Source: Psychroflexus tropicus DSM 15496
Lineage (GTDB): Bacteria; Bacteroidota; Bacteroidia; Flavobacteriales; Flavobacteriaceae
DNA: 64,000 bases
NCBI RefSeq assembly: GCF_000378765.1
Contig: NZ_KB905344.1
Span: 140,332-204,331, forward strand
Direction: 5' to 3'
A model generated the notes under the pieces. The model worked only from the letters and a program-made list of their open reading frames with translations. It did no database searches and was not told where the DNA came from. Positions 1 to 64,000 of this stretch are shown here, in pieces. Position 1 is the first letter of the stretch; every line of letters starts with the position of its first letter. The position numbers were made by a program, and so were the translations under genes.

Positions 1-293
1 AAAGGAGGAACACTAAATTGAGCTAAACTAAATTTCTCTACGTAAGCATTGGGTAGTAAGCTTTTTTCCATAGAGAGCATTTGTGCAACCTTTAGCGCAC
101 TACCCTTTAAGTTTTTTAAGCCATCATAAATATCAGTAGCATTATCTTCATCTAGACTATCTCTTGTCAGTTCAGGATTGAATGCTTTTTTGGAGTAATA
201 TTTTAAATAATTAGCACCGATTTTAGTACCCGTACCAATCAATTTTGAAGTCCTACTAAATTTTCCAGTAGGTATTTTATCAATTGTCTTCAT
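1..293 (-). CDS. AarF/ABC1 (UbiB) family kinase-like protein, N-terminal part only
   Basis: The gene runs off the left edge of the window, so only about 97 N-terminal residues are present. They contain the sequence KGSALKVAQMLSME near residue 65, which fits the KxGQ-type signature of the ABC1/ADCK atypical kinase family (known family feature: this segment lies over the nucleotide pocket). ABC1 proteins act at the membrane and are linked to quinone or lipid metabolism. The ATG at 291-293 follows the TetR-type stop by three bases, so the two genes form one minus-strand operon. The catalytic lysine and DFG-like regions lie outside the window and cannot be checked. Confidence 0.8.
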   Translation of the reverse strand, partial: MKTIDKIPTGKFSRTSKLIGTGTKIGANYLKYYSKKAFNPELTRDSLDEDNATDIYDGLKNLKGSALKVAQMLSMEKSLLPNAYVEKFSLAQFSVPP

Positions 294-296
294 AGT

Positions 297-959
297 CTAT
301 CGCATTGTTTCTTTGTAAAGGAATTTTCCAAAATCGAAAACTTTCTCAAGAGGAGTATTATCGAAGACATCGAATATGGTATTGACAGATTTTTCTATAG
401 CGACGTCTGTCTTTTCAAAGTCTGCAGACCTGTCGTCTTTCCAGAATTTCAATAAAAACAAAAATTGAATCCAAGCCGCTTCAGAGTAAATACTCTCATT
501 TCGTTTGAGAAAGCTGTAAGCTTTCTCGTCATTATCATCTTCAATTAAATCTTTAGCAAATGACTTGATGTTTCTTCGTAAACCCTTTAATTGTTTTAAA
601 TTTTTTAGCTGATCATCGTGCTCGTTGATCACATAAAGCACATAACTTCTATTGGCTGTTAAAATTTCAAAGAAAGTGTAAAAGAAAGTAAGCATTTTTT
701 CTCTACTTCCATAATGTTCTACCTCTTCATTTTTGGTCATTAAGGTATGTGCATTTTCAAAAAAACTCTCCCAAATTTCTTCTCTAAGTGCTTCGAAACT
801 TCCAAAGAACTTGTAAAAGTCTTTTTCTTCAAACTTATGATCTTTGGCAAATTTGTAAACTGACCTGGGCGTATGTTCATGCATTAAAACATGATCCATA
901 TAATAAGTGAAAATATCTATTTTGGAGATTTTCTTTTTAGATTTAGTCTGCGCAGCCAT
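297..959 (-). CDS. TetR/AcrR family transcriptional regulator
   Basis: 220 residues. The N-terminus (about 12-60) has the TetR helix-turn-helix layout, with TPRSVYKFAKDHKFEEKDFY followed by a KFFGSFEALREEIW stretch like the recognition-helix and anchor-helix pattern of the family. The remaining helical C-terminal part would bind ligand and dimerise; it matches no ligand class I recognise. It is followed three bases later by the ABC1 kinase gene, so it probably controls that operon and itself. A TATATTTG -7 element lies at 977-984 on the minus strand. The regulator could equally act on unlinked genes. Confidence 0.8.
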   Translation of the reverse strand: MAAQTKSKKKISKIDIFTYYMDHVLMHEHTPRSVYKFAKDHKFEEKDFYKFFGSFEALREEIWESFFENAHTLMTKNEEVEHYGSREKMLTFFYTFFEILTANRSYVLYVINEHDDQLKNLKQLKGLRRNIKSFAKDLIEDDNDEKAYSFLKRNESIYSEAAWIQFLFLLKFWKDDRSADFEKTDVAIEKSVNTIFDVFDNTPLEKVFDFGKFLYKETMR

Positions 960-976
960 AATAATATATTTATATA

Positions 977-984
977 CAAATATA
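977..984 (-). promoter_or_regulatory. -7 element of the tetR-type/ABC1 operon
   Basis: On the minus strand this reads TATATTTG, a full match to the Bacteroidota TAnnTTTG element, 17 bases before the ATG. The nearest TTG-like -33 triplet is at 1008-1010, a spacer of 23, which is longer than usual. Confidence 0.45.
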
Positions 985-1046
985 ATTATTGTTTAACCTT
1001 GTAGCTTCAACTTTAAACGAAATCTTTTGTTAAATGTATAATGCTA

Positions 1047-1060
1047 TGTCAGTTTGTCAG
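1047..1060 (+). promoter_or_regulatory. GTCAG direct repeat upstream of htpG
   Basis: The sequence TGTCAGTTTGTCAG holds two GTCAG copies eight bases apart, 55 bases before the htpG ATG. The central TTTG could be the -33 element, with CATTTG at 1080-1085 as a poor -7. Because htpG is a chaperone gene this may be a heat-shock control site. That role is an inference. Confidence 0.35.
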
Positions 1061-1114
1061 AAAACAAGGCTCGGTATCTCATTTGATATTCTAATGAAAA
1101 TAAAAAATTAAATT

Positions 1115-3007
1115 ATGGCTAAAGGCAATATCAATGTATCAGTTGAAAACATCTTTCCACTGATTAAAAAGTTTCTTTACAGCGATCATGAAATCTTCTT
1201 GAGAGAGCTTATATCTAATGCCACCGATGCAACCCTTAAGTTGAATCATTTAGTGAGAATTGGAGAGGCGAAAATAGATATAGGTCAACCTAAAATTGAG
1301 ATTAAGGTCGACAAGGATAATCAAACTCTTCATATCATAGATGAAGGAGTTGGTATGACAAAAGAAGAGGTTGAAAAATACATCAATGAAGTAGCCTTTT
1401 CTGGAGCCGAAGAGTTTTTAGAAAAGTATAAAGATTCTGAAGCGAAAGACACAGGTATCATAGGTCATTTTGGGCTAGGTTTTTATTCTGCATTTATGGT
1501 AGCCAGTAAGGTGGAAATCAAGACAAAATCCTGGAAAGATGAACCTGCAGCCCATTGGACTTGTGAGGGTACAACTGAATTTTCTTTAGAGGAAGCAGAT
1601 AAGACGGATAGAGGAACTGAGATCATCCTTCATATCAACGATGATGAAAAAGAATTTCTTGAAGATCACAGAATAAACGAATTGTTGGTTAAATACAATA
1701 AGTTTATGCCTGTTCCTATTAAGTTTGGTACGAAAGAAAAAGAACTTCCAAAGGCAGAAGATGCCAAAGAAGATGAAGAGCCAAAAAAGGTCACAGTAGA
1801 CAACATCATCAACAATCCAGATCCTGCCTGGACTAAACAACCTACGGAGCTAGAAGAGTCAGACTATAACTCATTCTACAGAGAATTGTACCCAACTCAG
1901 TTTGAAGAGCCACTTTTCCACATTCACCTTAATGTAGATTATCCTTTTAACCTAACAGGAATTCTATATTTCCCAAAATTGACTAACGATTTATCCATTC
2001 AAAAGGATAAGATTCAATTGTACCAAAACCAGGTGTTTGTAACAGATAATGTAGAGGGAATAGTGCCTGAATTTTTAACGATGTTGAAAGGGGTAATTGA
2101 TTCTCCTGATATTCCTCTTAATGTCTCCAGATCCTACCTTCAGGCTGATGGAGCAGTTAAAAAGATCTCAAGTTACATCACAAGAAAAGTAGCAGACAAG
2201 CTGAAGGCTCTTTTCAATGATAACAGAGAAGATTTTGAGAAAAAATGGAATGATATTAAAGTGGTGATAGAATACGGTATGCTATCCGAAGATAAATTCT
2301 TTGAAAAGGCTCAGAAATTTGCCTTGTATCCAACAACAGATAGTAAATTTTTCACTTTTGATGAGCTCAAAAATGATATCACTGATGTACAGACCGATAA
2401 AGATGGAAAGCTTATAGTATTATACGCCTCTAATAAAGATGAGCAACATAGTTATATCAAAAGAGCAGAAGCAAAAGGCTACAAAATATTGCTTTTAGAT
2501 TCACCTATTGTGTCTCACTTAATTCAAAAACTGGAGCAAGAAAACGATCAGAAAGTTTCTTTCGTCAGAGTGGATAGTGACCATGTGGATAACTTGATCA
2601 AAAAAGAAACTGAACAGGTTTCCAAATTATCTGATGAAGAAAAAGAAACTGTCAAGGCTAGCTTCGAGACTGTTGTACCTAAAGAAAAATATACTGTCCA
2701 ACTGGAAGCATTAGATTCTGATACAGCACCAGTTATGATTACTCAACCAGAATTCATGAGGAGAATGAAAGAGATGCAGCAGACCGGTGGTGGCGGTATG
2801 TTTGGCATGGGTAATATGCCGGAGATGTATAACTTAGTGGTGAACACCAATAACCCATTGATTTCTAAAATTTTGAAAGCAAAAGAGGAATCTAAGAAGG
2901 AAACCCTAATCAAACAAACTTTAGATTTAGCTCTGCTTTCTCAAAATCTTTTAAAAGGAGAGGAGTTGACCAATTTTGTGGAACGAAGCTTTAAAATGAT
3001 AAAGTAA
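1115..3007 (+). CDS. htpG: Molecular chaperone HtpG (Hsp90 family)
   Basis: 630 residues, full length for bacterial Hsp90. The GHKL ATPase domain is clear: ELISNATDA (catalytic Glu and Mg-binding Asn, about residue 31), DEGVGM (about 75) and the lid glycine motif IGHFGLGFYS (about 114). A charged segment at about 205-225 (KEKELPKAEDAKEDEEPKK) precedes the middle domain, which carries the conserved arginine in SRSYLQ. The protein folds client proteins in the cytoplasm with ATP. It is transcribed alone and ends in a strong terminator at 3031-3056. A GTCAG repeat upstream may be a heat-shock element. Confidence 0.97.
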   Translation: MAKGNINVSVENIFPLIKKFLYSDHEIFLRELISNATDATLKLNHLVRIGEAKIDIGQPKIEIKVDKDNQTLHIIDEGVGMTKEEVEKYINEVAFSGAEEFLEKYKDSEAKDTGIIGHFGLGFYSAFMVASKVEIKTKSWKDEPAAHWTCEGTTEFSLEEADKTDRGTEIILHINDDEKEFLEDHRINELLVKYNKFMPVPIKFGTKEKELPKAEDAKEDEEPKKVTVDNIINNPDPAWTKQPTELEESDYNSFYRELYPTQFEEPLFHIHLNVDYPFNLTGILYFPKLTNDLSIQKDKIQLYQNQVFVTDNVEGIVPEFLTMLKGVIDSPDIPLNVSRSYLQADGAVKKISSYITRKVADKLKALFNDNREDFEKKWNDIKVVIEYGMLSEDKFFEKAQKFALYPTTDSKFFTFDELKNDITDVQTDKDGKLIVLYASNKDEQHSYIKRAEAKGYKILLLDSPIVSHLIQKLEQENDQKVSFVRVDSDHVDNLIKKETEQVSKLSDEEKETVKASFETVVPKEKYTVQLEALDSDTAPVMITQPEFMRRMKEMQQTGGGGMFGMGNMPEMYNLVVNTNNPLISKILKAKEESKKETLIKQTLDLALLSQNLLKGEELTNFVERSFKMIK

Positions 3008-3030
3008 AGCCACTTACACATAATCCATAA

Positions 3031-3056
3031 AAACCACTCTTTAGGAGTGGTTTTTT
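3031..3056 (+). terminator. Rho-independent terminator after htpG
   Basis: A nine-base-pair stem (AAACCACTC at 3031-3039, GAGTGGTTT at 3045-3053) with a five-base loop runs into a T tract. Confidence 0.85.
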
Positions 3057-3092
3057 CATTTAAGTTATGCTTCAAACTAATATAATTTACTG

Positions 3093-3122
3093 TTGCAAAC
3101 TAGTATTAACCTAGTATCTTTG
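3093..3122 (+). promoter_or_regulatory. Promoter of the thrS-infC-rpmI-rplT operon
   Basis: TTG at 3093-3095 and TATCTTTG at 3115-3122 are 19 bases apart, a full match to the Bacteroidota -33/-7 consensus. The predicted start of transcription is near 3126, giving a leader of only about 13 bases before the thrS ATG. There is therefore no room for a T-box or other leader riboswitch. Confidence 0.75.
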
Positions 3123-3138
3123 TCCAAAATAAAATTCG

Positions 3139-5085
3139 ATGATCAATATTACCTTACCAGATGGAAGCGTAAAGCAATATGAAAAGGGTTCAACACCTAT
3201 GGATGTTGCATTGAGCATTAGCTCCGGTTTAGCTAGAAATGTTATTTCAGCAAAGTTTAATGCGAGTGTTGTAGAAACCACAACGCCATTACATGAAGAC
3301 GGTAATTTGGTTTTATTGACCTTTAATGATGACGAAGGAAAGCGAGCTTTTTGGCATTCAACAGCTCACGTTCTAGCTCAGGCAGTTCAAAAATTGTATC
3401 CACGAGTAAAGTTGACCATTGGACCTTCGATAGAGAACGGATTCTATTATGATTTGGATCTTAATGGTGAAGTTATTTCAGAACATGATTTCCCTAAAAT
3501 TGAGGCTAAAATGTTGGAATTGGCGAGAGGCAAGCATGATTTTGAAATGCGTGAAGTTTCAAAAGCTGAAGCTTTAGAACATTATAAAACCGAAAGCAAT
3601 CCTTACAAAGTTGAATTGATAGAGAATCTACAGGATGGAGACATCACATTCTGTGATCACGATGACTTTACAGATTTATGTCGTGGGGGGCATATTCCTA
3701 ACACTGGTTTTATTAAAGCCGTTAAATTAATGAACATCGCTGGAGCCTATTGGAGAGGAGATGAGAATAATACACAACTCACCAGGATTTATGGAATATC
3801 ATTTCCTAAGCAGAAAGAATTAAAAGAATATTTAGCACTACTCGAAGAAGCTAAAAAACGCGATCACAGAAAACTGGGAAAAGAACTCAAATTATTTACT
3901 TTCTCTCAGAAAGTTGGTCAGGGTCTTCCATTATGGTTGCCTAAAGGTGCTGCTTTAAGAGACCGCTTAGAGAATTTTCTAAAGCAAGCCCAAGAGAATG
4001 CTGGTTATGAACAGGTAATTTCTCCACATATCGGTCAAAAAGAATTGTATATGACCTCAGGTCATTTCCAAAAATACGGTGAAGACAGTTTCCAGCCTAT
4101 CCAAACGCCTCAGGATGGAGAAGAATATCTGTTAAAACCTATGAACTGTCCTCATCACTGTGAGATTTTTAATTCACAGGCGTGGAGTTACAGAGATTTG
4201 CCACAACGTTATGCAGAGTTTGGAACGGTTTACCGATATGAACAAAGTGGAGAGTTACACGGGCTTACGCGAGTAAGAGGGTTTACACAGGATGATGCTC
4301 ATATTTTCTGTACACCAGAGCAGTTGGATGAAGAATTTAAGAAAGTAATTGATTTGGTTCTTTATGTCTTTGGATCACTAGGTTTTGAAAACTTCACAGC
4401 ACAGGTATCTCTAAGGGATCCCGATAATCCTGATAAATACATAGGATCTGATGATAACTGGAAAAAAGCAGAATCTGCCATTTTAAATGCTGCAGAAGAA
4501 AAAGGCTTAAATTATAAAGTAGAAACAGGAGAGGCTGCTTTTTATGGTCCTAAGTTAGATTTTATGGTAAAAGACGCTTTAGGCCGACAATGGCAGCTAG
4601 GAACTATTCAGGTAGATTATAACTTACCAGAGCGTTTTGAACTTCAGTACAAAGGGAGTGATAATGAGATGCACAGGCCAGTGATGATACATAGAGCGCC
4701 GTTTGGAAGTTTAGAGCGATTTATAGCTATTCTTTTGGAACATACTGGTGGAAATTTCCCGATGTGGTTGATGCCTGAACAAGCTACTATCCTATCAATC
4801 AGTGAGAAATATGAAAATTATTCCAAAAAAGTTTTAAAATCACTGAAAAATCACGAAATTCGCGCCACCTTTGATAATCGAGGTGAAACCATGGGTAAAA
4901 AAATCCGTGAAGCCGAGATGAACAAAGTTCCTTTCATGTTAATCGTTGGTGAAGCAGAAGTAGAAAATGGTACTGTTTCAGTGAGAAAACATGGAGGAGA
5001 TGATTTAGGAGAAATGCCTATTGAGAGCTTTGCGAAATTAATAAATGCAGAGATAGATCAAGAAATTTATAAATTTGAAGTTTAA
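3139..5085 (+). CDS. thrS: Threonine-tRNA ligase
   Basis: 648 residues, the usual length. An N-terminal TGS domain (about 1-60) is followed by the editing domain with [11 protein letters not shown] (HxxxH zinc-like motif, about residue 73) and the class II catalytic core. Core signatures include MNCPHHC (zinc cysteine), the [16 protein letters not shown] motif 2 region and [11 protein letters not shown] motif 3. The C-terminal part is the anticodon-binding domain. It charges tRNA-Thr with threonine and clears mischarged Ser-tRNA. It is first in an operon with infC, rpmI and rplT; the stop is 17 bases before the infC start codon. Confidence 0.97.
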
Positions 5086-5102
5086 TTTAAAAATTAGTAG
5101 CC

Positions 5103-5660
5103 ATAGCAATACGTAGAAAAAAATCAAGACAAGCACCGAGGCAGATAAAAGAAAATCCTCATAAGATTAATGACAAAATTAGAGCTTCTAAAGTTCGTGT
5201 CGTTGGGGAGAATGTAAAAGTTGATATCTATTCACTCAAAGACGCTTTAGCCATTGCTGAAGAACAGGAACTTGATTTGGTAGAAATATCACCAAAAGCA
5301 GATCCTCCTGTTTGTAAAGTTATGGATTACAAGAAGTTCTTATACGAGCAAAAGAAGAGAGAGAAAGAACTTAAGAAAAAAACAACTCAAGTCGTTGTAA
5401 AAGAAATTCGTTTTGGTCCAAACACTGATAATCATGATTACGAATTCAAAAAGAAAAACGCTGAGAAATTTCTTAAAGATGGAGCGAAACTGAAAGCTTT
5501 TGTGTTTTTCAAAGGTCGTTCCATCGTCTTTAAAGATAAAGGTCAAATCTTGCTCTTAAGATTAGCACAAGATTTAGAAGATCTTGCTAAAGTAGAGCAG
5601 ATGCCAAAATTGGAAGGTAAGCGTATGATCATGATGCTTTCTCCAATTTCCAAAAAATAA
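5103..5660 (+). CDS. infC: Translation initiation factor IF-3, with ATA start codon
   Basis: Read from ATA at 5103 the protein is 185 residues and begins (M)[12 protein letters not shown], then [16 protein letters not shown], the conserved start of the IF-3 N-domain. The linker and C-domain follow ([41 protein letters not shown]). The first in-frame standard start, TTG at 5277, would delete about 58 conserved residues. An in-frame stop at 5088-5090 leaves only AAA, TTA, GTA, GCC, ATA, GCA and ATA as possible starts before CGT, so a non-AUG start is forced. Non-AUG starts are known for infC in other bacteria, where IF-3 represses its own translation. IF-3 proofreads start codons on the 30S subunit. 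Confidence 0.93.
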
Positions 5661-5686
5661 TTGCGATAACCTAAATATAGATTCAA

Positions 5687-5884
5687 ATGCCAAAGATGAA
5701 AACCAAATCGAGTGCTAAAAAGCGTTTTAAGCTTACCGGAACCGGTAAAATAAAACGTAAACATGCATTCAAAAGTCACATTTTGACCAAAAAATCAAAA
5801 AAGAGAAAATTGAAGTTAACTCACGACACTTTAGTTCATAAAGCAGACGAGCATAGCATCAAAACTCAATTACGCTTAAAATAA
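5687..5884 (+). CDS. rpmI: 50S ribosomal protein L35
   Basis: 65 residues, highly basic, with the L35 N-terminus [20 protein letters not shown] and the KSKKRKLKL segment. It is part of the large ribosomal subunit. It lies between infC (26-base gap) and rplT (80-base gap) in the classical infC-rpmI-rplT order. Confidence 0.97.
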
Positions 5885-5891
5885 GCAAAAA

Positions 5892-5948
5892 GGTTAATTA
5901 TTAATCCATGGAGTTAGGCTCATAAAATGTTACTAGTAACTGCCTACT
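5892..5948 (+). ncRNA. Candidate structured leader RNA in front of rplT
   Basis: The 80-base gap between rpmI and rplT can fold. A small hairpin lies at 5892-5907 (GGTTAA paired with TTAATCC, one bulge). After it AGTTAGGC (5912-5919) pairs with GCCTACT (5942-5948, one bulge), enclosing a perfect 12-base palindrome GTTACTAGTAAC (5929-5940). L20 autoregulates the homologous operon through mRNA structures in both E. coli and Bacillus. A leader of this kind here is an inference from the folding alone. Confidence 0.4.
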
Positions 5949-5964
5949 ACAAAAAACTTAAATT

Positions 5965-6309
5965 ATGCCAAGATCAACAAATTCTGTCGCTTCCAGAGCA
6001 AGACGAAAAAAAATAATGAAGCAAGCTAAAGGATACTACGGACGTCGTAAAAATGTCTGGACAGTAGCCAAAAATGCAGTCGAAAAAGCAATGTTATATG
6101 CTTATAGAGACCGCAAAACCAAGAAAAGAAATTTCAGATCACTTTGGATCATTAGAATAAATGCTGCAGCGAGATTACACGGAATGTCTTATTCGCAATT
6201 CATGGGCAAAGTAAAAGCTCATAACATTGAATTAAATAGAAAAGTCTTAGCGGATTTAGCTATGAATAATCCAGAAGCTTTTAAAGCTGTAGTCGACCAA
6301 GTCAAATAA
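5965..6309 (+). CDS. rplT: 50S ribosomal protein L20
   Basis: 114 residues with the expected basic N-terminal extension ([20 protein letters not shown]), GYYGRRKN, and the globular C-domain ([20 protein letters not shown]). L20 is an early-assembly protein of the large subunit and a known translational repressor of its own operon in several bacteria. It is the last gene of the thrS operon, followed directly by a terminator. Confidence 0.97.
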
Positions 6310-6333
6310 ATTTTAATCATTATCGCAATTTAG

Positions 6334-6366
6334 AAGCGTCTATTTATTTAGGCGCTTTTTTTATTT
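6334..6366 (+). terminator. Terminator of the thrS-rplT operon
   Basis: AAGCGTCTA (6334-6342) pairs with TAGGCGCTT (6349-6357) with one G-U pair and is followed by a T run. Confidence 0.8.
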
Positions 6367-6478
6367 TTAATCAGTCCAAAGATGTATTGTGTCGATTTTG
6401 CTGAGTTTTAACAGTATCACCTCTTTTTCTATATATCTTAGTTGAAGAAATTGATATTAATTTTAAAACTTAAATATT

Positions 6479-6718
6479 ATGGCTATTAGATTTGCAAACA
6501 ACTGCAGCAACTGTACAAACCTCGTTGAAAAAACATTTTGTAGTAAACATGAAGTTTTGGTATCTCAAAAATATACCTGCGACCAATTCAATATGAAGGC
6601 TGAATTAAAAAATGAAAGAAGCTGTTCTAATTGTAAAAAGCACGATACAGATTCATGTGCACACCCAAGTAAAGCTGCTCCAGGGATGCTATGTGCATCA
6701 TGGGCTCCATCGGCATAA
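6479..6718 (+). CDS. Small protein with two four-cysteine (zinc-ribbon-like) modules
   Basis: 79 residues with eight cysteines and no signal peptide. They form two copies of one module: C9-x2-C12-x8-C21-x12-C34 and C49-x2-C52-x7-C60-x11-C72. Both copies start with CSNC, and a histidine lies close after the third cysteine (CSKH and CAH). This suggests an internal duplication of a metal- or cluster-binding unit. No named family was recognised, and function is unknown. The gene has its own terminator and no partner, so context gives no hint. Confidence 0.75.
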   Translation: MAIRFANNCSNCTNLVEKTFCSKHEVLVSQKYTCDQFNMKAELKNERSCSNCKKHDTDSCAHPSKAAPGMLCASWAPSA

Positions 6719-6740
6719 TTAAAACTTATTATCTATCCTA

Positions 6741-6769
6741 AACCCTGAAAGTAATTTCAGGGTTTTTTA
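6741..6769 (+). terminator. Terminator after the Cys-rich protein gene
   Basis: A perfect ten-base stem (AACCCTGAAA, TTTCAGGGTT) with a GTAA loop runs into a T tract. Confidence 0.85.
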
Positions 6770-6828
6770 TTTTCGCAATTTTCTATTAGATTGAGTTTTT
6801 ATTCATGAAATGACTACTGCTGTAATTT

Positions 6829-7599
6829 ATGAAAGATCAGTTACAAAGAGATTTAACTATTAAGCATATACCTTCAAAAATTGTGTGTTTAGTTCCCAGC
6901 CTTACAGAATTGCTGGTTGATTTGGGATTGGAAAACCAAATTATCGGTGTCACAAAATTTTGCGTACATCCAGAACATATTCGTAAAAGCACTTCGATCA
7001 TCGGGGGGACCAAAACCGTCAAAGTAGATAAGGTTAAAACCTTAGAGCCTGATTTCATACTTGCCAACAAAGAAGAGAACGAGTTAGAACATATCGAGAG
7101 CCTTGCTCAGTCTTTTCCGGTCTATGTTAGCGACATTAAATCAATTGAAGATTTACTAAGTTTAATTCAGGATCTAGCTTCTATTTTCGAAATTAATGAT
7201 CAAGCTGAAAAACTCATCAATAAGTTGAAGTCATCTTACGATAGCTTTACAATTGAAATGAGCAAAATGCCTAAGCTTAAGGTCGCTTATTTTATCTGGA
7301 GAGATCCATGGATGGTGGCTGGCTCTTCAACCTTCATCGATTATATGCTAAACCTCAATAATCTTGAAAATATATTTGGTTCATCATCAAGATATCCTGA
7401 AATAGAGCTAGACCAACTCAAGCATGTTGATTATGTATTTTTGTCTTCAGAGCCATTCCCATTTAAACAAAAGCATAAAGGAGAATTACCCTTAGATGCT
7501 TCTAAAATTCAAATCGTTGACGGAGAATACTTTAGCTGGTATGGTTCTAGAATGTTGAAAGCCATAGAATACTTTAGAACTTTGAGAGACAAACTATAA
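6829..7599 (+). CDS. BtuF-like helical-backbone metal/cobalamin receptor family protein
   Basis: 256 residues. IVCLVPSLTELLVDLGL and IIGVTKFC fit the start of the class III periplasmic binding fold (BtuF/FhuD type), followed by VDKVKTLEPDFILANKEEN and a long linking helix. No signal peptide or lipobox is visible with this start, unlike exported BtuF, so either the protein is cytoplasmic or the true start differs. No ABC permease or ATPase gene is nearby. Bound ligand is unknown; corrinoid or a metal chelate is a guess from the fold. IcmF (a B12 enzyme) lies 3 kb downstream but in a separate unit. Confidence 0.75.
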   Translation: MKDQLQRDLTIKHIPSKIVCLVPSLTELLVDLGLENQIIGVTKFCVHPEHIRKSTSIIGGTKTVKVDKVKTLEPDFILANKEENELEHIESLAQSFPVYVSDIKSIEDLLSLIQDLASIFEINDQAEKLINKLKSSYDSFTIEMSKMPKLKVAYFIWRDPWMVAGSSTFIDYMLNLNNLENIFGSSSRYPEIELDQLKHVDYVFLSSEPFPFKQKHKGELPLDASKIQIVDGEYFSWYGSRMLKAIEYFRTLRDKL

Positions 7600-7642
7600 A
7601 ATTTTAATAGGTTTTTTAAGTTTTCCCGGCAAAAAGGTATTA

Positions 7643-8482
7643 GTGTGTATATTTACAAAAAAAAGAAATTTGATTCATCACACCATATATCGACATAAAA
7701 CTTCCACTCAGTGGGTAACGTTTGTCCATGGTGCTGGTGGAAGCTCCTCGATTTGGTTTAAACAATTACGGGCTTTTAAGTCACATTTCAATATTCTCCT
7801 TTTAGATTTAAGAGGGCATGGTAATTCTAATCCAAAGCTTCAAGATTCTTTGGATGAAAATTATACGTTTGATGCTATCACTGATGATATCATGGAAGTT
7901 TTAGACAGAAATGAGATCCAGAAATCTCATTTTGTGGGTATTTCGCTTGGTACTATTTTGATTAGAAACCTTGCAGAGAATTATCCAGACCGCGTATCCA
8001 GTATGATTATGGGTGGTGCTATCATGAAAATGAATGTTAGGTCTAGATTCTTGATGAACGTGGGGGTGATTTTTAAATCGGTAGTGCCTTACATGATTTT
8101 GTATAAACTTTTTGCTTTTATCATCATGCCAAGACGAAATCACAAAAAGTCCAGAAATCTTTTCGTTAACGAAGCCAAGAAGCTGTACCAAAAAGAATTT
8201 ATTCGCTGGTTCAAACTCACTTCAGAAATAAACCCGCTTCTTAAATTCTTTAGACAAAAGTCAATTAGTATTCCTTCCTTTTATTTGATGGGGGAGCAAG
8301 ACTATCTATTCTTACCGGCTGTCAAAAAAATAGCAGAAACACATCAGGAGGCCAGACTTTTTATCTTACAAAACTGTGGACACGTTGTTAATGTTGAACA
8401 GCCTAAAGTGTTTAACTCTCAAGTGATAGATTTTATTAAAAGCTTGGAACAGCAAAATACTTTTCAACTAAGTAAAGCTTAA
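7643..8482 (+). CDS. Alpha/beta-hydrolase fold protein
   Basis: Up to 279 residues. The oxyanion region HGAGGSSSIW, the DLRGHGNS loop, the nucleophile elbow GISLGT (Ser), a GEQDYLF acid loop and the NCGHVVNVEQP histidine give a complete catalytic triad. Substrate is unknown. The start is doubtful: GTG at 7643 gives a short leader peptide, whereas TTG at 7670 is downstream of a TATATTTA stretch (7648-7655) that could be a -7 element. The stop overlaps the stop of the convergent DUF4197 gene (shared TTAA at 8479-8482). Confidence 0.85.
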   Translation: MCIFTKKRNLIHHTIYRHKTSTQWVTFVHGAGGSSSIWFKQLRAFKSHFNILLLDLRGHGNSNPKLQDSLDENYTFDAITDDIMEVLDRNEIQKSHFVGISLGTILIRNLAENYPDRVSSMIMGGAIMKMNVRSRFLMNVGVIFKSVVPYMILYKLFAFIIMPRRNHKKSRNLFVNEAKKLYQKEFIRWFKLTSEINPLLKFFRQKSISIPSFYLMGEQDYLFLPAVKKIAETHQEARLFILQNCGHVVNVEQPKVFNSQVIDFIKSLEQQNTFQLSKA

Positions 8483-9183
8483 TCCTGAAGGGCAAAGACC
8501 TGCTTTAATAAGAGTGTACTTCTTTCGTTGATATTAGTCCTTATTTCAATTTCCTCTTGCTCTATCATTTTATAAACACCTTTTAGAGCCTGAGTAGTGA
8601 CATAATCCGTTAAGTCTGGATTGACGTTTTGGGTAAAAGGCACTTGATTGTATTTTTCTATGAGGGTTTCCCAGATTTGATCTGCATCTGCTTTCTGGAA
8701 GTTATTCTTGATGATAGGCTCAAATTTAGTATACAATTCGATTTGTGTTTTTTCCCTAAGATAGGCAGTTGCCGCAGTGTTTTCTCCCAATAAGATAGCT
8801 TTCGAGTCTTCAAATGACATGTCTTGAATTGCAGATAAGAAAATAGGTGTTGCCTCTTCTACTGCTTCTTGAGCTGCAGTGTTAAGTGCCTTAATACCCT
8901 CATCTGCTAAATTGTTTAAACCAAGACTTCTGAGCGTACTTTCTATTTTGGATAATTCTTCTGGAAGACCAATTTTGACTAAGGGGTTACTGTAAAAACC
9001 GTTTTCTCTGGTCAGTTTAGAGACCTGCTTATCTACGCCTTTAGATAAAGCCTGCTGAAGTCCATCGGCAACTTGCTGTTCACTAAGGCTTCTAGAATTT
9101 GCAATATCCCTAGAGACTTGCTGAAGTTCTGCGCAGGAGAGTAACATTAAACCTAATATCAATATAAAAACTATTTTTTTCAT
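8479..9183 (-). CDS. DUF4197 family lipoprotein
   Basis: 234 residues. The N-terminus MKKIVFILILGLMLLSC is a lipoprotein signal with the modified cysteine at 17. The body matches DUF4197, including the characteristic ALSKGVDKQVSKLTRENGFY, LADEGIKALNTAAQEAVEEA and AILLGENTAATAYLREKT stretches. It is probably held at the membrane on the periplasmic side. The family has no established function. It lies downstream of the T9SS cargo gene, separated by a hairpin at 9198-9228. Confidence 0.85.
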   Translation of the reverse strand: MKKIVFILILGLMLLSCAELQQVSRDIANSRSLSEQQVADGLQQALSKGVDKQVSKLTRENGFYSNPLVKIGLPEELSKIESTLRSLGLNNLADEGIKALNTAAQEAVEEATPIFLSAIQDMSFEDSKAILLGENTAATAYLREKTQIELYTKFEPIIKNNFQKADADQIWETLIEKYNQVPFTQNVNPDLTDYVTTQALKGVYKMIEQEEIEIRTNINERSTLLLKQVFALQD

Positions 9184-9197
9184 GTATTGAAATAATA

Positions 9198-9228
9198 AGG
9201 CCCAAACTTAATCAATAAGATTGGGCCT
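9198..9228 (-). terminator. Hairpin between the T9SS cargo gene and the DUF4197 gene
   Basis: A 13-base stem with one mismatch (AGGCCCAA pairing with TTGGGCCT at its base) and a five-base loop. On the minus strand it is followed by a T-rich but interrupted stretch, so termination may be partial. Confidence 0.55.
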
Positions 9229-9250
9229 AAAACCATTAAATAAAAGTCAA

Positions 9251-10128
9251 TTATTTAATTATTTTCTTAACTATCTTTTGGCTTCCAGAAGTTATTTCTA
9301 CCAAATAAGTCCCTCTACTATAACTACTGAAGTTAATTTTAGGGTTATTTTGAACCGGTTTTACTGATATTAATTGCTGACCTAAAAGATTGAATACTTT
9401 GATTTGATCTATGACTTGAGAAGATCTAATCTGTAAGTCATTCAATACCGGGTTCGGGAATACAGAAATTTCTAAATTATTGAAATTTGAAGTGGATAAA
9501 GTGCCTTGACTATATCTAAAATTATCAACATAATATCTATTGTTCACATCTATAGAGAAAAAGTTAATAGAACCCAAGGCAGTACCAGGATAATTAACGT
9601 TGTCTAACATATTAGCACCAGCAATATCCACAGAAAATGTCAAATTGTCTAAATCAACTTCCATAACAACTGGAAACCAAGATCCGGCAGGATAATCAAC
9701 AAGTGTCCCCGTCTGATCATGTGTTATTGTTCCAGCAGAACCACCAGAAGCTGTAGCCCCCACAAAAAGTCAGCATTCCATTGTATACCGGCAATCTCAC
9801 TTTCCTGAATATTCCAGTATCCTGTTTTCCCTATTGGTACATACATTTGCCAATCAATCGTCCAGGTGCCACCAGTTTCATCACCTAATAACATAATAAT
9901 ATCATCAAATGTATTATTGCCAGGCTGTTCTCTTATCACAACTGAATGCGGCATTGAAAATGCCTCCTGATCTGTCACTTGTCCATCAGTTACTCCGTTA
10001 GCCGGCCATTCCTCTATAAAATTAGATTGTGGGCTAACGTCACCAAGATTGAAACTATCAAAATCTATAGCGTATTGTGAGAAACCGCTAAATGAAATTA
10101 ATAGCATTAATAAGTAAATATTTTTCAT
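9251..10128 (-). pseudogene. T9SS C-terminal sorting domain protein, broken by one frameshift
   Basis: Two reading frames form one gene. The first part (10128 down to about 9768) starts with signal peptide MKNIYLLMLLISFSGFSQ and runs to GIQWNADF. The second (from about 9763 down to 9251) continues GATASGGSAG and ends in a type A sorting domain (VFPNPVLNDLQI, FNLLGQQL, SRGTYLVEI, KIVKKIIK). One extra T in the five-T run at 9764-9768 (minus strand) would join them as ADFFVGATAS, giving about 292 residues. As written the product loses its sorting signal and would not be secreted by T9SS. A sequencing error is possible. The middle region looks like an all-beta domain; no enzyme motif was recognised. 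Confidence 0.8.
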
Positions 10129-10297
10129 AGCTAAAGGTTTGTGGTTTAGTAAATATACTATTATTTATTAAATGATTGATAATTAGACGATTAAAAATAA
10201 AACTAATGCCCACGTTATTCTATACTTAATTTATGGGCTTTAAATTAGATATTTCGTAATTTCACGTTCCTAAATTTAGATATAATTCAAAATTATA

Positions 10298-13200
10298 ATG
10301 GAGCAACAAAAACCATATACGCCTAAACACCAAATACGAATTGTAACTGCCGCTTCTTTGTTCGATGGACACGATGCTTCAATTAACGTGATGCGCCGCA
10401 TTATTCAGTCTACAGGAGTGGAAGTCATTCATCTAGGTCATGATAGGAGTGTAGAAGAAGTGGTCAATACTGCTATTCAGGAAGATGTCAATGCCATAGC
10501 TATGACGTCTTATCAGGGTGGTCATAATGAGTATTTCAAATACATGTATGATTTGCTACAAGAGAAAGGTGCTGGTCATATAAAAATCTTCGGCGGCGGT
10601 GGCGGTGTCATTTTGACGGAAGAGATCGAAGAATTGATGGCCTATGGTATCACCAGAATTTATTCTCCAGATGATGGACGTGAAATGGGATTACAAGGTA
10701 TGATTAATGATTTGGTGAAACAAGCTGACTTTGTTACTCCAGAATTGAAAGCGCCTCAAAAGACAAAAGAAAACTTAGATCATAAAGACGTCAATACCAT
10801 TGCCAGGCTCATTTCTATTGCTGAAAATAGGCACGATGAATTTTTAGAAGTTTTTGAATCGATTCAGAAAAACAATAAGAATAAAGTTCCGGTATTAGGT
10901 ATTACTGGAACGGGAGGATCTGGGAAGTCTTCATTGGTCGATGAACTGGTTCGTCGGTTTTTAGTCGATTTTGATGATAAACAGATAGGGATTATCTCAG
11001 TAGATCCGTCCAAAAGAAAAACAGGCGGAGCTTTGCTTGGAGATAGAATCCGCATGAATGCGATCAATTCACCAAGAGTTTATATGCGTTCGCTAGCAAC
11101 ACGGCAATCCAATTTGGCTTTGTCCAAGTATGTTCAGGAAGCTGTAGAGGTCTTAAAAGCTGCAAATTATGATCTTATTATACTTGAAACTTCTGGAATT
11201 GGGCAAAGTGATACTGAAATTTTGGATCACTCCGACGTTTCCTTATATGTCATGACTCCCGAATTTGGTGCAGCTACTCAGTTAGAAAAAATCGATATGC
11301 TTGATTTTGCTGACCTAGTGGCGATCAACAAATTTGATAAACGTGGAGCAAAAGATGCTTTAAGAGACGTGAAAAAGCAATACCAGCGCAACCATAACCT
11401 ATGGGATGCCAAACCTGAAACCCTTCCGGTGTATGGAACAATTGCTTCTCAATTCAATGATCCAGGTATGAATATTCTTTATAAGAAAATCATGGATCAA
11501 TTGTCGGAAAAAACATCGACAACTCTTAAAAGTGACTACCAGATCACCGATGAGATGTCTGAGAAAATCTTTGTGATTCCGCCGGCTAGAACACGTTACC
11601 TCTCCGAAATTTCAGAAAACAACCGATCTTATGATCAAAAGGCAAATTCTCAAGTAGAAGTAGCTCAGAAACTTTATGGCATTTATAAAACTCTGGAAAG
11701 TTCTACAAACGCTCAGCTTAAGCTTAATAAAAATGGCATTGATGAAGAGCATCTGAACGAAATAACAACTTCAGACAACGAAACTTTGGTTGGATTGCTT
11801 AAAAAAGAATTCGATCGCATCAAAATGGATTTTGATCCTTACAATTGGGAAAAAATCCTGGACTGGGAAAATGTAGTTCAAAAGTATACTGATGATGTCT
11901 ATACATTTAAAGTAAGAGACAAGGAAATTAAAATTGACACCCACACCGAATCGCTATCTCATTCCAAAATTCCAAAGGTAGCTTTACCAAAATATAAAGC
12001 ATGGGGGGATTTATTAAAGTGGTTACTGCAGGAAAATGTTCCTGGCGAATTTCCATATACAGCTGGTTTATATCCTTTCAAAAGAACAGGGGAGGATCCT
12101 ACCAGAATGTTTGCCGGAGAAGGTGGTCCGGAACGGACCAATAGACGTTTCCATTATGTAAGTGCTGGCCTGCCAGCTAAGCGACTTTCTACAGCTTTCG
12201 ATTCGGTCACGCTTTACGGTAATGATCCAGATCACAGACCTGATATTTATGGTAAAATTGGTAATGCCGGAGTCTCTATTTGCTGTTTAGACGATGCCAA
12301 AAAGCTGTATTCTGGATTCGATTTGGCCGACGCGATGACTTCTGTCAGTATGACGATTAACGGTCCGGCGCCTATGTTACTTGGCTTCTTTATGAATGCC
12401 GCTATCGATCAGCAATGTGAAAAGTACATTAAGGAAAATGGACTTGAAAAAGAAGTTGAGGCCAAAATCAAGAAGATTTATAAAGAAAATGGAAGTGAAC
12501 GTCCAACTTACAGAGGTGACCTTCCTGAGGGTAACAACGGCCTTGGCTTGATGTTATTAGGGGTAACCGGAGATATGGTGCTACCTCAGGATGTTTATCA
12601 AAAAATTAAAATGGAGACCATTGCTGTAGTGAGAGGAACGGTTCAGGCAGATATTTTGAAAGAAGATCAGGCTCAAAATACCTGTATATTCTCCACAGAA
12701 TTTGCCATCCGCTTAATGGGTGATGTTCAGGAATATTTTATCGAGAATAAAGTCAGAAACTTCTATTCAGTCTCAATTTCAGGATACCATATTGCAGAGG
12801 CAGGAGCCAACCCCATCACTCAGTTAGCTTTAACTTTATCTAACGGATTTACGTACGTTGAGTATTACTTGAGCAGAGGTATGGATATCAATAAATTTGG
12901 TCCTAATTTAAGCTTCTTTTTCTCTAACGGAATCGACCCAGAATATGCAGTTATTGGTCGAGTGGCTAGGCGTATCTGGTCTAAGGCGATGAAAGATAAG
13001 TACGGTGCCAATTCCAGAGCTCAAATGTTGAAATATCACATCCAGACTTCAGGAAGATCGCTTCATGCGCAGGAAATCGATTTTAATGATATCCGAACGA
13101 CATTACAGGCACTTTACGCGATTTATGATAACTGTAATTCCTTACATACCAATGCTTATGACGAAGCTATTACCACCCCAACCGAAGAATCTGTTAGACG

Positions 13201-13732
13201 TGCTATGGCCATTCAACTTATTATTAATAAGGAATTAGGTCTGGCAAAAAACGAAAATCCAATTCAAGGTTCATTCATTATCGAAGAATTGACCGATCTT
13301 GTTGAAGAGGCTGTTTTAATGGAGTTCGACAGACTAACCGAGAGAGGAGGTGTTCTTGGAGCCATGGAAACCATGTATCAGAGAAGTAAAATCCAGGAAG
13401 AAAGTCTTCATTATGAAACTTTAAAACATACCGGAGAGTTTCCAATCATTGGTGTAAATACCTTCTTGAGTTCTAAAGGATCTCCTACGGTAAAACCAAG
13501 AGAAGTGATTCGTGCGACTGAAGAAGAAAAAGAATTTCAAATCAATACGCTTAAGAAATTACATAATGTGTATGAAAATACAGCAGATAAAAACTTAAAG
13601 CGTATTCAGGACGCTGCCATTAAGAATGAAAACATCTTCGAGGAATTGATGGAAGCGACAAAATATTGTTCTTTAGGACAAATCACAGAAGCCTTATTTG
13701 AAGTGGGTGGACAGTATAGAAGAAATATGTAA
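10298..13732 (+). CDS. icmF: Fused isobutyryl-CoA mutase / G-protein chaperone (IcmF type)
   Basis: 1144 residues in the IcmF order. A B12-binding domain (about 10-145) has [20 protein letters not shown] and a GGGGG loop. A MeaB-like GTPase domain follows (Walker [10 protein letters not shown] at 204-212, and NKFD). The coenzyme-B12 mutase barrel is at about 560-1140, with [26 protein letters not shown] and the [10 protein letters not shown] histidine. IcmF converts isobutyryl-CoA and n-butyryl-CoA by radical rearrangement; related fused enzymes act on other branched acyl-CoAs. The Phe in GLYPFKR, where methylmalonyl-CoA mutases carry Tyr, argues against methylmalonyl-CoA as substrate. It is monocistronic and ends in a strong terminator. 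Confidence 0.9.
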
Positions 13733-13780
13733 GTAGAGAGCCACATTTTCGATTTAATGCAAACGTGTTTAAATCAATTA

Positions 13781-13814
13781 TCCCGATGTCTTGACAGAGA
13801 TATCGGGATTTTTT
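13781..13814 (+). terminator. Terminator after icmF
   Basis: A ten-base stem (TCCCGATGTC with GATATCGGGA, one G-U pair) and an eight-base loop run into six T. Confidence 0.85.
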
Positions 13815-13872
13815 ATCATAATGGATTAATGTATTCGCATTTAATTTTAGCAGTAATGTATGTGAATCGCTT

Positions 13873-13899
13873 ATCCTGAGAGCGATAGCGACTCAGGAT
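13873..13899. repeat. Inverted repeat ATCCTGAG ... CTCAGGAT
   Basis: The arms at 13873-13880 and 13892-13899 are perfect eight-base complements with an 11-base loop (AGCGATAGCGA). There is no T run, so it is not a standard terminator. It may be one copy of a dispersed intergenic palindrome; only one copy lies in this window. Confidence 0.5.
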
Positions 13900-14123
13900 T
13901 AATTATTAAGTGGGTTTTACTATTACTAGCAAAATTCAGATCTACAGCTTCGTTCTTGGAAGCGATATAAACCTGAAATGGGTTCTAAATGATAAAACAA
14001 AGCTCAACGCTAAACGCTGTAAAATTACTTATATCATCTATCAAATTAATTAATAAGCCATCGGTTTCAGGTATAGGTATTTAAGCTATCTTTATCAAGT
14101 TAAACCAATATTTAAAACCAAAA

Positions 14124-14876
14124 ATGAAAACAATAAAGTTTATTCTGACAGGTGCATTTAGCATTTGTGTTTTACTCGCATCATGCACCCAACCTAAATC
14201 TGATGCTAATTCAGAAAAAAAAGAAGTTCAAAAAGATACGCTACAAGGTACAATAGAGGATGTATTAACTAAAGAAGAACAAGCAGCACTTACCCCAGAT
14301 GAAGTTATACAATCTTTTAAGGAAGGTAACCAGCGTTTTATAAACAACGATCTTACCGCTAGAAATCATTCCGAGCAGGTGAGAAAGAGCACTTATGCTC
14401 AGTTTCCAAAAGCAATCGTGTTGTCTTGCGTAGATAGCAGAATTCCTGTAGAAGATGTATTAGATCGTGGTATCGGCGATATTTTTGTGGCCAGAGTAGC
14501 TGGTAATTTTATCAATGAAGACATTTTAGGAAGTATGGAATTTGCTTGTAAAGTCTCTGGTTCTAAATTGATAATGGTTTTAGGTCATGAGCATTGTGGA
14601 GCTATAAAGGCTGCCGTAGATGATGTAAAGCTTGGGAATATTACCCCAATGCTTACCAATATAAGACCTGTTGTGGAAGCTATTGACTATAAAGGAGATA
14701 GATCCTCAGGAAATGACGAATTTGTGCAGATGGCATGCGAACAAAACGTGATTGCTGCCATTAATGACATCCGTAAGGAAAGCCCTATACTAAATGTAAT
14801 GGAAACTAATGGAGAGATCAAGATAATTGGAGGTGTTTACGACATGGATACAGGTAAAATTGAGTTCATGGATTAA
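14124..14876 (+). CDS. Beta-class carbonic anhydrase, predicted lipoprotein
   Basis: 250 residues. The signal MKTIKFILTGAFSICVLLASC has a lipobox with Cys21, so the enzyme should sit on the periplasmic face of a membrane. Zinc ligands of the beta class are present: Cys102 with the Asp104/Arg106 dyad (SCVDSR), then His155 and Cys158 in GHEHCG. It interconverts CO2 and bicarbonate. Most beta-class enzymes are cytoplasmic, so the lipid anchor points to periplasmic CO2/pH handling. It has a weak -7 element at 14087-14094 and is followed by a small secreted protein gene with its own likely promoter. Confidence 0.92.
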   Translation: MKTIKFILTGAFSICVLLASCTQPKSDANSEKKEVQKDTLQGTIEDVLTKEEQAALTPDEVIQSFKEGNQRFINNDLTARNHSEQVRKSTYAQFPKAIVLSCVDSRIPVEDVLDRGIGDIFVARVAGNFINEDILGSMEFACKVSGSKLIMVLGHEHCGAIKAAVDDVKLGNITPMLTNIRPVVEAIDYKGDRSSGNDEFVQMACEQNVIAAINDIRKESPILNVMETNGEIKIIGGVYDMDTGKIEFMD

Positions 14877-14946
14877 GTGATGATTTATTTTAGATGTAGT
14901 TACAAATCCAGAGTCAGATCCCTTAATTTTGATAATAACCTTGAAA

Positions 14947-15567
14947 ATGAATTGTTTAAAAAAAGCATGGAAACCACTGATAGTTTTCATGCTTTTCCTT
15001 TGTTTTTATCCTTCATACTCGCAAGCTGTGGATAGAACAGAAGGTTTATTCCAAAACACTTTGATAGATAAGGAGTATGAATACTTAGATGAAGAATTCA
15101 AGATTGAAATATCTGAAGAGGATTTTGATCGTATTAAAGTGAGCCACCTAGAAAATGGTGGAGAAACTAAAGATTATGTAGATTCACTTATTGTCATCTT
15201 AAATTATGAATTGAATCAGGAGTTCCTTGCCGTCAACAAAGCCCTTTTACAAATAACCTATTCCTGGGATCGTGTAGGTTATCACATTTGGAAATCTGCC
15301 GAAGAATCTAAGGATTTAGCAGCTCAAGCTGGTTTTTTTCACCCCTGGCGATTTCAGAAATACATAGAATCTGATCTTGAAGGTGATGTAAAGCACGACA
15401 TTATAGAAGAGTTGAGATATGGTTTGGAACAAAAGTTAGATCTCTTTTTGAAAGATGCTAACAATGAAGAGTTAACTAAGTTAGGATTTCTACATAGCGA
15501 AAGAAGAGCGCAAAAACTGAAAGAAATGGGATTAGAACATCACCCTCCTTTACAGTTAAAAAATTAA
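14947..15567 (+). CDS. Secreted hypothetical protein
   Basis: 206 residues from ATG at 14947. The TTG at 14929 is less likely because it lies inside a TAATTTTG -7 element (14924-14931). The N-terminus has a hydrophobic signal segment (LIVFMLFLCFYPSYSQA). The mature part is mostly acidic and helical, with no domain or catalytic motif I recognise. It follows the carbonic anhydrase gene by 70 bases on the same strand. A shared periplasmic role is possible but unsupported. Confidence 0.65.
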   Translation: MNCLKKAWKPLIVFMLFLCFYPSYSQAVDRTEGLFQNTLIDKEYEYLDEEFKIEISEEDFDRIKVSHLENGGETKDYVDSLIVILNYELNQEFLAVNKALLQITYSWDRVGYHIWKSAEESKDLAAQAGFFHPWRFQKYIESDLEGDVKHDIIEELRYGLEQKLDLFLKDANNEELTKLGFLHSERRAQKLKEMGLEHHPPLQLKN

Positions 15568-15640
15568 TGGAAGCTTTGAATCTTAGATTCGACTACCTAT
15601 TTTCAAACTTAAGCATAAAGTATTAACTGCTTAATTCTAA

Positions 15641-17143
<1,503 letters not shown>

Positions 17144-17164
17144 AACTGAATGAGATATCAAATT

Positions 17165-17197
17165 AAAAAAGCTCGAAAATCATTTTCGAGCTTTTTT
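17165..17197. terminator. Bidirectional terminator between guaB and the Skp gene
   Basis: A 15-base perfect stem (A6 GCTCGAAAA with TTTTCGAGC T6) serves both convergent genes. Confidence 0.85.
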
Positions 17198-17219
17198 AAT
17201 TATGGGTGAATAATGTATT

Positions 17220-17765
17220 TTAATTTCCAGAATTTTCTTCAGGAACAACTTCAGAAGCTTCTTCCTTTACTTCAATACCAAGTTTGTCTAACACTTTTAA
17301 AGTAAGATCAAATTTTGGATCAATATAGATGATACTGTTATTCTCATCAAAAATTTGGGTAAAGCCTTCTTCCTTCACGATTTCTTCAATAGCCTTTCCA
17401 ATTTTATTGTATAGTGGCCTCAGGTATTCTTCTTGCTGTATTTGAAGCATTTGTGATGAATTTTGTTGAAGCTTTTTCAAGTCTTCTTCAAGGTCTACTA
17501 TTTCCCTTTGCTTGATTTTTTTCATCACATCATTCATACCTTCTTCCTCTTTCTCATTGTAGGCAGCCACAACTTCACGATAGTCTTCATACTTGACTTG
17601 TATAGTGCTATCTAATTTTGCACTATAGACTTTTAGCTTTTCTTCTACATCCTTTATCTCTGGCATTTGAGATAAAATGTATTCATTGTTGACCGTACCG
17701 ACTTTCGTCTGTGAAAAAGATGTTATGCTTAAAGCAAACATAACCATGCAAATTACGTATTTCAT
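17220..17765 (-). CDS. OmpH/Skp family periplasmic chaperone
   Basis: 181 residues with a signal peptide (MKYVICMVMFALSITSFSQ). The Skp pattern follows: VGTVNNEYILSQMPE at the start of the mature protein, a long charged coiled coil (about 40-120), and a closing beta segment with IIYIDPKFDLTLKVLDKLGI. Skp holds unfolded outer-membrane proteins in the periplasm. It lies beside the SRPBCC gene and opposite the PPIase cluster, so this area is rich in envelope-folding genes. Paralogues are usual in Flavobacteriia, so its exact clients are unknown. Confidence 0.85.
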   Translation of the reverse strand: MKYVICMVMFALSITSFSQTKVGTVNNEYILSQMPEIKDVEEKLKVYSAKLDSTIQVKYEDYREVVAAYNEKEEEGMNDVMKKIKQREIVDLEEDLKKLQQNSSQMLQIQQEEYLRPLYNKIGKAIEEIVKEEGFTQIFDENNSIIYIDPKFDLTLKVLDKLGIEVKEEASEVVPEENSGN

Positions 17766-17818
17766 TTTTTAAAAATTTTTTACAAATAAAGTCAATAATA
17801 TTTATAAAACAAACCTAC

Positions 17819-18271
17819 TTAGTTTGTTTTCACACTCTTACCTTCTTCTATAAATGCTTTGAAATCCTGCTGTACTAAAACTGACCTTTTTTTGAAGATA
17901 TCTGGGAGTATAGTACTTACCAATTTCATAAACCCAGAAAACTTGAATTCACTGTAAGATGTCCACTTAGTTTCATTGCTTGTAAGGGCTTCAAAGTAAT
18001 TTTTTTGAATGCTCTCCATGCCTTTGGAGCTATATTTTCCATGCCATTCTTCCGGCAATTTTTTCTTCAATATAGTCTCCGTCATTTTGATATTTTGACC
18101 TTCCATTCTGATGTATAACTTACGTTTGCTACCTACCTCACCGGCTTTTCCACTTACAACACGACTTCGTTTTAGGCCTCTTTGCCAATGAGGTAATAGA
18201 TCCGAATTTTCAAATACCTCAATAATTTCCTGTCTAGGTTTTTGTATGATGATTTCTGTAGAATATTTCAT
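17819..18271 (-). CDS. SRPBCC (START/polyketide-cyclase-like) family protein
   Basis: 150 residues, no signal peptide. The start MKYSTEIIIQKPRQEIIEVFEN and the HWQRGLKRSRVVSG, EEWHGKYSS and NKTKW-like SNETKWTSYSEFKFSGFM segments follow the SRPBCC helix-grip fold, which forms a hydrophobic cavity. Ligand or reaction is unknown. It lies 53 bases upstream of the Skp-like gene on the same strand and may be cotranscribed, and it is divergent from the PPIase operon. Confidence 0.75.
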   Translation of the reverse strand: MKYSTEIIIQKPRQEIIEVFENSDLLPHWQRGLKRSRVVSGKAGEVGSKRKLYIRMEGQNIKMTETILKKKLPEEWHGKYSSKGMESIQKNYFEALTSNETKWTSYSEFKFSGFMKLVSTILPDIFKKRSVLVQQDFKAFIEEGKSVKTN

Positions 18272-18338
18272 ACTACAAGTTTAGTTTTAAATTGATTAAA
18301 GCTGTTGGATTATGTGATATTTTAAAAAAACTTAAACA

Positions 18339-18368
18339 TTGTCTGCATTGGCATTTTTGTTACTTTTG
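18339..18368 (+). promoter_or_regulatory. Promoter of the PPIase-MoxR gene cluster
   Basis: TTG at 18339-18341 and TACTTTTG at 18361-18368 are separated by 19 bases, a full Bacteroidota consensus match, 19 bases before the ATG. Confidence 0.75.
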
Positions 18369-18387
18369 CCTTTAAATTTCAAAAAAA

Positions 18388-20319
18388 ATGAAGCCACTTT
18401 TTAGTTTTTGTATTGTTTTCTTATGCTTCAACTTAATATCTCATGCACAAATTAAAAATGAAACTCTTTTTACTATTGATCACGAAGAGTTTAGCGTTGG
18501 AGAATTTTTGAATTCTTATCAGAAAAATGCCGATATAATCGAGTCGTCTTCAGAATCTATTGAGCAACATTTGGAGCGTTACATCAATTTCCAGTTGAAA
18601 TTAAAATCAGCTTACGATCTACAATTGGATACTCTACAGAAATTCAAAAAAGAATTTCAGAGGTACTATAAGCAAATTGCAGATAGCTATATTTCCAATG
18701 GTGAAGTAACCGAAGCAATGGTGAAAGAGACCTATGACAGGACGAAAAAGGAAATAAGAGCAAGCCATATTTTATTAAATCTTCCTAAGCACGAAAAAGA
18801 TACCGTTGAAACCTATCAAAAAGCCTTGATGATCAAAAAAAGGATAGATGAAGGAGAGCCGTTTGAGCGTTTGGCAATTCAATATTCCGAGGATCCTTCA
18901 GTCAAGAAAAATGCAGGGGATTTGAATTGGTTTAACACGTTTAAGATGGTTTATGAGTTCGAAAATGCTGCATACAATCTCGAAGTCGGTGAAGTATCAA
19001 ACCCTGTTCGTTCAGATTTTGGCTATCATATTATTAAGAAAACAGGTGAAAGGCCTTCTAAGGGGCAATTGAAAACTGCGCATATAATGCTATTACCTGG
19101 CGATTCGCTACAGGATCCAGAATTAAGAATCCAAAAGATATATGCACGTTTACAAAGTGGAGAAGATTTTCATGAGTTAGCCAAACAATACAGTCAGGAT
19201 CCCAACTCTGCTAGTAAAGGCGGTTATATATCAGCTTTTACTTTGGGAGGCTTAAATTCCAAAGAATATGAGAATCAGGCCTACGCATTGGAAAACCCTG
19301 GGGATTATACAGAGCCTTTCAAAACTAGGTTTGGATGGCATATTGTTAAACTAATTGAAATTATTCCATTACAGCCTTATGTAGAGGTTAAAGAAGACTA
19401 TAAAAAAAGGCTCAAAAGCTCTTCAAGATCAAAAATATTAGTATCAAAAATTAGAGAAGATCTGGAACAGCTTTATACAGTGGATATTAATTCAGAAGCC
19501 AAGGCCTATTTTATAACCTTATTGGATGAAAGCTTTGATAAGGGGAAATGGAGGTATGAACCTCTTGAAGGGGATGCTTCTAAAACAATTATACAAGTTG
19601 AAGATTTAACCGTCGATGTGAAGACTTTTGGGGAGTATCTGGAGCGTCAGCAGCGTACGCTCTCTAAAATACCAGACCGTGATGTTGTCTTAGATAAGGC
19701 CATCGACGAACTTGTATACAAAAAACTTCTGGAATATCATAAAACTCAACTCCCCAAGATCGATCCAGACTTTGGAGATCGTATTATGGAGTATAAAAAT
19801 GGTATTTTGATTTTCGATTATATGAATTCTCAGGTATGGCAGCCCGTTGCTGAAGATACCTTAGCTCAAAAAGAATATTACAAATCCAAAACCTCAAAAT
19901 TTTTCAAACCTGCAGAAGTAAGAGGACAATTGTATACATCTCAAAGCAAAGCATCTCTAAAGGAATTAAGATCAAAACTTAAAGAAAAGAAAGTAAACGA
20001 TACCACATCTGTAGCCTACGCTAAGGATATCATTATGGAGAATGTAAGTTTAGAAAAAGTGTCTTCAAAACTTCCAAAGCGTTTCAAAATGAAAGCGGGG
20101 GTGAGTAGAATTTATGAGCATCTCGGGCAATATTTATTAATGAATGTGGTTGAGGTAAAAGATTCCAGGCTTCTTGAATTTAAAGAGGTGAATGGAAGAA
20201 TCATTAGCCTTCTTCAGGAAGAAAGAGAGGATCTATTAATTTCTAACCTGAGGTCAACATACGATGTTGAGGTGGAAAATGAAGTAGTCCAAAATTTAAA
20301 AGAGCAACTTGAAAAGTAA
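18388..20319 (+). CDS. Periplasmic peptidyl-prolyl isomerase with two parvulin domains
   Basis: 643 residues with a signal peptide (MKPLFSFCIVFLCFNLISHAQ). Two PpiC/parvulin domains lie in tandem: about 125-225 (IRASHILLNL ... FGYHIIKKTGE) and about 228-325 (LKTAHIMLLPGD ... FGWHIVKLIE). A third of the protein beyond them is helical and unassigned. It should assist folding of outer-membrane or secreted proteins. It heads a cluster with a degenerate SurA-like lipoprotein (overlap 11 bases), a SurA-type PPIase and MoxR, all under the 18339-18368 promoter. Confidence 0.9.
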   Translation: MKPLFSFCIVFLCFNLISHAQIKNETLFTIDHEEFSVGEFLNSYQKNADIIESSSESIEQHLERYINFQLKLKSAYDLQLDTLQKFKKEFQRYYKQIADSYISNGEVTEAMVKETYDRTKKEIRASHILLNLPKHEKDTVETYQKALMIKKRIDEGEPFERLAIQYSEDPSVKKNAGDLNWFNTFKMVYEFENAAYNLEVGEVSNPVRSDFGYHIIKKTGERPSKGQLKTAHIMLLPGDSLQDPELRIQKIYARLQSGEDFHELAKQYSQDPNSASKGGYISAFTLGGLNSKEYENQAYALENPGDYTEPFKTRFGWHIVKLIEIIPLQPYVEVKEDYKKRLKSSSRSKILVSKIREDLEQLYTVDINSEAKAYFITLLDESFDKGKWRYEPLEGDASKTIIQVEDLTVDVKTFGEYLERQQRTLSKIPDRDVVLDKAIDELVYKKLLEYHKTQLPKIDPDFGDRIMEYKNGILIFDYMNSQVWQPVAEDTLAQKEYYKSKTSKFFKPAEVRGQLYTSQSKASLKELRSKLKEKKVNDTTSVAYAKDIIMENVSLEKVSSKLPKRFKMKAGVSRIYEHLGQYLLMNVVEVKDSRLLEFKEVNGRIISLLQEEREDLLISNLRSTYDVEVENEVVQNLKEQLEK

Positions 20320-21166
20320 ATATTTTTTATATACATCCATAGCACTGTGTCTATCGGCTTGCACCTTATTTTCAGAAAAGGATACAACCCCATTTGTTGC
20401 CAGAGTAAACAATCACTACCTTTCAACAGAAGAGCTTCAGGATCATATTTCTGAAGGGTTATCTGAGGAAGATAGCGCTTTGGCTGCTAAAGCCTATATC
20501 CAAAGTTGGGCAACCGATAAGCTCCTTTTAGACAGAGCAAGACTCAATCTACCAGTAGATCAACAAAATGACTTTCGGGATTTGTCTAGAAAGTACGAGG
20601 AGCAGTTATTTAAAAAAGCTTATAAAGACGCTTTGATTGAAAGGGAGTTAGTTAACACTGTAGATTCGGTGGATGTCAGTTCTTACTATGAAGAAAACAA
20701 ATCAAATTTCAAATTGAATGAAGATTTAGTTCAATTAAGATATTTACAATTAGACAAAGAAATGAAGTCTCTACGAGACATAAAACGCCAATTCTTACGT
20801 TTTAATCCTGAAGATATGCTATCATTGCAAGAGAAATCTTTGGAATTCAAATCTTTATCTTTAAACGATTCTATTTGGGTGAGAACTTCTGATGTGGTTA
20901 AGGAATTCGAAGAAAGTAAAAACATCGAAGTCGAGAAATCTGAATTATTAAAGTCAGATCATTTCATTCAAATAGACAGCAAAGATGAGGTTTTTTATAT
21001 CTTTATTGAATCGGTGTTAAGAAGAAATGATCAGGCACCATTGAGTTATGTGAGACCAACGATTGAGCAAATTTTAATCAATCGAAAGAAAATGAATATT
21101 TCAAAAAAAATAGAAAAAGAGATTACAAAAGATGCTACAAAAAATAATGAATTTGAAATTTACTAA
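20309..21166 (+). CDS. SurA-like lipoprotein without a recognisable PPIase domain
   Basis: 285 residues from a TTG start that overlaps the previous gene by 11 bases. The signal MKSKYFLYTSIALCLSAC has a lipobox. FVARVNNHYLSTEELQDHI resembles the N-terminal chaperone strand and helix of SurA-type proteins, and the C-terminal LSYVRPTIEQILINRKK helix fits the same layout. The parvulin signature HILL...FGxH is absent. It may be a membrane-anchored holdase working with the PPIases on either side. Function is inferred from context and outline similarity only. Confidence 0.7.
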   Translation: MKSKYFLYTSIALCLSACTLFSEKDTTPFVARVNNHYLSTEELQDHISEGLSEEDSALAAKAYIQSWATDKLLLDRARLNLPVDQQNDFRDLSRKYEEQLFKKAYKDALIERELVNTVDSVDVSSYYEENKSNFKLNEDLVQLRYLQLDKEMKSLRDIKRQFLRFNPEDMLSLQEKSLEFKSLSLNDSIWVRTSDVVKEFEESKNIEVEKSELLKSDHFIQIDSKDEVFYIFIESVLRRNDQAPLSYVRPTIEQILINRKKMNISKKIEKEITKDATKNNEFEIY

Positions 21167-22583
21167 TATAATATCGTGTTTAGGACTGATGCTTATAAGT
21201 ACTATGAGTGTGGCACAAGTTACGATAGATGAAAAAGACAATCTTTTAAAGGACTCAGACTTTAGCAAAGAAATCTTGGAAGCTACTAAAGTTACCAAGG
21301 ACGGCCGAGTTAAAATTGACGGTGTGGCTGGTGTTGTAGGTGATTATCTGGTTTTAGAAAGTGATATTTCTAAAGCTTATCTCGATATGACCAATCAAGA
21401 AATTGGCGACATCTCTTATTGTGATGTTGCAGAAACCCTGATGGAGAATAAACTTTTTGCTCATCATGCCAAGCAAGATAGTTTGCCTTTTAACCCCGCT
21501 AGAGTGGAAAGTTTCACTGAACAGCAAATCGATCAGTTCGTAAGTCAGGTGGGGAGTATGGAACGCCTCCTTAGTTTCTACAAAATCGACACTGAGGATG
21601 AATTAAGAGAACAGCTTAATGAAATCAACACACAGCGAATGCTGGCCGAAGAAATGCAGGGGTCTATAGTGGATGGCGTAGAAATTACACCAGAGGAAAC
21701 CAGAGATTTTTTTGAGGCGATTCCTGAAGATGAGATCCCATTGATCAGTGATGAAGTAGAACTCGCTCAAATCATAGTTAAACCAGAGGTTGGAGAAAAA
21801 GAACGTCAGGCTGTGATCGATAGACTTAACTCTTTTAGAGACGATGTTTTATCTGGAGGAAGTTTTGCCACCAAAGCCGTTCTTTATTCTGAAGATAGAG
21901 GGTCTCGAAGCCAGGGCGGGAAAATAACTCTCTCTAGAGATGATAATTTTGTGAAAGAATTTAAAGATGCCGCTTTCAGCTTGCAGGAGGGTGAAATTAG
22001 TAAGCCTTTTGAGACTGAATTTGGATGGCATATTTTAACTGTAGAAAAAATACGAGGTCAACAGGTCGATGTGAGACATATCTTGCTTTACCCTGAAATC
22101 AGTTCTGAGGCTGTTGAAAAAGCGAAAAAGGAAATCGAACTGGTGAGAGAAAAGATTATTAATGGAGAAGTAAGCTTTAGAGATGCAGCTAGAGAAGTGT
22201 CTGATGAAAAAGAGACCCGAGAAAGTGGAGGGCAGCTCATTAATAGTGCAACAGGAGACCGAAGATTTGAGTTAACTAAAGTAGATCCTACAATTTATGA
22301 CCAAGTCTCTAATCTTAAAGAAAATGAGGTTTCTCCAGTGATTAAAGATTCTGAACCTAGAACTGCAAAAGTTTTTTTCAAGTTAATCACGGTTACTAAA
22401 AAAATACCTGAACACATAGCTGAATTCAGCGAGGATTATACGCGGATTAGAGAGCTAGCTTTGCAGCAAAAAAAATTGAAGGAGATTCAAGCCTGGAAAG
22501 AGTCTAAAGTAAAAGATACTTACATTAAAATCAACGGTGATTACAGGGCTTGTGGTTTTGCTAAATCTTGGATAAAACAATAG
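21147..22583 (+). CDS. SurA-type periplasmic peptidyl-prolyl isomerase
   Basis: 478 residues from ATG at 21147 (ATG at 21132 is also possible). A signal peptide (FTNIISCLGLMLISTMSVAQ) leads into a SurA N-terminal domain (VDGVAGVVGDYLVLESDI-like) and two parvulin domains (VELAQIIVKPEV ... FGWHILTVEKIRG, then VDVRHILLYPEI ... VSPVIKDSE). The start lies inside the end of the upstream lipoprotein gene, so translation is probably coupled. It should escort unfolded outer-membrane proteins to the BAM complex. MoxR follows after one base. Confidence 0.9.
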   Translation: MNLKFTNIISCLGLMLISTMSVAQVTIDEKDNLLKDSDFSKEILEATKVTKDGRVKIDGVAGVVGDYLVLESDISKAYLDMTNQEIGDISYCDVAETLMENKLFAHHAKQDSLPFNPARVESFTEQQIDQFVSQVGSMERLLSFYKIDTEDELREQLNEINTQRMLAEEMQGSIVDGVEITPEETRDFFEAIPEDEIPLISDEVELAQIIVKPEVGEKERQAVIDRLNSFRDDVLSGGSFATKAVLYSEDRGSRSQGGKITLSRDDNFVKEFKDAAFSLQEGEISKPFETEFGWHILTVEKIRGQQVDVRHILLYPEISSEAVEKAKKEIELVREKIINGEVSFRDAAREVSDEKETRESGGQLINSATGDRRFELTKVDPTIYDQVSNLKENEVSPVIKDSEPRTAKVFFKLITVTKKIPEHIAEFSEDYTRIRELALQQKKLKEIQAWKESKVKDTYIKINGDYRACGFAKSWIKQ

Positions 22584-22584
22584 T

Positions 22585-23538
22585 ATGTCGGACGTAACTG
22601 AATTGGATGAATTTGTAAAAAAATTCAATAACCTAAAATCTGAAGTTGCAAAAGTTATCGTTGGACAGGATAAGGTAATTGAAACTTTATTGCTTTCTGT
22701 CTTTTCCGGAGGCCATTCTCTTTTAGTAGGAGTACCTGGTTTGGCTAAAACCCTTATGGTAAACACAATCTCCAAAGCTTTAGGCTTAGACTTCAAACGT
22801 ATTCAGTTTACACCAGACTTAATGCCAAGCGATATAATTGGTTCTGAAATACTTGATGAAAACCGAGTTTTCAAATTTCTTAAGGGTCCTGTATTTACAA
22901 ACATCTTGCTGGCAGACGAAATCAATAGAACACCACCAAAAACTCAAGCGGCGCTTCTAGAAGCCATGCAGGAAAAAGCAGTAACCGTAGGTGGGAAAAA
23001 CTACCTATTAGCTAGTCCTTATTTTGTGCTTGCCACTCAAAACCCAATTGAGCAGGAAGGAACCTATCCGCTACCTGAGGCACAGTTAGACCGATTCATG
23101 TTTGAGGTAAACCTCACCTATCCTTCGTTTCGGGAAGAAGTAGATGTGGTTAAAGCAACGACTCAAAACAAAGAGATTCAAATTGATGCTCTGTTTTCAC
23201 CTGAGGAAATTATCAGTATTCAAAAGTTAATTAGAAAAATGCCAATAGCAGATAATGTTATCGAATACGCTGTTGGTCTGGTAGGTAAAACGAGACCAAA
23301 TTCAGAAGAAAGTTCTGAATTTATTAATACTTATGTAGATTGGGGAGCAGGACCTAGAGCTTCTCAAAATTTGGTGTTGGCCGCCAAAACTTATGCTGCT
23401 TCCAGAGGAAAATACTCTCCAGATATTGAAGATATTCAAGCGGTAGCCATCGCAATATTAAGACACCGTGTAGTCAGAAACTATAAAGCAGAGGCTGAAT
23501 CCATCTCTATTGAGGATATTATCAATAAATTGATTTAA
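22585..23538 (+). CDS. MoxR family AAA+ ATPase
   Basis: 317 residues. Walker A GVPGLAKTLMV, Walker B LLADEINRTPPKTQAALLEAM, sensor region FVLATQNPIEQEGTYPLPEAQLDRF and a C-terminal lid with WGAGPRASQNLVLAAK identify the MoxR family. MoxR proteins usually assist maturation of partner proteins with VWA (DUF58) domains, but no such partner gene follows here: the next gene is aconitase. It begins one base after the SurA stop and is the last gene of the PPIase cluster. Confidence 0.93.
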   Translation: MSDVTELDEFVKKFNNLKSEVAKVIVGQDKVIETLLLSVFSGGHSLLVGVPGLAKTLMVNTISKALGLDFKRIQFTPDLMPSDIIGSEILDENRVFKFLKGPVFTNILLADEINRTPPKTQAALLEAMQEKAVTVGGKNYLLASPYFVLATQNPIEQEGTYPLPEAQLDRFMFEVNLTYPSFREEVDVVKATTQNKEIQIDALFSPEEIISIQKLIRKMPIADNVIEYAVGLVGKTRPNSEESSEFINTYVDWGAGPRASQNLVLAAKTYAASRGKYSPDIEDIQAVAIAILRHRVVRNYKAEAESISIEDIINKLI

Positions 23539-23737
23539 ATAATTAAAATTCAATCTAAATTGTGCTGAGCACTGCTCTTGAGGGCTTAAACTTGAGGTTC
23601 TTATTGTCAAATTATCAATTTTATTTTGATAATAATGTAAATCTGGCAATTATATATATTAAAAATCCATTAAGTCTAAAATATTGTCAGAATTTTCGCT
23701 TTAATCTTGCACATTTTCTAAACTCATTCAAAAGCTT

Positions 23738-23745
23738 TATTTTTG
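23738..23745 (+). promoter_or_regulatory. -7 element of the aconitase gene
   Basis: TATTTTTG matches TAnnTTTG, 21 bases before the ATG. No clear TTG sits at the usual distance. Confidence 0.45.
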
Positions 23746-23766
23746 CAGCCTAAATAATTATATACT

Positions 23767-26034
23767 ATGGCTTTTGATATTGATATGATAAAAAAAGTGT
23801 ATAGCCAAATGTCAGAAAGGGTTGATCAGGCTCGTGAGACTGTTGGTAAACCACTTACACTTTCAGAAAAAATTCTTTATTCTCACCTATGGGAGAATAA
23901 ACCCAACCAAAAATTTACTCGAGGTAAAGACTATGTTGACTTTGCTCCAGACCGTATTGCATGTCAGGATGCTACTGCTCAAATGGCCCTTTTGCAATTT
24001 ATGCAAGCCGGTAAGGATAATGTAGCAGTTCCAACTACTGTACACTGCGATCACTTAATTCAGGCGAAGCAGGGAGCTGCAAAAGATCTTCAAAAAGCCA
24101 ACGAGACCAGTAATGAAGTTTTTGACTTCTTAGAGTCTGTTTCCAGTAAATATGGTATTGGATTTTGGAAGCCAGGAGCTGGAATTATTCACCAAGTTGT
24201 TTTAGAAAACTACGCTTTTCCAGGCGGTATGATGATTGGAACCGATTCTCACACTGTAAATGCTGGAGGACTTGGTATGGTTGCAATTGGAGTAGGTGGT
24301 GCAGATGCCGTAGATGTTATGGCTGGAATGCCATGGGAGCTTAAATTCCCTAAATTGATAGGAGTTAAATTAACTGGTGCACCACAGGGGTGGACAGCTG
24401 CTAAAGATGTTATTTTGAAGGTGGCAGAAATCCTTACTGTTAAAGGTGGTACCGGATGTATAGTTGAATATTTCGGAGAGGGAGCCAAAAACTTATCTTG
24501 TACAGGTAAAGGAACCATTTGTAATATGGGAGCTGAGATAGGAGCTACGACATCTACTTTTGGATATGACGATTCTATGGAGCGTTTCCTAAGAGCAACA
24601 GACAGAAATGAAATTGCAGATGAGGCTAATAAAATAAGACAACACCTTACAGGAGATGATGAGGTTTATGCTAACCCTGAGCAGTATTTCGATCAGGTGA
24701 TAGAAATTGATTTATCTACGTTAAGACCTCACCTTAATGGACCATTTACGCCAGACTTAGCCACTCCAGTTGGAGAGCTTGGAGAAAAAGCAAAAAAGAA
24801 CGACTGGCCAATTAAAGTAGACTGGGGTCTGATTGGCTCATGTACCAACTCTTCTTACGAGGATCTTACCCGTGCAGCCTCGATTGCGAAACAGGCGGTT
24901 GATAAAAAATTAGTCCCAAAATCAGATTTTGGAATTAATCCCGGATCTGAGCAGATAAGATTTACAGCGGAACGTGATGGTTTGCTTAAGGTTTTTGAAG
25001 ACCTTGGAGCAACAATCTTCACCAATGCCTGTGGACCGTGTATTGGCCAGTGGGACAGAAGTGATAGAAAAGGAGAAGAAAAGAACACGATTGTTCATTC
25101 CTTCAACAGAAACTTTTCTAAGCGTGCAGATGGAAACCCAAATACACATGCCTTTGTAGGGTCTCCAGAAATGGTAGCCGCTATTGCAATTTCTGGACGT
25201 TTGGATTTTGATCCTATGAATGATACATTGATAAATGAAGACGGAGAAGAAGTTAAGCTCGATGCTCCTCAAGGAATTGAGTTGCCAGAACTTGGTTTTG
25301 ATGTAGAAGATAACGGGTATTTAGCTCCAAAAGAAGATGGAAGTAGCATCCATGTGAAAGTAGATCCAAATTCCAACCGAATTCAACTTTTAGAACCTTT
25401 TGATCCTTGGGATGGAGAAAATCTTACCGGAGCTAAACTATTGATTAAAGCTCACGGAAAATGTACAACAGACCACATTTCTATGGCAGGACCATGGTTA
25501 AAGTACAGAGGACACCTGGATAATATTTCTGATAACTGTTTAATTGGAGCAGTCAACGCATTTAATATGAAAACTAACTTTGTAAAAAGTCAGTTGGATG
25601 GGAAATACGATGCAGTTCCAAAAACACAACGTGCTTATAAGGCAGAGGGCATTCCTACAGTAGTTGTTGGTGATCATAACTATGGCGAAGGTTCCTCAAG
25701 AGAGCATGCGGCTATGGAGCCTAGACATCTAGGTGTAAGAGTTGTGTTAGTAAAGTCTTTCGCTAGAATTCACGAGACGAATTTGAAAAAGCAGGGAATG
25801 CTCGGAATTACATTTGATAATGAGAGCGATTATGATCTGATACAAGAAGATGATACATTCAACTTTATCGATCTTAAAGACTTTGCAGAAGATAAGCCAT
25901 TAACGATTGAAATCGTTCATGCTGATGGTTCAAAAGATACCATTAAAGCAAATCATACTTACAATGAGACTCAAATTGGATGGTTTAAAGAAGGTTCTGC
26001 ACTGAATATGATTAAGAAAAATAATAAAGCTTAA
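23767..26034 (+). CDS. acn: Aconitate hydratase (mitochondrial-type)
   Basis: 755 residues. The [4Fe-4S] cysteines are in [11 protein letters not shown] and [10 protein letters not shown], and the substrate loops include [24 protein letters not shown] and the C-terminal swivel-domain [17 protein letters not shown]. Length and sequence style match the aconitase form shared with mitochondria rather than AcnB. It isomerises citrate to isocitrate in the TCA cycle. It is monocistronic, with a -7 element upstream and a strong terminator downstream. Confidence 0.96.
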
Positions 26035-26060
26035 TCTATAAAGCTTAACATTAATAATTT

Positions 26061-26097
26061 AGAAGCCATTCGTTTTAGCGAGTGGCTTCTTTTTATT
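26061..26097 (+). terminator. Terminator after aconitase
   Basis: A 12-base stem (AGAAGCCATTCG, CGAGTGGCTTCT, one G-U pair) with loop TTTTAG and a T run. Confidence 0.85.
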
Positions 26098-26111
26098 GCA
26101 ATTGATTGGTG

Positions 26112-26678
26112 ATGTCTCAACAACAAAGTTTTTGGTCAAAGCACTGGAGTAATATTCTGTTTGTAAGTATACTTCTTCTCATTATTATTCCTCAAACTCG
26201 AAAGCCAATACAGATTATGCTGAATCGGGTTGTGGCTTTTAGCCCAACTGAAATCAAAGAAGATGAAAGGCAAGTGTTAAAAAATTACAACTGGGTCCTC
26301 AAAAATGATAATGGAGATAAAATCAATGTATCACAATCTGAGGGGAAAATAATGCTGGTGAACTATTGGGCTACCTGGTGTGCTCCTTGTATTGCAGAAT
26401 TACCGGATCTTGAAAAATTATATGCTGATTACAAGAATGAGATCGATTTTTATTTTATCACTTCTGAAGACCCTAGTGTGGTAAGAGCATTTCTTAAAGA
26501 TGAAAACAGTGCCATATCGCCGCATTATCTTATTTCTTCTCCCCCTGAAGCTTTGATGAGTAATAGTTTACCTACTACTTTTCTTATTGATGCTACAGGT
26601 GAAATTGTTATGAAAAAAACCAGAGCAGCTAACTGGAATAGTAAGACTGTAAGAACCACAATTGATAAATTAAAGTAA
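26112..26678 (+). CDS. TlpA/ResA-like membrane-anchored thioredoxin
   Basis: 188 residues from ATG at 26112 (TTG and GTG lie just upstream). An N-terminal membrane anchor (ILFVSILLLIIIP, about 13-26) is followed by a thioredoxin fold with the redox motif WCAPC and cis-proline SLPTTFLI. It should face the periplasm and reduce disulfides or serve cytochrome or outer-membrane protein maturation. Glutathione peroxidase follows 56 bases later, with its own -7 element, so the two redox genes may be partly cotranscribed. Confidence 0.88.
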   Translation: MSQQQSFWSKHWSNILFVSILLLIIIPQTRKPIQIMLNRVVAFSPTEIKEDERQVLKNYNWVLKNDNGDKINVSQSEGKIMLVNYWATWCAPCIAELPDLEKLYADYKNEIDFYFITSEDPSVVRAFLKDENSAISPHYLISSPPEALMSNSLPTTFLIDATGEIVMKKTRAANWNSKTVRTTIDKLK

Positions 26679-26716
26679 AGACCAATTGTTTCTGCGTTTC
26701 AACTTTCAAAATGATT

Positions 26717-26724
26717 TAACTTTG
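26717..26724 (+). promoter_or_regulatory. -7 element of the glutathione peroxidase gene
   Basis: TAACTTTG matches TAnnTTTG, ten bases before the ATG. No good -33 triplet at the standard distance. Confidence 0.45.
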
Positions 26725-26734
26725 AATAAAAAAG

Positions 26735-27217
26735 ATGAATAATAGCATACATCAATTCATGGCAACAGATATCAAGGGAGAAACTTTTGATTTTTCAAGC
26801 CTGGAAGGTAAAAAAGTAATGATTGTGAATACCGCTTCACAATGTGGGCTAACCCCTCAATACGAACAATTACAAGAACTTCACGAGACCTATAAAGATT
26901 CCGATTTCGCAATTATAGGTTTTCCAAGCAATGATTTTATGGGGCAGGAGCCAGGGAGTAACGAAGATATCTCTAGATTTTGTGTCAAAAACTATGGAGT
27001 AACTTTTAAAATGATGGGTAAAATCATCTTGAAAGGAGAAGACAAACACGATGTTTATCAGTTCTTGACCGATAAGTCATGGAATGAGAAGATGGATAGT
27101 CAGGTAGAGTGGAATTTTCAGAAATACCTGCTAAATGAATCAGGTGAACTCGAGAAAGTGATTTCTCCTCAAACCTCACCAATGGATCAGGAAATCATAG
27201 ATTGGATAGAAAAATAA
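26735..27217 (+). CDS. Glutathione peroxidase family thiol peroxidase
   Basis: 160 residues, no signal peptide. The peroxidatic cysteine is in NTASQCGLTPQYEQL, a Gln/Trp-type partner region in GFPSNDFMGQEPGS and WNFQKYL, and a second cysteine in SRFC that fits the resolving cysteine of thioredoxin-dependent members. The catalytic residue is Cys, not selenocysteine. It reduces peroxides, most likely using thioredoxin rather than glutathione. It is convergent with the barrel-protein gene. Confidence 0.93.
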   Translation: MNNSIHQFMATDIKGETFDFSSLEGKKVMIVNTASQCGLTPQYEQLQELHETYKDSDFAIIGFPSNDFMGQEPGSNEDISRFCVKNYGVTFKMMGKIILKGEDKHDVYQFLTDKSWNEKMDSQVEWNFQKYLLNESGELEKVISPQTSPMDQEIIDWIEK

Positions 27218-27249
27218 AAAGTTGGTGAGCTCTAAAAGGCCTCACCAAC
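27209..27249 (-). terminator. Terminator of the BamA-type gene, overlapping its 3' end
   Basis: GTTGGTGAG (27221-27229) and CTCACCAAC (27241-27249) form a perfect nine-base stem. On the minus strand a T-rich tract follows. The stop codon (27232-27234) lies in the loop, so the first arm is coding sequence. Confidence 0.75.
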
Positions 27250-28407
27250 TCCTATATAAAATCCATTTTCATCTGGAGTGATCGCATAGTCAACGCGGAG
27301 ATAGACGTCCTTTTGCTGGAACAATAAGAACCTAGCTCCAACTCCAGCTGCCCATTTGATGTCACTTACACTTAAGTCATTCCATTCTGAAAAAACATCA
27401 CCCACACCGCCAAAAATAGTGGCTCCAATCCTATCGGAGAAGCCAAGTTTTAGAGGAAGTAATCTATATTCTGCCTGAAAGGCAATTTGATTTTCATCTC
27501 TAAATCGGCCTCTAAAATATCCTCTCATAATATTTTTTCCGCCCATTTGCGATAGCTGGTTGAACGGCACCTCACCGCCAAAATTAAATTCACCTAATAG
27601 TTGCATAGCGATAACATTTCGCTTATTAAGTGATTTAAAATAGCGCGTATCTGATATAATACTACTATATTCTACATCACTTTCCCAAAACGTATTGTAG
27701 TTCAAATAGGCGACTTCGCTAAAAAAGGCATTACGCTCATTTAGTACATTTCTTCTTTGATCAAAAACAAGTCCTGCGCCTATACCTAAGTTGGTTGTTC
27801 CTTCCGAACCGAAAGGAATATTAATATCAGCTTGTCGATTTTCATTATCTGGATCTTCAAAGGTGACGTTATTTAAGCTTACAAAATCTGTTTCAAGTCC
27901 CAGATAAAAATCTTTAGACAAGCGTCTAAGTACACGCTCTCGTATCCGAATTTGGGTAGCATCTACTAAAGCGATGTTATCTTCTGGCACATCATTCCCA
28001 ATACCATAGTATTTAATCGGGAACTGTTCAAAATCTAAATCACCTAAGAAAAACCACTTATCCTGGTCTGAATATATAGCGTGGTCTATTCTTAGACCGA
28101 ATTGAGATTTTAAGGTAAAAAACCCATATGCATTGATTTCACTTAAACGATTTGACGTGTCTTCATTGGCATAATAGACATAAAGCGGAGCAACACCAAA
28201 TTCGACACCAGTTTCAGGGCGATAACCTACAATAGGATACATAAAAAACTGAGATTTTTCTTGTGAAACAGTGTCGTTCACAATTTTATTGACGTAATCT
28301 TTTAGAAATTTGAAGGTATCTTTGTTTGATTCTTCTTTCTCCTGAGCTAAAGAAGTAATGTTAATGCTTAAAAAGCAGATTAGAATAAAGCTGTTAATTT
28401 TTCTCAT
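27232..28407 (-). CDS. Omp85/BamA-type outer-membrane beta-barrel protein without POTRA domains
   Basis: 391 residues with a signal peptide (INSFILICFLSINITSLAQ). The barrel region has alternating strands and the Omp85 lid-lock sequence MRGYFRGRFRD. It ends in the aromatic residue Phe, as barrel proteins do. The space before the barrel (about 45 residues) is too short for POTRA repeats, so this is a surface-antigen (D15)-like barrel and not BamA itself. Role is unknown; related proteins move lipids or proteins across the outer membrane. A TAGTTTTG -7 element lies upstream on the minus strand. Confidence 0.85.
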   Translation of the reverse strand: MRKINSFILICFLSINITSLAQEKEESNKDTFKFLKDYVNKIVNDTVSQEKSQFFMYPIVGYRPETGVEFGVAPLYVYYANEDTSNRLSEINAYGFFTLKSQFGLRIDHAIYSDQDKWFFLGDLDFEQFPIKYYGIGNDVPEDNIALVDATQIRIRERVLRRLSKDFYLGLETDFVSLNNVTFEDPDNENRQADINIPFGSEGTTNLGIGAGLVFDQRRNVLNERNAFFSEVAYLNYNTFWESDVEYSSIISDTRYFKSLNKRNVIAMQLLGEFNFGGEVPFNQLSQMGGKNIMRGYFRGRFRDENQIAFQAEYRLLPLKLGFSDRIGATIFGGVGDVFSEWNDLSVSDIKWAAGVGARFLLFQQKDVYLRVDYAITPDENGFYIGVGEAF

Positions 28408-28424
28408 GTAAAAATATTAAAGGC

Positions 28425-28432
28425 CAAAACTA
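28425..28432 (-). promoter_or_regulatory. -7 element of the BamA-type gene
   Basis: On the minus strand this reads TAGTTTTG, a full TAnnTTTG match, 17 bases before the ATG. Confidence 0.4.
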
Positions 28433-28529
28433 GTTGTTTATTATAACTTATCACCCTTTGAAGTAAACGGTTAACAGATTTAGGCTGTACTTTAATATTT
28501 TTTTTCGAAATCAGCCCGATTTTACATCC

Positions 28530-29018
28530 TCATTCTGATTTAAAGAAAGTTAAATAGGTAAAATCATAATCGTGCTTATCATCTTTTGGATGGTAAGTAG
28601 ATTCTGCCAATTGCCATTTGGATTCATTGATTTCTGGGAAGAAAGTATCTGCTTCAAAAGATTCATGAACCCGAGTGAGTTCAATTTTATCGGCTATAGG
28701 CATAGCTTGTTTGTAAATTTCGCCACCTCCAATAATAAAAACTTCTTCCTGACCTTTACAGGCTTGTAAGGCTTCCTCAAGGTTATGAGTGACAACAACG
28801 CCGTCTTGGTGATAATCCTTTTGTCTGGTAATGACGATATGCTTTCTATGTGGAAGTAATTTGGGAAAAGACTCCAGAGTTTTTCTTCCCATGATGATAT
28901 GATGATGAGAGGTGATTTTTTTGAACCGCTTAAAATCATCGGGAAGATGCCAAACCAAATCATTATCTCTTCCAAGAGCATTATTTTCTCCAGCCGCAGC
29001 AATCATTGTTATTTTCAT
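28530..29018 (-). CDS. folA: Dihydrofolate reductase
   Basis: 162 residues. MIAAAGENNALGRDNDLVWHLPDDFKRFK (with the catalytic acid Asp), IMGRKTLESFP, and FIIGGGEIYKQAMP are the DHFR signatures. It regenerates tetrahydrofolate with NADPH after the ThyA reaction; thyA lies about 4 kb away in the window. It overlaps the 2TM-domain gene by four bases (ATGA), so the two are translationally coupled. Confidence 0.97.
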   Translation of the reverse strand: MKITMIAAAGENNALGRDNDLVWHLPDDFKRFKKITSHHHIIMGRKTLESFPKLLPHRKHIVITRQKDYHQDGVVVTHNLEEALQACKGQEEVFIIGGGEIYKQAMPIADKIELTRVHESFEADTFFPEINESKWQLAESTYHPKDDKHDYDFTYLTFFKSE

Positions 29019-29416
29019 GGCTTTTCCTCAGGTTTAGTTTGGTTTTCGATCTCTATTGGGTGCTTTTTATCTACTTTCTTTTGTAATTTTCTCAATCGCT
29101 CAAGTTGTTTTTCGACAAGCCTATTCATTTGTTTTTCTTCCCACTCTTTTCCCATTAATTTATTAACAACGAATACATTGATAGCATGTATAATTAAAAA
29201 GAAAAGCCAAATAAGAATGGCAGAAACAAACCAATCCATTCCCAGGGGTTTAAATTCGGATTGGTAGCCTAAAATTATATTGATAACAATAAAAATAACA
29301 GAACCGGCAAAGAAAAACACCACGTGGGTTGTTAGCCTTTTTTTCTGCTTTATCCGTTGATGAGCATTTTCATAAAGCGCTCTTATTTCGGGATCAATCT
29401 TCTTATTTGAATCCAT
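29015..29416 (-). CDS. 2TM domain protein
   Basis: 133 residues. Two hydrophobic segments (about 31-50 and 63-84) with the 2TM-family pattern: an ENAHQRIKQKKRLTTHVVFF lead, then VVNKLMGKEWEEKQMNRL after the second segment, and a charged C-terminal coiled coil. It is an inner-membrane protein of unknown function. Its stop overlaps the folA start by four bases. Confidence 0.85.
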   Translation of the reverse strand: MDSNKKIDPEIRALYENAHQRIKQKKRLTTHVVFFFAGSVIFIVINIILGYQSEFKPLGMDWFVSAILIWLFFLIIHAINVFVVNKLMGKEWEEKQMNRLVEKQLERLRKLQKKVDKKHPIEIENQTKPEEKP

Positions 29417-29467
29417 ATTAATTATATTAGAGCTTCAAATTTAATAATAGTTTTAGCTAATTTACTT

Positions 29468-30547
29468 ATGAAGAGCATAAATAATGAGTTTCCTATCCTG
29501 TCCACCTACACTTATTTAAATACTCCATTTACAGGCATTCTTCCAAAGTCAGTATCCTCACAAATCTATCAGCTTGAAGAAGAGTTCAGGCTGAATGGGA
29601 GTGTTTTTACAGATAAGTACGAAAAAGGACTTATTGAAGACACCAGATTTTTAATATCAAAGATTTTCAATACCGAACTGGAAGCCGTTGGCATGCTCAA
29701 TAACTTTTCAACAGGATTAAATTTAATTTTGAACGATCTACCTGAGGGGTCTAAAGTAGTACTATTAACTCAAGATTACCCTTCGGTGAATTTACCCGTC
29801 AAGTCGAGACCTTTTGAAGTTCATGAAGTCAACATTGATTTAAACCTCTACGAAAATTTAAATCAAACATTTTCAAAGGTGAATCCTGATTATTTTCTTT
29901 TTAGTCTCTCTCAATTTATCAGTGGTTTAAAACTAGATTTAGATGAACTAAAACGACTCAAAGAAGAATTTCCTAGCGTGAGTTTTATAGCAGATGCAAC
30001 ACAATTTTGTGGAACTGAAGCTTTCGACTTTAAAAATTCTCCATTTGATGTATTTGGAACCAGCGGTTATAAATGGATGAATGCAGGACTTGGAAATGCT
30101 TTTTTTCTATTCAAACGAGATTTTTTAGAGAAGCATCAGTTCAAAACTATAGGTAGTAATTCTTTAGATGAAAAACCAGATGGTACACTTCGACCAACAG
30201 GATTTCTAGAGCCCGGACATTTTGATATCATTGCCATTGCAAGATTAAAGTATGCCTTGGAATTTCACTATAACACTCTAGGTATTGATTTTGTTGAATC
30301 TAAAATTAAAGCTATTTCTCAGCTGGCAAAATCAAAATTCTTGAATTTAGGACTTCTAGACACTTCTGTGATAGATGAAGACTCTTCACAGAATATTTTT
30401 AGCCTAAGTGGAAATGAAAATGATGTAGAAAAGCTTAAAAATGAAGGAATTCTATGCGCCTATAGAGGTGGAAGAATTAGGGTTGGCTTTCAGTACTTTA
30501 ATACTGAAAATGATTTGGATAGATTGCTTAAAGCTTTGTCAAAATAA
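29468..30547 (+). CDS. Class V aminotransferase-fold PLP enzyme
   Basis: 359 residues. The class V fold is shown by YLNTPFTGILPK at the start, DATQFCGTEAF (Asp contacting the PLP pyridine nitrogen) and the Schiff-base lysine in GTSGYKWMNAG. Substrate is not evident. The family includes cysteine desulfurases, kynureninases, and EgtE, the lyase that ends mycobacterial ergothioneine synthesis. The gene is convergent with egtD and egtB, so a C-S lyase role in that pathway is possible, though position alone supports it. Confidence 0.85.
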   Translation: MKSINNEFPILSTYTYLNTPFTGILPKSVSSQIYQLEEEFRLNGSVFTDKYEKGLIEDTRFLISKIFNTELEAVGMLNNFSTGLNLILNDLPEGSKVVLLTQDYPSVNLPVKSRPFEVHEVNIDLNLYENLNQTFSKVNPDYFLFSLSQFISGLKLDLDELKRLKEEFPSVSFIADATQFCGTEAFDFKNSPFDVFGTSGYKWMNAGLGNAFFLFKRDFLEKHQFKTIGSNSLDEKPDGTLRPTGFLEPGHFDIIAIARLKYALEFHYNTLGIDFVESKIKAISQLAKSKFLNLGLLDTSVIDEDSSQNIFSLSGNENDVEKLKNEGILCAYRGGRIRVGFQYFNTENDLDRLLKALSK

Positions 30548-30810
30548 AGTCAGTTCTAAATCTAAATTTTCTTTTTGATACTCACATTGCTTTGTTTCGC
30601 TAGCAAATTAATTTACTTATTAAGAGAACATTTCGCTTCATCCAGACAAGTTTTAGAGCTAGATGTCTGTTTTGGTTTTAAATCGATAAGAAAGGTTTTA
30701 TGCCTGCGTTTCAACTAATAAAGCCTATCTGCTATGAGAATAAATTACAGAATTATATAATTAGGAGTCCCTAAACCTTGCTGAAGCTCAATTTTCAAAT
30801 GGCTCCTCAC

Positions 30811-31779
30811 TCAGCTTTTTTTAAAGGTGTAATTTTTATAGTAACCAGTCTCGCTTTCAAACCTTCTATCTATGCTTAGATTAGCTTCTTGAGCTAACCA
30901 TTTTACGGTCTCATCATCATATTTTTGGGATATTTCAGTATGTATAGTTTCCCAAGCCTTGAATGAAATTGTGAGATTAAGATTTTTTATTTTGACTTCC
31001 TGATTAACTCTGCTAACCAGAAAACTTTTGGCAGTACCAGTTTCAGGATCATAAGTTTCCCAGTGAAAAAACGATTCTAAATCAAAATTACCTCCTAACT
31101 CTTTGTTGATACGTAGCAATAAATTTTTATTGAAAGCTTCTGTAATTCCTTTGGGATCATTGTAGGCATCAAGTACAATTTGTGGATGTTTTTTCTGGTC
31201 AAAACCCATAAAAAGTAAGTCATTAGCAGTCATATTATTTTGAATTTTTTTCAAGAATTCGATGGCATCATTATGCAATAGGTTGCCAATATTGGACCCC
31301 AAAACCAAAATAACTTTCTGCCTTTTATTGTAGCTTGATAATTGGCTTAACACATGAAAGTAGCTACCTTGTAGCAATTCAAATTTTACTTTCGGTAGTT
31401 CTTTTTCCAGGGAACTGCCAAGTTCATCCAATACATTTTGACTGATGTCGACAGGGAGATAGGTGAAATTGGCATTGATATTGGATAAATGATTGAGTAA
31501 AAGTTTAGTTTTCTTGCCATCTCCAGCCCCTAATTCAATTAGATCAAACCCCTCTTTGAGATCAAATTTTTCAGCAATTGAAGCAGACTGATATTTCAAA
31601 ATATTATACTCACAATTGGTAAGGTAATATTCTGGCATTGCCATGATGTCTTGAAATAATTTATCTCCATTTTTATCGTATATAAATTTAGAAGAGAGAT
31701 GCTTAGGGTAGGCTTGAAGTCCGTCGATTACATCCTTTTCAAAATCTGTATAGGTATTGGTTTTAGTTGTTGAATTCAT
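30811..31779 (-). CDS. egtD: L-histidine N-alpha-methyltransferase (EgtD family)
   Basis: 322 residues, normal for EgtD. The SAM-binding motif I is LIELGAGDGKKTKLLL (about 80-95). Other family stretches are PEYYLTNCEYNIL near the start, LPVDIS, and VLGSNIGNLL. EgtD methylates histidine three times to hercynine, the first step to ergothioneine. It follows egtB by 21 bases on the same strand, so the pair is an operon. No egtA or egtC is seen in the window. Confidence 0.9.
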   Translation of the reverse strand: MNSTTKTNTYTDFEKDVIDGLQAYPKHLSSKFIYDKNGDKLFQDIMAMPEYYLTNCEYNILKYQSASIAEKFDLKEGFDLIELGAGDGKKTKLLLNHLSNINANFTYLPVDISQNVLDELGSSLEKELPKVKFELLQGSYFHVLSQLSSYNKRQKVILVLGSNIGNLLHNDAIEFLKKIQNNMTANDLLFMGFDQKKHPQIVLDAYNDPKGITEAFNKNLLLRINKELGGNFDLESFFHWETYDPETGTAKSFLVSRVNQEVKIKNLNLTISFKAWETIHTEISQKYDDETVKWLAQEANLSIDRRFESETGYYKNYTFKKS

Positions 31780-31800
31780 ATTTGATTTTCATTGTCTTGA

Positions 31801-32943
31801 TTAGTTGGCAAGTCTTATTCCGCTTTGCTGCCATCTCATATCTGGGTGAAAAAAATTTCGATATGTTTTTCTGGTATGCTTGGCTGGGGTTAATGTAGAG
31901 CAGCCTCTAAGCACTTTTTGATTCACCATGAACTTTGCATTATATTCCCCTAATGCTCCAGCAGCTTTTTTATAATTTGGATAAGGAGTATAAGCACTTT
32001 CTGTCCATTCCCAGCGTTTTCCCCATTCAAATCTATCTTGAGCTATTTCCCACTCAAACTCTGTTGGAAGTCGTAAACCCTTCCATTGCGCGAAAGCAGA
32101 AGCTTCATAGTAAGAAATATGACTTAAAGGTAACTCTAAATCTAACTTTTGTAAGCCCGAGAGACTAAATTCTTTCCACTCTTCATTCATTTTATGCCAG
32201 TAAAGGGGCTTTGTGATTTGCTCACCTTGTATCCAATCCCAGGCCTCGGCATGCCATAATAAGGGATCTTTGTAGCCGTCATTCTCTATAAACTCTAAGT
32301 ATTCACCATTTGTTATCAGCTGTTTACTAATTTTGAAATTCTGTAAAAATACCTGGTGTGCTTGAGTCTCATTATCATAGCAAAAAGCATTTCCTTGGTG
32401 ACCAATTTCATAGATACCTTCATCAATTGAGATCCATCCTGAAGTGTCAGCTTCTTTTTTTTCATGTTTAAAATCTCCGTATGCTGGAAATAATGGATTG
32501 TGTCCAAAGCAATACTTGATATCCATCAACAGCAGTTCCTGATGCTGTTTTTCATGGTGAATTCCAATTTCCACAAGATTTAATACCTCATTTTGATCTG
32601 AATTTTTTTGTAGAAATTTTTCTAAAGCGGAGGTGACAAACGATCTATATTGGTAAACTTCATCAACTGTAGGTCGAGATAAATTTCCTCGATGAGTACG
32701 CATTAACCTATCTCCTTTCGTTTCGTAATAACTGTTGAACAGAAAAGGAAAATCTTTATGGTAAAGTTGATAATCAGGATCAAATTTTGTGAGAATGAAA
32801 ACTTCAAAAAACCAAGTGGTGTGAGCTAAATGCCATTTCGTAGGCGATACAAATTCAACGGGCTGGATGACAAAGTCTTCGGTCTTTAAGGGCTCACAAA
32901 GTTTCTCTGTATAAGCTCTCGTTTCAATAAATTCTTCAATCAT
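31801..32943 (-). CDS. egtB: Ergothioneine biosynthesis sulfoxide synthase (EgtB family)
   Basis: 380 residues: an N-terminal DinB-like domain and a C-terminal formylglycine-generating-enzyme (FGE) fold. Iron ligands fit the family: His in SPTKWHLAHTTWFFE and the HxxxHxE of HHEKQHQE. FNSYYE and HRGNLSRPTVDEV are typical EgtB sequence, and the FGE part has LRLPTEFEWE and LRGCS. EgtB joins hercynine to a sulfur donor with O2. The absence of egtA and egtC nearby suggests free cysteine as donor, but this is an inference. An inverted repeat lies just before the start. Confidence 0.9.
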   Translation of the reverse strand: MIEEFIETRAYTEKLCEPLKTEDFVIQPVEFVSPTKWHLAHTTWFFEVFILTKFDPDYQLYHKDFPFLFNSYYETKGDRLMRTHRGNLSRPTVDEVYQYRSFVTSALEKFLQKNSDQNEVLNLVEIGIHHEKQHQELLLMDIKYCFGHNPLFPAYGDFKHEKKEADTSGWISIDEGIYEIGHQGNAFCYDNETQAHQVFLQNFKISKQLITNGEYLEFIENDGYKDPLLWHAEAWDWIQGEQITKPLYWHKMNEEWKEFSLSGLQKLDLELPLSHISYYEASAFAQWKGLRLPTEFEWEIAQDRFEWGKRWEWTESAYTPYPNYKKAAGALGEYNAKFMVNQKVLRGCSTLTPAKHTRKTYRNFFHPDMRWQQSGIRLAN

Positions 32944-32945
32944 AA

Positions 32946-32971
32946 TTTAGTAATTGTTTGAATTTACTAAA
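32946..32971 (-). promoter_or_regulatory. Inverted repeat directly upstream of egtB
   Basis: TTTAGTAA and TTACTAAA are perfect eight-base complements ten bases apart, starting two bases upstream of the egtB ATG. Could be an operator or a hairpin masking the start. Confidence 0.4.
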
Positions 32972-33016
32972 AAAAGAGACAGAAAGAAGGGCTCTGAATA
33001 AACAATTAACCTAAGT

Positions 33017-33841
33017 TTAAATCGCCACTTTTCCTTTGATATGTGGATGTGGATCGTAATTTTCAAGAGTAAAATCTTCAAATTTAAAATCAAAAATAGA
33101 TTTAACGTTGGGATTTAGCTTCATCTGAGGTAGTGCTCTAGGAGTTCTTGAGAGTTGAAGCACCACTTGCTCAAAATGATTATTATAAATATGAGCATCC
33201 CCAAAGGTGTGTATGAAATCACCGAGTTTTAAATCGCAAACCTGGGCTACCATCATGGTGAAAAGCGCATAGGAAGCTATATTGAAAGGAACTCCTAAAA
33301 AAACATCAGCGCTTCTTTGATAAAGCTGGCAAGATAATTTTCCATCAGCAACATAGAATTGAAAAAAAGCATGACAGGGTGGGAGAGCTGCTTTTCCATT
33401 GGCAACATTGGTTTCAAATGATTCTGACGTGTCTGGTAGTACACTAGGGTTCCAGGCCGAAACCATCATTCTTCTGCTGTTCGGGTTGGTTTTTAATGTT
33501 TGAATCAATTCTTTTATTTGATCGATATCTTCAGAATTCCAATTTCTCCACTGATGACCATATACAGGTCCAAGATCTCCATCATCATTCGCCCATTCGT
33601 TCCAAATCTTCACTCCATTTTCCTGTAGAAATGAAATATTAGTTTCTCCTTTCAAAAACCAAAGCAATTCATAAATAATAGATTTGAGATGAAGTTTTTT
33701 GGTGGTTACCATGGGGAATCCTTCATTCAGGTCAAACCGCATCTGGTAACCAAACACACTTTTGGTTCCAGTACCTGTTCGATCTCCCTTTTGAACACCG
33801 TTATCTAAAATATGAGAAATTAAGTCATGATATTGTTTCAT
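33017..33841 (-). CDS. thyA: Thymidylate synthase
   Basis: 274 residues from ATG at 33841. The longer frame adds 24 unlike residues and is rejected. Family motifs include [20 protein letters not shown], the catalytic cysteine in [13 protein letters not shown], and [18 protein letters not shown]. It makes dTMP from dUMP and methylene-tetrahydrofolate; the dihydrofolate formed is recycled by FolA, also in the window. It lies between the nucleoside transporter gene and egtB on the same strand, which places two nucleotide-supply genes side by side. Confidence 0.97.
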
Positions 33842-33900
33842 AATAAGCTGTGTTTGAAGCTTAAAAATAGAAATTAATTGGTAAAGTATTTTGAAGTTTA

Positions 33901-33926
33901 GGACATTTATCAAAATAATTTTGTCC
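33901..33926. repeat. Nested palindrome upstream of thyA
   Basis: GGACA (33901-33905) and TGTCC (33922-33926) enclose a perfect palindrome CAAAATAATTTTG (33911-33923). It lies in the 122-base gap between the nucleoside transporter gene and thyA. It could be an operator or a weak hairpin; no T run follows on the minus strand. Confidence 0.35.
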
Positions 33927-33963
33927 TGAATCTTTTATAATTTATAACAGAAAACAGCTAGTA

Positions 33964-35661
33964 CTAACCTATGATCATTCCAGCAATAGTTGCAGACATC
34001 AACGAAGCTAAAGTCCCACCAATAAGAGCTCTTATTCCAAATTCTGACAATGCTTTACGTTGCCCTGGGGCCAAAGAGCCAATACCTCCAATCTGAATAC
34101 CAATAGATGCAAAATTTGCAAATCCACAGAGCATGTAGGTAGCCATGATGACAGATTTCTCATAATTAAGACTTAACACATTTGCCGTGTTTTTTAGCTC
34201 AGCAAGCTGTATGTAGCCCACAAATTCACTGGCAACTAATTTGATACCCAGGAGTTGCCCCATTAGCATGACATCTTCTTTAGCGACCCCAATTAACCAC
34301 ATTAAAGGAGCAAAGAGAGTCCCTAATATGGCCTCTAAAGAAAATTTCTCATATGGAGTGTTACTGGCCACCAGAGTATTCAGGTTAGTAAGTTCACCAA
34401 TTTTTTCAAAACCGTAGTTTATGAATGCGATAAGGGCTACGAAGACCAGGAGCATTGCAGCCACATTTGCTGCTAGCTTGAGTCCCTCTGTGGTTCCATT
34501 GGCAATAGCATCAAGAATATTAGAGCCTATTTTTTCTGATGATACTTCTACATTGGTGTTGACTTTAGCCTGCTGTGGATATAATATTTTAGAAATGACG
34601 ATAGCTCCAGGAGCAGCCATAACAGAAGCTGCTAGCAGGTGTTTCGCAAAGGCAAGCCTCATAACTGGATCATCGCCGCCCAAGAACCCGATATAGGCCG
34701 CAAGAACTCCCCCAGCTACCGTTGCCATTCCGCCAATCATAACTAAAAGAATTTCCGAACGGGTCATACGCTCCAGGTAAGCCTTGATCATCAAGGGAGC
34801 TTCTGTTTGTCCTAAAAAGATATTACCTGCAACACTTAGGCTTTCAGGCCCGGATATACCTAATAATTTAGAAAGTACCCAGGCTAGAGCGCTCACTACT
34901 TTCTGGATGATACCCAGATAAAATAAAATTGAGGTAAGTGCAGAAAAGAAGATGATTGTAGGTAAAATTTGAAAAACAAAAATATAACCGTAAGTACTGG
35001 TGTCCATCAAATCTCCTAATAGAAACTCACTACCAGCAGCTGTAAAATCTAAAATTTTGACAAAAATATTACCAACAAAATCAAATGCAGATTGTACAAA
35101 AGGAATTTTAAGGACTCCAATGGCAAGAATAAGCTGGGCTAATAATCCAAAACCTACCGTTTTCCAGTTGATGGCCTTTTTATTTTTACTTAATATATAG
35201 GCAATAAGCAATAAACTCAACATGCCCAATACGCCTCTCCAAAGACTCGTAAAACTAAAGCTTTGATTGGCGATCATTTCTTTAGGAGTAACCAGACTTT
35301 CTTCTGAAGCGACTTGTGTCGTTGATTGCTTTTTTAGCTGAATTTGAAACTGATCTGAACTTAATCTTATCAAAGAATCTGTTTCTGTAGCTATTTTAAA
35401 TTGTATGATATCCAATGACCTTAGGTAGGGAAGGAGCTGTAAGCTGTCTTTTATCACTCTAAAGTCTCCCTGGTAAAGCAGGTCTTTATTAGCATGAGTT
35501 ATACTAAATAGAGAATCACTAAAAGAAATTGTTTGCTGGTTTTCAAAATATAAGGTAGTGTCTTGATTTTCTTGTAATTCGATTTTCCAATCACCTTCCA
35601 GAGTCTGGGCAGTTAAAAACAGGGGGAGGCAAAATAATATGCCGAGAATGAAATGTCTCAT
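33964..35661 (-). CDS. Concentrative nucleoside transporter (CNT) with N-terminal periplasmic domain
   Basis: 565 residues. Residues 1-18 are a signal peptide. About 19-135 form a soluble beta-rich domain (LEGDWKIELQENQDTTLYF style, lipocalin-like outline), and the rest is a CNT permease with many membrane segments. CNT signatures include NIFLGQTEAPLMIKAYL, SEILLVMIGGMATVAGGVLAAY and the C-terminal GFANFASIGIQIGGIG. It should import nucleosides with Na+ or H+. The added domain may capture substrate in the periplasm. It is three bases after the bifunctional nuclease gene and upstream of thyA. Confidence 0.9.
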   Translation of the reverse strand: MRHFILGILFCLPLFLTAQTLEGDWKIELQENQDTTLYFENQQTISFSDSLFSITHANKDLLYQGDFRVIKDSLQLLPYLRSLDIIQFKIATETDSLIRLSSDQFQIQLKKQSTTQVASEESLVTPKEMIANQSFSFTSLWRGVLGMLSLLLIAYILSKNKKAINWKTVGFGLLAQLILAIGVLKIPFVQSAFDFVGNIFVKILDFTAAGSEFLLGDLMDTSTYGYIFVFQILPTIIFFSALTSILFYLGIIQKVVSALAWVLSKLLGISGPESLSVAGNIFLGQTEAPLMIKAYLERMTRSEILLVMIGGMATVAGGVLAAYIGFLGGDDPVMRLAFAKHLLAASVMAAPGAIVISKILYPQQAKVNTNVEVSSEKIGSNILDAIANGTTEGLKLAANVAAMLLVFVALIAFINYGFEKIGELTNLNTLVASNTPYEKFSLEAILGTLFAPLMWLIGVAKEDVMLMGQLLGIKLVASEFVGYIQLAELKNTANVLSLNYEKSVIMATYMLCGFANFASIGIQIGGIGSLAPGQRKALSEFGIRALIGGTLASLMSATIAGMIIG

Positions 35662-35664
35662 GTG

Positions 35665-36282
35665 CTAGCTTCGTTTAGATATTTCATCACGAATTTTTGC
35701 CGCTCTTTCATAGTCTTCATCATTAACGGCTTTTTCTAGAAGTTCATTTAATTTTTTAGTTGACATTTGGCTAAATTCACTCTTAAAGGAAGATTTTTTT
35801 TCTGTTTGGTCAGGTTCCTCCGTATGCTGTAGGTTTTCCGAACTGTAGATATCAGCATCTTTATTTTTATCACTTAGGTATATTCCTGCCTTGTCCAGTA
35901 TGTTTTTATAGGTGAAGATTGGAGCTTCAAATCGAAGAGCTAGCGCAATGGCATCACTTGTCCTGGCGTCTATGGTTTCTTCAACTCCGTCTCTATCGCA
36001 AACTAAACTGGAATAGAATATGCCATCTACCAACTTATGAATTATCACTTGTTTGATCACAATACCAAATCGATCTGAAAAGCTTTTAAACAAATCATGT
36101 GTGAGTGGCCTTGGTGGCTTAATTTCTTTTTCAAGTGCAATGGCAATAGATTGAGCTTCGAAAGCTCCTATGACGATAGGTAGTTGTCTGTCGCTATCCA
36201 TATCACTCAATAAAAGTGCATAAGCACCGTTTTGGGTTTGACTGTAAGAAATTCCTTTTATGCTAAGTCTAGCTAAGCTCAT
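35665..36282 (-). CDS. Bifunctional nuclease (BFN/DUF151) family protein with UvrB/C motif
   Basis: 205 residues. The BFN domain (about 1-135) has LPIVIGAFEAQSIAIALE, RPLTHDLF and IDARTSDAIALALRF. A C-terminal UvrB/UvrC-type helix pair (LNELLEKAVNDEDYERAAKIRDEISK) ends the protein; such motifs bind partner proteins. The family is reported to cut DNA and RNA. It sits three bases before the nucleoside transporter gene, which fits a nucleic-acid scavenging or turnover theme, though the protein has no export signal. Confidence 0.88.
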   Translation of the reverse strand: MSLARLSIKGISYSQTQNGAYALLLSDMDSDRQLPIVIGAFEAQSIAIALEKEIKPPRPLTHDLFKSFSDRFGIVIKQVIIHKLVDGIFYSSLVCDRDGVEETIDARTSDAIALALRFEAPIFTYKNILDKAGIYLSDKNKDADIYSSENLQHTEEPDQTEKKSSFKSEFSQMSTKKLNELLEKAVNDEDYERAAKIRDEISKRS

Positions 36283-36374
36283 ACTTCATTTTATTGAAAC
36301 CATTTGAGGCTTAATTTATCAAACTTTAACTTGCTTTTCGCCCAAAATTTAATTTAGAACTCAAACAATTATTT

Positions 36375-36425
36375 AATTAAAAAAGGCGGTCTAACTTTTA
36401 AGGACTTCTTAAAAATTAGACCGCC
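36375..36425 (-). terminator. Terminator of the etfBA operon
   Basis: An 18-base stem with one mismatch (GGCGGTCTAA at its base pairing with TTAGACCGCC; arms 36385-36402 and 36408-36425), followed on the minus strand by six T. Confidence 0.88.
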
Positions 36426-36451
36426 CTTTAAAGGGGCACAATTTATGAAAA

Positions 36452-37420
36452 TTATGAGTTATTCGCCTTAAATTCCTTCAGTTTTTCAATCAATTGAGGA
36501 ACCACTTCAAAGGCATCTCCTACAATCCCGTAATCAGCAGCTTTAAAGAAAGGTGCTTCAGGATCTGTATTGATTACTACTTTATTTTTGGATGCACTAA
36601 TACCAGCAAGATGCTGTATAGCTCCAGATATTCCAATAGCGATATAAAGATTTGTCGCCACTGGCTTACCGGTTTGCCCTACGTGTTCACCATGAGATCT
36701 CCATCCCATGTCACTTACTGGTTTCGAGCATGCGGTTGCTGCACCGAGTACATCTGCAAGTTCTTCAATCATTCCCCAATTTTCTGGACCTTTCATACCA
36801 CGACCAGCAGAAACAACAACTTCAGCATCGGCAATACTCACTTTATCTTTGTTTTTGTCAACAGACTCTACTATAATTCCAAAATTTTCATCATTCAATT
36901 CAGGAGAAAAATCTTCTTCAGAAAGTGATACTTCATTTTCTTTTAAGCCGTAAGCATTACTTGATAAACCTAAAAGCTTTACTTCAGTTGAGATAGAAGT
37001 CATATTAAAAGCTTTATTCGTAAAGGCTGTTCTTTCTACTGTAAATTCTCCATCTGTTTTCGGTAAAGCAACGACATTTGAAGCATAACCAGCATTTAAA
37101 TTAACTGATAGTAATGGTGCTAAATATTTTGCATTTGCACTTTGACTTATAACAATCACTTTGGCATCTTCTTTTTTTGAAGCCTGAGTAATCACTTCTG
37201 CGTAGGCATCTGCATTAAATTTTGATAATTTATCATGAGATACTTTTAAAACTTTTTCTACTCCGTAAGTTTTAAGTTCATCTACGCTTTCTGCATTTAC
37301 AGTAACTGCTGTTACGCTAGTCCCCATCAAATCTGCAATTCCTTTGGCATAAGAGGCAACTTCAAATGCAGCCTTCTTCAATTTGCCATTTTCTGATTCT
37401 GTATATACTAAAACTGACAT
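36452..37420 (-). CDS. etfA: Electron transfer flavoprotein alpha subunit
   Basis: 322 residues, full length. The FAD-binding C-terminal half has SAGRGMKGPENWGMIEEL, SDMGWRSHGEHVGQTGK and IGISGAIQHLAGISASK. It carries electrons from acyl-CoA and related dehydrogenases to the quinone pool through ETF:quinone oxidoreductase. It is 17 bases downstream of etfB on the same strand and ends in a long terminator. Confidence 0.96.
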   Translation of the reverse strand: MSVLVYTESENGKLKKAAFEVASYAKGIADLMGTSVTAVTVNAESVDELKTYGVEKVLKVSHDKLSKFNADAYAEVITQASKKEDAKVIVISQSANAKYLAPLLSVNLNAGYASNVVALPKTDGEFTVERTAFTNKAFNMTSISTEVKLLGLSSNAYGLKENEVSLSEEDFSPELNDENFGIIVESVDKNKDKVSIADAEVVVSAGRGMKGPENWGMIEELADVLGAATACSKPVSDMGWRSHGEHVGQTGKPVATNLYIAIGISGAIQHLAGISASKNKVVINTDPEAPFFKAADYGIVGDAFEVVPQLIEKLKEFKANNS

Positions 37421-37437
37421 AATATTATTTTTTAATG

Positions 37438-38184
37438 TTATATAGCTTTTGCTTCGTTATGAAGTAAATCTATCAATCTATCTAAATTCTCTGCATCTAT
37501 CATAGTGACTTCACCCTTAGGATCTGGCTTTCTAAACATTTTAGCTTGAGTTTGTTTTTCACCGGAAACAGGTTCAACCACATTTAAGGGTTTTTTTCTA
37601 GCCATCATAATACCCCTCATGTTAGGGATTTTAAGATCGCTTTCCTCTACAAGTCCTTTTTGTCCACCAATAACTAAAGGCAAACTTGATTTTAGTGTTT
37701 CTTTACCACCATCAATTTCTCTAACAGCAGTTGCAGTATCACCTTCAACCTCTAGGCTTACGCAGGTGTTAATAAAATTAGCACCGATTAACTTAGCTAA
37801 CATTCCTGGAACCATTCCACCATTATAATCTATAGACTCTCTCCCTGCAATGATTAAGTCGTAATTGCCTTCCTTGGCTACGTTAGCTAACTCTTTAGCA
37901 ACTTGAAAACCATCTAATGGTTCAGCATCTACTCTATGTGCAGTATCTGCTCCAATTGCTAAAGCTTTCCTTATGGTAGGTTCTGTGTCCTTACCACCAA
38001 CAGTGACAACATCTACTGTCGCGCCTTGTTTTTCTTTAAACCACATGGCACGAGTTAAACCAAACTCGTCGTTTGGATTGATAACAAACTGAACTCCATT
38101 AGTATCAAATTTTGTATCCTCTTCAACAAAATTGATCTTTGATGTCGTATCAGGAACGTGACTAATACAAACTAATATTTTCAT
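37438..38184 (-). CDS. etfB: Electron transfer flavoprotein beta subunit
   Basis: 248 residues. ILVCISHVPDTTSKINF, NPNDEFGLTRAMWFKE, GRESIDYNGGMVPGMLA and the VGGKDTEPTIRKALAIGAD stretch are ETF-beta features (AMP-binding subunit). It heads the etfBA operon, with a TATATTTG -7 element at 38212-38219, and is divergent from pdhB. Confidence 0.96.
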   Translation of the reverse strand: MKILVCISHVPDTTSKINFVEEDTKFDTNGVQFVINPNDEFGLTRAMWFKEKQGATVDVVTVGGKDTEPTIRKALAIGADTAHRVDAEPLDGFQVAKELANVAKEGNYDLIIAGRESIDYNGGMVPGMLAKLIGANFINTCVSLEVEGDTATAVREIDGGKETLKSSLPLVIGGQKGLVEESDLKIPNMRGIMMARKKPLNVVEPVSGEKQTQAKMFRKPDPKGEVTMIDAENLDRLIDLLHNEAKAI

Positions 38185-38211
38185 GATTTCGAATTTTTTA
38201 TCTTAGGTATA

Positions 38212-38219
38212 CAAATATA
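38212..38219 (-). promoter_or_regulatory. -7 element of etfBA
   Basis: Minus strand TATATTTG, a full TAnnTTTG match, 27 bases before the etfB ATG. Confidence 0.5.
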
Positions 38220-38298
38220 GTAGTTTTAGCCAATAAATACTATGCATGCATAATAAAATTTTTATAAGATTCTTATAGTGTATAGAAATTTGAATTAC

Positions 38299-38306
38299 TA
38301 TTTTTG
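38299..38306 (+). promoter_or_regulatory. -7 element of pdhB
   Basis: TATTTTTG matches TAnnTTTG, 27 bases before the ATG. Confidence 0.45.
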
Positions 38307-38333
38307 TGATTCTTTAAAAGTAAATTTAAATAG

Positions 38334-39311
38334 ATGAGGACAATACAATTTAGAGAAGCTATTGTAGAAGCGATGAGCGAAGAGATGCGTGCTGATGAGA
38401 CGATCTATCTCATGGGTGAAGAAGTTGCTGAATACAATGGCGCTTATAAGGCATCTAAAGGTATGCTGGATGAGTTTGGTGATAAAAGAGTCATTGACAC
38501 CCCAATTTCGGAGCTTGGTTTTTCGGGGATAGGTATAGGTTCTGCCATGAATGGTAACCGTCCTATTATTGAGTTTATGACTTTCAACTTCTCATTAGTT
38601 GGTATTGATCAAATCATAAATAATGCTGCCAAGATGCGTCAAATGTCGGGTGGTCAATTTAATATTCCTATAGTTTTTAGAGGACCAACCGCTTCTGCTG
38701 GTCAATTGGGTGCTACCCATTCTCAGGCTTTCGAAAATTGGTTTGCCAATACGCCAGGTTTAAAGGTAGTGGTTCCTTCCAATCCTTATGACGCCAAAGG
38801 CTTGTTGAAATCTGCAATTCGAGATAATGACCCAGTGATTTTTATGGAAAGTGAGCAGATGTATGGAGATAAAGGAGAAGTTCCAGAAGAGGAATATACA
38901 ATCCCTCTAGGAAAGGCAGATATCAAAAGAGAAGGTTCTGATGTTACTATCGTTTCTTTTGGTAAAATTATAAAAGAGGCTTACAAAGCTGCAGATGAAC
39001 TGGAAAAGGATAATATCTCTTGTGAAATTATTGATATAAGAACGGTAAGACCACTAGATTATGAAGCTATTCTCAAGTCTGTAAAGAAAACCAATAGACT
39101 TGTTATTTTAGAAGAAGCATGGCCTTTTGGTAATGTAGCTACAGAAATAACTTATAAAGTTCAGAATGAAGCTTTTGATTACTTAGATGCACCTATCGTT
39201 AAGTTAAATACCGCAGATACACCTACTCCTTACTCTCCCGTTCTACTTGAAGAATGGTTGCCAAATAGCGAGGATGTCATCAAGGCTGTTAAAAAAGTTT
39301 TATATATTTAA
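38334..39311 (+). CDS. pdhB: Pyruvate dehydrogenase E1 component beta subunit
   Basis: 325 residues. MGEEVAEYNGAYKASKGML, DTPISELGFSGIGIGSAM, the phosphate-loop-adjacent RGPTASAGQLGATHSQ and the transketolase C-terminal region EEAWPFGNVATEI match E1-beta. With E1-alpha it decarboxylates pyruvate using thiamine diphosphate. No E1-alpha or E2 gene is adjacent, so the partner must be encoded elsewhere. A branched-chain 2-oxoacid dehydrogenase subunit is less likely given the length and the MGEEVAEYNGAYK start. Confidence 0.9.
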   Translation: MRTIQFREAIVEAMSEEMRADETIYLMGEEVAEYNGAYKASKGMLDEFGDKRVIDTPISELGFSGIGIGSAMNGNRPIIEFMTFNFSLVGIDQIINNAAKMRQMSGGQFNIPIVFRGPTASAGQLGATHSQAFENWFANTPGLKVVVPSNPYDAKGLLKSAIRDNDPVIFMESEQMYGDKGEVPEEEYTIPLGKADIKREGSDVTIVSFGKIIKEAYKAADELEKDNISCEIIDIRTVRPLDYEAILKSVKKTNRLVILEEAWPFGNVATEITYKVQNEAFDYLDAPIVKLNTADTPTPYSPVLLEEWLPNSEDVIKAVKKVLYI

Positions 39312-39330
39312 CACTCATCAAATTATAAAT

Positions 39331-39368
39331 AAGCTTCATTTGCATAAAATTGCATTTGAAGCTTTTTT
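39331..39368 (+). terminator. Terminator after pdhB, abutting the next start codon
   Basis: AAGCTTCA (39331-39338) pairs with TGAAGCTT (39357-39364), with an inner TGCA/TGCA pair, and runs into six T. It ends five bases before the DUF5686 ATG. Confidence 0.75.
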
Positions 39369-39373
39369 AGTTA

Positions 39374-41866
39374 ATGAAATATTTCTTCCTACTCTTTTTT
39401 GTGTTTTCAGTTTTCGCTTCTTACAGTCAAACCAAGGTAAGTGGTTATGTAAAAGACTCTGACGGAAACCCTATTCCCTACGTCAACGTTTTTTTTTCAA
39501 ACTCATCCGAAGGCACTATTTCTGATGAAAATGGAAAGTTTTATCTTCAGTCTGATTCTTCCTATTCAAGCCTTGAATTTACATTCATGGGATTTGAAAA
39601 TTATAAGCTGAAACTAGACCAAAGATCCACTTATAACATTGAAATAGTTCTGCAGGAAAATTCATCAGAATTGAGTGAAGTCGTTGTCTATTCTGGTAAG
39701 ACTTCCAAAAAGAATAATCCTGCAATAGATATCTTAAGAAAAATATGGGAAAATAAGCGTGAGAATGGGGTTAAAAAGTTTGACCACTATCAGTATGATA
39801 AATACGAGAAGCTTGAATTTGATCTTAATACGATTGATAGCTCATTGATTAATTCCAGAATTTTTAATGGAATGGAATTTATTTTTGATGATCTAGACAC
39901 CAATGCTGTTACCGGAAAGACCTACCTCCCTGTGTTTCTTAATGAAGCAGCATCTAAAGTATATGGTAACAACTTAACCAACGATGAAAAGGAGGTACTT
40001 ACTGGTAACAAAAGTTCTGGTTTTGATAATAATCAAAACCTTATCGCTTTTATCAAAGACCTTTATGCCGAATATAACATCTATGACAATTACCTGAAGT
40101 TCTTTAGTAAAAGTTTCGTGAGTCCATTATCTACCACAGGAATAGATAATTATAATTATGTTTTAACCGATAGCACTTTTATAGACGAAAAATGGTGTTA
40201 CAATATTGTATTTTATCCAAGGCGGAAAGGGGAGCTAAACTTTAAAGGGGATTTTTGGGTGAACGATACTACCTGGGCCATTAAAAAAATCAACCTGGCT
40301 ATGTCTAAGGGGGCAAACATCAACTGGGTAAAAGATGTTTATATAGAGCAGGAGTTTGATGTTCTCAATGATTCTGTGTTTTTAATTACAAAAGATCTGT
40401 TTATGACAGATTTTTCCATCAATAAAAAAGAAGAATCACGTGGTGTTTATGGTAAACGCACAACTCTTTATGATGATTATGTATTCGATCAGCCAAAAGG
40501 AAAAGCCTTCTATAATTATCAGCCAGAAACGTTCAATGAGGCAATTTATAATCGTGATGACGACTTTTGGACACAGAATAGGCAGGAAAATCTCAATAAG
40601 GACGAGAAGCAAGTTTACAAAATGCTGGATACGCTGCAAACCGTAGATGCTTTTAAAAGAATTTATAATGTTGGAACGATACTAGCAACCGGCTACTGGG
40701 AGCAGAACGGATGGGATTTTGGACCGGTGTTTTCGAGCTTTGGTTTCAATGAAGTAGAAGGTGTTAGATTAAGAGTAGGAGGGAGAACTTATTTCTCTCA
40801 GAACGATGACTGGAGACTTCAAGGATTTTTGGCTTATGGTTTTGGTGATGATAAATTTAAGTATGGATTATCTGGCAAATGGATGATAGACCCAAAAATG
40901 AGATTGATTATAGCAGGGGGAAATCGGAGAGATATCGAACAGCTAGGCGCAAGCCTTACCAATACCACAGATGTTTTAGGAAGGAATTTAGCGTCCTCCT
41001 CTGTACTTACCGTTGGGGCAAATACATCTCTAACTAACATTAATTTATCAAGCCTATCTTTGAGTTTCGAAGCTTTCAGAAACTTCAACCTTAGGTTTGA
41101 GGGTAACTTCAAAAGGCTAGAGTCTGCTTCAGATCAATTTAGTTTAGCTTATTTCACCAATCCAGAGCGAACAGAAACAAAGGCTGTGACCGAACAAGTG
41201 GAAGTGTCTTCAATTATTAGATATCGACCTGGACGTAAAACAACAGGTTATGGTGTGGAGCGAATTACAGTAAATGACGGGGACTTCCCGGAATTTCTTC
41301 TTAATTATACTAAAGGTCTGGGGAATATTACTACCTCAGATTTCGATTATGAAAAATTACAATTTTACTACAGACAGCCCATCCAAATAGGAGGTTTTGG
41401 AGAATTTACCTCGAGTATAGAATTAGGAAAAACCTTTGGCGCTGTCCCCTTGAGCCTCTTGGACATTGTTCCTGGAAACCAAACCTTGTTTTCTATACAA
41501 GGCTCTTTTCCACTTTTGGATTTTTATGATTTTGTAACTGATACATACGCCAGCGTGAATTTTGAACACAATTTTGACGGAAGGCTTTTTTCAAGAATTC
41601 CATGGCTAAGGGATCTCGACTTAAGAGAGATTGTTTCTGTAAGAGCAGTTTCTGGTAGTATTTCTGATGAAAATCAGTTGCTCAACGCCTCTACAACCAA
41701 TCCTCTTTACCGTGCTCCAGATCAGGAACCTTACTGGTCTTACAGCTTCGGAGTGGATAATATCTTTCGAATTTTAAGAATTGACTTTCACTTTAGAGGA
41801 AATTATAACGATATTCCTGGCGCCAGAAGCTTCGGTATAACTGGAGGATTTGGCTTTAGTTTTTAA
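39374..41866 (+). CDS. DUF5686 / carboxypeptidase-regulatory-like outer-membrane protein
   Basis: 830 residues with a signal peptide (FFLLFFVFSVFASYSQ). Residues about 21-105 form a carboxypeptidase-D regulatory-like domain (VSGYVKDSDGNPIPYVNVFF, TISDENGKFYL). The rest matches the DUF5686 pattern, with NPAIDILRKIWENKREN, and ends in a beta-rich region closing on GGFGFSF, consistent with an outer-membrane barrel. Function is not established. The pdhB terminator lies only five bases before the ATG, so expression needs read-through or a promoter inside pdhB. Confidence 0.85.
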   Translation: MKYFFLLFFVFSVFASYSQTKVSGYVKDSDGNPIPYVNVFFSNSSEGTISDENGKFYLQSDSSYSSLEFTFMGFENYKLKLDQRSTYNIEIVLQENSSELSEVVVYSGKTSKKNNPAIDILRKIWENKRENGVKKFDHYQYDKYEKLEFDLNTIDSSLINSRIFNGMEFIFDDLDTNAVTGKTYLPVFLNEAASKVYGNNLTNDEKEVLTGNKSSGFDNNQNLIAFIKDLYAEYNIYDNYLKFFSKSFVSPLSTTGIDNYNYVLTDSTFIDEKWCYNIVFYPRRKGELNFKGDFWVNDTTWAIKKINLAMSKGANINWVKDVYIEQEFDVLNDSVFLITKDLFMTDFSINKKEESRGVYGKRTTLYDDYVFDQPKGKAFYNYQPETFNEAIYNRDDDFWTQNRQENLNKDEKQVYKMLDTLQTVDAFKRIYNVGTILATGYWEQNGWDFGPVFSSFGFNEVEGVRLRVGGRTYFSQNDDWRLQGFLAYGFGDDKFKYGLSGKWMIDPKMRLIIAGGNRRDIEQLGASLTNTTDVLGRNLASSSVLTVGANTSLTNINLSSLSLSFEAFRNFNLRFEGNFKRLESASDQFSLAYFTNPERTETKAVTEQVEVSSIIRYRPGRKTTGYGVERITVNDGDFPEFLLNYTKGLGNITTSDFDYEKLQFYYRQPIQIGGFGEFTSSIELGKTFGAVPLSLLDIVPGNQTLFSIQGSFPLLDFYDFVTDTYASVNFEHNFDGRLFSRIPWLRDLDLREIVSVRAVSGSISDENQLLNASTTNPLYRAPDQEPYWSYSFGVDNIFRILRIDFHFRGNYNDIPGARSFGITGGFGFSF

Positions 41867-41893
41867 GGGTTAATAAAAAATTTCAATTTTGAA

Positions 41894-41922
41894 TTAGGGT
41901 TGACTTGTTAAGTGTTGTTTTA
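41894..41922 (+). promoter_or_regulatory. ECF-type promoter site 1, before the acidic lipoprotein gene
   Basis: TTAGGGT (41894-41900), 13 bases, GTTGTTTTA (41914-41922), then 25 bases to the ATG. Both boxes are identical to those before the ECF sigma and FecR genes. Confidence 0.75.
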
Positions 41923-41947
41923 TAAGTGAACCATAAAACAAAACACT

Positions 41948-42937
41948 ATGAAATTTTTAAAATCTATAGCAGTAATTTTAGCACTGACTTTAGTTTGGTC
42001 ATGCTCTTCAGACGATTCAGATTCCAACCCAAGCTTAGCAGACTTGCCTAAATCTAATCTTGAAATTAAAGCAGTCGCTTCCGGAAGTGCCAACACCAGC
42101 AGCTCAGCAAAAGCTATTGCAGATGTTGAGGTATCTGAATTTTTGATTAATATCACCAATATTGAATTTGAATTTGCTGATGGCTTTGGAGTCCCAGGAA
42201 ACTCTTCTGGAAATTCAGATGATGACGATAATTTAAATTTTGAAGACTTACCCGAAGAAATAGTTAGCTATTTAGAAGAAAATTATCCAAACGACCCATT
42301 TTGTAAAGGAGAACTTGAAGATGGTGACGACGATGATCCTTATGTTTATGAAATCGAACTTCAAAGTGGGACCGAAATTTACTTCAGAGAAGATTTTTCA
42401 GTTTATGCTACAGAAACCGATGACGACGGTTGTGACGATAACGGTAACGATAATAGCGATGATGATAGATACGATTCTGAAGATGAATTTGAACTTAGAG
42501 GACCATTTGAGCTTAATCTGAGCCAGGATGAAGTCACTGTTGTTGAGGTAGAAATTCCTGTTGGAGAATATGATGAAGTTGAATTTGAAATGGAAAGGAG
42601 TAATGATCCAACTAGCGAACTGTATCAGAAATCTATCTTAATGAGAGGTACAATTTCTGGAACAGCATTTGAATTTTTCCACACTTTGGAAGAAGATTTC
42701 GAAGTCGACTATGAAGACCAGGTCCAAAATCTTATCATTACAGAAGATAATAATAATTCGATTGTATTCGATTTCGATTTGGTTGCTGTTTTTAATCAGG
42801 TAGATCTTTCGGGAGCATCAGACGGTAACGGTAACGGAACGATTGAGATAAGTCCAGAAGATAATGATGGGAATAGACAATTGGCAAACCGTATTAAGAA
42901 CGCTATTGAGCAGTATGTGGATCTCTTAGATGATTAA
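41948..42937 (+). CDS. Acidic lipoprotein, DUF4382-like with a PepSY-like insert
   Basis: 329 residues. The signal MKFLKSIAVILALTLVWSC has a lipobox at Cys19. Beta-rich parts (NLEIKAVASGSANTSSSAKA; GPFELNLSQDEVTVVEVEIP; SILMRGTISGTAFEFF) resemble DUF4382-type sandwich domains. Between them about 95-140 reads LPEEIVSYLEENYPNDPFCK ... YVYEIELQSGTEIYF, the outline of a PepSY-like (BLIP-type) module. A very Asp-rich loop (about 155-175) could bind Ca2+. All domain calls are by eye. It carries ECF site 1, so it is a likely target of the sigma factor 2.8 kb away. Confidence 0.7.
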   Translation: MKFLKSIAVILALTLVWSCSSDDSDSNPSLADLPKSNLEIKAVASGSANTSSSAKAIADVEVSEFLINITNIEFEFADGFGVPGNSSGNSDDDDNLNFEDLPEEIVSYLEENYPNDPFCKGELEDGDDDDPYVYEIELQSGTEIYFREDFSVYATETDDDGCDDNGNDNSDDDRYDSEDEFELRGPFELNLSQDEVTVVEVEIPVGEYDEVEFEMERSNDPTSELYQKSILMRGTISGTAFEFFHTLEEDFEVDYEDQVQNLIITEDNNNSIVFDFDLVAVFNQVDLSGASDGNGNGTIEISPEDNDGNRQLANRIKNAIEQYVDLLDD

Positions 42938-43338
42938 TTAAAACTTACGTCTCAATTTCAAGACCCTTGCCAGATTATTTGGCAGGGTTTTTTTCTTTTT
43001 TTGAATTTGCATAATCCAGCTTAAACTTGGAGATACATGCTTAAGATTTTTATTTCATTTAAAACTGTCGTCTTGGGATTCATTTTCACCTGAAGCAATT
43101 AAGTTCACTTTTACCTAGCTTAAACCATTCATTTTATTAGCTATAAAATTACTGGATAGATTTATTCAGTAAAAATCAGTAGACAATATGTAAACTTAGA
43201 CCAAGCAGATTCCTTTTTTATTATTTATCGTCGGCTAGTCTTGCCTCAATGGAAAGCTACTCGATATTGTAAATAATTAAAGACTTAATCGATTACAAAA
43301 GGCGAATTAATTTGCAAGAGAGGTATTGGTTTATAAGA
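42938..43338. other. 401-base intergenic region between two convergent lipoprotein loci
   Basis: Apart from the terminator at 42963-42994 I see no gene, RNA or repeat here. Base composition is like the surrounding intergenic DNA. Confidence 0.6.
42963..42994 (+). terminator. Terminator after the acidic lipoprotein gene
   Basis: ACCCTTGCCA pairs with TGGCAGGGT (one bulge) across a seven-base loop and runs into seven T. Confidence 0.85.
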
Positions 43339-43572
43339 TTAGTGTGAGTCGATCTCTTTTCTCATTTTAGATTTTAGCTGACCTAGTATAATAAGAATAG
43401 CAATAATTGGTATGGTTCCTAAAAAAGGAGCTGTGGTATCTTTTCCAATGATGAATTTATACAATATAAGGCCAACTAAAATCAGCCAGGCCACCAGGAC
43501 GGAATAGAAAATAGCATTAACGGTTTTCAATTTACCTTTAAGTTCAGCTTTTGAAGAGTCTTCCTTTTCCAT
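43339..43572 (-). CDS. Small protein with two membrane segments
   Basis: 77 residues. Two hydrophobic stretches (about 20-41 and 51-65) are separated by a short KFIIGKDTTAPF loop, with charged ends (EKEDSSKAELKGKLK and KSKMRKEIDSH). No family was recognised. It starts nine bases after the second lipoprotein gene and is almost certainly cotranscribed with it from ECF site 2. Confidence 0.65.
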   Translation of the reverse strand: MEKEDSSKAELKGKLKTVNAIFYSVLVAWLILVGLILYKFIIGKDTTAPFLGTIPIIAILIILGQLKSKMRKEIDSH

Positions 43573-43581
43573 AGGTAATAA

Positions 43582-44622
43582 TTATAATTTTTCAAAGGTA
43601 AGCAGACTTCGGTCGATATCATTGTCTTCATCAAAAAGCACTATCGCATCTGGATTTCCAAAAGCACTTACAACCCAATCTTCATCCAGCTCATCCAGCT
43701 CATCATTGTCATCTTCAAAGTTTAGATCGAATATAAATTCACCATCGTCTATCTCTGCTTCCCAGGTTCCGGAAAAGCTCTCTCCAGAATTAATGTCTTC
43801 TATTGAAATGCTATTATTGGTATTGAATGTAAATCTATAGTCTTGGTAAGATGTAGTGAGGTCCTCATCATCTTCATCTATAAATGAGGTGATTTGAAAT
43901 ACTCCATCACTCACAAATGCGATAAAATCTTCTAACCTGGATTCAGTATTCAATAAGGAAGGATTAAAACAGCTTTGATCTAGATTTTCTATAGCTGAAA
44001 TTAAATCTGTATTAGATAATAGAGAACTCTCAACTCCTTCAATTTCTATGGTGATAGGATAATTTAATTCATAAAAGCCACTGTTTACTTTAAGACTTTG
44101 AATGAGGTTATGTGATTGCGCTTTATTTTGCAATGTTCGATTATCGGTTAAGCTATTCTGGGCATCAAAAATCTTAGCATTAATAGGAAATTCAAATTCT
44201 AAGCAATTGATTTCAGAAGAACCCAATGTCGTGTTGATAACTGAGTTATATTCAGACTCACTCTCAACAATCAGTGTTTCATAATTAGAGAAAGATATTT
44301 CCGTGGGAAATGTAATGCTAAGTGTATAGGAGGTGGTTTGATTAGAAATTTCATCGATTAAAGTTTCATAGTCAGAGAAATCAGATATAATGAAATCAGA
44401 TCCTGAATTCAGATTAACCTCAAAAGGGAACTCTAAGCTAATCGCATTAGACCCATCTACAAAATCATCAAAAGCAGTAGGGTTTTGTGTAAGCCTTAAT
44501 AACAAATCACTTATCTCACTTTGAGAAGATATAGAGGTGAGTTCTTCTACCTGTTCAAAGCGCTCCTCGCTTTGGCATCCCCATAAAATCCATAGTGTTA
44601 AAATAAAGTAGAAGTGTTTCAT
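43582..44622 (-). CDS. Secreted lipoprotein of unknown function, ECF-controlled
   Basis: 346 residues from ATG at 44622; the upstream frame adds 13 residues before the signal and is rejected. The signal MKHFYFILTLWILWGC has a lipobox at Cys16. The mature part has repeated SISFP/SLEFPFEV-like strands (AISLEFPFEVNL, YTLSITFPTEISF, LEFEFPINAKIF, YELNYPITIEIEG), suggesting a repeat of a beta unit. The C-terminus is strongly acidic (DEDDEDL, NFEDDNDELDELDEDW). No known family was recognised. On the minus strand ECF site 2 lies 31 bases upstream, so it belongs to the same regulon as the sigma factor it faces. Confidence 0.7.
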   Translation of the reverse strand: MKHFYFILTLWILWGCQSEERFEQVEELTSISSQSEISDLLLRLTQNPTAFDDFVDGSNAISLEFPFEVNLNSGSDFIISDFSDYETLIDEISNQTTSYTLSITFPTEISFSNYETLIVESESEYNSVINTTLGSSEINCLEFEFPINAKIFDAQNSLTDNRTLQNKAQSHNLIQSLKVNSGFYELNYPITIEIEGVESSLLSNTDLISAIENLDQSCFNPSLLNTESRLEDFIAFVSDGVFQITSFIDEDDEDLTTSYQDYRFTFNTNNSISIEDINSGESFSGTWEAEIDDGEFIFDLNFEDDNDELDELDEDWVVSAFGNPDAIVLFDEDNDIDRSLLTFEKL

Positions 44623-44653
44623 CGTTTGTAAATTTATTAAATTCCTTTTTAAG

Positions 44654-44682
44654 ATTAACAACTCAGTTGCGCTATACCCTAT
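44654..44682 (-). promoter_or_regulatory. ECF-type promoter site 2 (minus strand), before the second lipoprotein
   Basis: Read on the minus strand: ATAGGGT (44682-44676), 13 bases, GTTGTTAAT (44662-44654), then 31 bases to the ATG. It shares TAGGGT-N13-GTTGTT with the other three sites. Confidence 0.65.
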
Positions 44683-44689
44683 GTCAATG

Positions 44690-44718
44690 TTAGGGTAAAT
44701 TCATTTTGAGTTGTTTTA
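44690..44718 (+). promoter_or_regulatory. ECF-type promoter site 3, before the sigma factor
   Basis: TTAGGGT (44690-44696), 13 bases, GTTGTTTTA (44710-44718), 25 bases to the ATG. It sits back to back with site 2, seven bases apart. Confidence 0.75.
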
Positions 44719-44743
44719 TTTGTGAAAACTAGCTTTAGGGCCT

Positions 44744-45265
44744 ATGCAAAAAGAACTGTCTAAAGACGTTTGTGAAGAAAAACGATACGAGCATATTTTC
44801 AACACTTATTCTGAAGTAATAAATAATTATTTCTTCTATAAATTTGGTAATAAAGAAATGGCTAAGGAATCTGTGCAGGAGGCTTTTATAAAACTTTGGG
44901 AAAATTGTAAAAAGGTACCACCTTCAAAAGCTAAATCCTTTCTTTACACTGTTGCTAACAATTTATCTTTGAATAGATATAAGCATCAAAAAGTTGTTTT
45001 AAACTATGCCAATACTGTTCCTCAGCAAACTAAGGATGAACAAACTCCTCATTTTAAACTGGAAGAAGAAGAATTTAAAGTCAAATTAGAACAGGCGATA
45101 CAGAAGCTTTCTGAAAAACAAAGAGTGGCGTTTTTGCTTCACCGGATCGATGATAAATCCTATAAAGAAATTGCTGAAATCCTAGACATAAGTGTAAAAG
45201 CTGTAGAAAAACGTATGCAGAAAGCTCTGGAAAGCTTAAGAGAACATATTGAAGCCTTTAATTAG
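44744..45265 (+). CDS. ECF-type RNA polymerase sigma-70 factor
   Basis: 173 residues: only sigma regions 2 (about 18-82, FGNKEMAKESVQEAFIKLWE) and 4 (about 122-170, LSEKQRVAFLLHRIDDKSYK then the EIAEILDISVKAVEKRMQKA helix-turn-helix), as in ECF factors of the FecI-like Bacteroidota type. FecR follows after 44 bases. ECF site 3 upstream implies autoregulation, and the other three sites give its probable targets. The TAG stop is part of ECF site 4. Confidence 0.95.
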   Translation: MQKELSKDVCEEKRYEHIFNTYSEVINNYFFYKFGNKEMAKESVQEAFIKLWENCKKVPPSKAKSFLYTVANNLSLNRYKHQKVVLNYANTVPQQTKDEQTPHFKLEEEEFKVKLEQAIQKLSEKQRVAFLLHRIDDKSYKEIAEILDISVKAVEKRMQKALESLREHIEAFN

Positions 45266-45290
45266 GGTAAACCGTTTTTATGTTGTTTTA
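45262..45290 (+). promoter_or_regulatory. ECF-type promoter site 4, before the FecR gene
   Basis: TTAGGGT (45262-45268), 13 bases, GTTGTTTTA (45282-45290), 19 bases to the ATG. The stop codon of the sigma gene lies inside the first box. Confidence 0.7.
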
Positions 45291-45309
45291 ATTGTAGAAA
45301 GTAAGTCCT

Positions 45310-46197
45310 ATGAAGAAAAAATACAAATTAGCAGATTGGCTTGATGATAAGATTGACTCTAAAGATTTACATGGAGAGAAAGGTTTAGAGACTCTAATGA
45401 AAATTAAGCATTATTCAGCACAACTTGAAAAGCCAGAATTTTCTAAAGCAGAAGTTTTTGAAGAGATAAAAAGTAATAGGCCAACAGTAAAGAAAATAAA
45501 ATTTAACTGGTCAATTGCCGCCTCTATCTTTATAATACTAGGGGTTACCTCGTTAGCCTTTCTGTTTTCTGTAAAAGACTTTACTTCTCAACTCAACACT
45601 CAGGAAACTGTTCTGCTGCCAGACCAATCCAAAGTGATTCTTGCGGAAGACACAAGATTTCAATTCAATAATTGGTTTTGGAGTTTTGACAGGACTACTC
45701 AGCTTAGTGGTCAAGCCTATTTTGAAGTGAAAACAGGAGATACATTTATAGTAAAAACAGAGCTTGGTGAAGTAAAAGTGTTGGGAACTCGCTTCGATGT
45801 TTACTCCAGGGATTCCACATTTAAAGTGATTTGTTACGAGGGGTCTGTAAAAGTGAGTTTTAAAAACAGCAAGGAAGTATTGAAGAAAGGTCAGTTCGTC
45901 ACTTTTCAAAATGGTAAAAAAATTGAACAAAGTAATGTTTATGAAGACCAACCCGAATGGGTGACCAAAACCAGCCAATTCAAAAATGTAAGCTTAGCTG
46001 AAGTAATTCAACAACTTGAAAAAGACTATCAAATTGAGGTGGATATTTCTCAAGTTTCTACGAATAAAAGTTTTACAGGAACACTGCCTACCGACAGTTT
46101 ATCACTGGCTTTAGAGATACTGAGCGAAACTTATCAAATCGATTTTACAGTCATCAACGAAAATAGAATTATTTTTGTTAATGATGAACAAAGATAA
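45310..46197 (+). CDS. FecR family anti-sigma factor
   Basis: 295 residues. A short cytoplasmic part (1-65) is followed by one membrane segment (about 66-88, WSIAASIFIILGVTSLAFLF), a periplasmic FecR domain (VLLPDQSKVILAEDTRFQF, GQAYFEVKTGDTFIVKTELG, VKVLGTRFDVYS) and a C-terminal DUF4974 domain (about 224-295, LAEVIQQLEKDYQIEVDIS). FecR holds the sigma factor and releases it on a signal from the receptor. It has its own ECF site, and its end overlaps the receptor gene by about 14 bases. Confidence 0.94.
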   Translation: MKKKYKLADWLDDKIDSKDLHGEKGLETLMKIKHYSAQLEKPEFSKAEVFEEIKSNRPTVKKIKFNWSIAASIFIILGVTSLAFLFSVKDFTSQLNTQETVLLPDQSKVILAEDTRFQFNNWFWSFDRTTQLSGQAYFEVKTGDTFIVKTELGEVKVLGTRFDVYSRDSTFKVICYEGSVKVSFKNSKEVLKKGQFVTFQNGKKIEQSNVYEDQPEWVTKTSQFKNVSLAEVIQQLEKDYQIEVDISQVSTNKSFTGTLPTDSLSLALEILSETYQIDFTVINENRIIFVNDEQR

Positions 46198-48712
46198 TTT
46201 TTGTTGTAAACCTATTTTTATAGCCTTACTGATTTTATTTGGCTATAGTCTTCAAGCTCAATCTGGAGAAAAGATTGAGCTTATTGAATTGTTGGATAGA
46301 ATCGAAGAGGATCACACTGTCAACTTTAATTATTTAAGTGAAGACCTGGACAACCTCTATGTAGAACCTCCACCTGAAAGGAACTCTTTAGAACAATCCT
46401 TGGAGTTTATAAAACTGCAGTTTCCTCTGGAGTTTATTTTTGTGACAAATAAGAGTATATCTATCGCAATTGATTCTTCAAAAAAATGTATAAGCTTTAT
46501 AGATGCTAATTCAGGTTCAAGCATTTCAAATGTTGTAGTTCAATTCAATTCCTCCAAAATTGCAAGTTCCAATGCCTTTGGAAAAGTTTTCTTAGAAAAA
46601 TCGATAAGTCTAAACGATATTGTAGTAACACATCCCAATTACTTAAACAGGCAAGGAAGTATGGATAACTTAAATGATAATAATTGTATCTCAATTTATC
46701 TATACCCAGAGATAGAATTAGATGAAGTTATTATCAAAGAGTATTTGGCCAAAGGTATATCGTTAAACTTAGACAATAGCCTAAAGATAATTCCCCAAGA
46801 ATTTGGTGTTTTACCAGGTCTTATCAATGCAGATGTTCTTCATAGTTTGCAATATGTTCCAGGAATTGTCAATACTGATGAAACCATTGCTCAAATTAAT
46901 GTTAGAGGAGGGACACATGATCAAAACCTGGTTCTGTGGAATGGTTCAAGAATGTATCAAACCGGTCATTTTTTTGGAATGATTTCCGCGATCAATCCGC
47001 TCATGAATCATGAGATTAAAGTATTTAAGAACGGAAGTTCTGCTTTTTATAATGAGGGTGTTTCCTCAGTCATTGATATTTCATCGCGAGAACATTCTCA
47101 GGATTATAAGAGAACTCTACAGTTAGATTTTTTAAGTGCCAACGCAAGCGCTTTGTTAATGTTGAACAAAAAGTCCAACCTTCAGGTTGCGGCTAGAAAA
47201 TCCTTAACAGAAGTCTGGGATTCCCCTACCTACGATGGATTTACAGATAAAGTATTTCAGAATACTGAGATTCAGGATTTGCTCCAGGGTGATGATAATA
47301 AAGTAACTACTGAGCAGGAACTTCAGTTTGTGGATGTTTCGCTTCAGTATGATTATGAATTTAAAGAAGGAGCTAAATTGAATCTGGATGTACTAGCTAT
47401 TCAAAATAAACTTACCTTCGACGAGGTTTTGGAGACTACTTTAGAGCAAAAGCGTAATGATTTTGAGCAGAGTAGTTTTTTAGCCAATTTGAGTTTTGAA
47501 AAGGAGTGGAGCGAGAATCATACATCCTCAGTGGCTTTCAATGCTTCTATTTATGATCTTGAAGCCTTCAATCAATCTGTATTGAACGATCAAACCTTGC
47601 TTCAAAATAACGGAGTTGTTGATCTCAAACTCAGTTTAAAAGATACTTATATCCTTTCAGATCTCTTTACTCTTCGGATGGGATACCAGCTTAATGAAGT
47701 CGGAGTAAGAAATAATAGCATAGTCAATTCGCCTGAGGTGATTTTAAGAGACAAACAAGTACTGGTTACCCATTCTGGGATTGGAGAATTGGATTATACG
47801 TCTGGCAATAGAAAGTTAAAGACAAAACTGGGAATTCGCGGAAATTACTATGACGATTATGGAGATTTTCGACTAGAACCAAGGTTCAATTTAAGTTTTC
47901 AAGCCAACCGACATTGGCGATGGAATTTACTTGGTGAAATTAAAAACCAAAGCCTCACCCAAGTAATCGATCAGCAACAAGATTTTTTAGGAGTAGAGAA
48001 AAGGCGCTGGGTGCTTGCTAATGAGGATAGTTTCCCCATCCTTAATAACTTACAATTAGAAGCTGGCGTCAACTACACTAAAAACGCATGGATGCTTCAA
48101 GCTAATGTATATCATAAAACTGTAGAACGTATTTCATCAGGAAGTCAAGGGTTTCAAAATCAATTAGAGTTTCTACAAATCAATGGGGACTACGAAGTAC
48201 TTGGGGCTGAGGTACTCATTCAGAAACGTATAAATGATTTTAATTTCTGGATTAACTTTTCGGTCATGGATAACGAGTACGATTTCAGAACTTTTGAACC
48301 TCAGCAATTCGCTAATAATTTCGAGATTACTCAAAGTTCAGCTTTTGGAGCAAGTTATACGTCAAATTCAGTTCAACTGTCTGTAGGAGGTCGCTACTTC
48401 GCTGGCAGGCCTATTACAGAAATTGATCTTGAAAGTCCGATATTGACTCCAAACACCAATCCAAGGATTAATTTTCTAAATCCGAACGAAGGAAATCTTG
48501 AAGATTACTTTCAGGTTAATTTCACGGCGAGTTATCAGTTTGATCTCAAACATTCTTTAGTAAAAACAGGCTTTAGTCTATTGAATGTATTTAATAGCAA
48601 TAATATCACTCAACAATTCTATAGACTGGAGGATGTCAATACCCGTATTGAAAATGTAAGAGTCAGAAGTTTAGCATTAACTCCCAATGCATTTATTTCC
48701 ATCCAGTTTTAA
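46184..48712 (+). CDS. TonB-dependent receptor with N-terminal STN signalling domain
   Basis: 842 residues from ATG at 46184 (46181 also possible). A signal peptide (PIFIALLILFGYSLQAQ) is followed by an STN domain (about 30-95, IELIELLDRIEEDHTVNFNY), a carboxypeptidase-like segment, a plug (GLINADVLHSLQYVPGIVN, INVRGGTHDQNLVLWNG, FKNGSSAFYNEGVSSVIDIS) and a barrel ending in FISIQF. STN domains pass the substrate signal to FecR. No SusD gene follows, so this is a FecA-type signalling receptor, not a SusC polysaccharide system. Ligand is unknown. It overlaps the fecR-type gene. Confidence 0.92.
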   Translation: MNKDNFCCKPIFIALLILFGYSLQAQSGEKIELIELLDRIEEDHTVNFNYLSEDLDNLYVEPPPERNSLEQSLEFIKLQFPLEFIFVTNKSISIAIDSSKKCISFIDANSGSSISNVVVQFNSSKIASSNAFGKVFLEKSISLNDIVVTHPNYLNRQGSMDNLNDNNCISIYLYPEIELDEVIIKEYLAKGISLNLDNSLKIIPQEFGVLPGLINADVLHSLQYVPGIVNTDETIAQINVRGGTHDQNLVLWNGSRMYQTGHFFGMISAINPLMNHEIKVFKNGSSAFYNEGVSSVIDISSREHSQDYKRTLQLDFLSANASALLMLNKKSNLQVAARKSLTEVWDSPTYDGFTDKVFQNTEIQDLLQGDDNKVTTEQELQFVDVSLQYDYEFKEGAKLNLDVLAIQNKLTFDEVLETTLEQKRNDFEQSSFLANLSFEKEWSENHTSSVAFNASIYDLEAFNQSVLNDQTLLQNNGVVDLKLSLKDTYILSDLFTLRMGYQLNEVGVRNNSIVNSPEVILRDKQVLVTHSGIGELDYTSGNRKLKTKLGIRGNYYDDYGDFRLEPRFNLSFQANRHWRWNLLGEIKNQSLTQVIDQQQDFLGVEKRRWVLANEDSFPILNNLQLEAGVNYTKNAWMLQANVYHKTVERISSGSQGFQNQLEFLQINGDYEVLGAEVLIQKRINDFNFWINFSVMDNEYDFRTFEPQQFANNFEITQSSAFGASYTSNSVQLSVGGRYFAGRPITEIDLESPILTPNTNPRINFLNPNEGNLEDYFQVNFTASYQFDLKHSLVKTGFSLLNVFNSNNITQQFYRLEDVNTRIENVRVRSLALTPNAFISIQF

Positions 48713-48805
48713 GTATTTACATTCCAACAAGGACCTGAAATAACAATTCATCCACTTTAAATTACAGCTGATCGGAAACATTATTTATGTTCTTATCCCT
48801 CGATT

Positions 48806-48813
48806 TACTTTTG
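48806..48813 (+). promoter_or_regulatory. -7 element of the DUF2141 gene
   Basis: TACTTTTG matches TAnnTTTG, 24 bases before ATG at 48838. It excludes the upstream in-frame ATG at 48787 as the start. Confidence 0.5.
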
Positions 48814-48837
48814 GATAGAACTCAAAATATAAAACTC

Positions 48838-49257
48838 ATGAACACGATTGTAAAATTAATGACCCTAACTTTGTTTTGTTTTATTCAAAGCCTTGTTGCT
48901 CAAGAAACTGGGGATTTAACTGTAAGATTTGAAAATGTAAAAGAAACTAAGGGAGAGCTATTTGTTGGTATTTATGAAAAAGATAATTTTCTTAGGCAAC
49001 CCTCGATTGGAAAAACTGTGAAAGTAGACGGCAATGGATCAGAAATTACGTTTAAAGATATGGCGTATGGATCTTATGCGATCTCAGTTTTTCATGACCT
49101 TAATGGGAATCAACAAATGGATGTAAAATCTAACGGAATGCCACTTGAGCCCTGGGCAATGTCTGGAAACATGGACCCTGAACAATACCCAACCTGGGAA
49201 GGTGCTAAATTCGAACTTAACTCCGTAAAACAAGATCTGCTTCTCAAGTTTCAGTAA
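48838..49257 (+). CDS. DUF2141 family secreted protein
   Basis: 139 residues with a signal peptide (IVKLMTLTLFCFIQSLVAQ). The mature part is the DUF2141 beta domain, with LTVRFENVKETKGELFVGIY, YAISVFHDLNGNQQMD and NGMPLEPWAMSG. HDLNGNQQMD resembles a Ca-binding loop. Periplasmic or surface, function unknown. It follows the TonB receptor by 125 bases but has a housekeeping-type -7 element, so it need not belong to the ECF regulon. Confidence 0.85.
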   Translation: MNTIVKLMTLTLFCFIQSLVAQETGDLTVRFENVKETKGELFVGIYEKDNFLRQPSIGKTVKVDGNGSEITFKDMAYGSYAISVFHDLNGNQQMDVKSNGMPLEPWAMSGNMDPEQYPTWEGAKFELNSVKQDLLLKFQ

Positions 49258-49265
49258 GAATAATA

Positions 49266-49300
49266 AAACTTGACCTAGGATTTGCCTATGGTCAGGTTTT
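49266..49300 (+). terminator. Terminator after the DUF2141 gene
   Basis: An extended stem (AAAAC, TGACC and TAGG segments pairing with CCTA, GGTCA and GTTTT) followed by T-rich DNA. Confidence 0.75.
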
Positions 49301-49339
49301 TTATTTGATAATTTTTGAACTAGAAGCCAAAGTTTTTAC

Positions 49340-49347
49340 TATTTTTG
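49340..49347 (+). promoter_or_regulatory. -7 element of ppa
   Basis: TATTTTTG matches TAnnTTTG, 31 bases before the ATG, with TTG at 49315-49317 (22-base spacer). Confidence 0.5.
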
Positions 49348-49378
49348 CCGTCCTTAAAATTTATTTAAAACAGTAGTT

Positions 49379-49885
49379 ATGACATTTGATGTGTTGATTG
49401 AAATTCCGAGAGGAAGCAGAAATAAATACGAGTATGATTTTGATTTAAAGCAAATACGTTTCGATAGAATGTTACACACTTCTATGATGTATCCAGCGGA
49501 CTATGGCTTTGTGCCAGAGACTTTAGCCCTGGATAACGATCCTATCGATGTCTTGGTGTTGTTCACGAATCCTGTTGTGCCAGGTTGTGTTGCAGAAGTA
49601 AGGCCTGTAGGCGTACTCAATATGTCAGATGAGAAAGGACCAGATGAGAAGATTATTTGTGTTCCTGTTGCGGATCCTATGGGAGATAACATTCAAAAGT
49701 TCTCAGATCTCAATCCACACACCATTAAAGAAATAGAACATTTCTTTAGAACTTATAAAGATTTAGAAGATAAAAAAGTAAGTATTGGCAACTGGGGTGA
49801 TGAAAAAGAAGCCATTACCTTAGTTGAAAAAGCTGTAGCTCGCTACAAAGAAAGCGATACAGTAACACATAATTTTAGTCTGTAA
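49379..49885 (+). CDS. ppa: Inorganic pyrophosphatase (family I)
   Basis: 168 residues. The family I signature is present: IEIPRGSRNKYEYD, YPADYGFVPETLALDNDPIDVLVL (metal-binding aspartates) and KEIEHFFRTYKDLE. It hydrolyses pyrophosphate and pulls biosynthetic reactions forward. It is monocistronic, between its -7 element and a terminator. Confidence 0.97.
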   Translation: MTFDVLIEIPRGSRNKYEYDFDLKQIRFDRMLHTSMMYPADYGFVPETLALDNDPIDVLVLFTNPVVPGCVAEVRPVGVLNMSDEKGPDEKIICVPVADPMGDNIQKFSDLNPHTIKEIEHFFRTYKDLEDKKVSIGNWGDEKEAITLVEKAVARYKESDTVTHNFSL

Positions 49886-49914
49886 GCTGGAGTTATTTTA
49901 ATCAGTTATATATA

Positions 49915-49942
49915 AAACCACTTCTTTTTGAGGTGGTTTTTA
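49915..49942 (+). terminator. Terminator after ppa
   Basis: AAACCACTTC pairs with GAGGTGGTTT (one G-U pair) across a five-base loop and runs into T. Confidence 0.8.
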
Positions 49943-50005
49943 GTATTTAAAAATCTTCATTAATAGAATTCAAATTCTTATTTTTGCTGAAATTCAAGAA
50001 AAGAT

Positions 50006-51334
50006 ATGTTTGATAGTTTAAGTGATAAGTTAGATAAGGCCTTTCATGTATTAAAAGGTCACGGACAGATTACAGAAGTTAATGTAGCAGAAACACTTAA
50101 AGAGGTGAGAAGAGCATTGGTGGATGCCGATGTCAATTTCAAAATTGCCAAGGAATTTACCAATTTGGTTAAAGAAAAAGCCTTAGGTCAAAACGTATTG
50201 AAGAGCTTGAAGCCTAATCAACTGATGGTCAAAATCGTTAAAGATGAATTAACGGATTTGATGGGGGGCGAAGCTGAGGGCGTCAATTTATCTGGTAATC
50301 CAAGCGTCATCTTGATGTCTGGATTACAGGGGTCTGGTAAGACGACCTTTTCGGGTAAATTGGCAAATTTTCTAAAAACTAAAAAAACCAAAAAGCCATT
50401 ACTGGTAGCCTGTGATGTTTACCGTCCGGCCGCCATAGACCAGTTACATGTGGTTGGCGATCAGATCGGGGTAGAGGTATTCTCCAATAAAGAAGAAAAA
50501 AATCCTGTTGCCATTGCAGAAGCTGCTATTGCTCACGCCAAGCAAAATGGACATAATGTCGTTATTCTCGATACAGCTGGGCGACTTGCAGTAGATGAGG
50601 TCATGATGAATGAAATATCTGACATCTATAAGGCGATAAAACCACAAGAAACTTTGTTTGTGGTCGATGCCATGACGGGACAGGATGCAGTGAATACTGC
50701 TAAAGCGTTTAATGATGTTTTAGACTTTGATGGTGTTATTTTAACCAAGTTGGATGGTGATACACGAGGTGGTGCTGCCATATCCATTAAGTCTGTGGTA
50801 AATAAACCAATTAAATTTATTGGTACTGGCGAGAAAATGGATGCTATAGACGTGTTCTATCCTTCTAGAATGGCGGACCGTATCTTGGGCATGGGTGATG
50901 TAGTCTCTCTTGTGGAAAGAGCCCAAGAGCAGTATGATGAGGAGGAAGCCAGGAAAATTCAAAAGAAAATTGCCAAAGATAAGTTTGGTTTCGATGATTT
51001 CTTAAAGCAGATACAACAGGTCAAGAAAATGGGTAGCATGAAGGACCTTATGGGCATGATACCTGGCGCTGGTAAAATGATGAAAAACATGGATATAGAC
51101 GATGATGCCTTTAAGCACATTGAAGCTATGATCCATTCCATGACACCTCAAGAAAGAGAGAACCCAACCAGCATCAACGCTAGTCGTAAGAAAAGAATAA
51201 GTAAGGGTTCAGGAACAAGTGTTCAGGAAGTGAATCAGTTATTGAAACAATTCTCTCAAATGAGCAAAATGATGAAAATGATGCAAGGTGGTGGTGGTAA
51301 GAAGATGATGCAAATGATGCAAAATCTCAAGTAA
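50006..51334 (+). CDS. ffh: Signal recognition particle protein Ffh
   Basis: 442 residues. N-domain (about 1-90), GTPase G-domain with GLQGSGKTTFSGKLANF, DVYRPAAIDQL, LDTAGRLAVDEVMM and TKLDGDTRGGAA, then a methionine-rich M-domain (MKDLMGMIPGAGKMMKNM, MSKMMKMMQGGGGKKMMQMM). It binds 4.5S RNA and signal sequences to direct membrane-protein insertion. Monocistronic; its stop lies 11 bases from the convergent DUF1232 gene. Confidence 0.97.
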   Translation: MFDSLSDKLDKAFHVLKGHGQITEVNVAETLKEVRRALVDADVNFKIAKEFTNLVKEKALGQNVLKSLKPNQLMVKIVKDELTDLMGGEAEGVNLSGNPSVILMSGLQGSGKTTFSGKLANFLKTKKTKKPLLVACDVYRPAAIDQLHVVGDQIGVEVFSNKEEKNPVAIAEAAIAHAKQNGHNVVILDTAGRLAVDEVMMNEISDIYKAIKPQETLFVVDAMTGQDAVNTAKAFNDVLDFDGVILTKLDGDTRGGAAISIKSVVNKPIKFIGTGEKMDAIDVFYPSRMADRILGMGDVVSLVERAQEQYDEEEARKIQKKIAKDKFGFDDFLKQIQQVKKMGSMKDLMGMIPGAGKMMKNMDIDDDAFKHIEAMIHSMTPQERENPTSINASRKKRISKGSGTSVQEVNQLLKQFSQMSKMMKMMQGGGGKKMMQMMQNLK

Positions 51335-51345
51335 TTTGAGACATT

Positions 51346-51759
51346 TTAATCTTCAGAAGGTTTTTCGGTCACTAACTCCTCTTCAGATTTCCAGTTTTCA
51401 TAAGCTTCAAGATCGTGATTGATCATCTTTAGTATGAAACCAAAAACAGTAATGTCATCTAAATAGCCCAGAAAGGGAATAAAATCAGGGACCAGGTCTA
51501 GTGGGTTAATGATGTAAATTACTGCAAAAATCATTGCTGCAAGAGTTCTCCACGGTGTTTGGGGATAGTTTTTTTGCTTTACATCTTTCAAAAACTGAAA
51601 CATGAGTATAACTTTTTCTTTATACTTTTTCCAGTCAGGATGGTTTAATTTGGCGAATAATTGATCTTTTTTATCAAATACAGTCTCAAAATCAGTTTCT
51701 GATACCGTTTCTATTCCTTCTTTGACAAAGCGTTTATCCACTTTTTTCTTTTTCTTCAT
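51346..51759 (-). CDS. DUF1232 (YkvA family) membrane protein
   Basis: 137 residues from ATG at 51759. The DUF1232 core is TPWRTLAAMIFAVIYIINPLDLVPDFIPFLGYLDDITVFG in pattern (about 75-115), holding the typical NPLDLVPDFIP sequence. It is predicted to sit in the inner membrane; function unknown. It overlaps the end of the AI-2E family gene by 26 bases and is the last gene of a six-gene minus-strand run. Confidence 0.85.
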   Translation of the reverse strand: MKKKKKVDKRFVKEGIETVSETDFETVFDKKDQLFAKLNHPDWKKYKEKVILMFQFLKDVKQKNYPQTPWRTLAAMIFAVIYIINPLDLVPDFIPFLGYLDDITVFGFILKMINHDLEAYENWKSEEELVTEKPSED

Positions 51760-52804
51760 TAACAATGCTTTCGTTTAATTTCTTCTCCGATTTTGACTCA
51801 AATTCACCGTATTCTTTCTTATAAATCATAACGATAAGTAAAAATAAGGATAATAGTAGAGGGCCAAAAATAAGACCGATAAAACCAAATAGAGGAACCC
51901 CAATAATAACCCCAATAAGAGTAATAAGCGGATGCTCGTTTGCCATTTTTTTAAGAACCAAAAGCCTCACGATATTGTCTGAGGATCCAACAACTAAAAG
52001 ACCATAAAGTAGCACTCCGATAGCAGAGGCAGTATCGCCCTGATAATACATCAGCAAGGTAACTGGGATAAATCCAAGCGCTGTACCAATAAATGGAATC
52101 ATAGATCCTATGGTTGTAATGACAAACCAAAACATAGCTTCGGGAACTCCAAATATCCAATACCCAATTAGAGAAATAATCCCTTGAAACAAAGCGACCA
52201 AGGGAATGCCTATGGCGTTTGCTTTCACTTTTTTGGCAGATTCTGAGGCGATAAGTTTAAGATTCTGAACACCTATGGGAATATAAGTCTCCATAGATAA
52301 GGTCAGCTTGTTTTGATTAAGTAGCATGTAGTATAAAAGAAAATACATGATACTTATGGCTACAAAAACTTCAAATGTGCCCCCTGCTAGTCCCTGTAAG
52401 TTGTTAGAGAGCCAATCGGTAACCGCAGAACTATCTATATTGTCTCCAATTTTGAAGCCAGTGAGTTGTTCGAGCTGGACAAATTGAGCTTTTGCTGCTT
52501 CAATGACCTTTTCAGAATTCTGTATAGCCTTACTTATTTTTGAGGAAAGCATGAGTATAATTCCTAAAACAGGTACTAAAATGAGAATAAATGAGCCTAA
52601 CATCAGGATAGAAACACTCAAGGTATCATTCCAGCCGCGTTTAAGCATTTTTGTCATTAAACCTCTCAGAAGCACATAAAAGGTAATAGCACCAAGGATA
52701 CCAGAGATATAGGGTAAAAGCTCTCTAAATATGAGTGAACCCAATGATAAAATAATCAAAAGGATAAACAGTTGCCTGACCAGTCTTGGGGATAACCTAT
52801 CCAT
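51734..52804 (-). CDS. AI-2E family transporter
   Basis: 356 residues from ATG at 52804; TTG at 52816 would overlap the upstream gene. It has about seven to eight membrane segments and the family's C-terminal pattern GIPLVALFQGIISLIGYWIF, MIPFIGTALGFIPVTLLMYY and VGSSDNIVRLLVLKK. Members export small molecules or ions; the AI-2 export name comes from one E. coli member and should not be read literally. It follows the VOC gene by one base. Confidence 0.88.
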   Translation of the reverse strand: MDRLSPRLVRQLFILLIILSLGSLIFRELLPYISGILGAITFYVLLRGLMTKMLKRGWNDTLSVSILMLGSFILILVPVLGIILMLSSKISKAIQNSEKVIEAAKAQFVQLEQLTGFKIGDNIDSSAVTDWLSNNLQGLAGGTFEVFVAISIMYFLLYYMLLNQNKLTLSMETYIPIGVQNLKLIASESAKKVKANAIGIPLVALFQGIISLIGYWIFGVPEAMFWFVITTIGSMIPFIGTALGFIPVTLLMYYQGDTASAIGVLLYGLLVVGSSDNIVRLLVLKKMANEHPLITLIGVIIGVPLFGFIGLIFGPLLLSLFLLIVMIYKKEYGEFESKSEKKLNESIVNEEKEKSG

Positions 52805-52805
52805 C

Positions 52806-53231
52806 TTATTTGGCAAAAATTTGATTCATATCTTTAAAGCTTTTAAATTCTAAGGCATTTCCACTAGGGTCTTTAAAAAACATAGTGGCCTGTTCTCCAG
52901 GTTTTCCCTCAAACCTAATGTAAGGTTCAATAACGAAATCAATTCCTTTTTCTTTTAATTGCTCCGCAAATTCATGAAAGACTTCCCACTCCAGGACTAC
53001 TCCAAAATGAGGAACAGGAACATCATGACCATCAACTTTACTATGAGCATCGGGGTTAGGATTGTGTTTTTTATCCTCGTGTATCACAAATTGATGTCCG
53101 AAAAAATCGTAGTCGACCCAGTGAGAATCACTTCTTCCTTCTTTAAAATTTAGGGTGTTAGAATAAAAATTTCTTGCTTCAGACAAGTTTTGAACTGGAA
53201 TCGCAAGATGAAATGGCATGAGTGTTGGCAT
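52806..53231 (-). CDS. VOC (glyoxalase/dioxygenase fold) family protein
   Basis: 141 residues; ATG at 53219 is an alternative start. Paired beta-alpha modules show [20 protein letters not shown] (first metal-ligand region), [18 protein letters not shown] and [15 protein letters not shown] (final metal-ligand Glu). It is probably a metal-dependent enzyme or a binding protein; substrate is unknown. It is part of the rluF-AI-2E operon. Confidence 0.85.
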
Positions 53232-53246
53232 AGGTAGTTCTTTAGT

Positions 53247-53948
53247 TTAATTCCTGTAGAGGTCTTTTACTTCTTCTTTGGTAAGGTGTCTATAGTTACC
53301 TTTCTCTACGTCTAAGATAATGTTTTTTATTCTAGTACGTTTCAATGTTCTCACTCTATAGTCTAGGGCTTCACACATTCTCCTAATCTGTCGATTGAGC
53401 CCTTGAGTAAGAATAATTTTAAAGCTTCTATCACCTAATTTTTCAACTTCACATTTCCTTGTGATGGTATCCAAAATTGGAACTCCATTCCTCATCTTTT
53501 CAATAAACTGTTCAGTGATTGGCTTATCTACTGTTACCAGATATTCTTTGTCATGGTAATGTCTAGCTCTTAAAATTTTATTTACGATTTCGCCATCATT
53601 GGTCATTAAAATCAGGCCTTCGCTCATTTTATCCAATCGTCCAACAGGGTAGATACGTGTGGGGTAATTAACCAGGTCTACAATGTTATTTTTTTCAACT
53701 TTAGCATTGGTGGTGCACACGACTCCTTTAGGTTTATGAACAGCAAGGTAAACATGTTCTTCAGTTTCAAACTCTATCAATTTCCCATCCACGTAAACCT
53801 TGTCTCCCGGATTAACCTTGGTCCCCATTGTAATCAGTTCACCATTAATGGTAATTCTGCCTTGTTCCATCAGCTTATCAGCTTCACGCCTGGAACAAAA
53901 ACCAGCCTGACTTAAATATTTATTGATACGTATGGGTTCATCACTCAT
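53247..53948 (-). CDS. rluF: 23S rRNA pseudouridine synthase, RluF-like
   Basis: 233 residues. An N-terminal S4 RNA-binding domain (RINKYLSQAGFCSRREADKL) leads into a pseudouridine synthase domain with catalytic Asp in YPVGRLDKMSEGLILMTNDGE and the NRQIRRMCEALDYRVRTLKR segment. RluF modifies helix 74 region of 23S rRNA in E. coli; the RluB/RluE relatives are alternatives. Its start overlaps the upstream hydrolase gene by four bases. Confidence 0.85.
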   Translation of the reverse strand: MSDEPIRINKYLSQAGFCSRREADKLMEQGRITINGELITMGTKVNPGDKVYVDGKLIEFETEEHVYLAVHKPKGVVCTTNAKVEKNNIVDLVNYPTRIYPVGRLDKMSEGLILMTNDGEIVNKILRARHYHDKEYLVTVDKPITEQFIEKMRNGVPILDTITRKCEVEKLGDRSFKIILTQGLNRQIRRMCEALDYRVRTLKRTRIKNIILDVEKGNYRHLTKEEVKDLYRN

Positions 53949-54802
53949 GTCTGTGCATTTAAAAATTCTATAATATCATTACGGATCTCACTTTTATTTA
54001 AAGAATGTCCAGCTCCTTCGGTTAATTTCAATGTAGAATTTTTTAAGTGTTTATGAATCGCTTTTGCTTCCTCTGCTGGGGCTATCTTATCGTATTGATC
54101 ATGAACGATTAGAGCTTTATGTTGTATAGTTTTAGAAAATTCTGCAATTGAGAATTCATTAAAATTATAGCCAAATTTCTCTTTAAAGAACTCTTCAAGG
54201 GCATTCATAAATTTATCACTCAGTCTTAAAATTTGTTTGTAATCTTTCATGATACGGCTCATTTCTGAAGGAGCTCCCAGAAGGACTATTTTTTCTAAAA
54301 ATGTGCTATGTTTTAGGTACTGGTTGTAAATCACCGTCATTGCCCCCACGCTATGCCCGACTAAAAAATCTGGACGGTATAATTTAAGAATACGGTCGAG
54401 GCATTTAGAATATAACGGTACATTTAAAAGCTGACCATCTGAGTAGCCATGAGCTGGTGCGTCAAAGGCAATAATATTGAAATCTTCTTTTTGTAAATCT
54501 TCAATAAGTTCTTTCCAGCGGAAAGAGTTACTATCCCAGCCATGAATTAAGACCACTGTTTTACCGTCTCCTTTCCAGTGGTAGGTTTGAATTTTTTTTG
54601 AATTGTGCTCTATTGAGGTAGTCTTCGCTTTATTTAAAAATGTTTCTTGTTCTGGTTTTACTTTTCCTTTTCTAGGGGAAGAAAACAGCCTGTAAGCTTT
54701 TCTGATGGCCTTCTCTGGTTGGATTAGAAAAATAGAGTTAAGTCTAAATCCAATTACTCGAGGGGCATACTTTTGTACAAGTTTTTTTGAGGCTTTTTTC
54801 AT
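53945..54802 (-). CDS. Alpha/beta-hydrolase fold protein
   Basis: 285 residues. The oxyanion region VVLIHGWDSNSFRW, the FDAPAHGYSDG loop, nucleophile elbow GHSVGAM, an HDQYDKIAP acid loop and GAGHSLNKSE histidine give a complete triad. A basic N-terminus (KKASKKLVQKYAPRV) precedes it. Substrate is unknown. It overlaps rluF by four bases. Confidence 0.87.
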   Translation of the reverse strand: MKKASKKLVQKYAPRVIGFRLNSIFLIQPEKAIRKAYRLFSSPRKGKVKPEQETFLNKAKTTSIEHNSKKIQTYHWKGDGKTVVLIHGWDSNSFRWKELIEDLQKEDFNIIAFDAPAHGYSDGQLLNVPLYSKCLDRILKLYRPDFLVGHSVGAMTVIYNQYLKHSTFLEKIVLLGAPSEMSRIMKDYKQILRLSDKFMNALEEFFKEKFGYNFNEFSIAEFSKTIQHKALIVHDQYDKIAPAEEAKAIHKHLKNSTLKLTEGAGHSLNKSEIRNDIIEFLNAQT

Positions 54803-54835
54803 AGGTTAGTTGGGAGAATATGATTTATAAAAAGA

Positions 54836-55399
54836 TTAATCTGGTAAGCTGTCAAATCTAAGCCAGAAGTACCTGATGGGAGCTTCATCGGGTATTTGAT
54901 TGGCTTCAATTTTCACTTCAGAATCAAATCTTAGCTCGCTTGGTAAATGCTTTTTGTCGATAACCACGTAGGCGCCAATTTCATTTAAACTCAAAATGAC
55001 ACTGCTGATGCTATTTTGTATGTTATCAATTTTATAATTTTCATAAATCACTTTGAAATTACTATCAACACTTAATCCTTTCTTAGTTTGATATTTCGGA
55101 TCCAGAATTTGAATTTCATCGATAGTAATCAGTGAGTCATTTTGATAGTTAGGTTCAATAAGTAAGGATAAATTTCCTTTTTTATCGTAGACTTCTATTT
55201 CAGTCAATTTTTCACGATTAGTGCTTGATTCCAAATTAGGGATGGAGTCTGAGTTCAAAATCGATTTCAATTCTTCTATTTCCGTGTTGGAGTTTAGAAG
55301 TCCTAATTGATTTTTTGCGATTAAAGTTTCCGAAACTGTATGACTACAACTTGAGCATACAGCAGCTATCAATAAACTGAAGAGGGACAAAATTCTCAT
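54836..55399 (-). CDS. Lipoprotein of unknown function
   Basis: 187 residues. The signal MRILSLFSLLIAAVCSSC has a lipobox, so the protein is membrane-anchored on the outside. The mature part is beta-rich and acidic (ITIDEIQILDPKYQTKKGLS, VYDKKGN-like EVYDKKGNLSLLIEPN); no family was recognised. It heads the six-gene minus-strand run, with a TATTTTTG -7 element 13 bases upstream of its ATG, and is divergent from queE. Confidence 0.65.
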   Translation of the reverse strand: MRILSLFSLLIAAVCSSCSHTVSETLIAKNQLGLLNSNTEIEELKSILNSDSIPNLESSTNREKLTEIEVYDKKGNLSLLIEPNYQNDSLITIDEIQILDPKYQTKKGLSVDSNFKVIYENYKIDNIQNSISSVILSLNEIGAYVVIDKKHLPSELRFDSEVKIEANQIPDEAPIRYFWLRFDSLPD

Positions 55400-55412
55400 T
55401 TATAATTTTTTT

Positions 55413-55420
55413 CAAAAATA
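55413..55420 (-). promoter_or_regulatory. -7 element of the lipoprotein-hydrolase-rluF run
   Basis: Minus strand TATTTTTG, a full TAnnTTTG match, 13 bases before the ATG at 55399. Confidence 0.45.
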
Positions 55421-55498
55421 ATGAAAGTCATCAATTATGAGGACGAACATCCAACTTTATAAGTTTCACAATAGTTTTATTTCGACTATAGCTTTCAG

Positions 55499-55506
55499 TA
55501 TCTTTG
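55499..55506 (+). promoter_or_regulatory. -7 element of queE, four bases before the ATG
   Basis: TATCTTTG is a full TAnnTTTG match. Its end is four bases before the queE ATG, placing the predicted transcription start at or within a base of the ATG. Confidence 0.55.
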
Positions 55507-55510
55507 CAGC

Positions 55511-56143
55511 ATGCAAAACGAAAACATAGAAAAACTTGTTCATAAAGGGGTTATGCTTCCCCTCATGGAAGAATTTTATACTATACAAGGAGAAGGCTAT
55601 CATACAGGAACTGCCGCTTATTTTATAAGAATAGGAGGTTGTGACGTGGGGTGCCATTGGTGCGATGTGAAAGAAAGTTGGGACCCTGAGCGACACCCAC
55701 CCACTCAGATAGGTTCTATTATAGAAAATGCCAAAAAATACAGCAACACCATAGTCATAACAGGAGGTGAACCTTTAACCTGGGATATGTCTTTACTTAC
55801 CGAAGGCCTTAAGGCCAATGGCTTGCAAATTCATATTGAAACTTCTGGAGCTTATGATATGTCTGGGGTTTGGGATTGGATTTGCTTATCTCCAAAAAAG
55901 ATAAAATTACCAAAACCGGAGATTTATCCTCGTGTAGATGAGCTCAAGGTAATTATATATAATAAACACGATTTTAGATTTGCAGAAGAGCAAGCAAAGC
56001 AGGTTAGTGAAGAATGTGAGCTCTTTCTTCAACCCGAATGGAGTGTGAGAGAAAAAATGACACCTCAAATTGTTGATTATGTCATGTCTAACCCAAAATG
56101 GCGTATTTCACTTCAGACGCATAAGTACTTAAATATTCCTTAA
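55511..56143 (+). CDS. queE: 7-carboxy-7-deazaguanine synthase
   Basis: 210 residues. The radical-SAM cluster motif is CDVGCHWCD (CxxxCxxC form), preceded by the substrate-loop sequence EEFYTIQGEGYHTGTAAYF and followed by VITGGEPLTWDMSL (SAM-binding GGE). It converts carboxy-tetrahydropterin to CDG in the queuosine/7-deazaguanine pathway; partner genes queC and queD are not in the window. The start at 55511 gives the usual family length, yet a -7 element ends only four bases before it. Confidence 0.94.
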   Translation: MQNENIEKLVHKGVMLPLMEEFYTIQGEGYHTGTAAYFIRIGGCDVGCHWCDVKESWDPERHPPTQIGSIIENAKKYSNTIVITGGEPLTWDMSLLTEGLKANGLQIHIETSGAYDMSGVWDWICLSPKKIKLPKPEIYPRVDELKVIIYNKHDFRFAEEQAKQVSEECELFLQPEWSVREKMTPQIVDYVMSNPKWRISLQTHKYLNIP

Positions 56144-56176
56144 ATAGCTAATTATAAAGTTAATAATTGTTAACTG

Positions 56177-56200
56177 TTAAGGTTTTTTTTGATTTGCGTC
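56177..56200 (+). promoter_or_regulatory. Possible ECF-type promoter of the CHRD gene
   Basis: TTAAGGT (56177-56183), 13 bases, CGTC (56197-56200), an ECF-like -35/-10 arrangement with the same spacer as the four sites at 41.9-45.3 kb but a different -10 box. A TAACTTTC near-match to the housekeeping -7 lies at 56214-56221 as an alternative. Confidence 0.35.
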
Positions 56201-56251
56201 AACCATAATACCCTAACTTTCGTAACTAAATTAAACAACAAAAAATTAGTT

Positions 56252-57844
56252 ATGAAAAAGATTAAAAATTTTATTTTACCATTATTCTTAGGCCTTTTTA
56301 TAGTGGCCTGCGATAATGATGACAGTTTAAATCCTGTTACCGATCCTATTTTAGATAACATAAGATATGATCTTGGTGAGCTCAACGATTCAGGTGTGAG
56401 TGGAGATGCTGTTTTTAACGAACAAGAAGATGGTTCTATTCAACTTATTGTTGAGGTAGAAGGAACATCTCCTGGCAACATGCATCCAGCTCATATTCAT
56501 ATGAATGCTGCTTTTGAAACGGGACCTATAATTGTTTCACTAGAACCTGTAGATGGTGCTACCGGATTAAGTATCACAGAATTTACTAGTGATGTTGATG
56601 GAAATCCAATTAGTTTTGAAGATATAGAAGGACTTGATGCTTATATCAATGTACATTTGAATCCAAACGATGATACAGTTGTTGCACAAGGAAATATTGG
56701 TCAAAACGATTTTACGGGTGAAGAAAAAAGTTATGATTTAGGAGAAAGAGCTGTACCAGGTATTAGTGGTACTGTCCTTTTTAAAGAGAGAGCCAATGGA
56801 TTTGCATTGGCTACAATTTCTTTGGAAGGAACACCAGATGATGGTTTGCACCCAGCACATATTCATATGAACACTGCAGCCCAGGGTGGAGATATTATCT
56901 TTTCTTTCAACCCTGTAAATGGTGCTACAGGTATCAGCAATACAGATACAAATGAAAGCGCAATGGAGGGTGAAAATGCATTTACTTTCGAAGAAATTCT
57001 AGGATTAGACGCATACGTGAATATACATTTAAGTGCCGAAGAACTAGAAACTATAGTTGCTCAAGGGGATATTGGTCAAAATGAATTAACTGGTGAGTCT
57101 AAAACTTACGAGCTAGGAGAGAAGGATGTAGAAGATATTAGTGGATCTATACTTTTCGAAGAACGTGCAAATGGTTTTGCATTGGCAACTATAAGCTTAG
57201 AAAATACGATTGAAGGCGAAGAGCATCCTGCTCACATTCATATGAATTCTGCTATTATTGGAGGTTCTATAATTTTCTCTTTCAATTCAGTTAATGGAAC
57301 ATCTGGGATAAGTACGACTGAAAGCGATGAAAGTGCTATGGAAGGGGAAAATGCTATATCTTATGCTGAAATTCTTGAAGCAGATGCTTACGTTAATGTA
57401 CATTTAGGGCCTGGAGATGATTTAGCAACTATTGTAGCTCAAGGCGATATTGGATCAAATGAGCTGACAGGTGAGTCAATAACCTATACCCTAAATGAAG
57501 TTGATGTTATGGGCATAAATGGTGAAATCACTTTTGAAGAAAGAATTAATGGTTTTGCACTAGCAACTATTGATTTGGTAGGAACTCCAGCAGATGGAAT
57601 GCATCCTGCTCATATTCATGCAGGTGAAATTGTAGATAACGGTCCAATTATTTTCTCTTTTAACCCTGTCGATGGTGCTACAGGAATGAGCATGTCTGAT
57701 ACGAGACAAGGTAACGGAGATGATGAAGATTCTTTTACCTACGCTGATATATTAGAAATTGCAGGTTATGTCAATGTTCATTTGAGTGCAACAGAATTAG
57801 AAACAATTGTTGCCCAAGGTGATATAGGTGCTAACCTAGAATAA
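56252..57844 (+). CDS. Lipoprotein with four CHRD domains
   Basis: 530 residues from ATG at 56252; the longer frame lacks a signal. The signal MKKIKNFILPLFLGLFIVAC has a lipobox at Cys20. Four tandem CHRD domains (about 38-158, 160-282, 285-407, 410-530) each carry HPAHIHM or HPAHIHA, an EPVDGATG-like FNPVNGATG turn and a YVNVHLS plus IVAQGDIG end. Domains 2-4 share ANGFALATI or INGFALATI and are closer to one another than to domain 1. CHRD domains occur in chordin and many bacterial surface proteins; the conserved histidines might bind metal. Function is unknown. Confidence 0.9.
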   Translation: MKKIKNFILPLFLGLFIVACDNDDSLNPVTDPILDNIRYDLGELNDSGVSGDAVFNEQEDGSIQLIVEVEGTSPGNMHPAHIHMNAAFETGPIIVSLEPVDGATGLSITEFTSDVDGNPISFEDIEGLDAYINVHLNPNDDTVVAQGNIGQNDFTGEEKSYDLGERAVPGISGTVLFKERANGFALATISLEGTPDDGLHPAHIHMNTAAQGGDIIFSFNPVNGATGISNTDTNESAMEGENAFTFEEILGLDAYVNIHLSAEELETIVAQGDIGQNELTGESKTYELGEKDVEDISGSILFEERANGFALATISLENTIEGEEHPAHIHMNSAIIGGSIIFSFNSVNGTSGISTTESDESAMEGENAISYAEILEADAYVNVHLGPGDDLATIVAQGDIGSNELTGESITYTLNEVDVMGINGEITFEERINGFALATIDLVGTPADGMHPAHIHAGEIVDNGPIIFSFNPVDGATGMSMSDTRQGNGDDEDSFTYADILEIAGYVNVHLSATELETIVAQGDIGANLE

Positions 57845-57864
57845 GAATTCCACAGTAGAAATTT

Positions 57865-57892
57865 AAAAGCGGCCCTTGGGCCGCTTTTTTTA
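57865..57892. terminator. Bidirectional terminator between the CHRD and PNPOx-like genes
   Basis: AAAAGCGGCC and GGCCGCTTTT form a GC-rich stem with loop CTTG. The T run of the plus-strand terminator overlaps the stop codon of the convergent gene (57890-57892). Confidence 0.85.
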
Positions 57893-58429
57893 TGGATTTA
57901 AAAACTGTCCTTCCCAGTTATTCACTTTGTCAAATCTAGCTCTAATATGGTTTGGTCTTTTAAGCTCTAAATATTCCATAGATTCTGGTACTAATTTGAG
58001 CAAACAAAAATGGTGCTCATCCTCTTTATACTCAACGTGGTCTGGATTGTCAATAGGGGTTCCGGGAGCTTGTTGTGTAATAAAATCCTTCTGTGATTTA
58101 CCTTGTACACGGCTCCAGTAATTTTCAAAATCTTTCCCAGATCGAATGAGTTGCATCTTCCCTTCAATTTTAACCTGAAGTAACTTCTTATGATTATAAA
58201 ACAGTAAGCTAGCATTTGGATTAGTTTCAAATTGATGAATTTTATCGCTACGCTCGTCTGTGTACATAATCAACTCAAATTGATCTGTAGAGTCTCTTAA
58301 AACCACTGTTCGCTGAACAGGTTTTTGATCCTCTATGCTTCCAAGGCTGGGATAGCGATAAGGATGCTTTTTCTTAAGGTATCCAAATTTGACTTCATTT
58401 TTTAAATCTTTAAAGATTTGATCTAGCAT
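57890..58429 (-). CDS. Pyridoxamine 5'-phosphate oxidase-like flavin/heme-fold protein
   Basis: 179 residues. The split-barrel PNPOx fold is suggested by [53 protein letters not shown] and the closing [12 protein letters not shown] segment. Whether it is true PdxH or a flavin-binding relative cannot be told; the short length (179 against about 210) favours a relative. A TAAATTTG -7 element lies at 58482-58489 on the minus strand, touching the guaA -7 element. Confidence 0.82.
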
Positions 58430-58481
58430 TTTTTATTTTAAAGTTAAAAAAAGAGCAGTTAAACAGAAGTCAGTTTTATCG

Positions 58482-58489
58482 CAAATTTA
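58482..58489 (-). promoter_or_regulatory. -7 element of the PNPOx-like gene
   Basis: Minus strand TAAATTTG, a TAnnTTTG match, 52 bases before the ATG; directly adjacent to the plus-strand guaA element. Confidence 0.4.
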
Positions 58490-58497
58490 TACTTTTG
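58490..58497 (+). promoter_or_regulatory. -7 element of guaA, three bases before the ATG
   Basis: TACTTTTG matches TAnnTTTG. It ends three bases before ATG 58501, so the predicted transcription start falls on the start codon. Confidence 0.5.
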
Positions 58498-58500
58498 CCT

Positions 58501-60030
58501 ATGCAAAAAAATGTCCTTATTCTCGATTTTGGATCACAGTATACTCAGCTTATTGCAAGACGAGTGCGTGAACTTAATATCTACTGTGAAATCCATCCTT
58601 TTAATAAAGTTCCTGAAGATCTTACAGGTTTTAAAGCGGTTATTTTATCTGGCAGTCCATACTCCTGTAGAAATCCTGAAGCTCCAGAACCAGACTTGAC
58701 CAAAATTAAGGGTAAAATCCCTCTTTTAGGAGTTTGTTTTGGCGCTCAGTATATGGCGCACAACTTTGGAGGTGAAGTGGCCAGTTCCAATACCAGAGAA
58801 TTTGGAAGGGCTAACTTGTCTATGATAAAAGATAAAGAGGCGCTTTTTGAAAATATTTTGGAACAATCACAGGTTTGGATGTCGCATAGTGATAGCATCA
58901 AAACAATTCCAGATAATTTCACCAGGATTGCAAGCACAGCAGATGTACTTAATGCTGCCTACAAGATCGAAGGGGAAGATACTTATGGTATTCAATTTCA
59001 TCCCGAAGTCTATCATTCTACTGATGGTGCTCAATTGCTTGAAAATTTTTTAGTTAAAATCGCCAAGGTTCCACAAACTTGGACTCCTTCAGCTTTTGTA
59101 GATATGACGGTCTCAGAGTTAAAAAATAAAATAGGTTCAGACAGAGTCATTTTAGGCTTGAGTGGAGGAGTAGATTCTACGGTAGCAGCAACTTTACTTC
59201 ATAAAGCCATCGGAAAAAACCTTTATTGTATTTTCGTCAATAATGGGCTATTGAGAAAAAATGAATTTGATTCGGTCCTTCATCAATATAAAGATATGGG
59301 GCTTAACGTGAAAGGAGTGGATGCTACAGATCGTTTCATGGATGCTCTAGAAGGAGTTTCAGACCCAGAAAAAAAACGTAAAATAATAGGCAATTCTTTT
59401 ATTGAAGTATTTGATGATGAGTCTTCCTTGGTAGAAGATGCTACTTTTTTAGCGCAGGGGACGATTTACCCAGATGTGATAGAATCTATCTCAGTAAACG
59501 GTCCTTCGGCTACAATTAAATCCCACCATAATGTTGGAGGTCTTCCTGATTTCATGAAATTAAAAGTGGTCGAGCCACTTAGAATGTTGTTTAAAGATGA
59601 AGTGAGACGAGTAGGAGCAGAAATGGGTATTGATCCAAAGCTTTTAGGCAGACATCCATTTCCTGGTCCAGGACTTGCTATCAGAATTCTAGGGGATATA
59701 ACCAGAGAAAAGGTTCGAATTTTACAGGAGGTAGATGCCATTTTTATCGATGGTCTTAGAGAATGGGAGCTATACGATAAAGTTTGGCAAGCTGGAGCTA
59801 TGTTACTTCCAGTGGATTCTGTTGGAGTGATGGGCGATGAGCGGACTTATGAAAAAGTTGTAGCTTTAAGAGCTGTTGAGTCTACAGATGGAATGACTGC
59901 AGATTGGGTAGATTTGCCTTATAACTTTTTGCAAAAAGTGTCCAATCAAATAATAAATCGTGTAAAAGGCGTTAATAGAGTAGTGTACGACATAAGCTCT
60001 AAGCCACCAGCAACCATAGAATGGGAATAA
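58501..60030 (+). CDS. guaA: GMP synthase (glutamine-hydrolysing)
   Basis: 509 residues from ATG at 58501; TTG at 58495 lies in the -7 element. The glutaminase domain has the Cys nucleophile in [12 protein letters not shown] and the His-Glu pair in [11 protein letters not shown]. The ATP-pyrophosphatase domain has [15 protein letters not shown], and the dimerisation domain ends with KPPATIEWE. It aminates XMP to GMP, following GuaB in the same window. A possible leaderless mRNA is discussed in the findings. The next gene overlaps its stop by one base (TAATG). Confidence 0.97.
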
Positions 60031-61952
60031 TGAAATACCTTTTAGTCAGTTTTTTCTTTTTAATTTCACTTGCAAGCCTCAAGGCTCAAGATCTTAAAAC
60101 TTATGAAGTAGGACTCAACGAAACTTTAGAAGAAGTCGCTTCTACTCTAAAGCTTGACGTATTTACTCTGAGACAGCTGAATCCTCATTTGGACCAAACA
60201 AGCGATATTTCAAGGCAGTTACTTGTCGTTCCCCGGAATACTGATTTTAAGCTTAGTCCTAAAGTGAAACTCATCGCTTATGAAGTGAGCCCTAAGGAAA
60301 CTTTATACAGTATTTCAAAATCTTACAACGTAAAAATTAAAGATCTTAAAACTTACAATCCTTTTCTTAAAGAAAGAGAATTGAATTTCAATGATATTCT
60401 TCGGATTCCAGCCTACGAGCTAAAAGATAAAGATCTTGATATTAACCAAAGTGTTAAGAATTCAGAGTTTAGCTCACTAAAACACTTAGTGCTTCCTAAA
60501 GAAACCAAGTATGGTATTTCGAAAAAATATGGGCTAACTGTAACTCAATTAGAGAAACTTAACCCAGGTATTGATGAAAAAGAGATACAGCCCGGACAAT
60601 TTCTCAATATCAAAAGACCGGTTGAAGAGAACACAAATCAACCAAGATCCACTCAAAATTATTCTTTTATAAAAATTGATCAGACTAATTCAATCGAGTC
60701 TATTTCTGAAAGTTACGATGTAAGTGAAGAAGAGCTAAAAGAGGTGAATCCATCTTTAAGATTTGAAGGTTTTAGTGAGGGACTGATTCTAAAAATTCCT
60801 CAGTTTGAAAAAATTAAGACCTCAAGGTTTAGACCTTTTGATTTGCAAAACAACCTAAGGTATCTTGATACCAAGCGTATAGCTGTGATGCTGCCCTTAA
60901 ATTTGGAAAGAACTGAAATTGACAGTATAAGCTCAAAATCTCTGGTAAAAAATAGCAACCTGCTAAGAATTTCCTTAGAATTTTATGAAGGCATACAAAT
61001 GGCAATAGATTCAGCGAGAGTGAAAGGGATAGATGTAGATTTGGATGTTTACGATACTAGAAACGATCCTACATACGTAAATCAGCACTTAAATCAAGGT
61101 TTCAAAACATACGAAGCAATTGTGGGTCCGCTATTGGATCCAAGCTTAAAAATGGTAGCGGAATATTTAGAACAAGATAGCGTTCCGGTGATATCTCCTT
61201 TGGTCAATCCAGATTTTGAGTACGAAAATCTCTATAATACTTTGCCTAAAGATGAAGTAATGCAAGAAGTGCTTATCACATATTTGCAAAAATACCAACA
61301 AGATGAAAACCTTGTAATCCTTACTGACAGTCTTTCAACACCTGTTCAAAGAAAATATACCTATACTTTTCCAGACATTAAGATTGCAAATCAATCTAGC
61401 GAAGACTACTTGCAGAAGACCGACATAGAACCTCTGCTAGATAAGTCTAAAGTAAACTGGTTTGTCCTGGAAACCCAAAAATTAGGAATTACAGAGTTGA
61501 CGATTTCTTATCTTAACTCTTTACAAAAGGACGGTTATGATATAAGACTTTTTTCTTCTAAGCGTAACGGATTCTATGAAGATGAGATATCTAATTTTTA
61601 CTTAAGTGATCTTAATTTCACTTTTCCTTCCATTTCAAAAACTCAATTATTAGATGTTGATACCACTGTTAATGCCTACAAGAACAAACATGGTGTAGAG
61701 CCTAGCAGATATGTGATTAGAGGTTACGATGTCATGATGGATGTGATCCTCAGACTGGCTTATGCGGAAACCTTAAAGGCTTCAACAGAAATTGAGGGCT
61801 TTACAGAATATTTTGAAAATAAATTCAATTATGTTCAAAAGGAGTTTAGTAAAGGCTATGAAAATGATGCCATTTACCTTTTGGAGTATCTGGAAGATTT
61901 AAAAATAGAGGCTTTAGACCTCGCTGATTTTTTAGCTACAGATACCAAATAG
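60030..61952 (+). CDS. LysM-repeat protein fused to a periplasmic ligand-binding domain
   Basis: 640 residues from ATG at 60030 (ATG at 60021 also possible). A signal peptide (YLLVSFFFLISLASLKAQ) is followed by four LysM repeats (about 22-68, 79-127, 150-197, 208-255; e.g. SPKETLYSISKSYNVKIKDL), which bind peptidoglycan. The rest (about 280-625) has the type I periplasmic-binding-protein outline (IAVMLPLNL, SLEFYEGIQMAIDSARVKGI, YDTRNDPTYVN, PVISPLVNPDF), as in LpoA-like regulators of cell-wall synthesis. Ligand is unknown. Translation is coupled to guaA. Confidence 0.85.
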   Translation: MKYLLVSFFFLISLASLKAQDLKTYEVGLNETLEEVASTLKLDVFTLRQLNPHLDQTSDISRQLLVVPRNTDFKLSPKVKLIAYEVSPKETLYSISKSYNVKIKDLKTYNPFLKERELNFNDILRIPAYELKDKDLDINQSVKNSEFSSLKHLVLPKETKYGISKKYGLTVTQLEKLNPGIDEKEIQPGQFLNIKRPVEENTNQPRSTQNYSFIKIDQTNSIESISESYDVSEEELKEVNPSLRFEGFSEGLILKIPQFEKIKTSRFRPFDLQNNLRYLDTKRIAVMLPLNLERTEIDSISSKSLVKNSNLLRISLEFYEGIQMAIDSARVKGIDVDLDVYDTRNDPTYVNQHLNQGFKTYEAIVGPLLDPSLKMVAEYLEQDSVPVISPLVNPDFEYENLYNTLPKDEVMQEVLITYLQKYQQDENLVILTDSLSTPVQRKYTYTFPDIKIANQSSEDYLQKTDIEPLLDKSKVNWFVLETQKLGITELTISYLNSLQKDGYDIRLFSSKRNGFYEDEISNFYLSDLNFTFPSISKTQLLDVDTTVNAYKNKHGVEPSRYVIRGYDVMMDVILRLAYAETLKASTEIEGFTEYFENKFNYVQKEFSKGYENDAIYLLEYLEDLKIEALDLADFLATDTK

Positions 61953-61968
61953 GAGAACGAAGTAGGCT

Positions 61969-62913
61969 TTAAAGTTTACTCACGTTTATTTTAGCCTGCT
62001 CAAATTCAGAAATCAAATTTTCCATGATTTTATGGGCTGGCAATATATCCTGAATAAGTCCAGAAATCTGACCAATCTCCAATTCGCCCTCTTCCAGATC
62101 TCCTTCAAACATTCCTTTTTTAGCTCTGGCTCTGCCAAGTAGCTCTTGAAGTTCTTCTTTGCTGGGTGATGATTTATATAAGGTTTCAATATCCTGGTAA
62201 AACTTGTTTTTGAGCATTCTGACAGGAGCCAGCTCTTTGAGTGTAAGTTTTGTATCTCCTTCAACGGCCTTGACTACTTCATTTTTAAAGTTGATATGTG
62301 AAGAAGCTTCTTCACTTGCTACAAATCGAGTACCAATTTGAGCGGCATCTGCACCAAGCACCATGGCTGCTAATATACCAGCTCCGTTGCCGATACCTCC
62401 CGCTGCGATAAGCGGTATATCAAGCTCGGCTTTTACCATGGGAATGAGTGTGAATGTCGTGGTTTCTTCTCTACCATTATGACCTCCAGCCTCAAAGCCT
62501 TCAGCCACAACAGCATCTACACCAGCTTCCTGGGCCTTGAGAGCAAATTTCACACTACTCACCACGTGTACGACTTTAATTCCCTGAGATTTAAGATGAG
62601 CGGTCCAGGTTTTAGGATTTCCAGCAGAGGTGAACACAATAGGGACTTTTTCTTTGATGATGATTTCCATAATCTGCTCAAGATCTGGATAGAGCATCGG
62701 GACGTTTACCGCAAAAGGCTTATTTGTAGCCTGTTTACATTTTTGAATATGTTCCTGTAATATTTCAGGATACATAGAACCAGCGCCAATAATTCCTAAA
62801 CCACCGCTATTACTTACTTCACTGGCTAATTTCCATCCACTAGCCCATATCATTCCCGCTTGAATAATTGGGTATTCTATGTCGAATAATTTTGTAATTC
62901 TATTTTGTGCCAT
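61969..62913 (-). CDS. NAD(P)H-dependent flavin oxidoreductase / nitronate monooxygenase family
   Basis: 314 residues. The FMN barrel shows YPIIQAGMIWASGWKLASEV, GGLGIIGAGSMYPE, FAVNVPMLYPD, GFEAGGHNGREETTTFTLIP (His region) and PLIAAGGIGNGAGILAAMVLGADAAQIGTRF in pattern. The family covers nitronate monooxygenase and FabK enoyl-ACP reductase; the GHNG segment with Thr/Leu context does not decide between them. It is ten bases downstream of mnmA on the same strand. Confidence 0.87.
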   Translation of the reverse strand: MAQNRITKLFDIEYPIIQAGMIWASGWKLASEVSNSGGLGIIGAGSMYPEILQEHIQKCKQATNKPFAVNVPMLYPDLEQIMEIIIKEKVPIVFTSAGNPKTWTAHLKSQGIKVVHVVSSVKFALKAQEAGVDAVVAEGFEAGGHNGREETTTFTLIPMVKAELDIPLIAAGGIGNGAGILAAMVLGADAAQIGTRFVASEEASSHINFKNEVVKAVEGDTKLTLKELAPVRMLKNKFYQDIETLYKSSPSKEELQELLGRARAKKGMFEGDLEEGELEIGQISGLIQDILPAHKIMENLISEFEQAKINVSKL

Positions 62914-62922
62914 ATTTATTAT

Positions 62923-64000
62923 TTATGCAATTACTCCTGAGCCCAGTAATTCATCGTCATGGTACCAAGCTACAAATTGACCCTCAGAAATCGCAGTTTG
63001 TTCATGTTCAAAAATAACGTACAGCTCTTCTTCCATTTGATATAACTTGGCATTTTCTAAGGGCTGTCGATAACGAATTCTGGCCTTCACATCCAGGGTT
63101 TCTCCAGAGCTCAGTTCCAGATCTTTTCTAATCCAATGCACTTCATCATTATTTACCCAAAGCCCTTTTTTATGTAGGCCTGGATGATTCTTACCTTGAC
63201 CGGTATATAGAATATTATTTTCAACATCAGTATCTATCACAAACAAGGGTTCTTTGGTACCTCCTATAGCAAGTCCTTTTCTTTGTCCTTTAGTAAAAAA
63301 ATGGGCTCCATCATGGTTTCCAAGTACTTTTCCATACTCAGGTTTCAATTCTAATTTTTTACTGTGATTTTTTAGTTGAGTCACGAGTTCTGAGCTTGAT
63401 GTTTCTTCGCGCGCTTTAACGAAAACTTCATGAGAAGAATCAATTTCTATCACCTGTCCTTTTTTAGGCTGTAGTTTTTGTTGTAGGAAATCTGGTAATT
63501 TTACTTTCCCAATAAAACAAAGCCCTTGAGAGTCTTTTTTATCGGCTGTGATGAGGTCTTGTTCTTTGGCTATTTCTCTCACTTCAGATTTCTGCAGTTC
63601 TCCAACTGGAAAAAGCGTTTTTGCTAATTGTTGCTGAGAAACCTGACATAAAAAATAGGACTGGTCTTTATTTTTATCTTTTCCTGATAAAAGCCTGTAT
63701 ATGGTTTCGTCATTTTTTTCGAAACTATCTTTTCTGCAATAATGTCCGGTAGCTACAAAATCTGCTCCCAAAGATGTTGCAATATCCATGAATACGTCAA
63801 ACTTTATCTCTCTGTTGCAGAGTACATCTGGATTAGGTGTTCTACCATTTTCATATTCAGCAAACATGTAGTCTACAATCCTCTCTTTATACTGCTGACT
63901 TAAATCCACGGTTTGAAAAGGAATGCCAAGTTTTTCAGCTACTAACATTGCATCATTACTATCTTCAAGCCAGGGGCATTCATCACTGATGGTGACCGAG
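62923..64000 (-). CDS. mnmA: tRNA-specific 2-thiouridylase MnmA, N-terminus missing at window edge
   Basis: About 359 residues are in the window. The frame is open through to base 64000, where it reads [20 protein letters not shown], placing the edge roughly 30 residues into the protein; the PP-loop (SGGVDSS) lies outside. Visible features are [15 protein letters not shown] (catalytic cysteine), [20 protein letters not shown], the second cysteine in SQGLCFIGK, and the C-terminal beta barrel. MnmA puts sulfur on U34 of Lys, Glu and Gln tRNAs. Confidence 0.96.

Follow-up and report, generated by a model that had tools for sequence, protein, structure and literature searches.

Related signalling systems and the locus of Psychroflexus tropicus

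In the Fec system of Escherichia coli, an ECF sigma factor (FecI), a regulator with FecR and FecR_C domains (FecR) and a TonB-dependent receptor (FecA) are encoded in one cluster; according to PMC9249621, fecIR lacks autoregulation, and the only promoter under FecI control is the one before fecA. FecI-like ECF sigma factors are likewise described in PMC8103513 as usually not autoregulated. Among systems of the phylum, ECF/anti-sigma pairs of Bacteroides glycan loci act together with a TonB-type porin (PMC3878776, in which the prediction of ECF-controlled promoters is termed challenging), and the Dma/Das sigma/anti-sigma pair of Bacteroides thetaiotaomicron affects the cell surface (PMC13088901). 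The SM6 promoters of Flavobacterium psychrophilum, a member of the same family, are of ECF type and were found from mapped 5' ends; according to PMC9723704, they carry CGT in the -10 and belong to type IX secretion targets.

We analysed a window of 64,000 nt from P. tropicus DSM 15496 (GCF_000378765.1, NZ_KB905344.1, 140,332-204,331, forward strand). As in the E. coli cluster, the genes of a sigma factor, a FecR-type regulator and a TonB-dependent receptor were found together (Table 1). Unlike in that cluster, however, two-part boxes were located before the sigma gene, fecR and several lipoprotein genes; no separate box preceded the receptor gene, which follows fecR. The combination of genes is similar to that of the Bacteroides glycan loci, but none of the seven proteins of the neighbourhood scanned in the window matched SusD models, lipoA- and lipoB-type lipoproteins being present instead. 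The locus also differs from Dma/Das in having a separate TonB receptor, and from SM6 in its -10, TGT(T/C)-N-TA, and in its predicted lipoprotein and receptor targets.

Table 1. Genes and predicted promoter boxes of the P. tropicus locus (positions in the window)
Feature	Position	Strand	Sequence pattern or domain matches
Predicted promoter box before lipoA	41895..41922	+	TAGGGTT-N14-TGTTTTA
lipoA, acidic lipoprotein	41948..42937	+	weak PepSY-like and DUF4382 matches, both below Pfam cut-off
lipoB, lipoprotein of a family common in Flavobacteriaceae	43582..44622	-	no Pfam or NCBIfam match
Predicted promoter box before lipoB	44654..44681	-	TAGGGTA-N14-TGTT
Predicted promoter box before sigma gene	44691..44718	+	TAGGGTA-N14-TGTTTTA
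ECF sigma factor, TIGR02985 subfamily	44744..45265	+	127 bits (cut-off 126.4)
Predicted promoter box before fecR	45263..45290	+	TAGGGTA-N14-TGTTTTA
fecR, FecR-type sigma regulator, adjoins sigma gene	45310..46197	+	FecR 3.5e-15, FecR_C 2.1e-13
TonB-dependent receptor, overlaps fecR end	46181..48712	+	Plug 2.3e-07

The sigma factor is a protein of 173 aa with sigma2 and sigma4 regions only (Sigma70_r2, 28-83; r4_2, 114-165). The lipoA profile matched the solved-structure chains 3due and 3db7 (PepSY-type); no match to solved structures was obtained for lipoB, homologs of which were present in 259 of 397 Flavobacteriaceae genomes. Plug was matched in all 12 aligned receptors and STN in none, including the receptor of the window. 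FecR_C was matched in six of these 12, but not in the window's own receptor.

Predicted promoter boxes and their corrected motif

A sequence-only reading had proposed that four copies of TAGGGT-N13-GTTGTT, each 19-31 nt before a start codon, were ECF promoters defining a private regulon. Four exact copies were indeed found in the window (41895-41919, 44691-44715 and 45263-45287 on the plus strand, 44657-44681 on the minus strand), against a chance expectation of 0.00 (100 shuffles). When two mismatches were permitted, 8 matches were obtained versus 4.4 expected, and therefore only the exact class stands out. The three plus-strand sites had in common TTAGGGT and GTTGTTTTA, as that reading had stated, and the spacer letters were unrelated among the four genes and also diverged between species. 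The proposed distances agreed with the site ends used there; counted from the end of GTTGTT, the start codon was 28 (lipoA), 34 (lipoB), 28 (sigma) and 22 nt (fecR) away. The TAG of the fecR-side box is the stop codon of the sigma gene, and between lipoB and the sigma gene two TAGGGT elements lie back to back in inverted orientation.

The whole genome (3.0 Mb, 16 contigs) contained five exact matches to this pattern, four of them in the window. An explanation of the fifth (G000:C1:763518-) as a chance match was dropped: among 10 genomes, four had the exact site before their DUF4304 ortholog and two had it with a single mismatch (TATT in curvus, TAAGGT in longus); in aurantiacus, gondwanensis and two further genomes (G026 and G001) it was degenerate or absent. 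The DUF4304 gene is regarded only as a candidate target.

In the motif as first drawn, the first two letters of "GTTGTT" were not conserved; the part of the -10 half that was kept is TGT(T/C)-N-TA, giving a conserved core of TAGGGTA-N14-TGT(T/C)-N-TA. Over 27 genomes of the genus, the 12-letter TAGGGT-N13-GTTGTT stayed at control level (30 matches versus 28 for the reversed control), whereas the corrected core, searched as TAGGGT-N15-TGTT-N-TA, gave 61 matches versus 12. The family-wide pattern had 374 matches versus 85 when reversed in 397 Flavobacteriaceae genomes, and zero matches to the reversed pattern were found in 162 windows around 54 sigma genes. The consensus over 150 distinct sites was GTAGGGTAA and TGT(T/C)TTA, in which the TAGGG and TGT letters are fixed by site selection and the remaining letters are free. 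The boxes of these 150 sites did not combine AAC in the -35 with CGT in the -10, the classical ECF promoter type according to PMC8103513.

Conservation in Psychroflexus and in other genera

In eight named Psychroflexus loci, boxes were kept before the same genes while the remaining upstream DNA had diverged. Eight more divergent genomes also kept boxes, although gene order was changed in several; across the genus, a box was retained before lipoA, lipoB, sigma and/or fecR despite such altered orders. Of the eight species in which lipoA could be reached, seven had the exact 12-letter pattern in its box and P. curvus had it with two mismatches; TAGGGT-N15-TGTT preceded lipoB in 9/9 species. A fecR-side box was present in 10 of 17 Psychroflexus systems. 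Genes distant from the sigma gene carried the box as well: lipoA kept it 580 kb away in one genome (G006) and on another contig in two others (G017 and G025), and a DUF4382 lipoprotein gene was boxed in 5/5 genomes, lying within the locus in two and about 70 kb from it in three. In one genome (G019), lipoA had a box, yet no sigma was detected at E<=1e-40.

Beyond the genus, the arrangement of lipoB divergent from a sigma gene that is followed by fecR and the TonB receptor, with boxes before lipoB and fecR, recurred at 20 loci of other Flavobacteriaceae genomes. There, the fecR-side box was found at 18 of 20 loci and the lipoB-side box (TGTT or TGTC) at 19. At 27 lipoA-type loci of other genomes, 13 exact boxes and two with one mismatch were observed; at the other 12, a search of the 200 nt upstream of the called start, with one mismatch allowed, found no box. 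TAGGGT was associated with eight of 20 low-ranked lipoB homologs, TAGGAAT with four and neither with eight. No exact box adjoined the sigma gene of locus L114. Further candidate targets were found in Psychroflexus and in other genera. Of 40 sites located away from sigma pairs, 23 preceded a lipoprotein- or signal-peptide-like gene start, as called by a home-made rule, versus 9% at 4000 random positions; 14 of the 40 lay more than 200 nt from any gene start.

That the regulon is private, as had been proposed, is not supported: the motif, the sigma factor, FecR, the TonB receptor and the lipoB family are common to Flavobacteriaceae. Since the DNA signal, the sigma gene and the surface-protein genes recur in many relatives, the system has the appearance of an ancient surface-sensing circuit common to the family. 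The sigma-side box has a different distribution. It preceded the sigma gene of the window and that of 15 of 17 Psychroflexus systems, but none of the 20 from other genomes, where the inverted partner was absent and the other boxes were kept. In contrast to what is usual for FecI-like sigma factors, its position predicts autoregulation, which therefore looks like a genus-level gain in Psychroflexus.

Assignment of the boxes and predicted signalling

The reading of the boxes as ECF promoters is strongly supported: located before the sigma gene, fecR and two lipoprotein genes, they behave as promoters of the adjacent sigma factor. We consider it very probable that all four are read by the 44744-45265 sigma within a FecI/FecR/TonB-receptor surface-signalling unit and drive lipoA, lipoB, sigma and fecR-receptor. 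The observations behind this assignment are that the sites are present and conserved, that they co-occur with the sigma gene, that off-locus targets also carry them and that another -35 is found next to sister sigmas; binding by the sigma protein itself is inferred from this co-occurrence and from the class-specific boxes.

Of the alternatives, the one that survives best, at a low probability, is that the boxes are sites of another DNA-binding regulator, transcription starting from ordinary sigma-A promoters. Such a regulator would suit the two TAGGGT elements that lie back to back between lipoB and the sigma gene. However, at lipoA, fecR and the distal targets each box stands alone and points in one direction; its two parts, one of them -10-like, are always 14 nt apart, and it mostly lies about 20-40 nt upstream of a start. 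At the 20 loci outside the genus, the inverted partner before sigma is missing while the other boxes are in place. Moreover, each sister sigma clade is accompanied by a sister version of the -35 box and by an unchanged -10.

That the boxes are read not by the 44744 sigma but by another ECF sigma of the genome, or by several that overlap, is marginally less probable still. At first look, 26 stretches of the genome resembled the sigma gene, two of them at E<=1e-40, and PMC9723704 discusses overlap between the ECF regulons of a relative. Nevertheless, the core was matched in 18/18 genus genomes with a sigma at >=53% identity (56 matches; 27 genomes in total), versus 2/9 of the remaining genomes (5 matches); the five with only a more distant paralog had 0, 0, 0, 0 and 4 matches, and the closest paralog in P. 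tropicus (C1:50743) adjoins TAGGAA-type boxes. Chance or recently duplicated repeat DNA, to which the control-level count of the 12-letter pattern over the genus might point, is refuted by conservation across the family, in line with the count expected in the window, the unrelated spacers and the excess of the corrected core, and has next to no probability left.

Next to sister sigma sets, one member of which is encoded in the P. tropicus genome, the -35 boxes were of TAGGAAT type and the -10 was unchanged. Positions 140 and 159 of the sigma factor split the two clades without overlap (42 versus 25 sigmas); judged by box, there are two exceptions to this separation, as the sister-clade sigmas L081 and L083 have a TAGGGT divergent box. 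Neither the recognition helix (p=0.80) nor the -10 loop (p=0.69) was enriched in discriminating residues, and the covariation of residue and box is phylogenetically confounded because the two classes are essentially one deep split. The idea that AA is read by sigmas with an aromatic residue at 159 was abandoned: His occurs there in 7 of 42 TAGGG-class sigmas, and SigW, with His, reads AA. The chances seem evenly balanced that sister FecI-like sigmas of Flavobacteriaceae carry a diversified promoter code, in which the -10 TGT(T/C)-N-TA, the GG at -35/-34 and the spacing would be fixed, the next three bases would vary by sigma clade (GTA, AAT, AGA/AGT, TGT, GCA) and residue 159 with its neighbours would be the switch, lipoB-family paralogs being partitioned among parallel surface-signalling circuits of the same cell.

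For the four-box unit itself, we infer a signalling route of the FecI/FecR/TonB-receptor kind onto uncharacterised lipoproteins. The outer-membrane receptor would meet its ligand and signal through FecR with its N-terminal part, and the sigma factor would thereby be freed or activated. With RNA polymerase, it would then recognise -35 TAGGGTA and -10 TGT(T/C)-N-TA, 14 nt apart, and transcribe lipoA, lipoB, its own gene and fecR-receptor; the lipoproteins may assist the receptor with that ligand.

Sequence analysis alone thus predicts an ECF promoter in many genera, together with targets, a sister -35 class and candidate switch residues. For a common lipoprotein family that has no Pfam or NCBIfam model, a regulator is now predicted, along with promoters that can be tested, and the sigma/promoter pairs of the Flavobacteriaceae, related but apparently distinct, form a natural series.

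Predicted promoter boxes at the locus and within Psychroflexus

The four TAGGGT-N13-GTTGTT sites, which a sequence-only reading had placed before lipoA, lipoB, the sigma gene and fecR, were confirmed as exact, with no other in the window and no match in 100 shuffled versions of it. The full genome (3,000,470 bases, 16 contigs) contained five exact matches, the window's four and one located 115 nt upstream of a DUF4304 gene; this fifth box was kept exactly in 4 of the 10 genomes having that gene. All 18 one-mismatch matches were fetched: 16 lay within called ORFs, and for the remaining two no ORF began in the next 300 nt downstream. A strongly conserved palindrome pair, of the TACGGTTTTnCCGTA and TTTACGGTTnnACCGTAAA type, separates this box from the DUF4304 gene, here as well as at orthologous loci, and looks like the operator of a different regulator.

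Coordinates of the features discussed (window positions unless a genome and contig are named; G000, P. tropicus)
Feature	Position	Strand	Remark
lipoA, acidic lipoprotein	41948..42937	+	
Acidic loop at lipoA C-terminus	42820-42880		conserved, DGNGNGxIEISPED type
lipoB, lipoprotein	43582..44622	-	
ECF sigma factor	44744..45265	+	
Start of fecR box	45263-45268		begins with the TAG stop codon of the sigma gene
fecR	45310..46197	+	
TonB receptor	46181..48712	+	
Fifth exact match	G000:C1:763518	-	
Palindrome pair (L001/L120)	G000:C1, about 763400-763520		
Second sigma, paralog (L084)	G000:C1:50743-51246		outside the window
lipoA of G019 (L099)	C1:2394317		
Paired core matches (L102)	G026:C1:3458848 and 3461315		

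The locus consists of a DUF5686 protein, a box and lipoA, followed by lipoB, which is divergent from the sigma gene and separated from it by two back-to-back boxes; a further box, overlapping the sigma stop codon, precedes fecR, the receptor and a DUF2141 protein. The sigma scored just above the TIGR02985 cut-off (127 versus 126.4 bits). Gene order was the same in eight named Psychroflexus loci (Flavobacteriaceae), as far as each fetched stretch extends, and the overlap with the stop codon was also present. In the aligned upstream regions of all four genes, TAGGGT and TGTT were kept at a distance of 15 bases amid otherwise diverged DNA. Exceptions were P. curvus (TAGGGC before lipoA, TATGGT before sigma) and the MAG T3Sed10, whose fecR box has a spacer one base shorter and whose contig does not include lipoA. 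The second half of the box as drawn in the earlier reading, GTTGTT, had the wrong -10 letters. The corrected box is TAGGGTA-N14-TGT(T/C)-N-TA (core, TAGGGT-N15-TGTT-N-TA), with 19 bases from GG to TGT; the -10/-35 numbering is provisional.

The same boxes were found in eight further genomes that are more distant, with sigma identities of 53-65%; gene order was altered in several of them. Across the genus, the sigma was present at ≥53% identity in 18 of 27 genomes, all of which had core matches (56 in total). Among the nine others, two genomes had matches (five in total): one was the site before lipoA in G019, and the other four came from a single 4.1-Mb genome, two of them within genes. At L102, two core matches with nearly identical spacers lie 2.5 kb apart, and the next listed ORF starts on that strand are about 390-430 nt downstream of them.

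Predicted autoregulation and candidate distal targets

A box before the sigma itself was found in 15 of 17 Psychroflexus systems versus none of 20 other systems. The count leaves out L108, an 18th system of the genus, in which the lipoB and fecR boxes are exact and the sigma gene is preceded by TAGGGC. No box was found before the sigma of L114 (G017). Upstream of the sigmas of other genomes, the best partial matches mostly had 2-4 mismatches; one had a single mismatch and a spacer of 16. FecI-like sigmas are described in PMC8103513 as usually not autoregulated. The exact fecR box was absent from seven Psychroflexus systems: in five (G006, G009, G011, G017 and G025), fecR starts no more than 11 nt from the end of sigma, in G013 it starts 40 nt past it, and T3Sed10 was counted here because of its shorter spacer. 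Since fecR closely follows sigma in most of these systems, one box upstream of sigma can in most cases be enough for the two genes.

Some putative targets were located away from the sigma. lipoA lies 580 kb from it in G006 and on a different contig in the draft genomes G017 and G025, with the box kept at 32-37 nt before lipoA in all three. In G019 (single contig, 99%-complete), an intact box was present upstream of lipoA, although a search at E ≤ 1e-40 found no sigma. A DUF4382 (Pfam) lipoprotein, found at E ≤ 1e-30 in 5 of 27 genus genomes, was within the sigma locus in two and about 70 kb off in three, and TAGGGT-N15-TGTT was upstream of it in all five.

Forty sites away from paired sigma boxes were hand-picked among the matches listed for 397 family genomes. 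According to a home-made rule, 23 preceded a gene whose start resembles that of a lipoprotein or a signal peptide (9% at random positions, n = 4000), 3 preceded different genes and 14 were not followed by any gene start in the next 200 nt. Called ORFs contained five of the 40 sites. A lipoprotein with a twin-arginine-like start recurred as a target in six genomes (L217, L220, L221, L236, L241, L242), and a lipoB-family gene was a second putative one (five genomes). The former protein starts with RRxFIxxSGQALLA and carries DGYY repeats.

Occurrence across the family and phylum

Homologs of lipoB were found in 259 of 397 family genomes and lipoA-type homologs in 34, each including three of the genus. 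Boxes were searched for within 200 nt upstream of the called starts of 27 loci of each type from other genomes. For lipoB, TAGGGT-N15-TGTT was exact in 21, in a TGTC version in 4 and absent in 2; for lipoA-type genes, at least one of whose starts (L140) was poorly called, the box was exact in 13, had one mismatch in 2 and was absent in 12. In 20 larger, high-scoring loci, hand-picked among the better-ranked lipoB homologs, sigma, FecR and receptor adjoin lipoB, with a box on the fecR side in 18 and on the lipoB side (TGTT or TGTC) in 19. The regulon, earlier described as private, is shared across the family. The reversed pattern gave no match in 162 windows around 54 sigma genes. Over the 397 genomes, the corrected pattern gave 374 matches in 183 genomes, versus 85 in 74 for the reversed control.

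As a check on selection, the 20 entries at the bottom of the lipoB ranking were inspected: TAGGGT was present in 8, TAGGAAT in 4 and neither exactly in 8, which by eye exhibited other -35-like boxes (TAGGACT, TAGGTGT, CAGGAGA, CAGGAAA, CGGGA and CAGGGCA types) with a TGTT -10. In a phylum sample of 296 genomes, lipoB was matched in 31, of which 26 belong to the same family; each of seven family loci fetched had at least one TAGGGTA box, and a locus from another family (L302) had TAGGAGG before fecR.

Sister sigmas and proposed signalling

Sigma sets adjacent to TAGGGT sets (L197, L201, L202) bear TAGGAAT-N14-TGTT-N-TA at equivalent places. The paralog L084, 48% identical, has boxes at the same positions: TAGGAAT...TGTC precedes its fecR, and the divergent side carries TAGGAAA...TGTT. 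In the sigma tree, the TAGGGT and TAGGAAT classes were separate, although L081 and L083 were exceptions when judged by their boxes; a TGTC subclass was nested in the TAGGGT class. Residues were compared with 17 extra sigmas included, whose boxes were read by eye. Residue 140 was Tyr in 42 of 42 TAGGG-clade sigmas and in none of 25 others, which include L081 and L083; residue 159 was Ser, Gln or His in the former and Tyr in the latter. Residue 159 aligned with His174 of SigW, a -35 contact according to PMC6713349. A tie between these residues and the -35 class is only suggested, as the comparison amounts to one deep split. Region tests for class-specific sigma residues were negative.

Within the limits of sequence evidence, the earlier reading assigned the sigma and its targets correctly; the privacy of the regulon and the -10 letters it did not. 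lipoA combines an acidic stretch with a segment of the PepSY type. This segment resembles 3due and also 3db7, whose deposited name is 'putative calcium-regulated periplasmic protein'. The C-terminal acidic loop and Asp-rich middle part of lipoA are reminiscent of calcium-binding loops. That the ligand is metal-related is only a guess. The arrangement resembles the sigma/FecR/receptor surface signalling described for Fec in PMC9249621. Most likely, the system is a FecI/FecR/receptor surface-signalling unit, which would switch on its own regulators together with surface lipoproteins.
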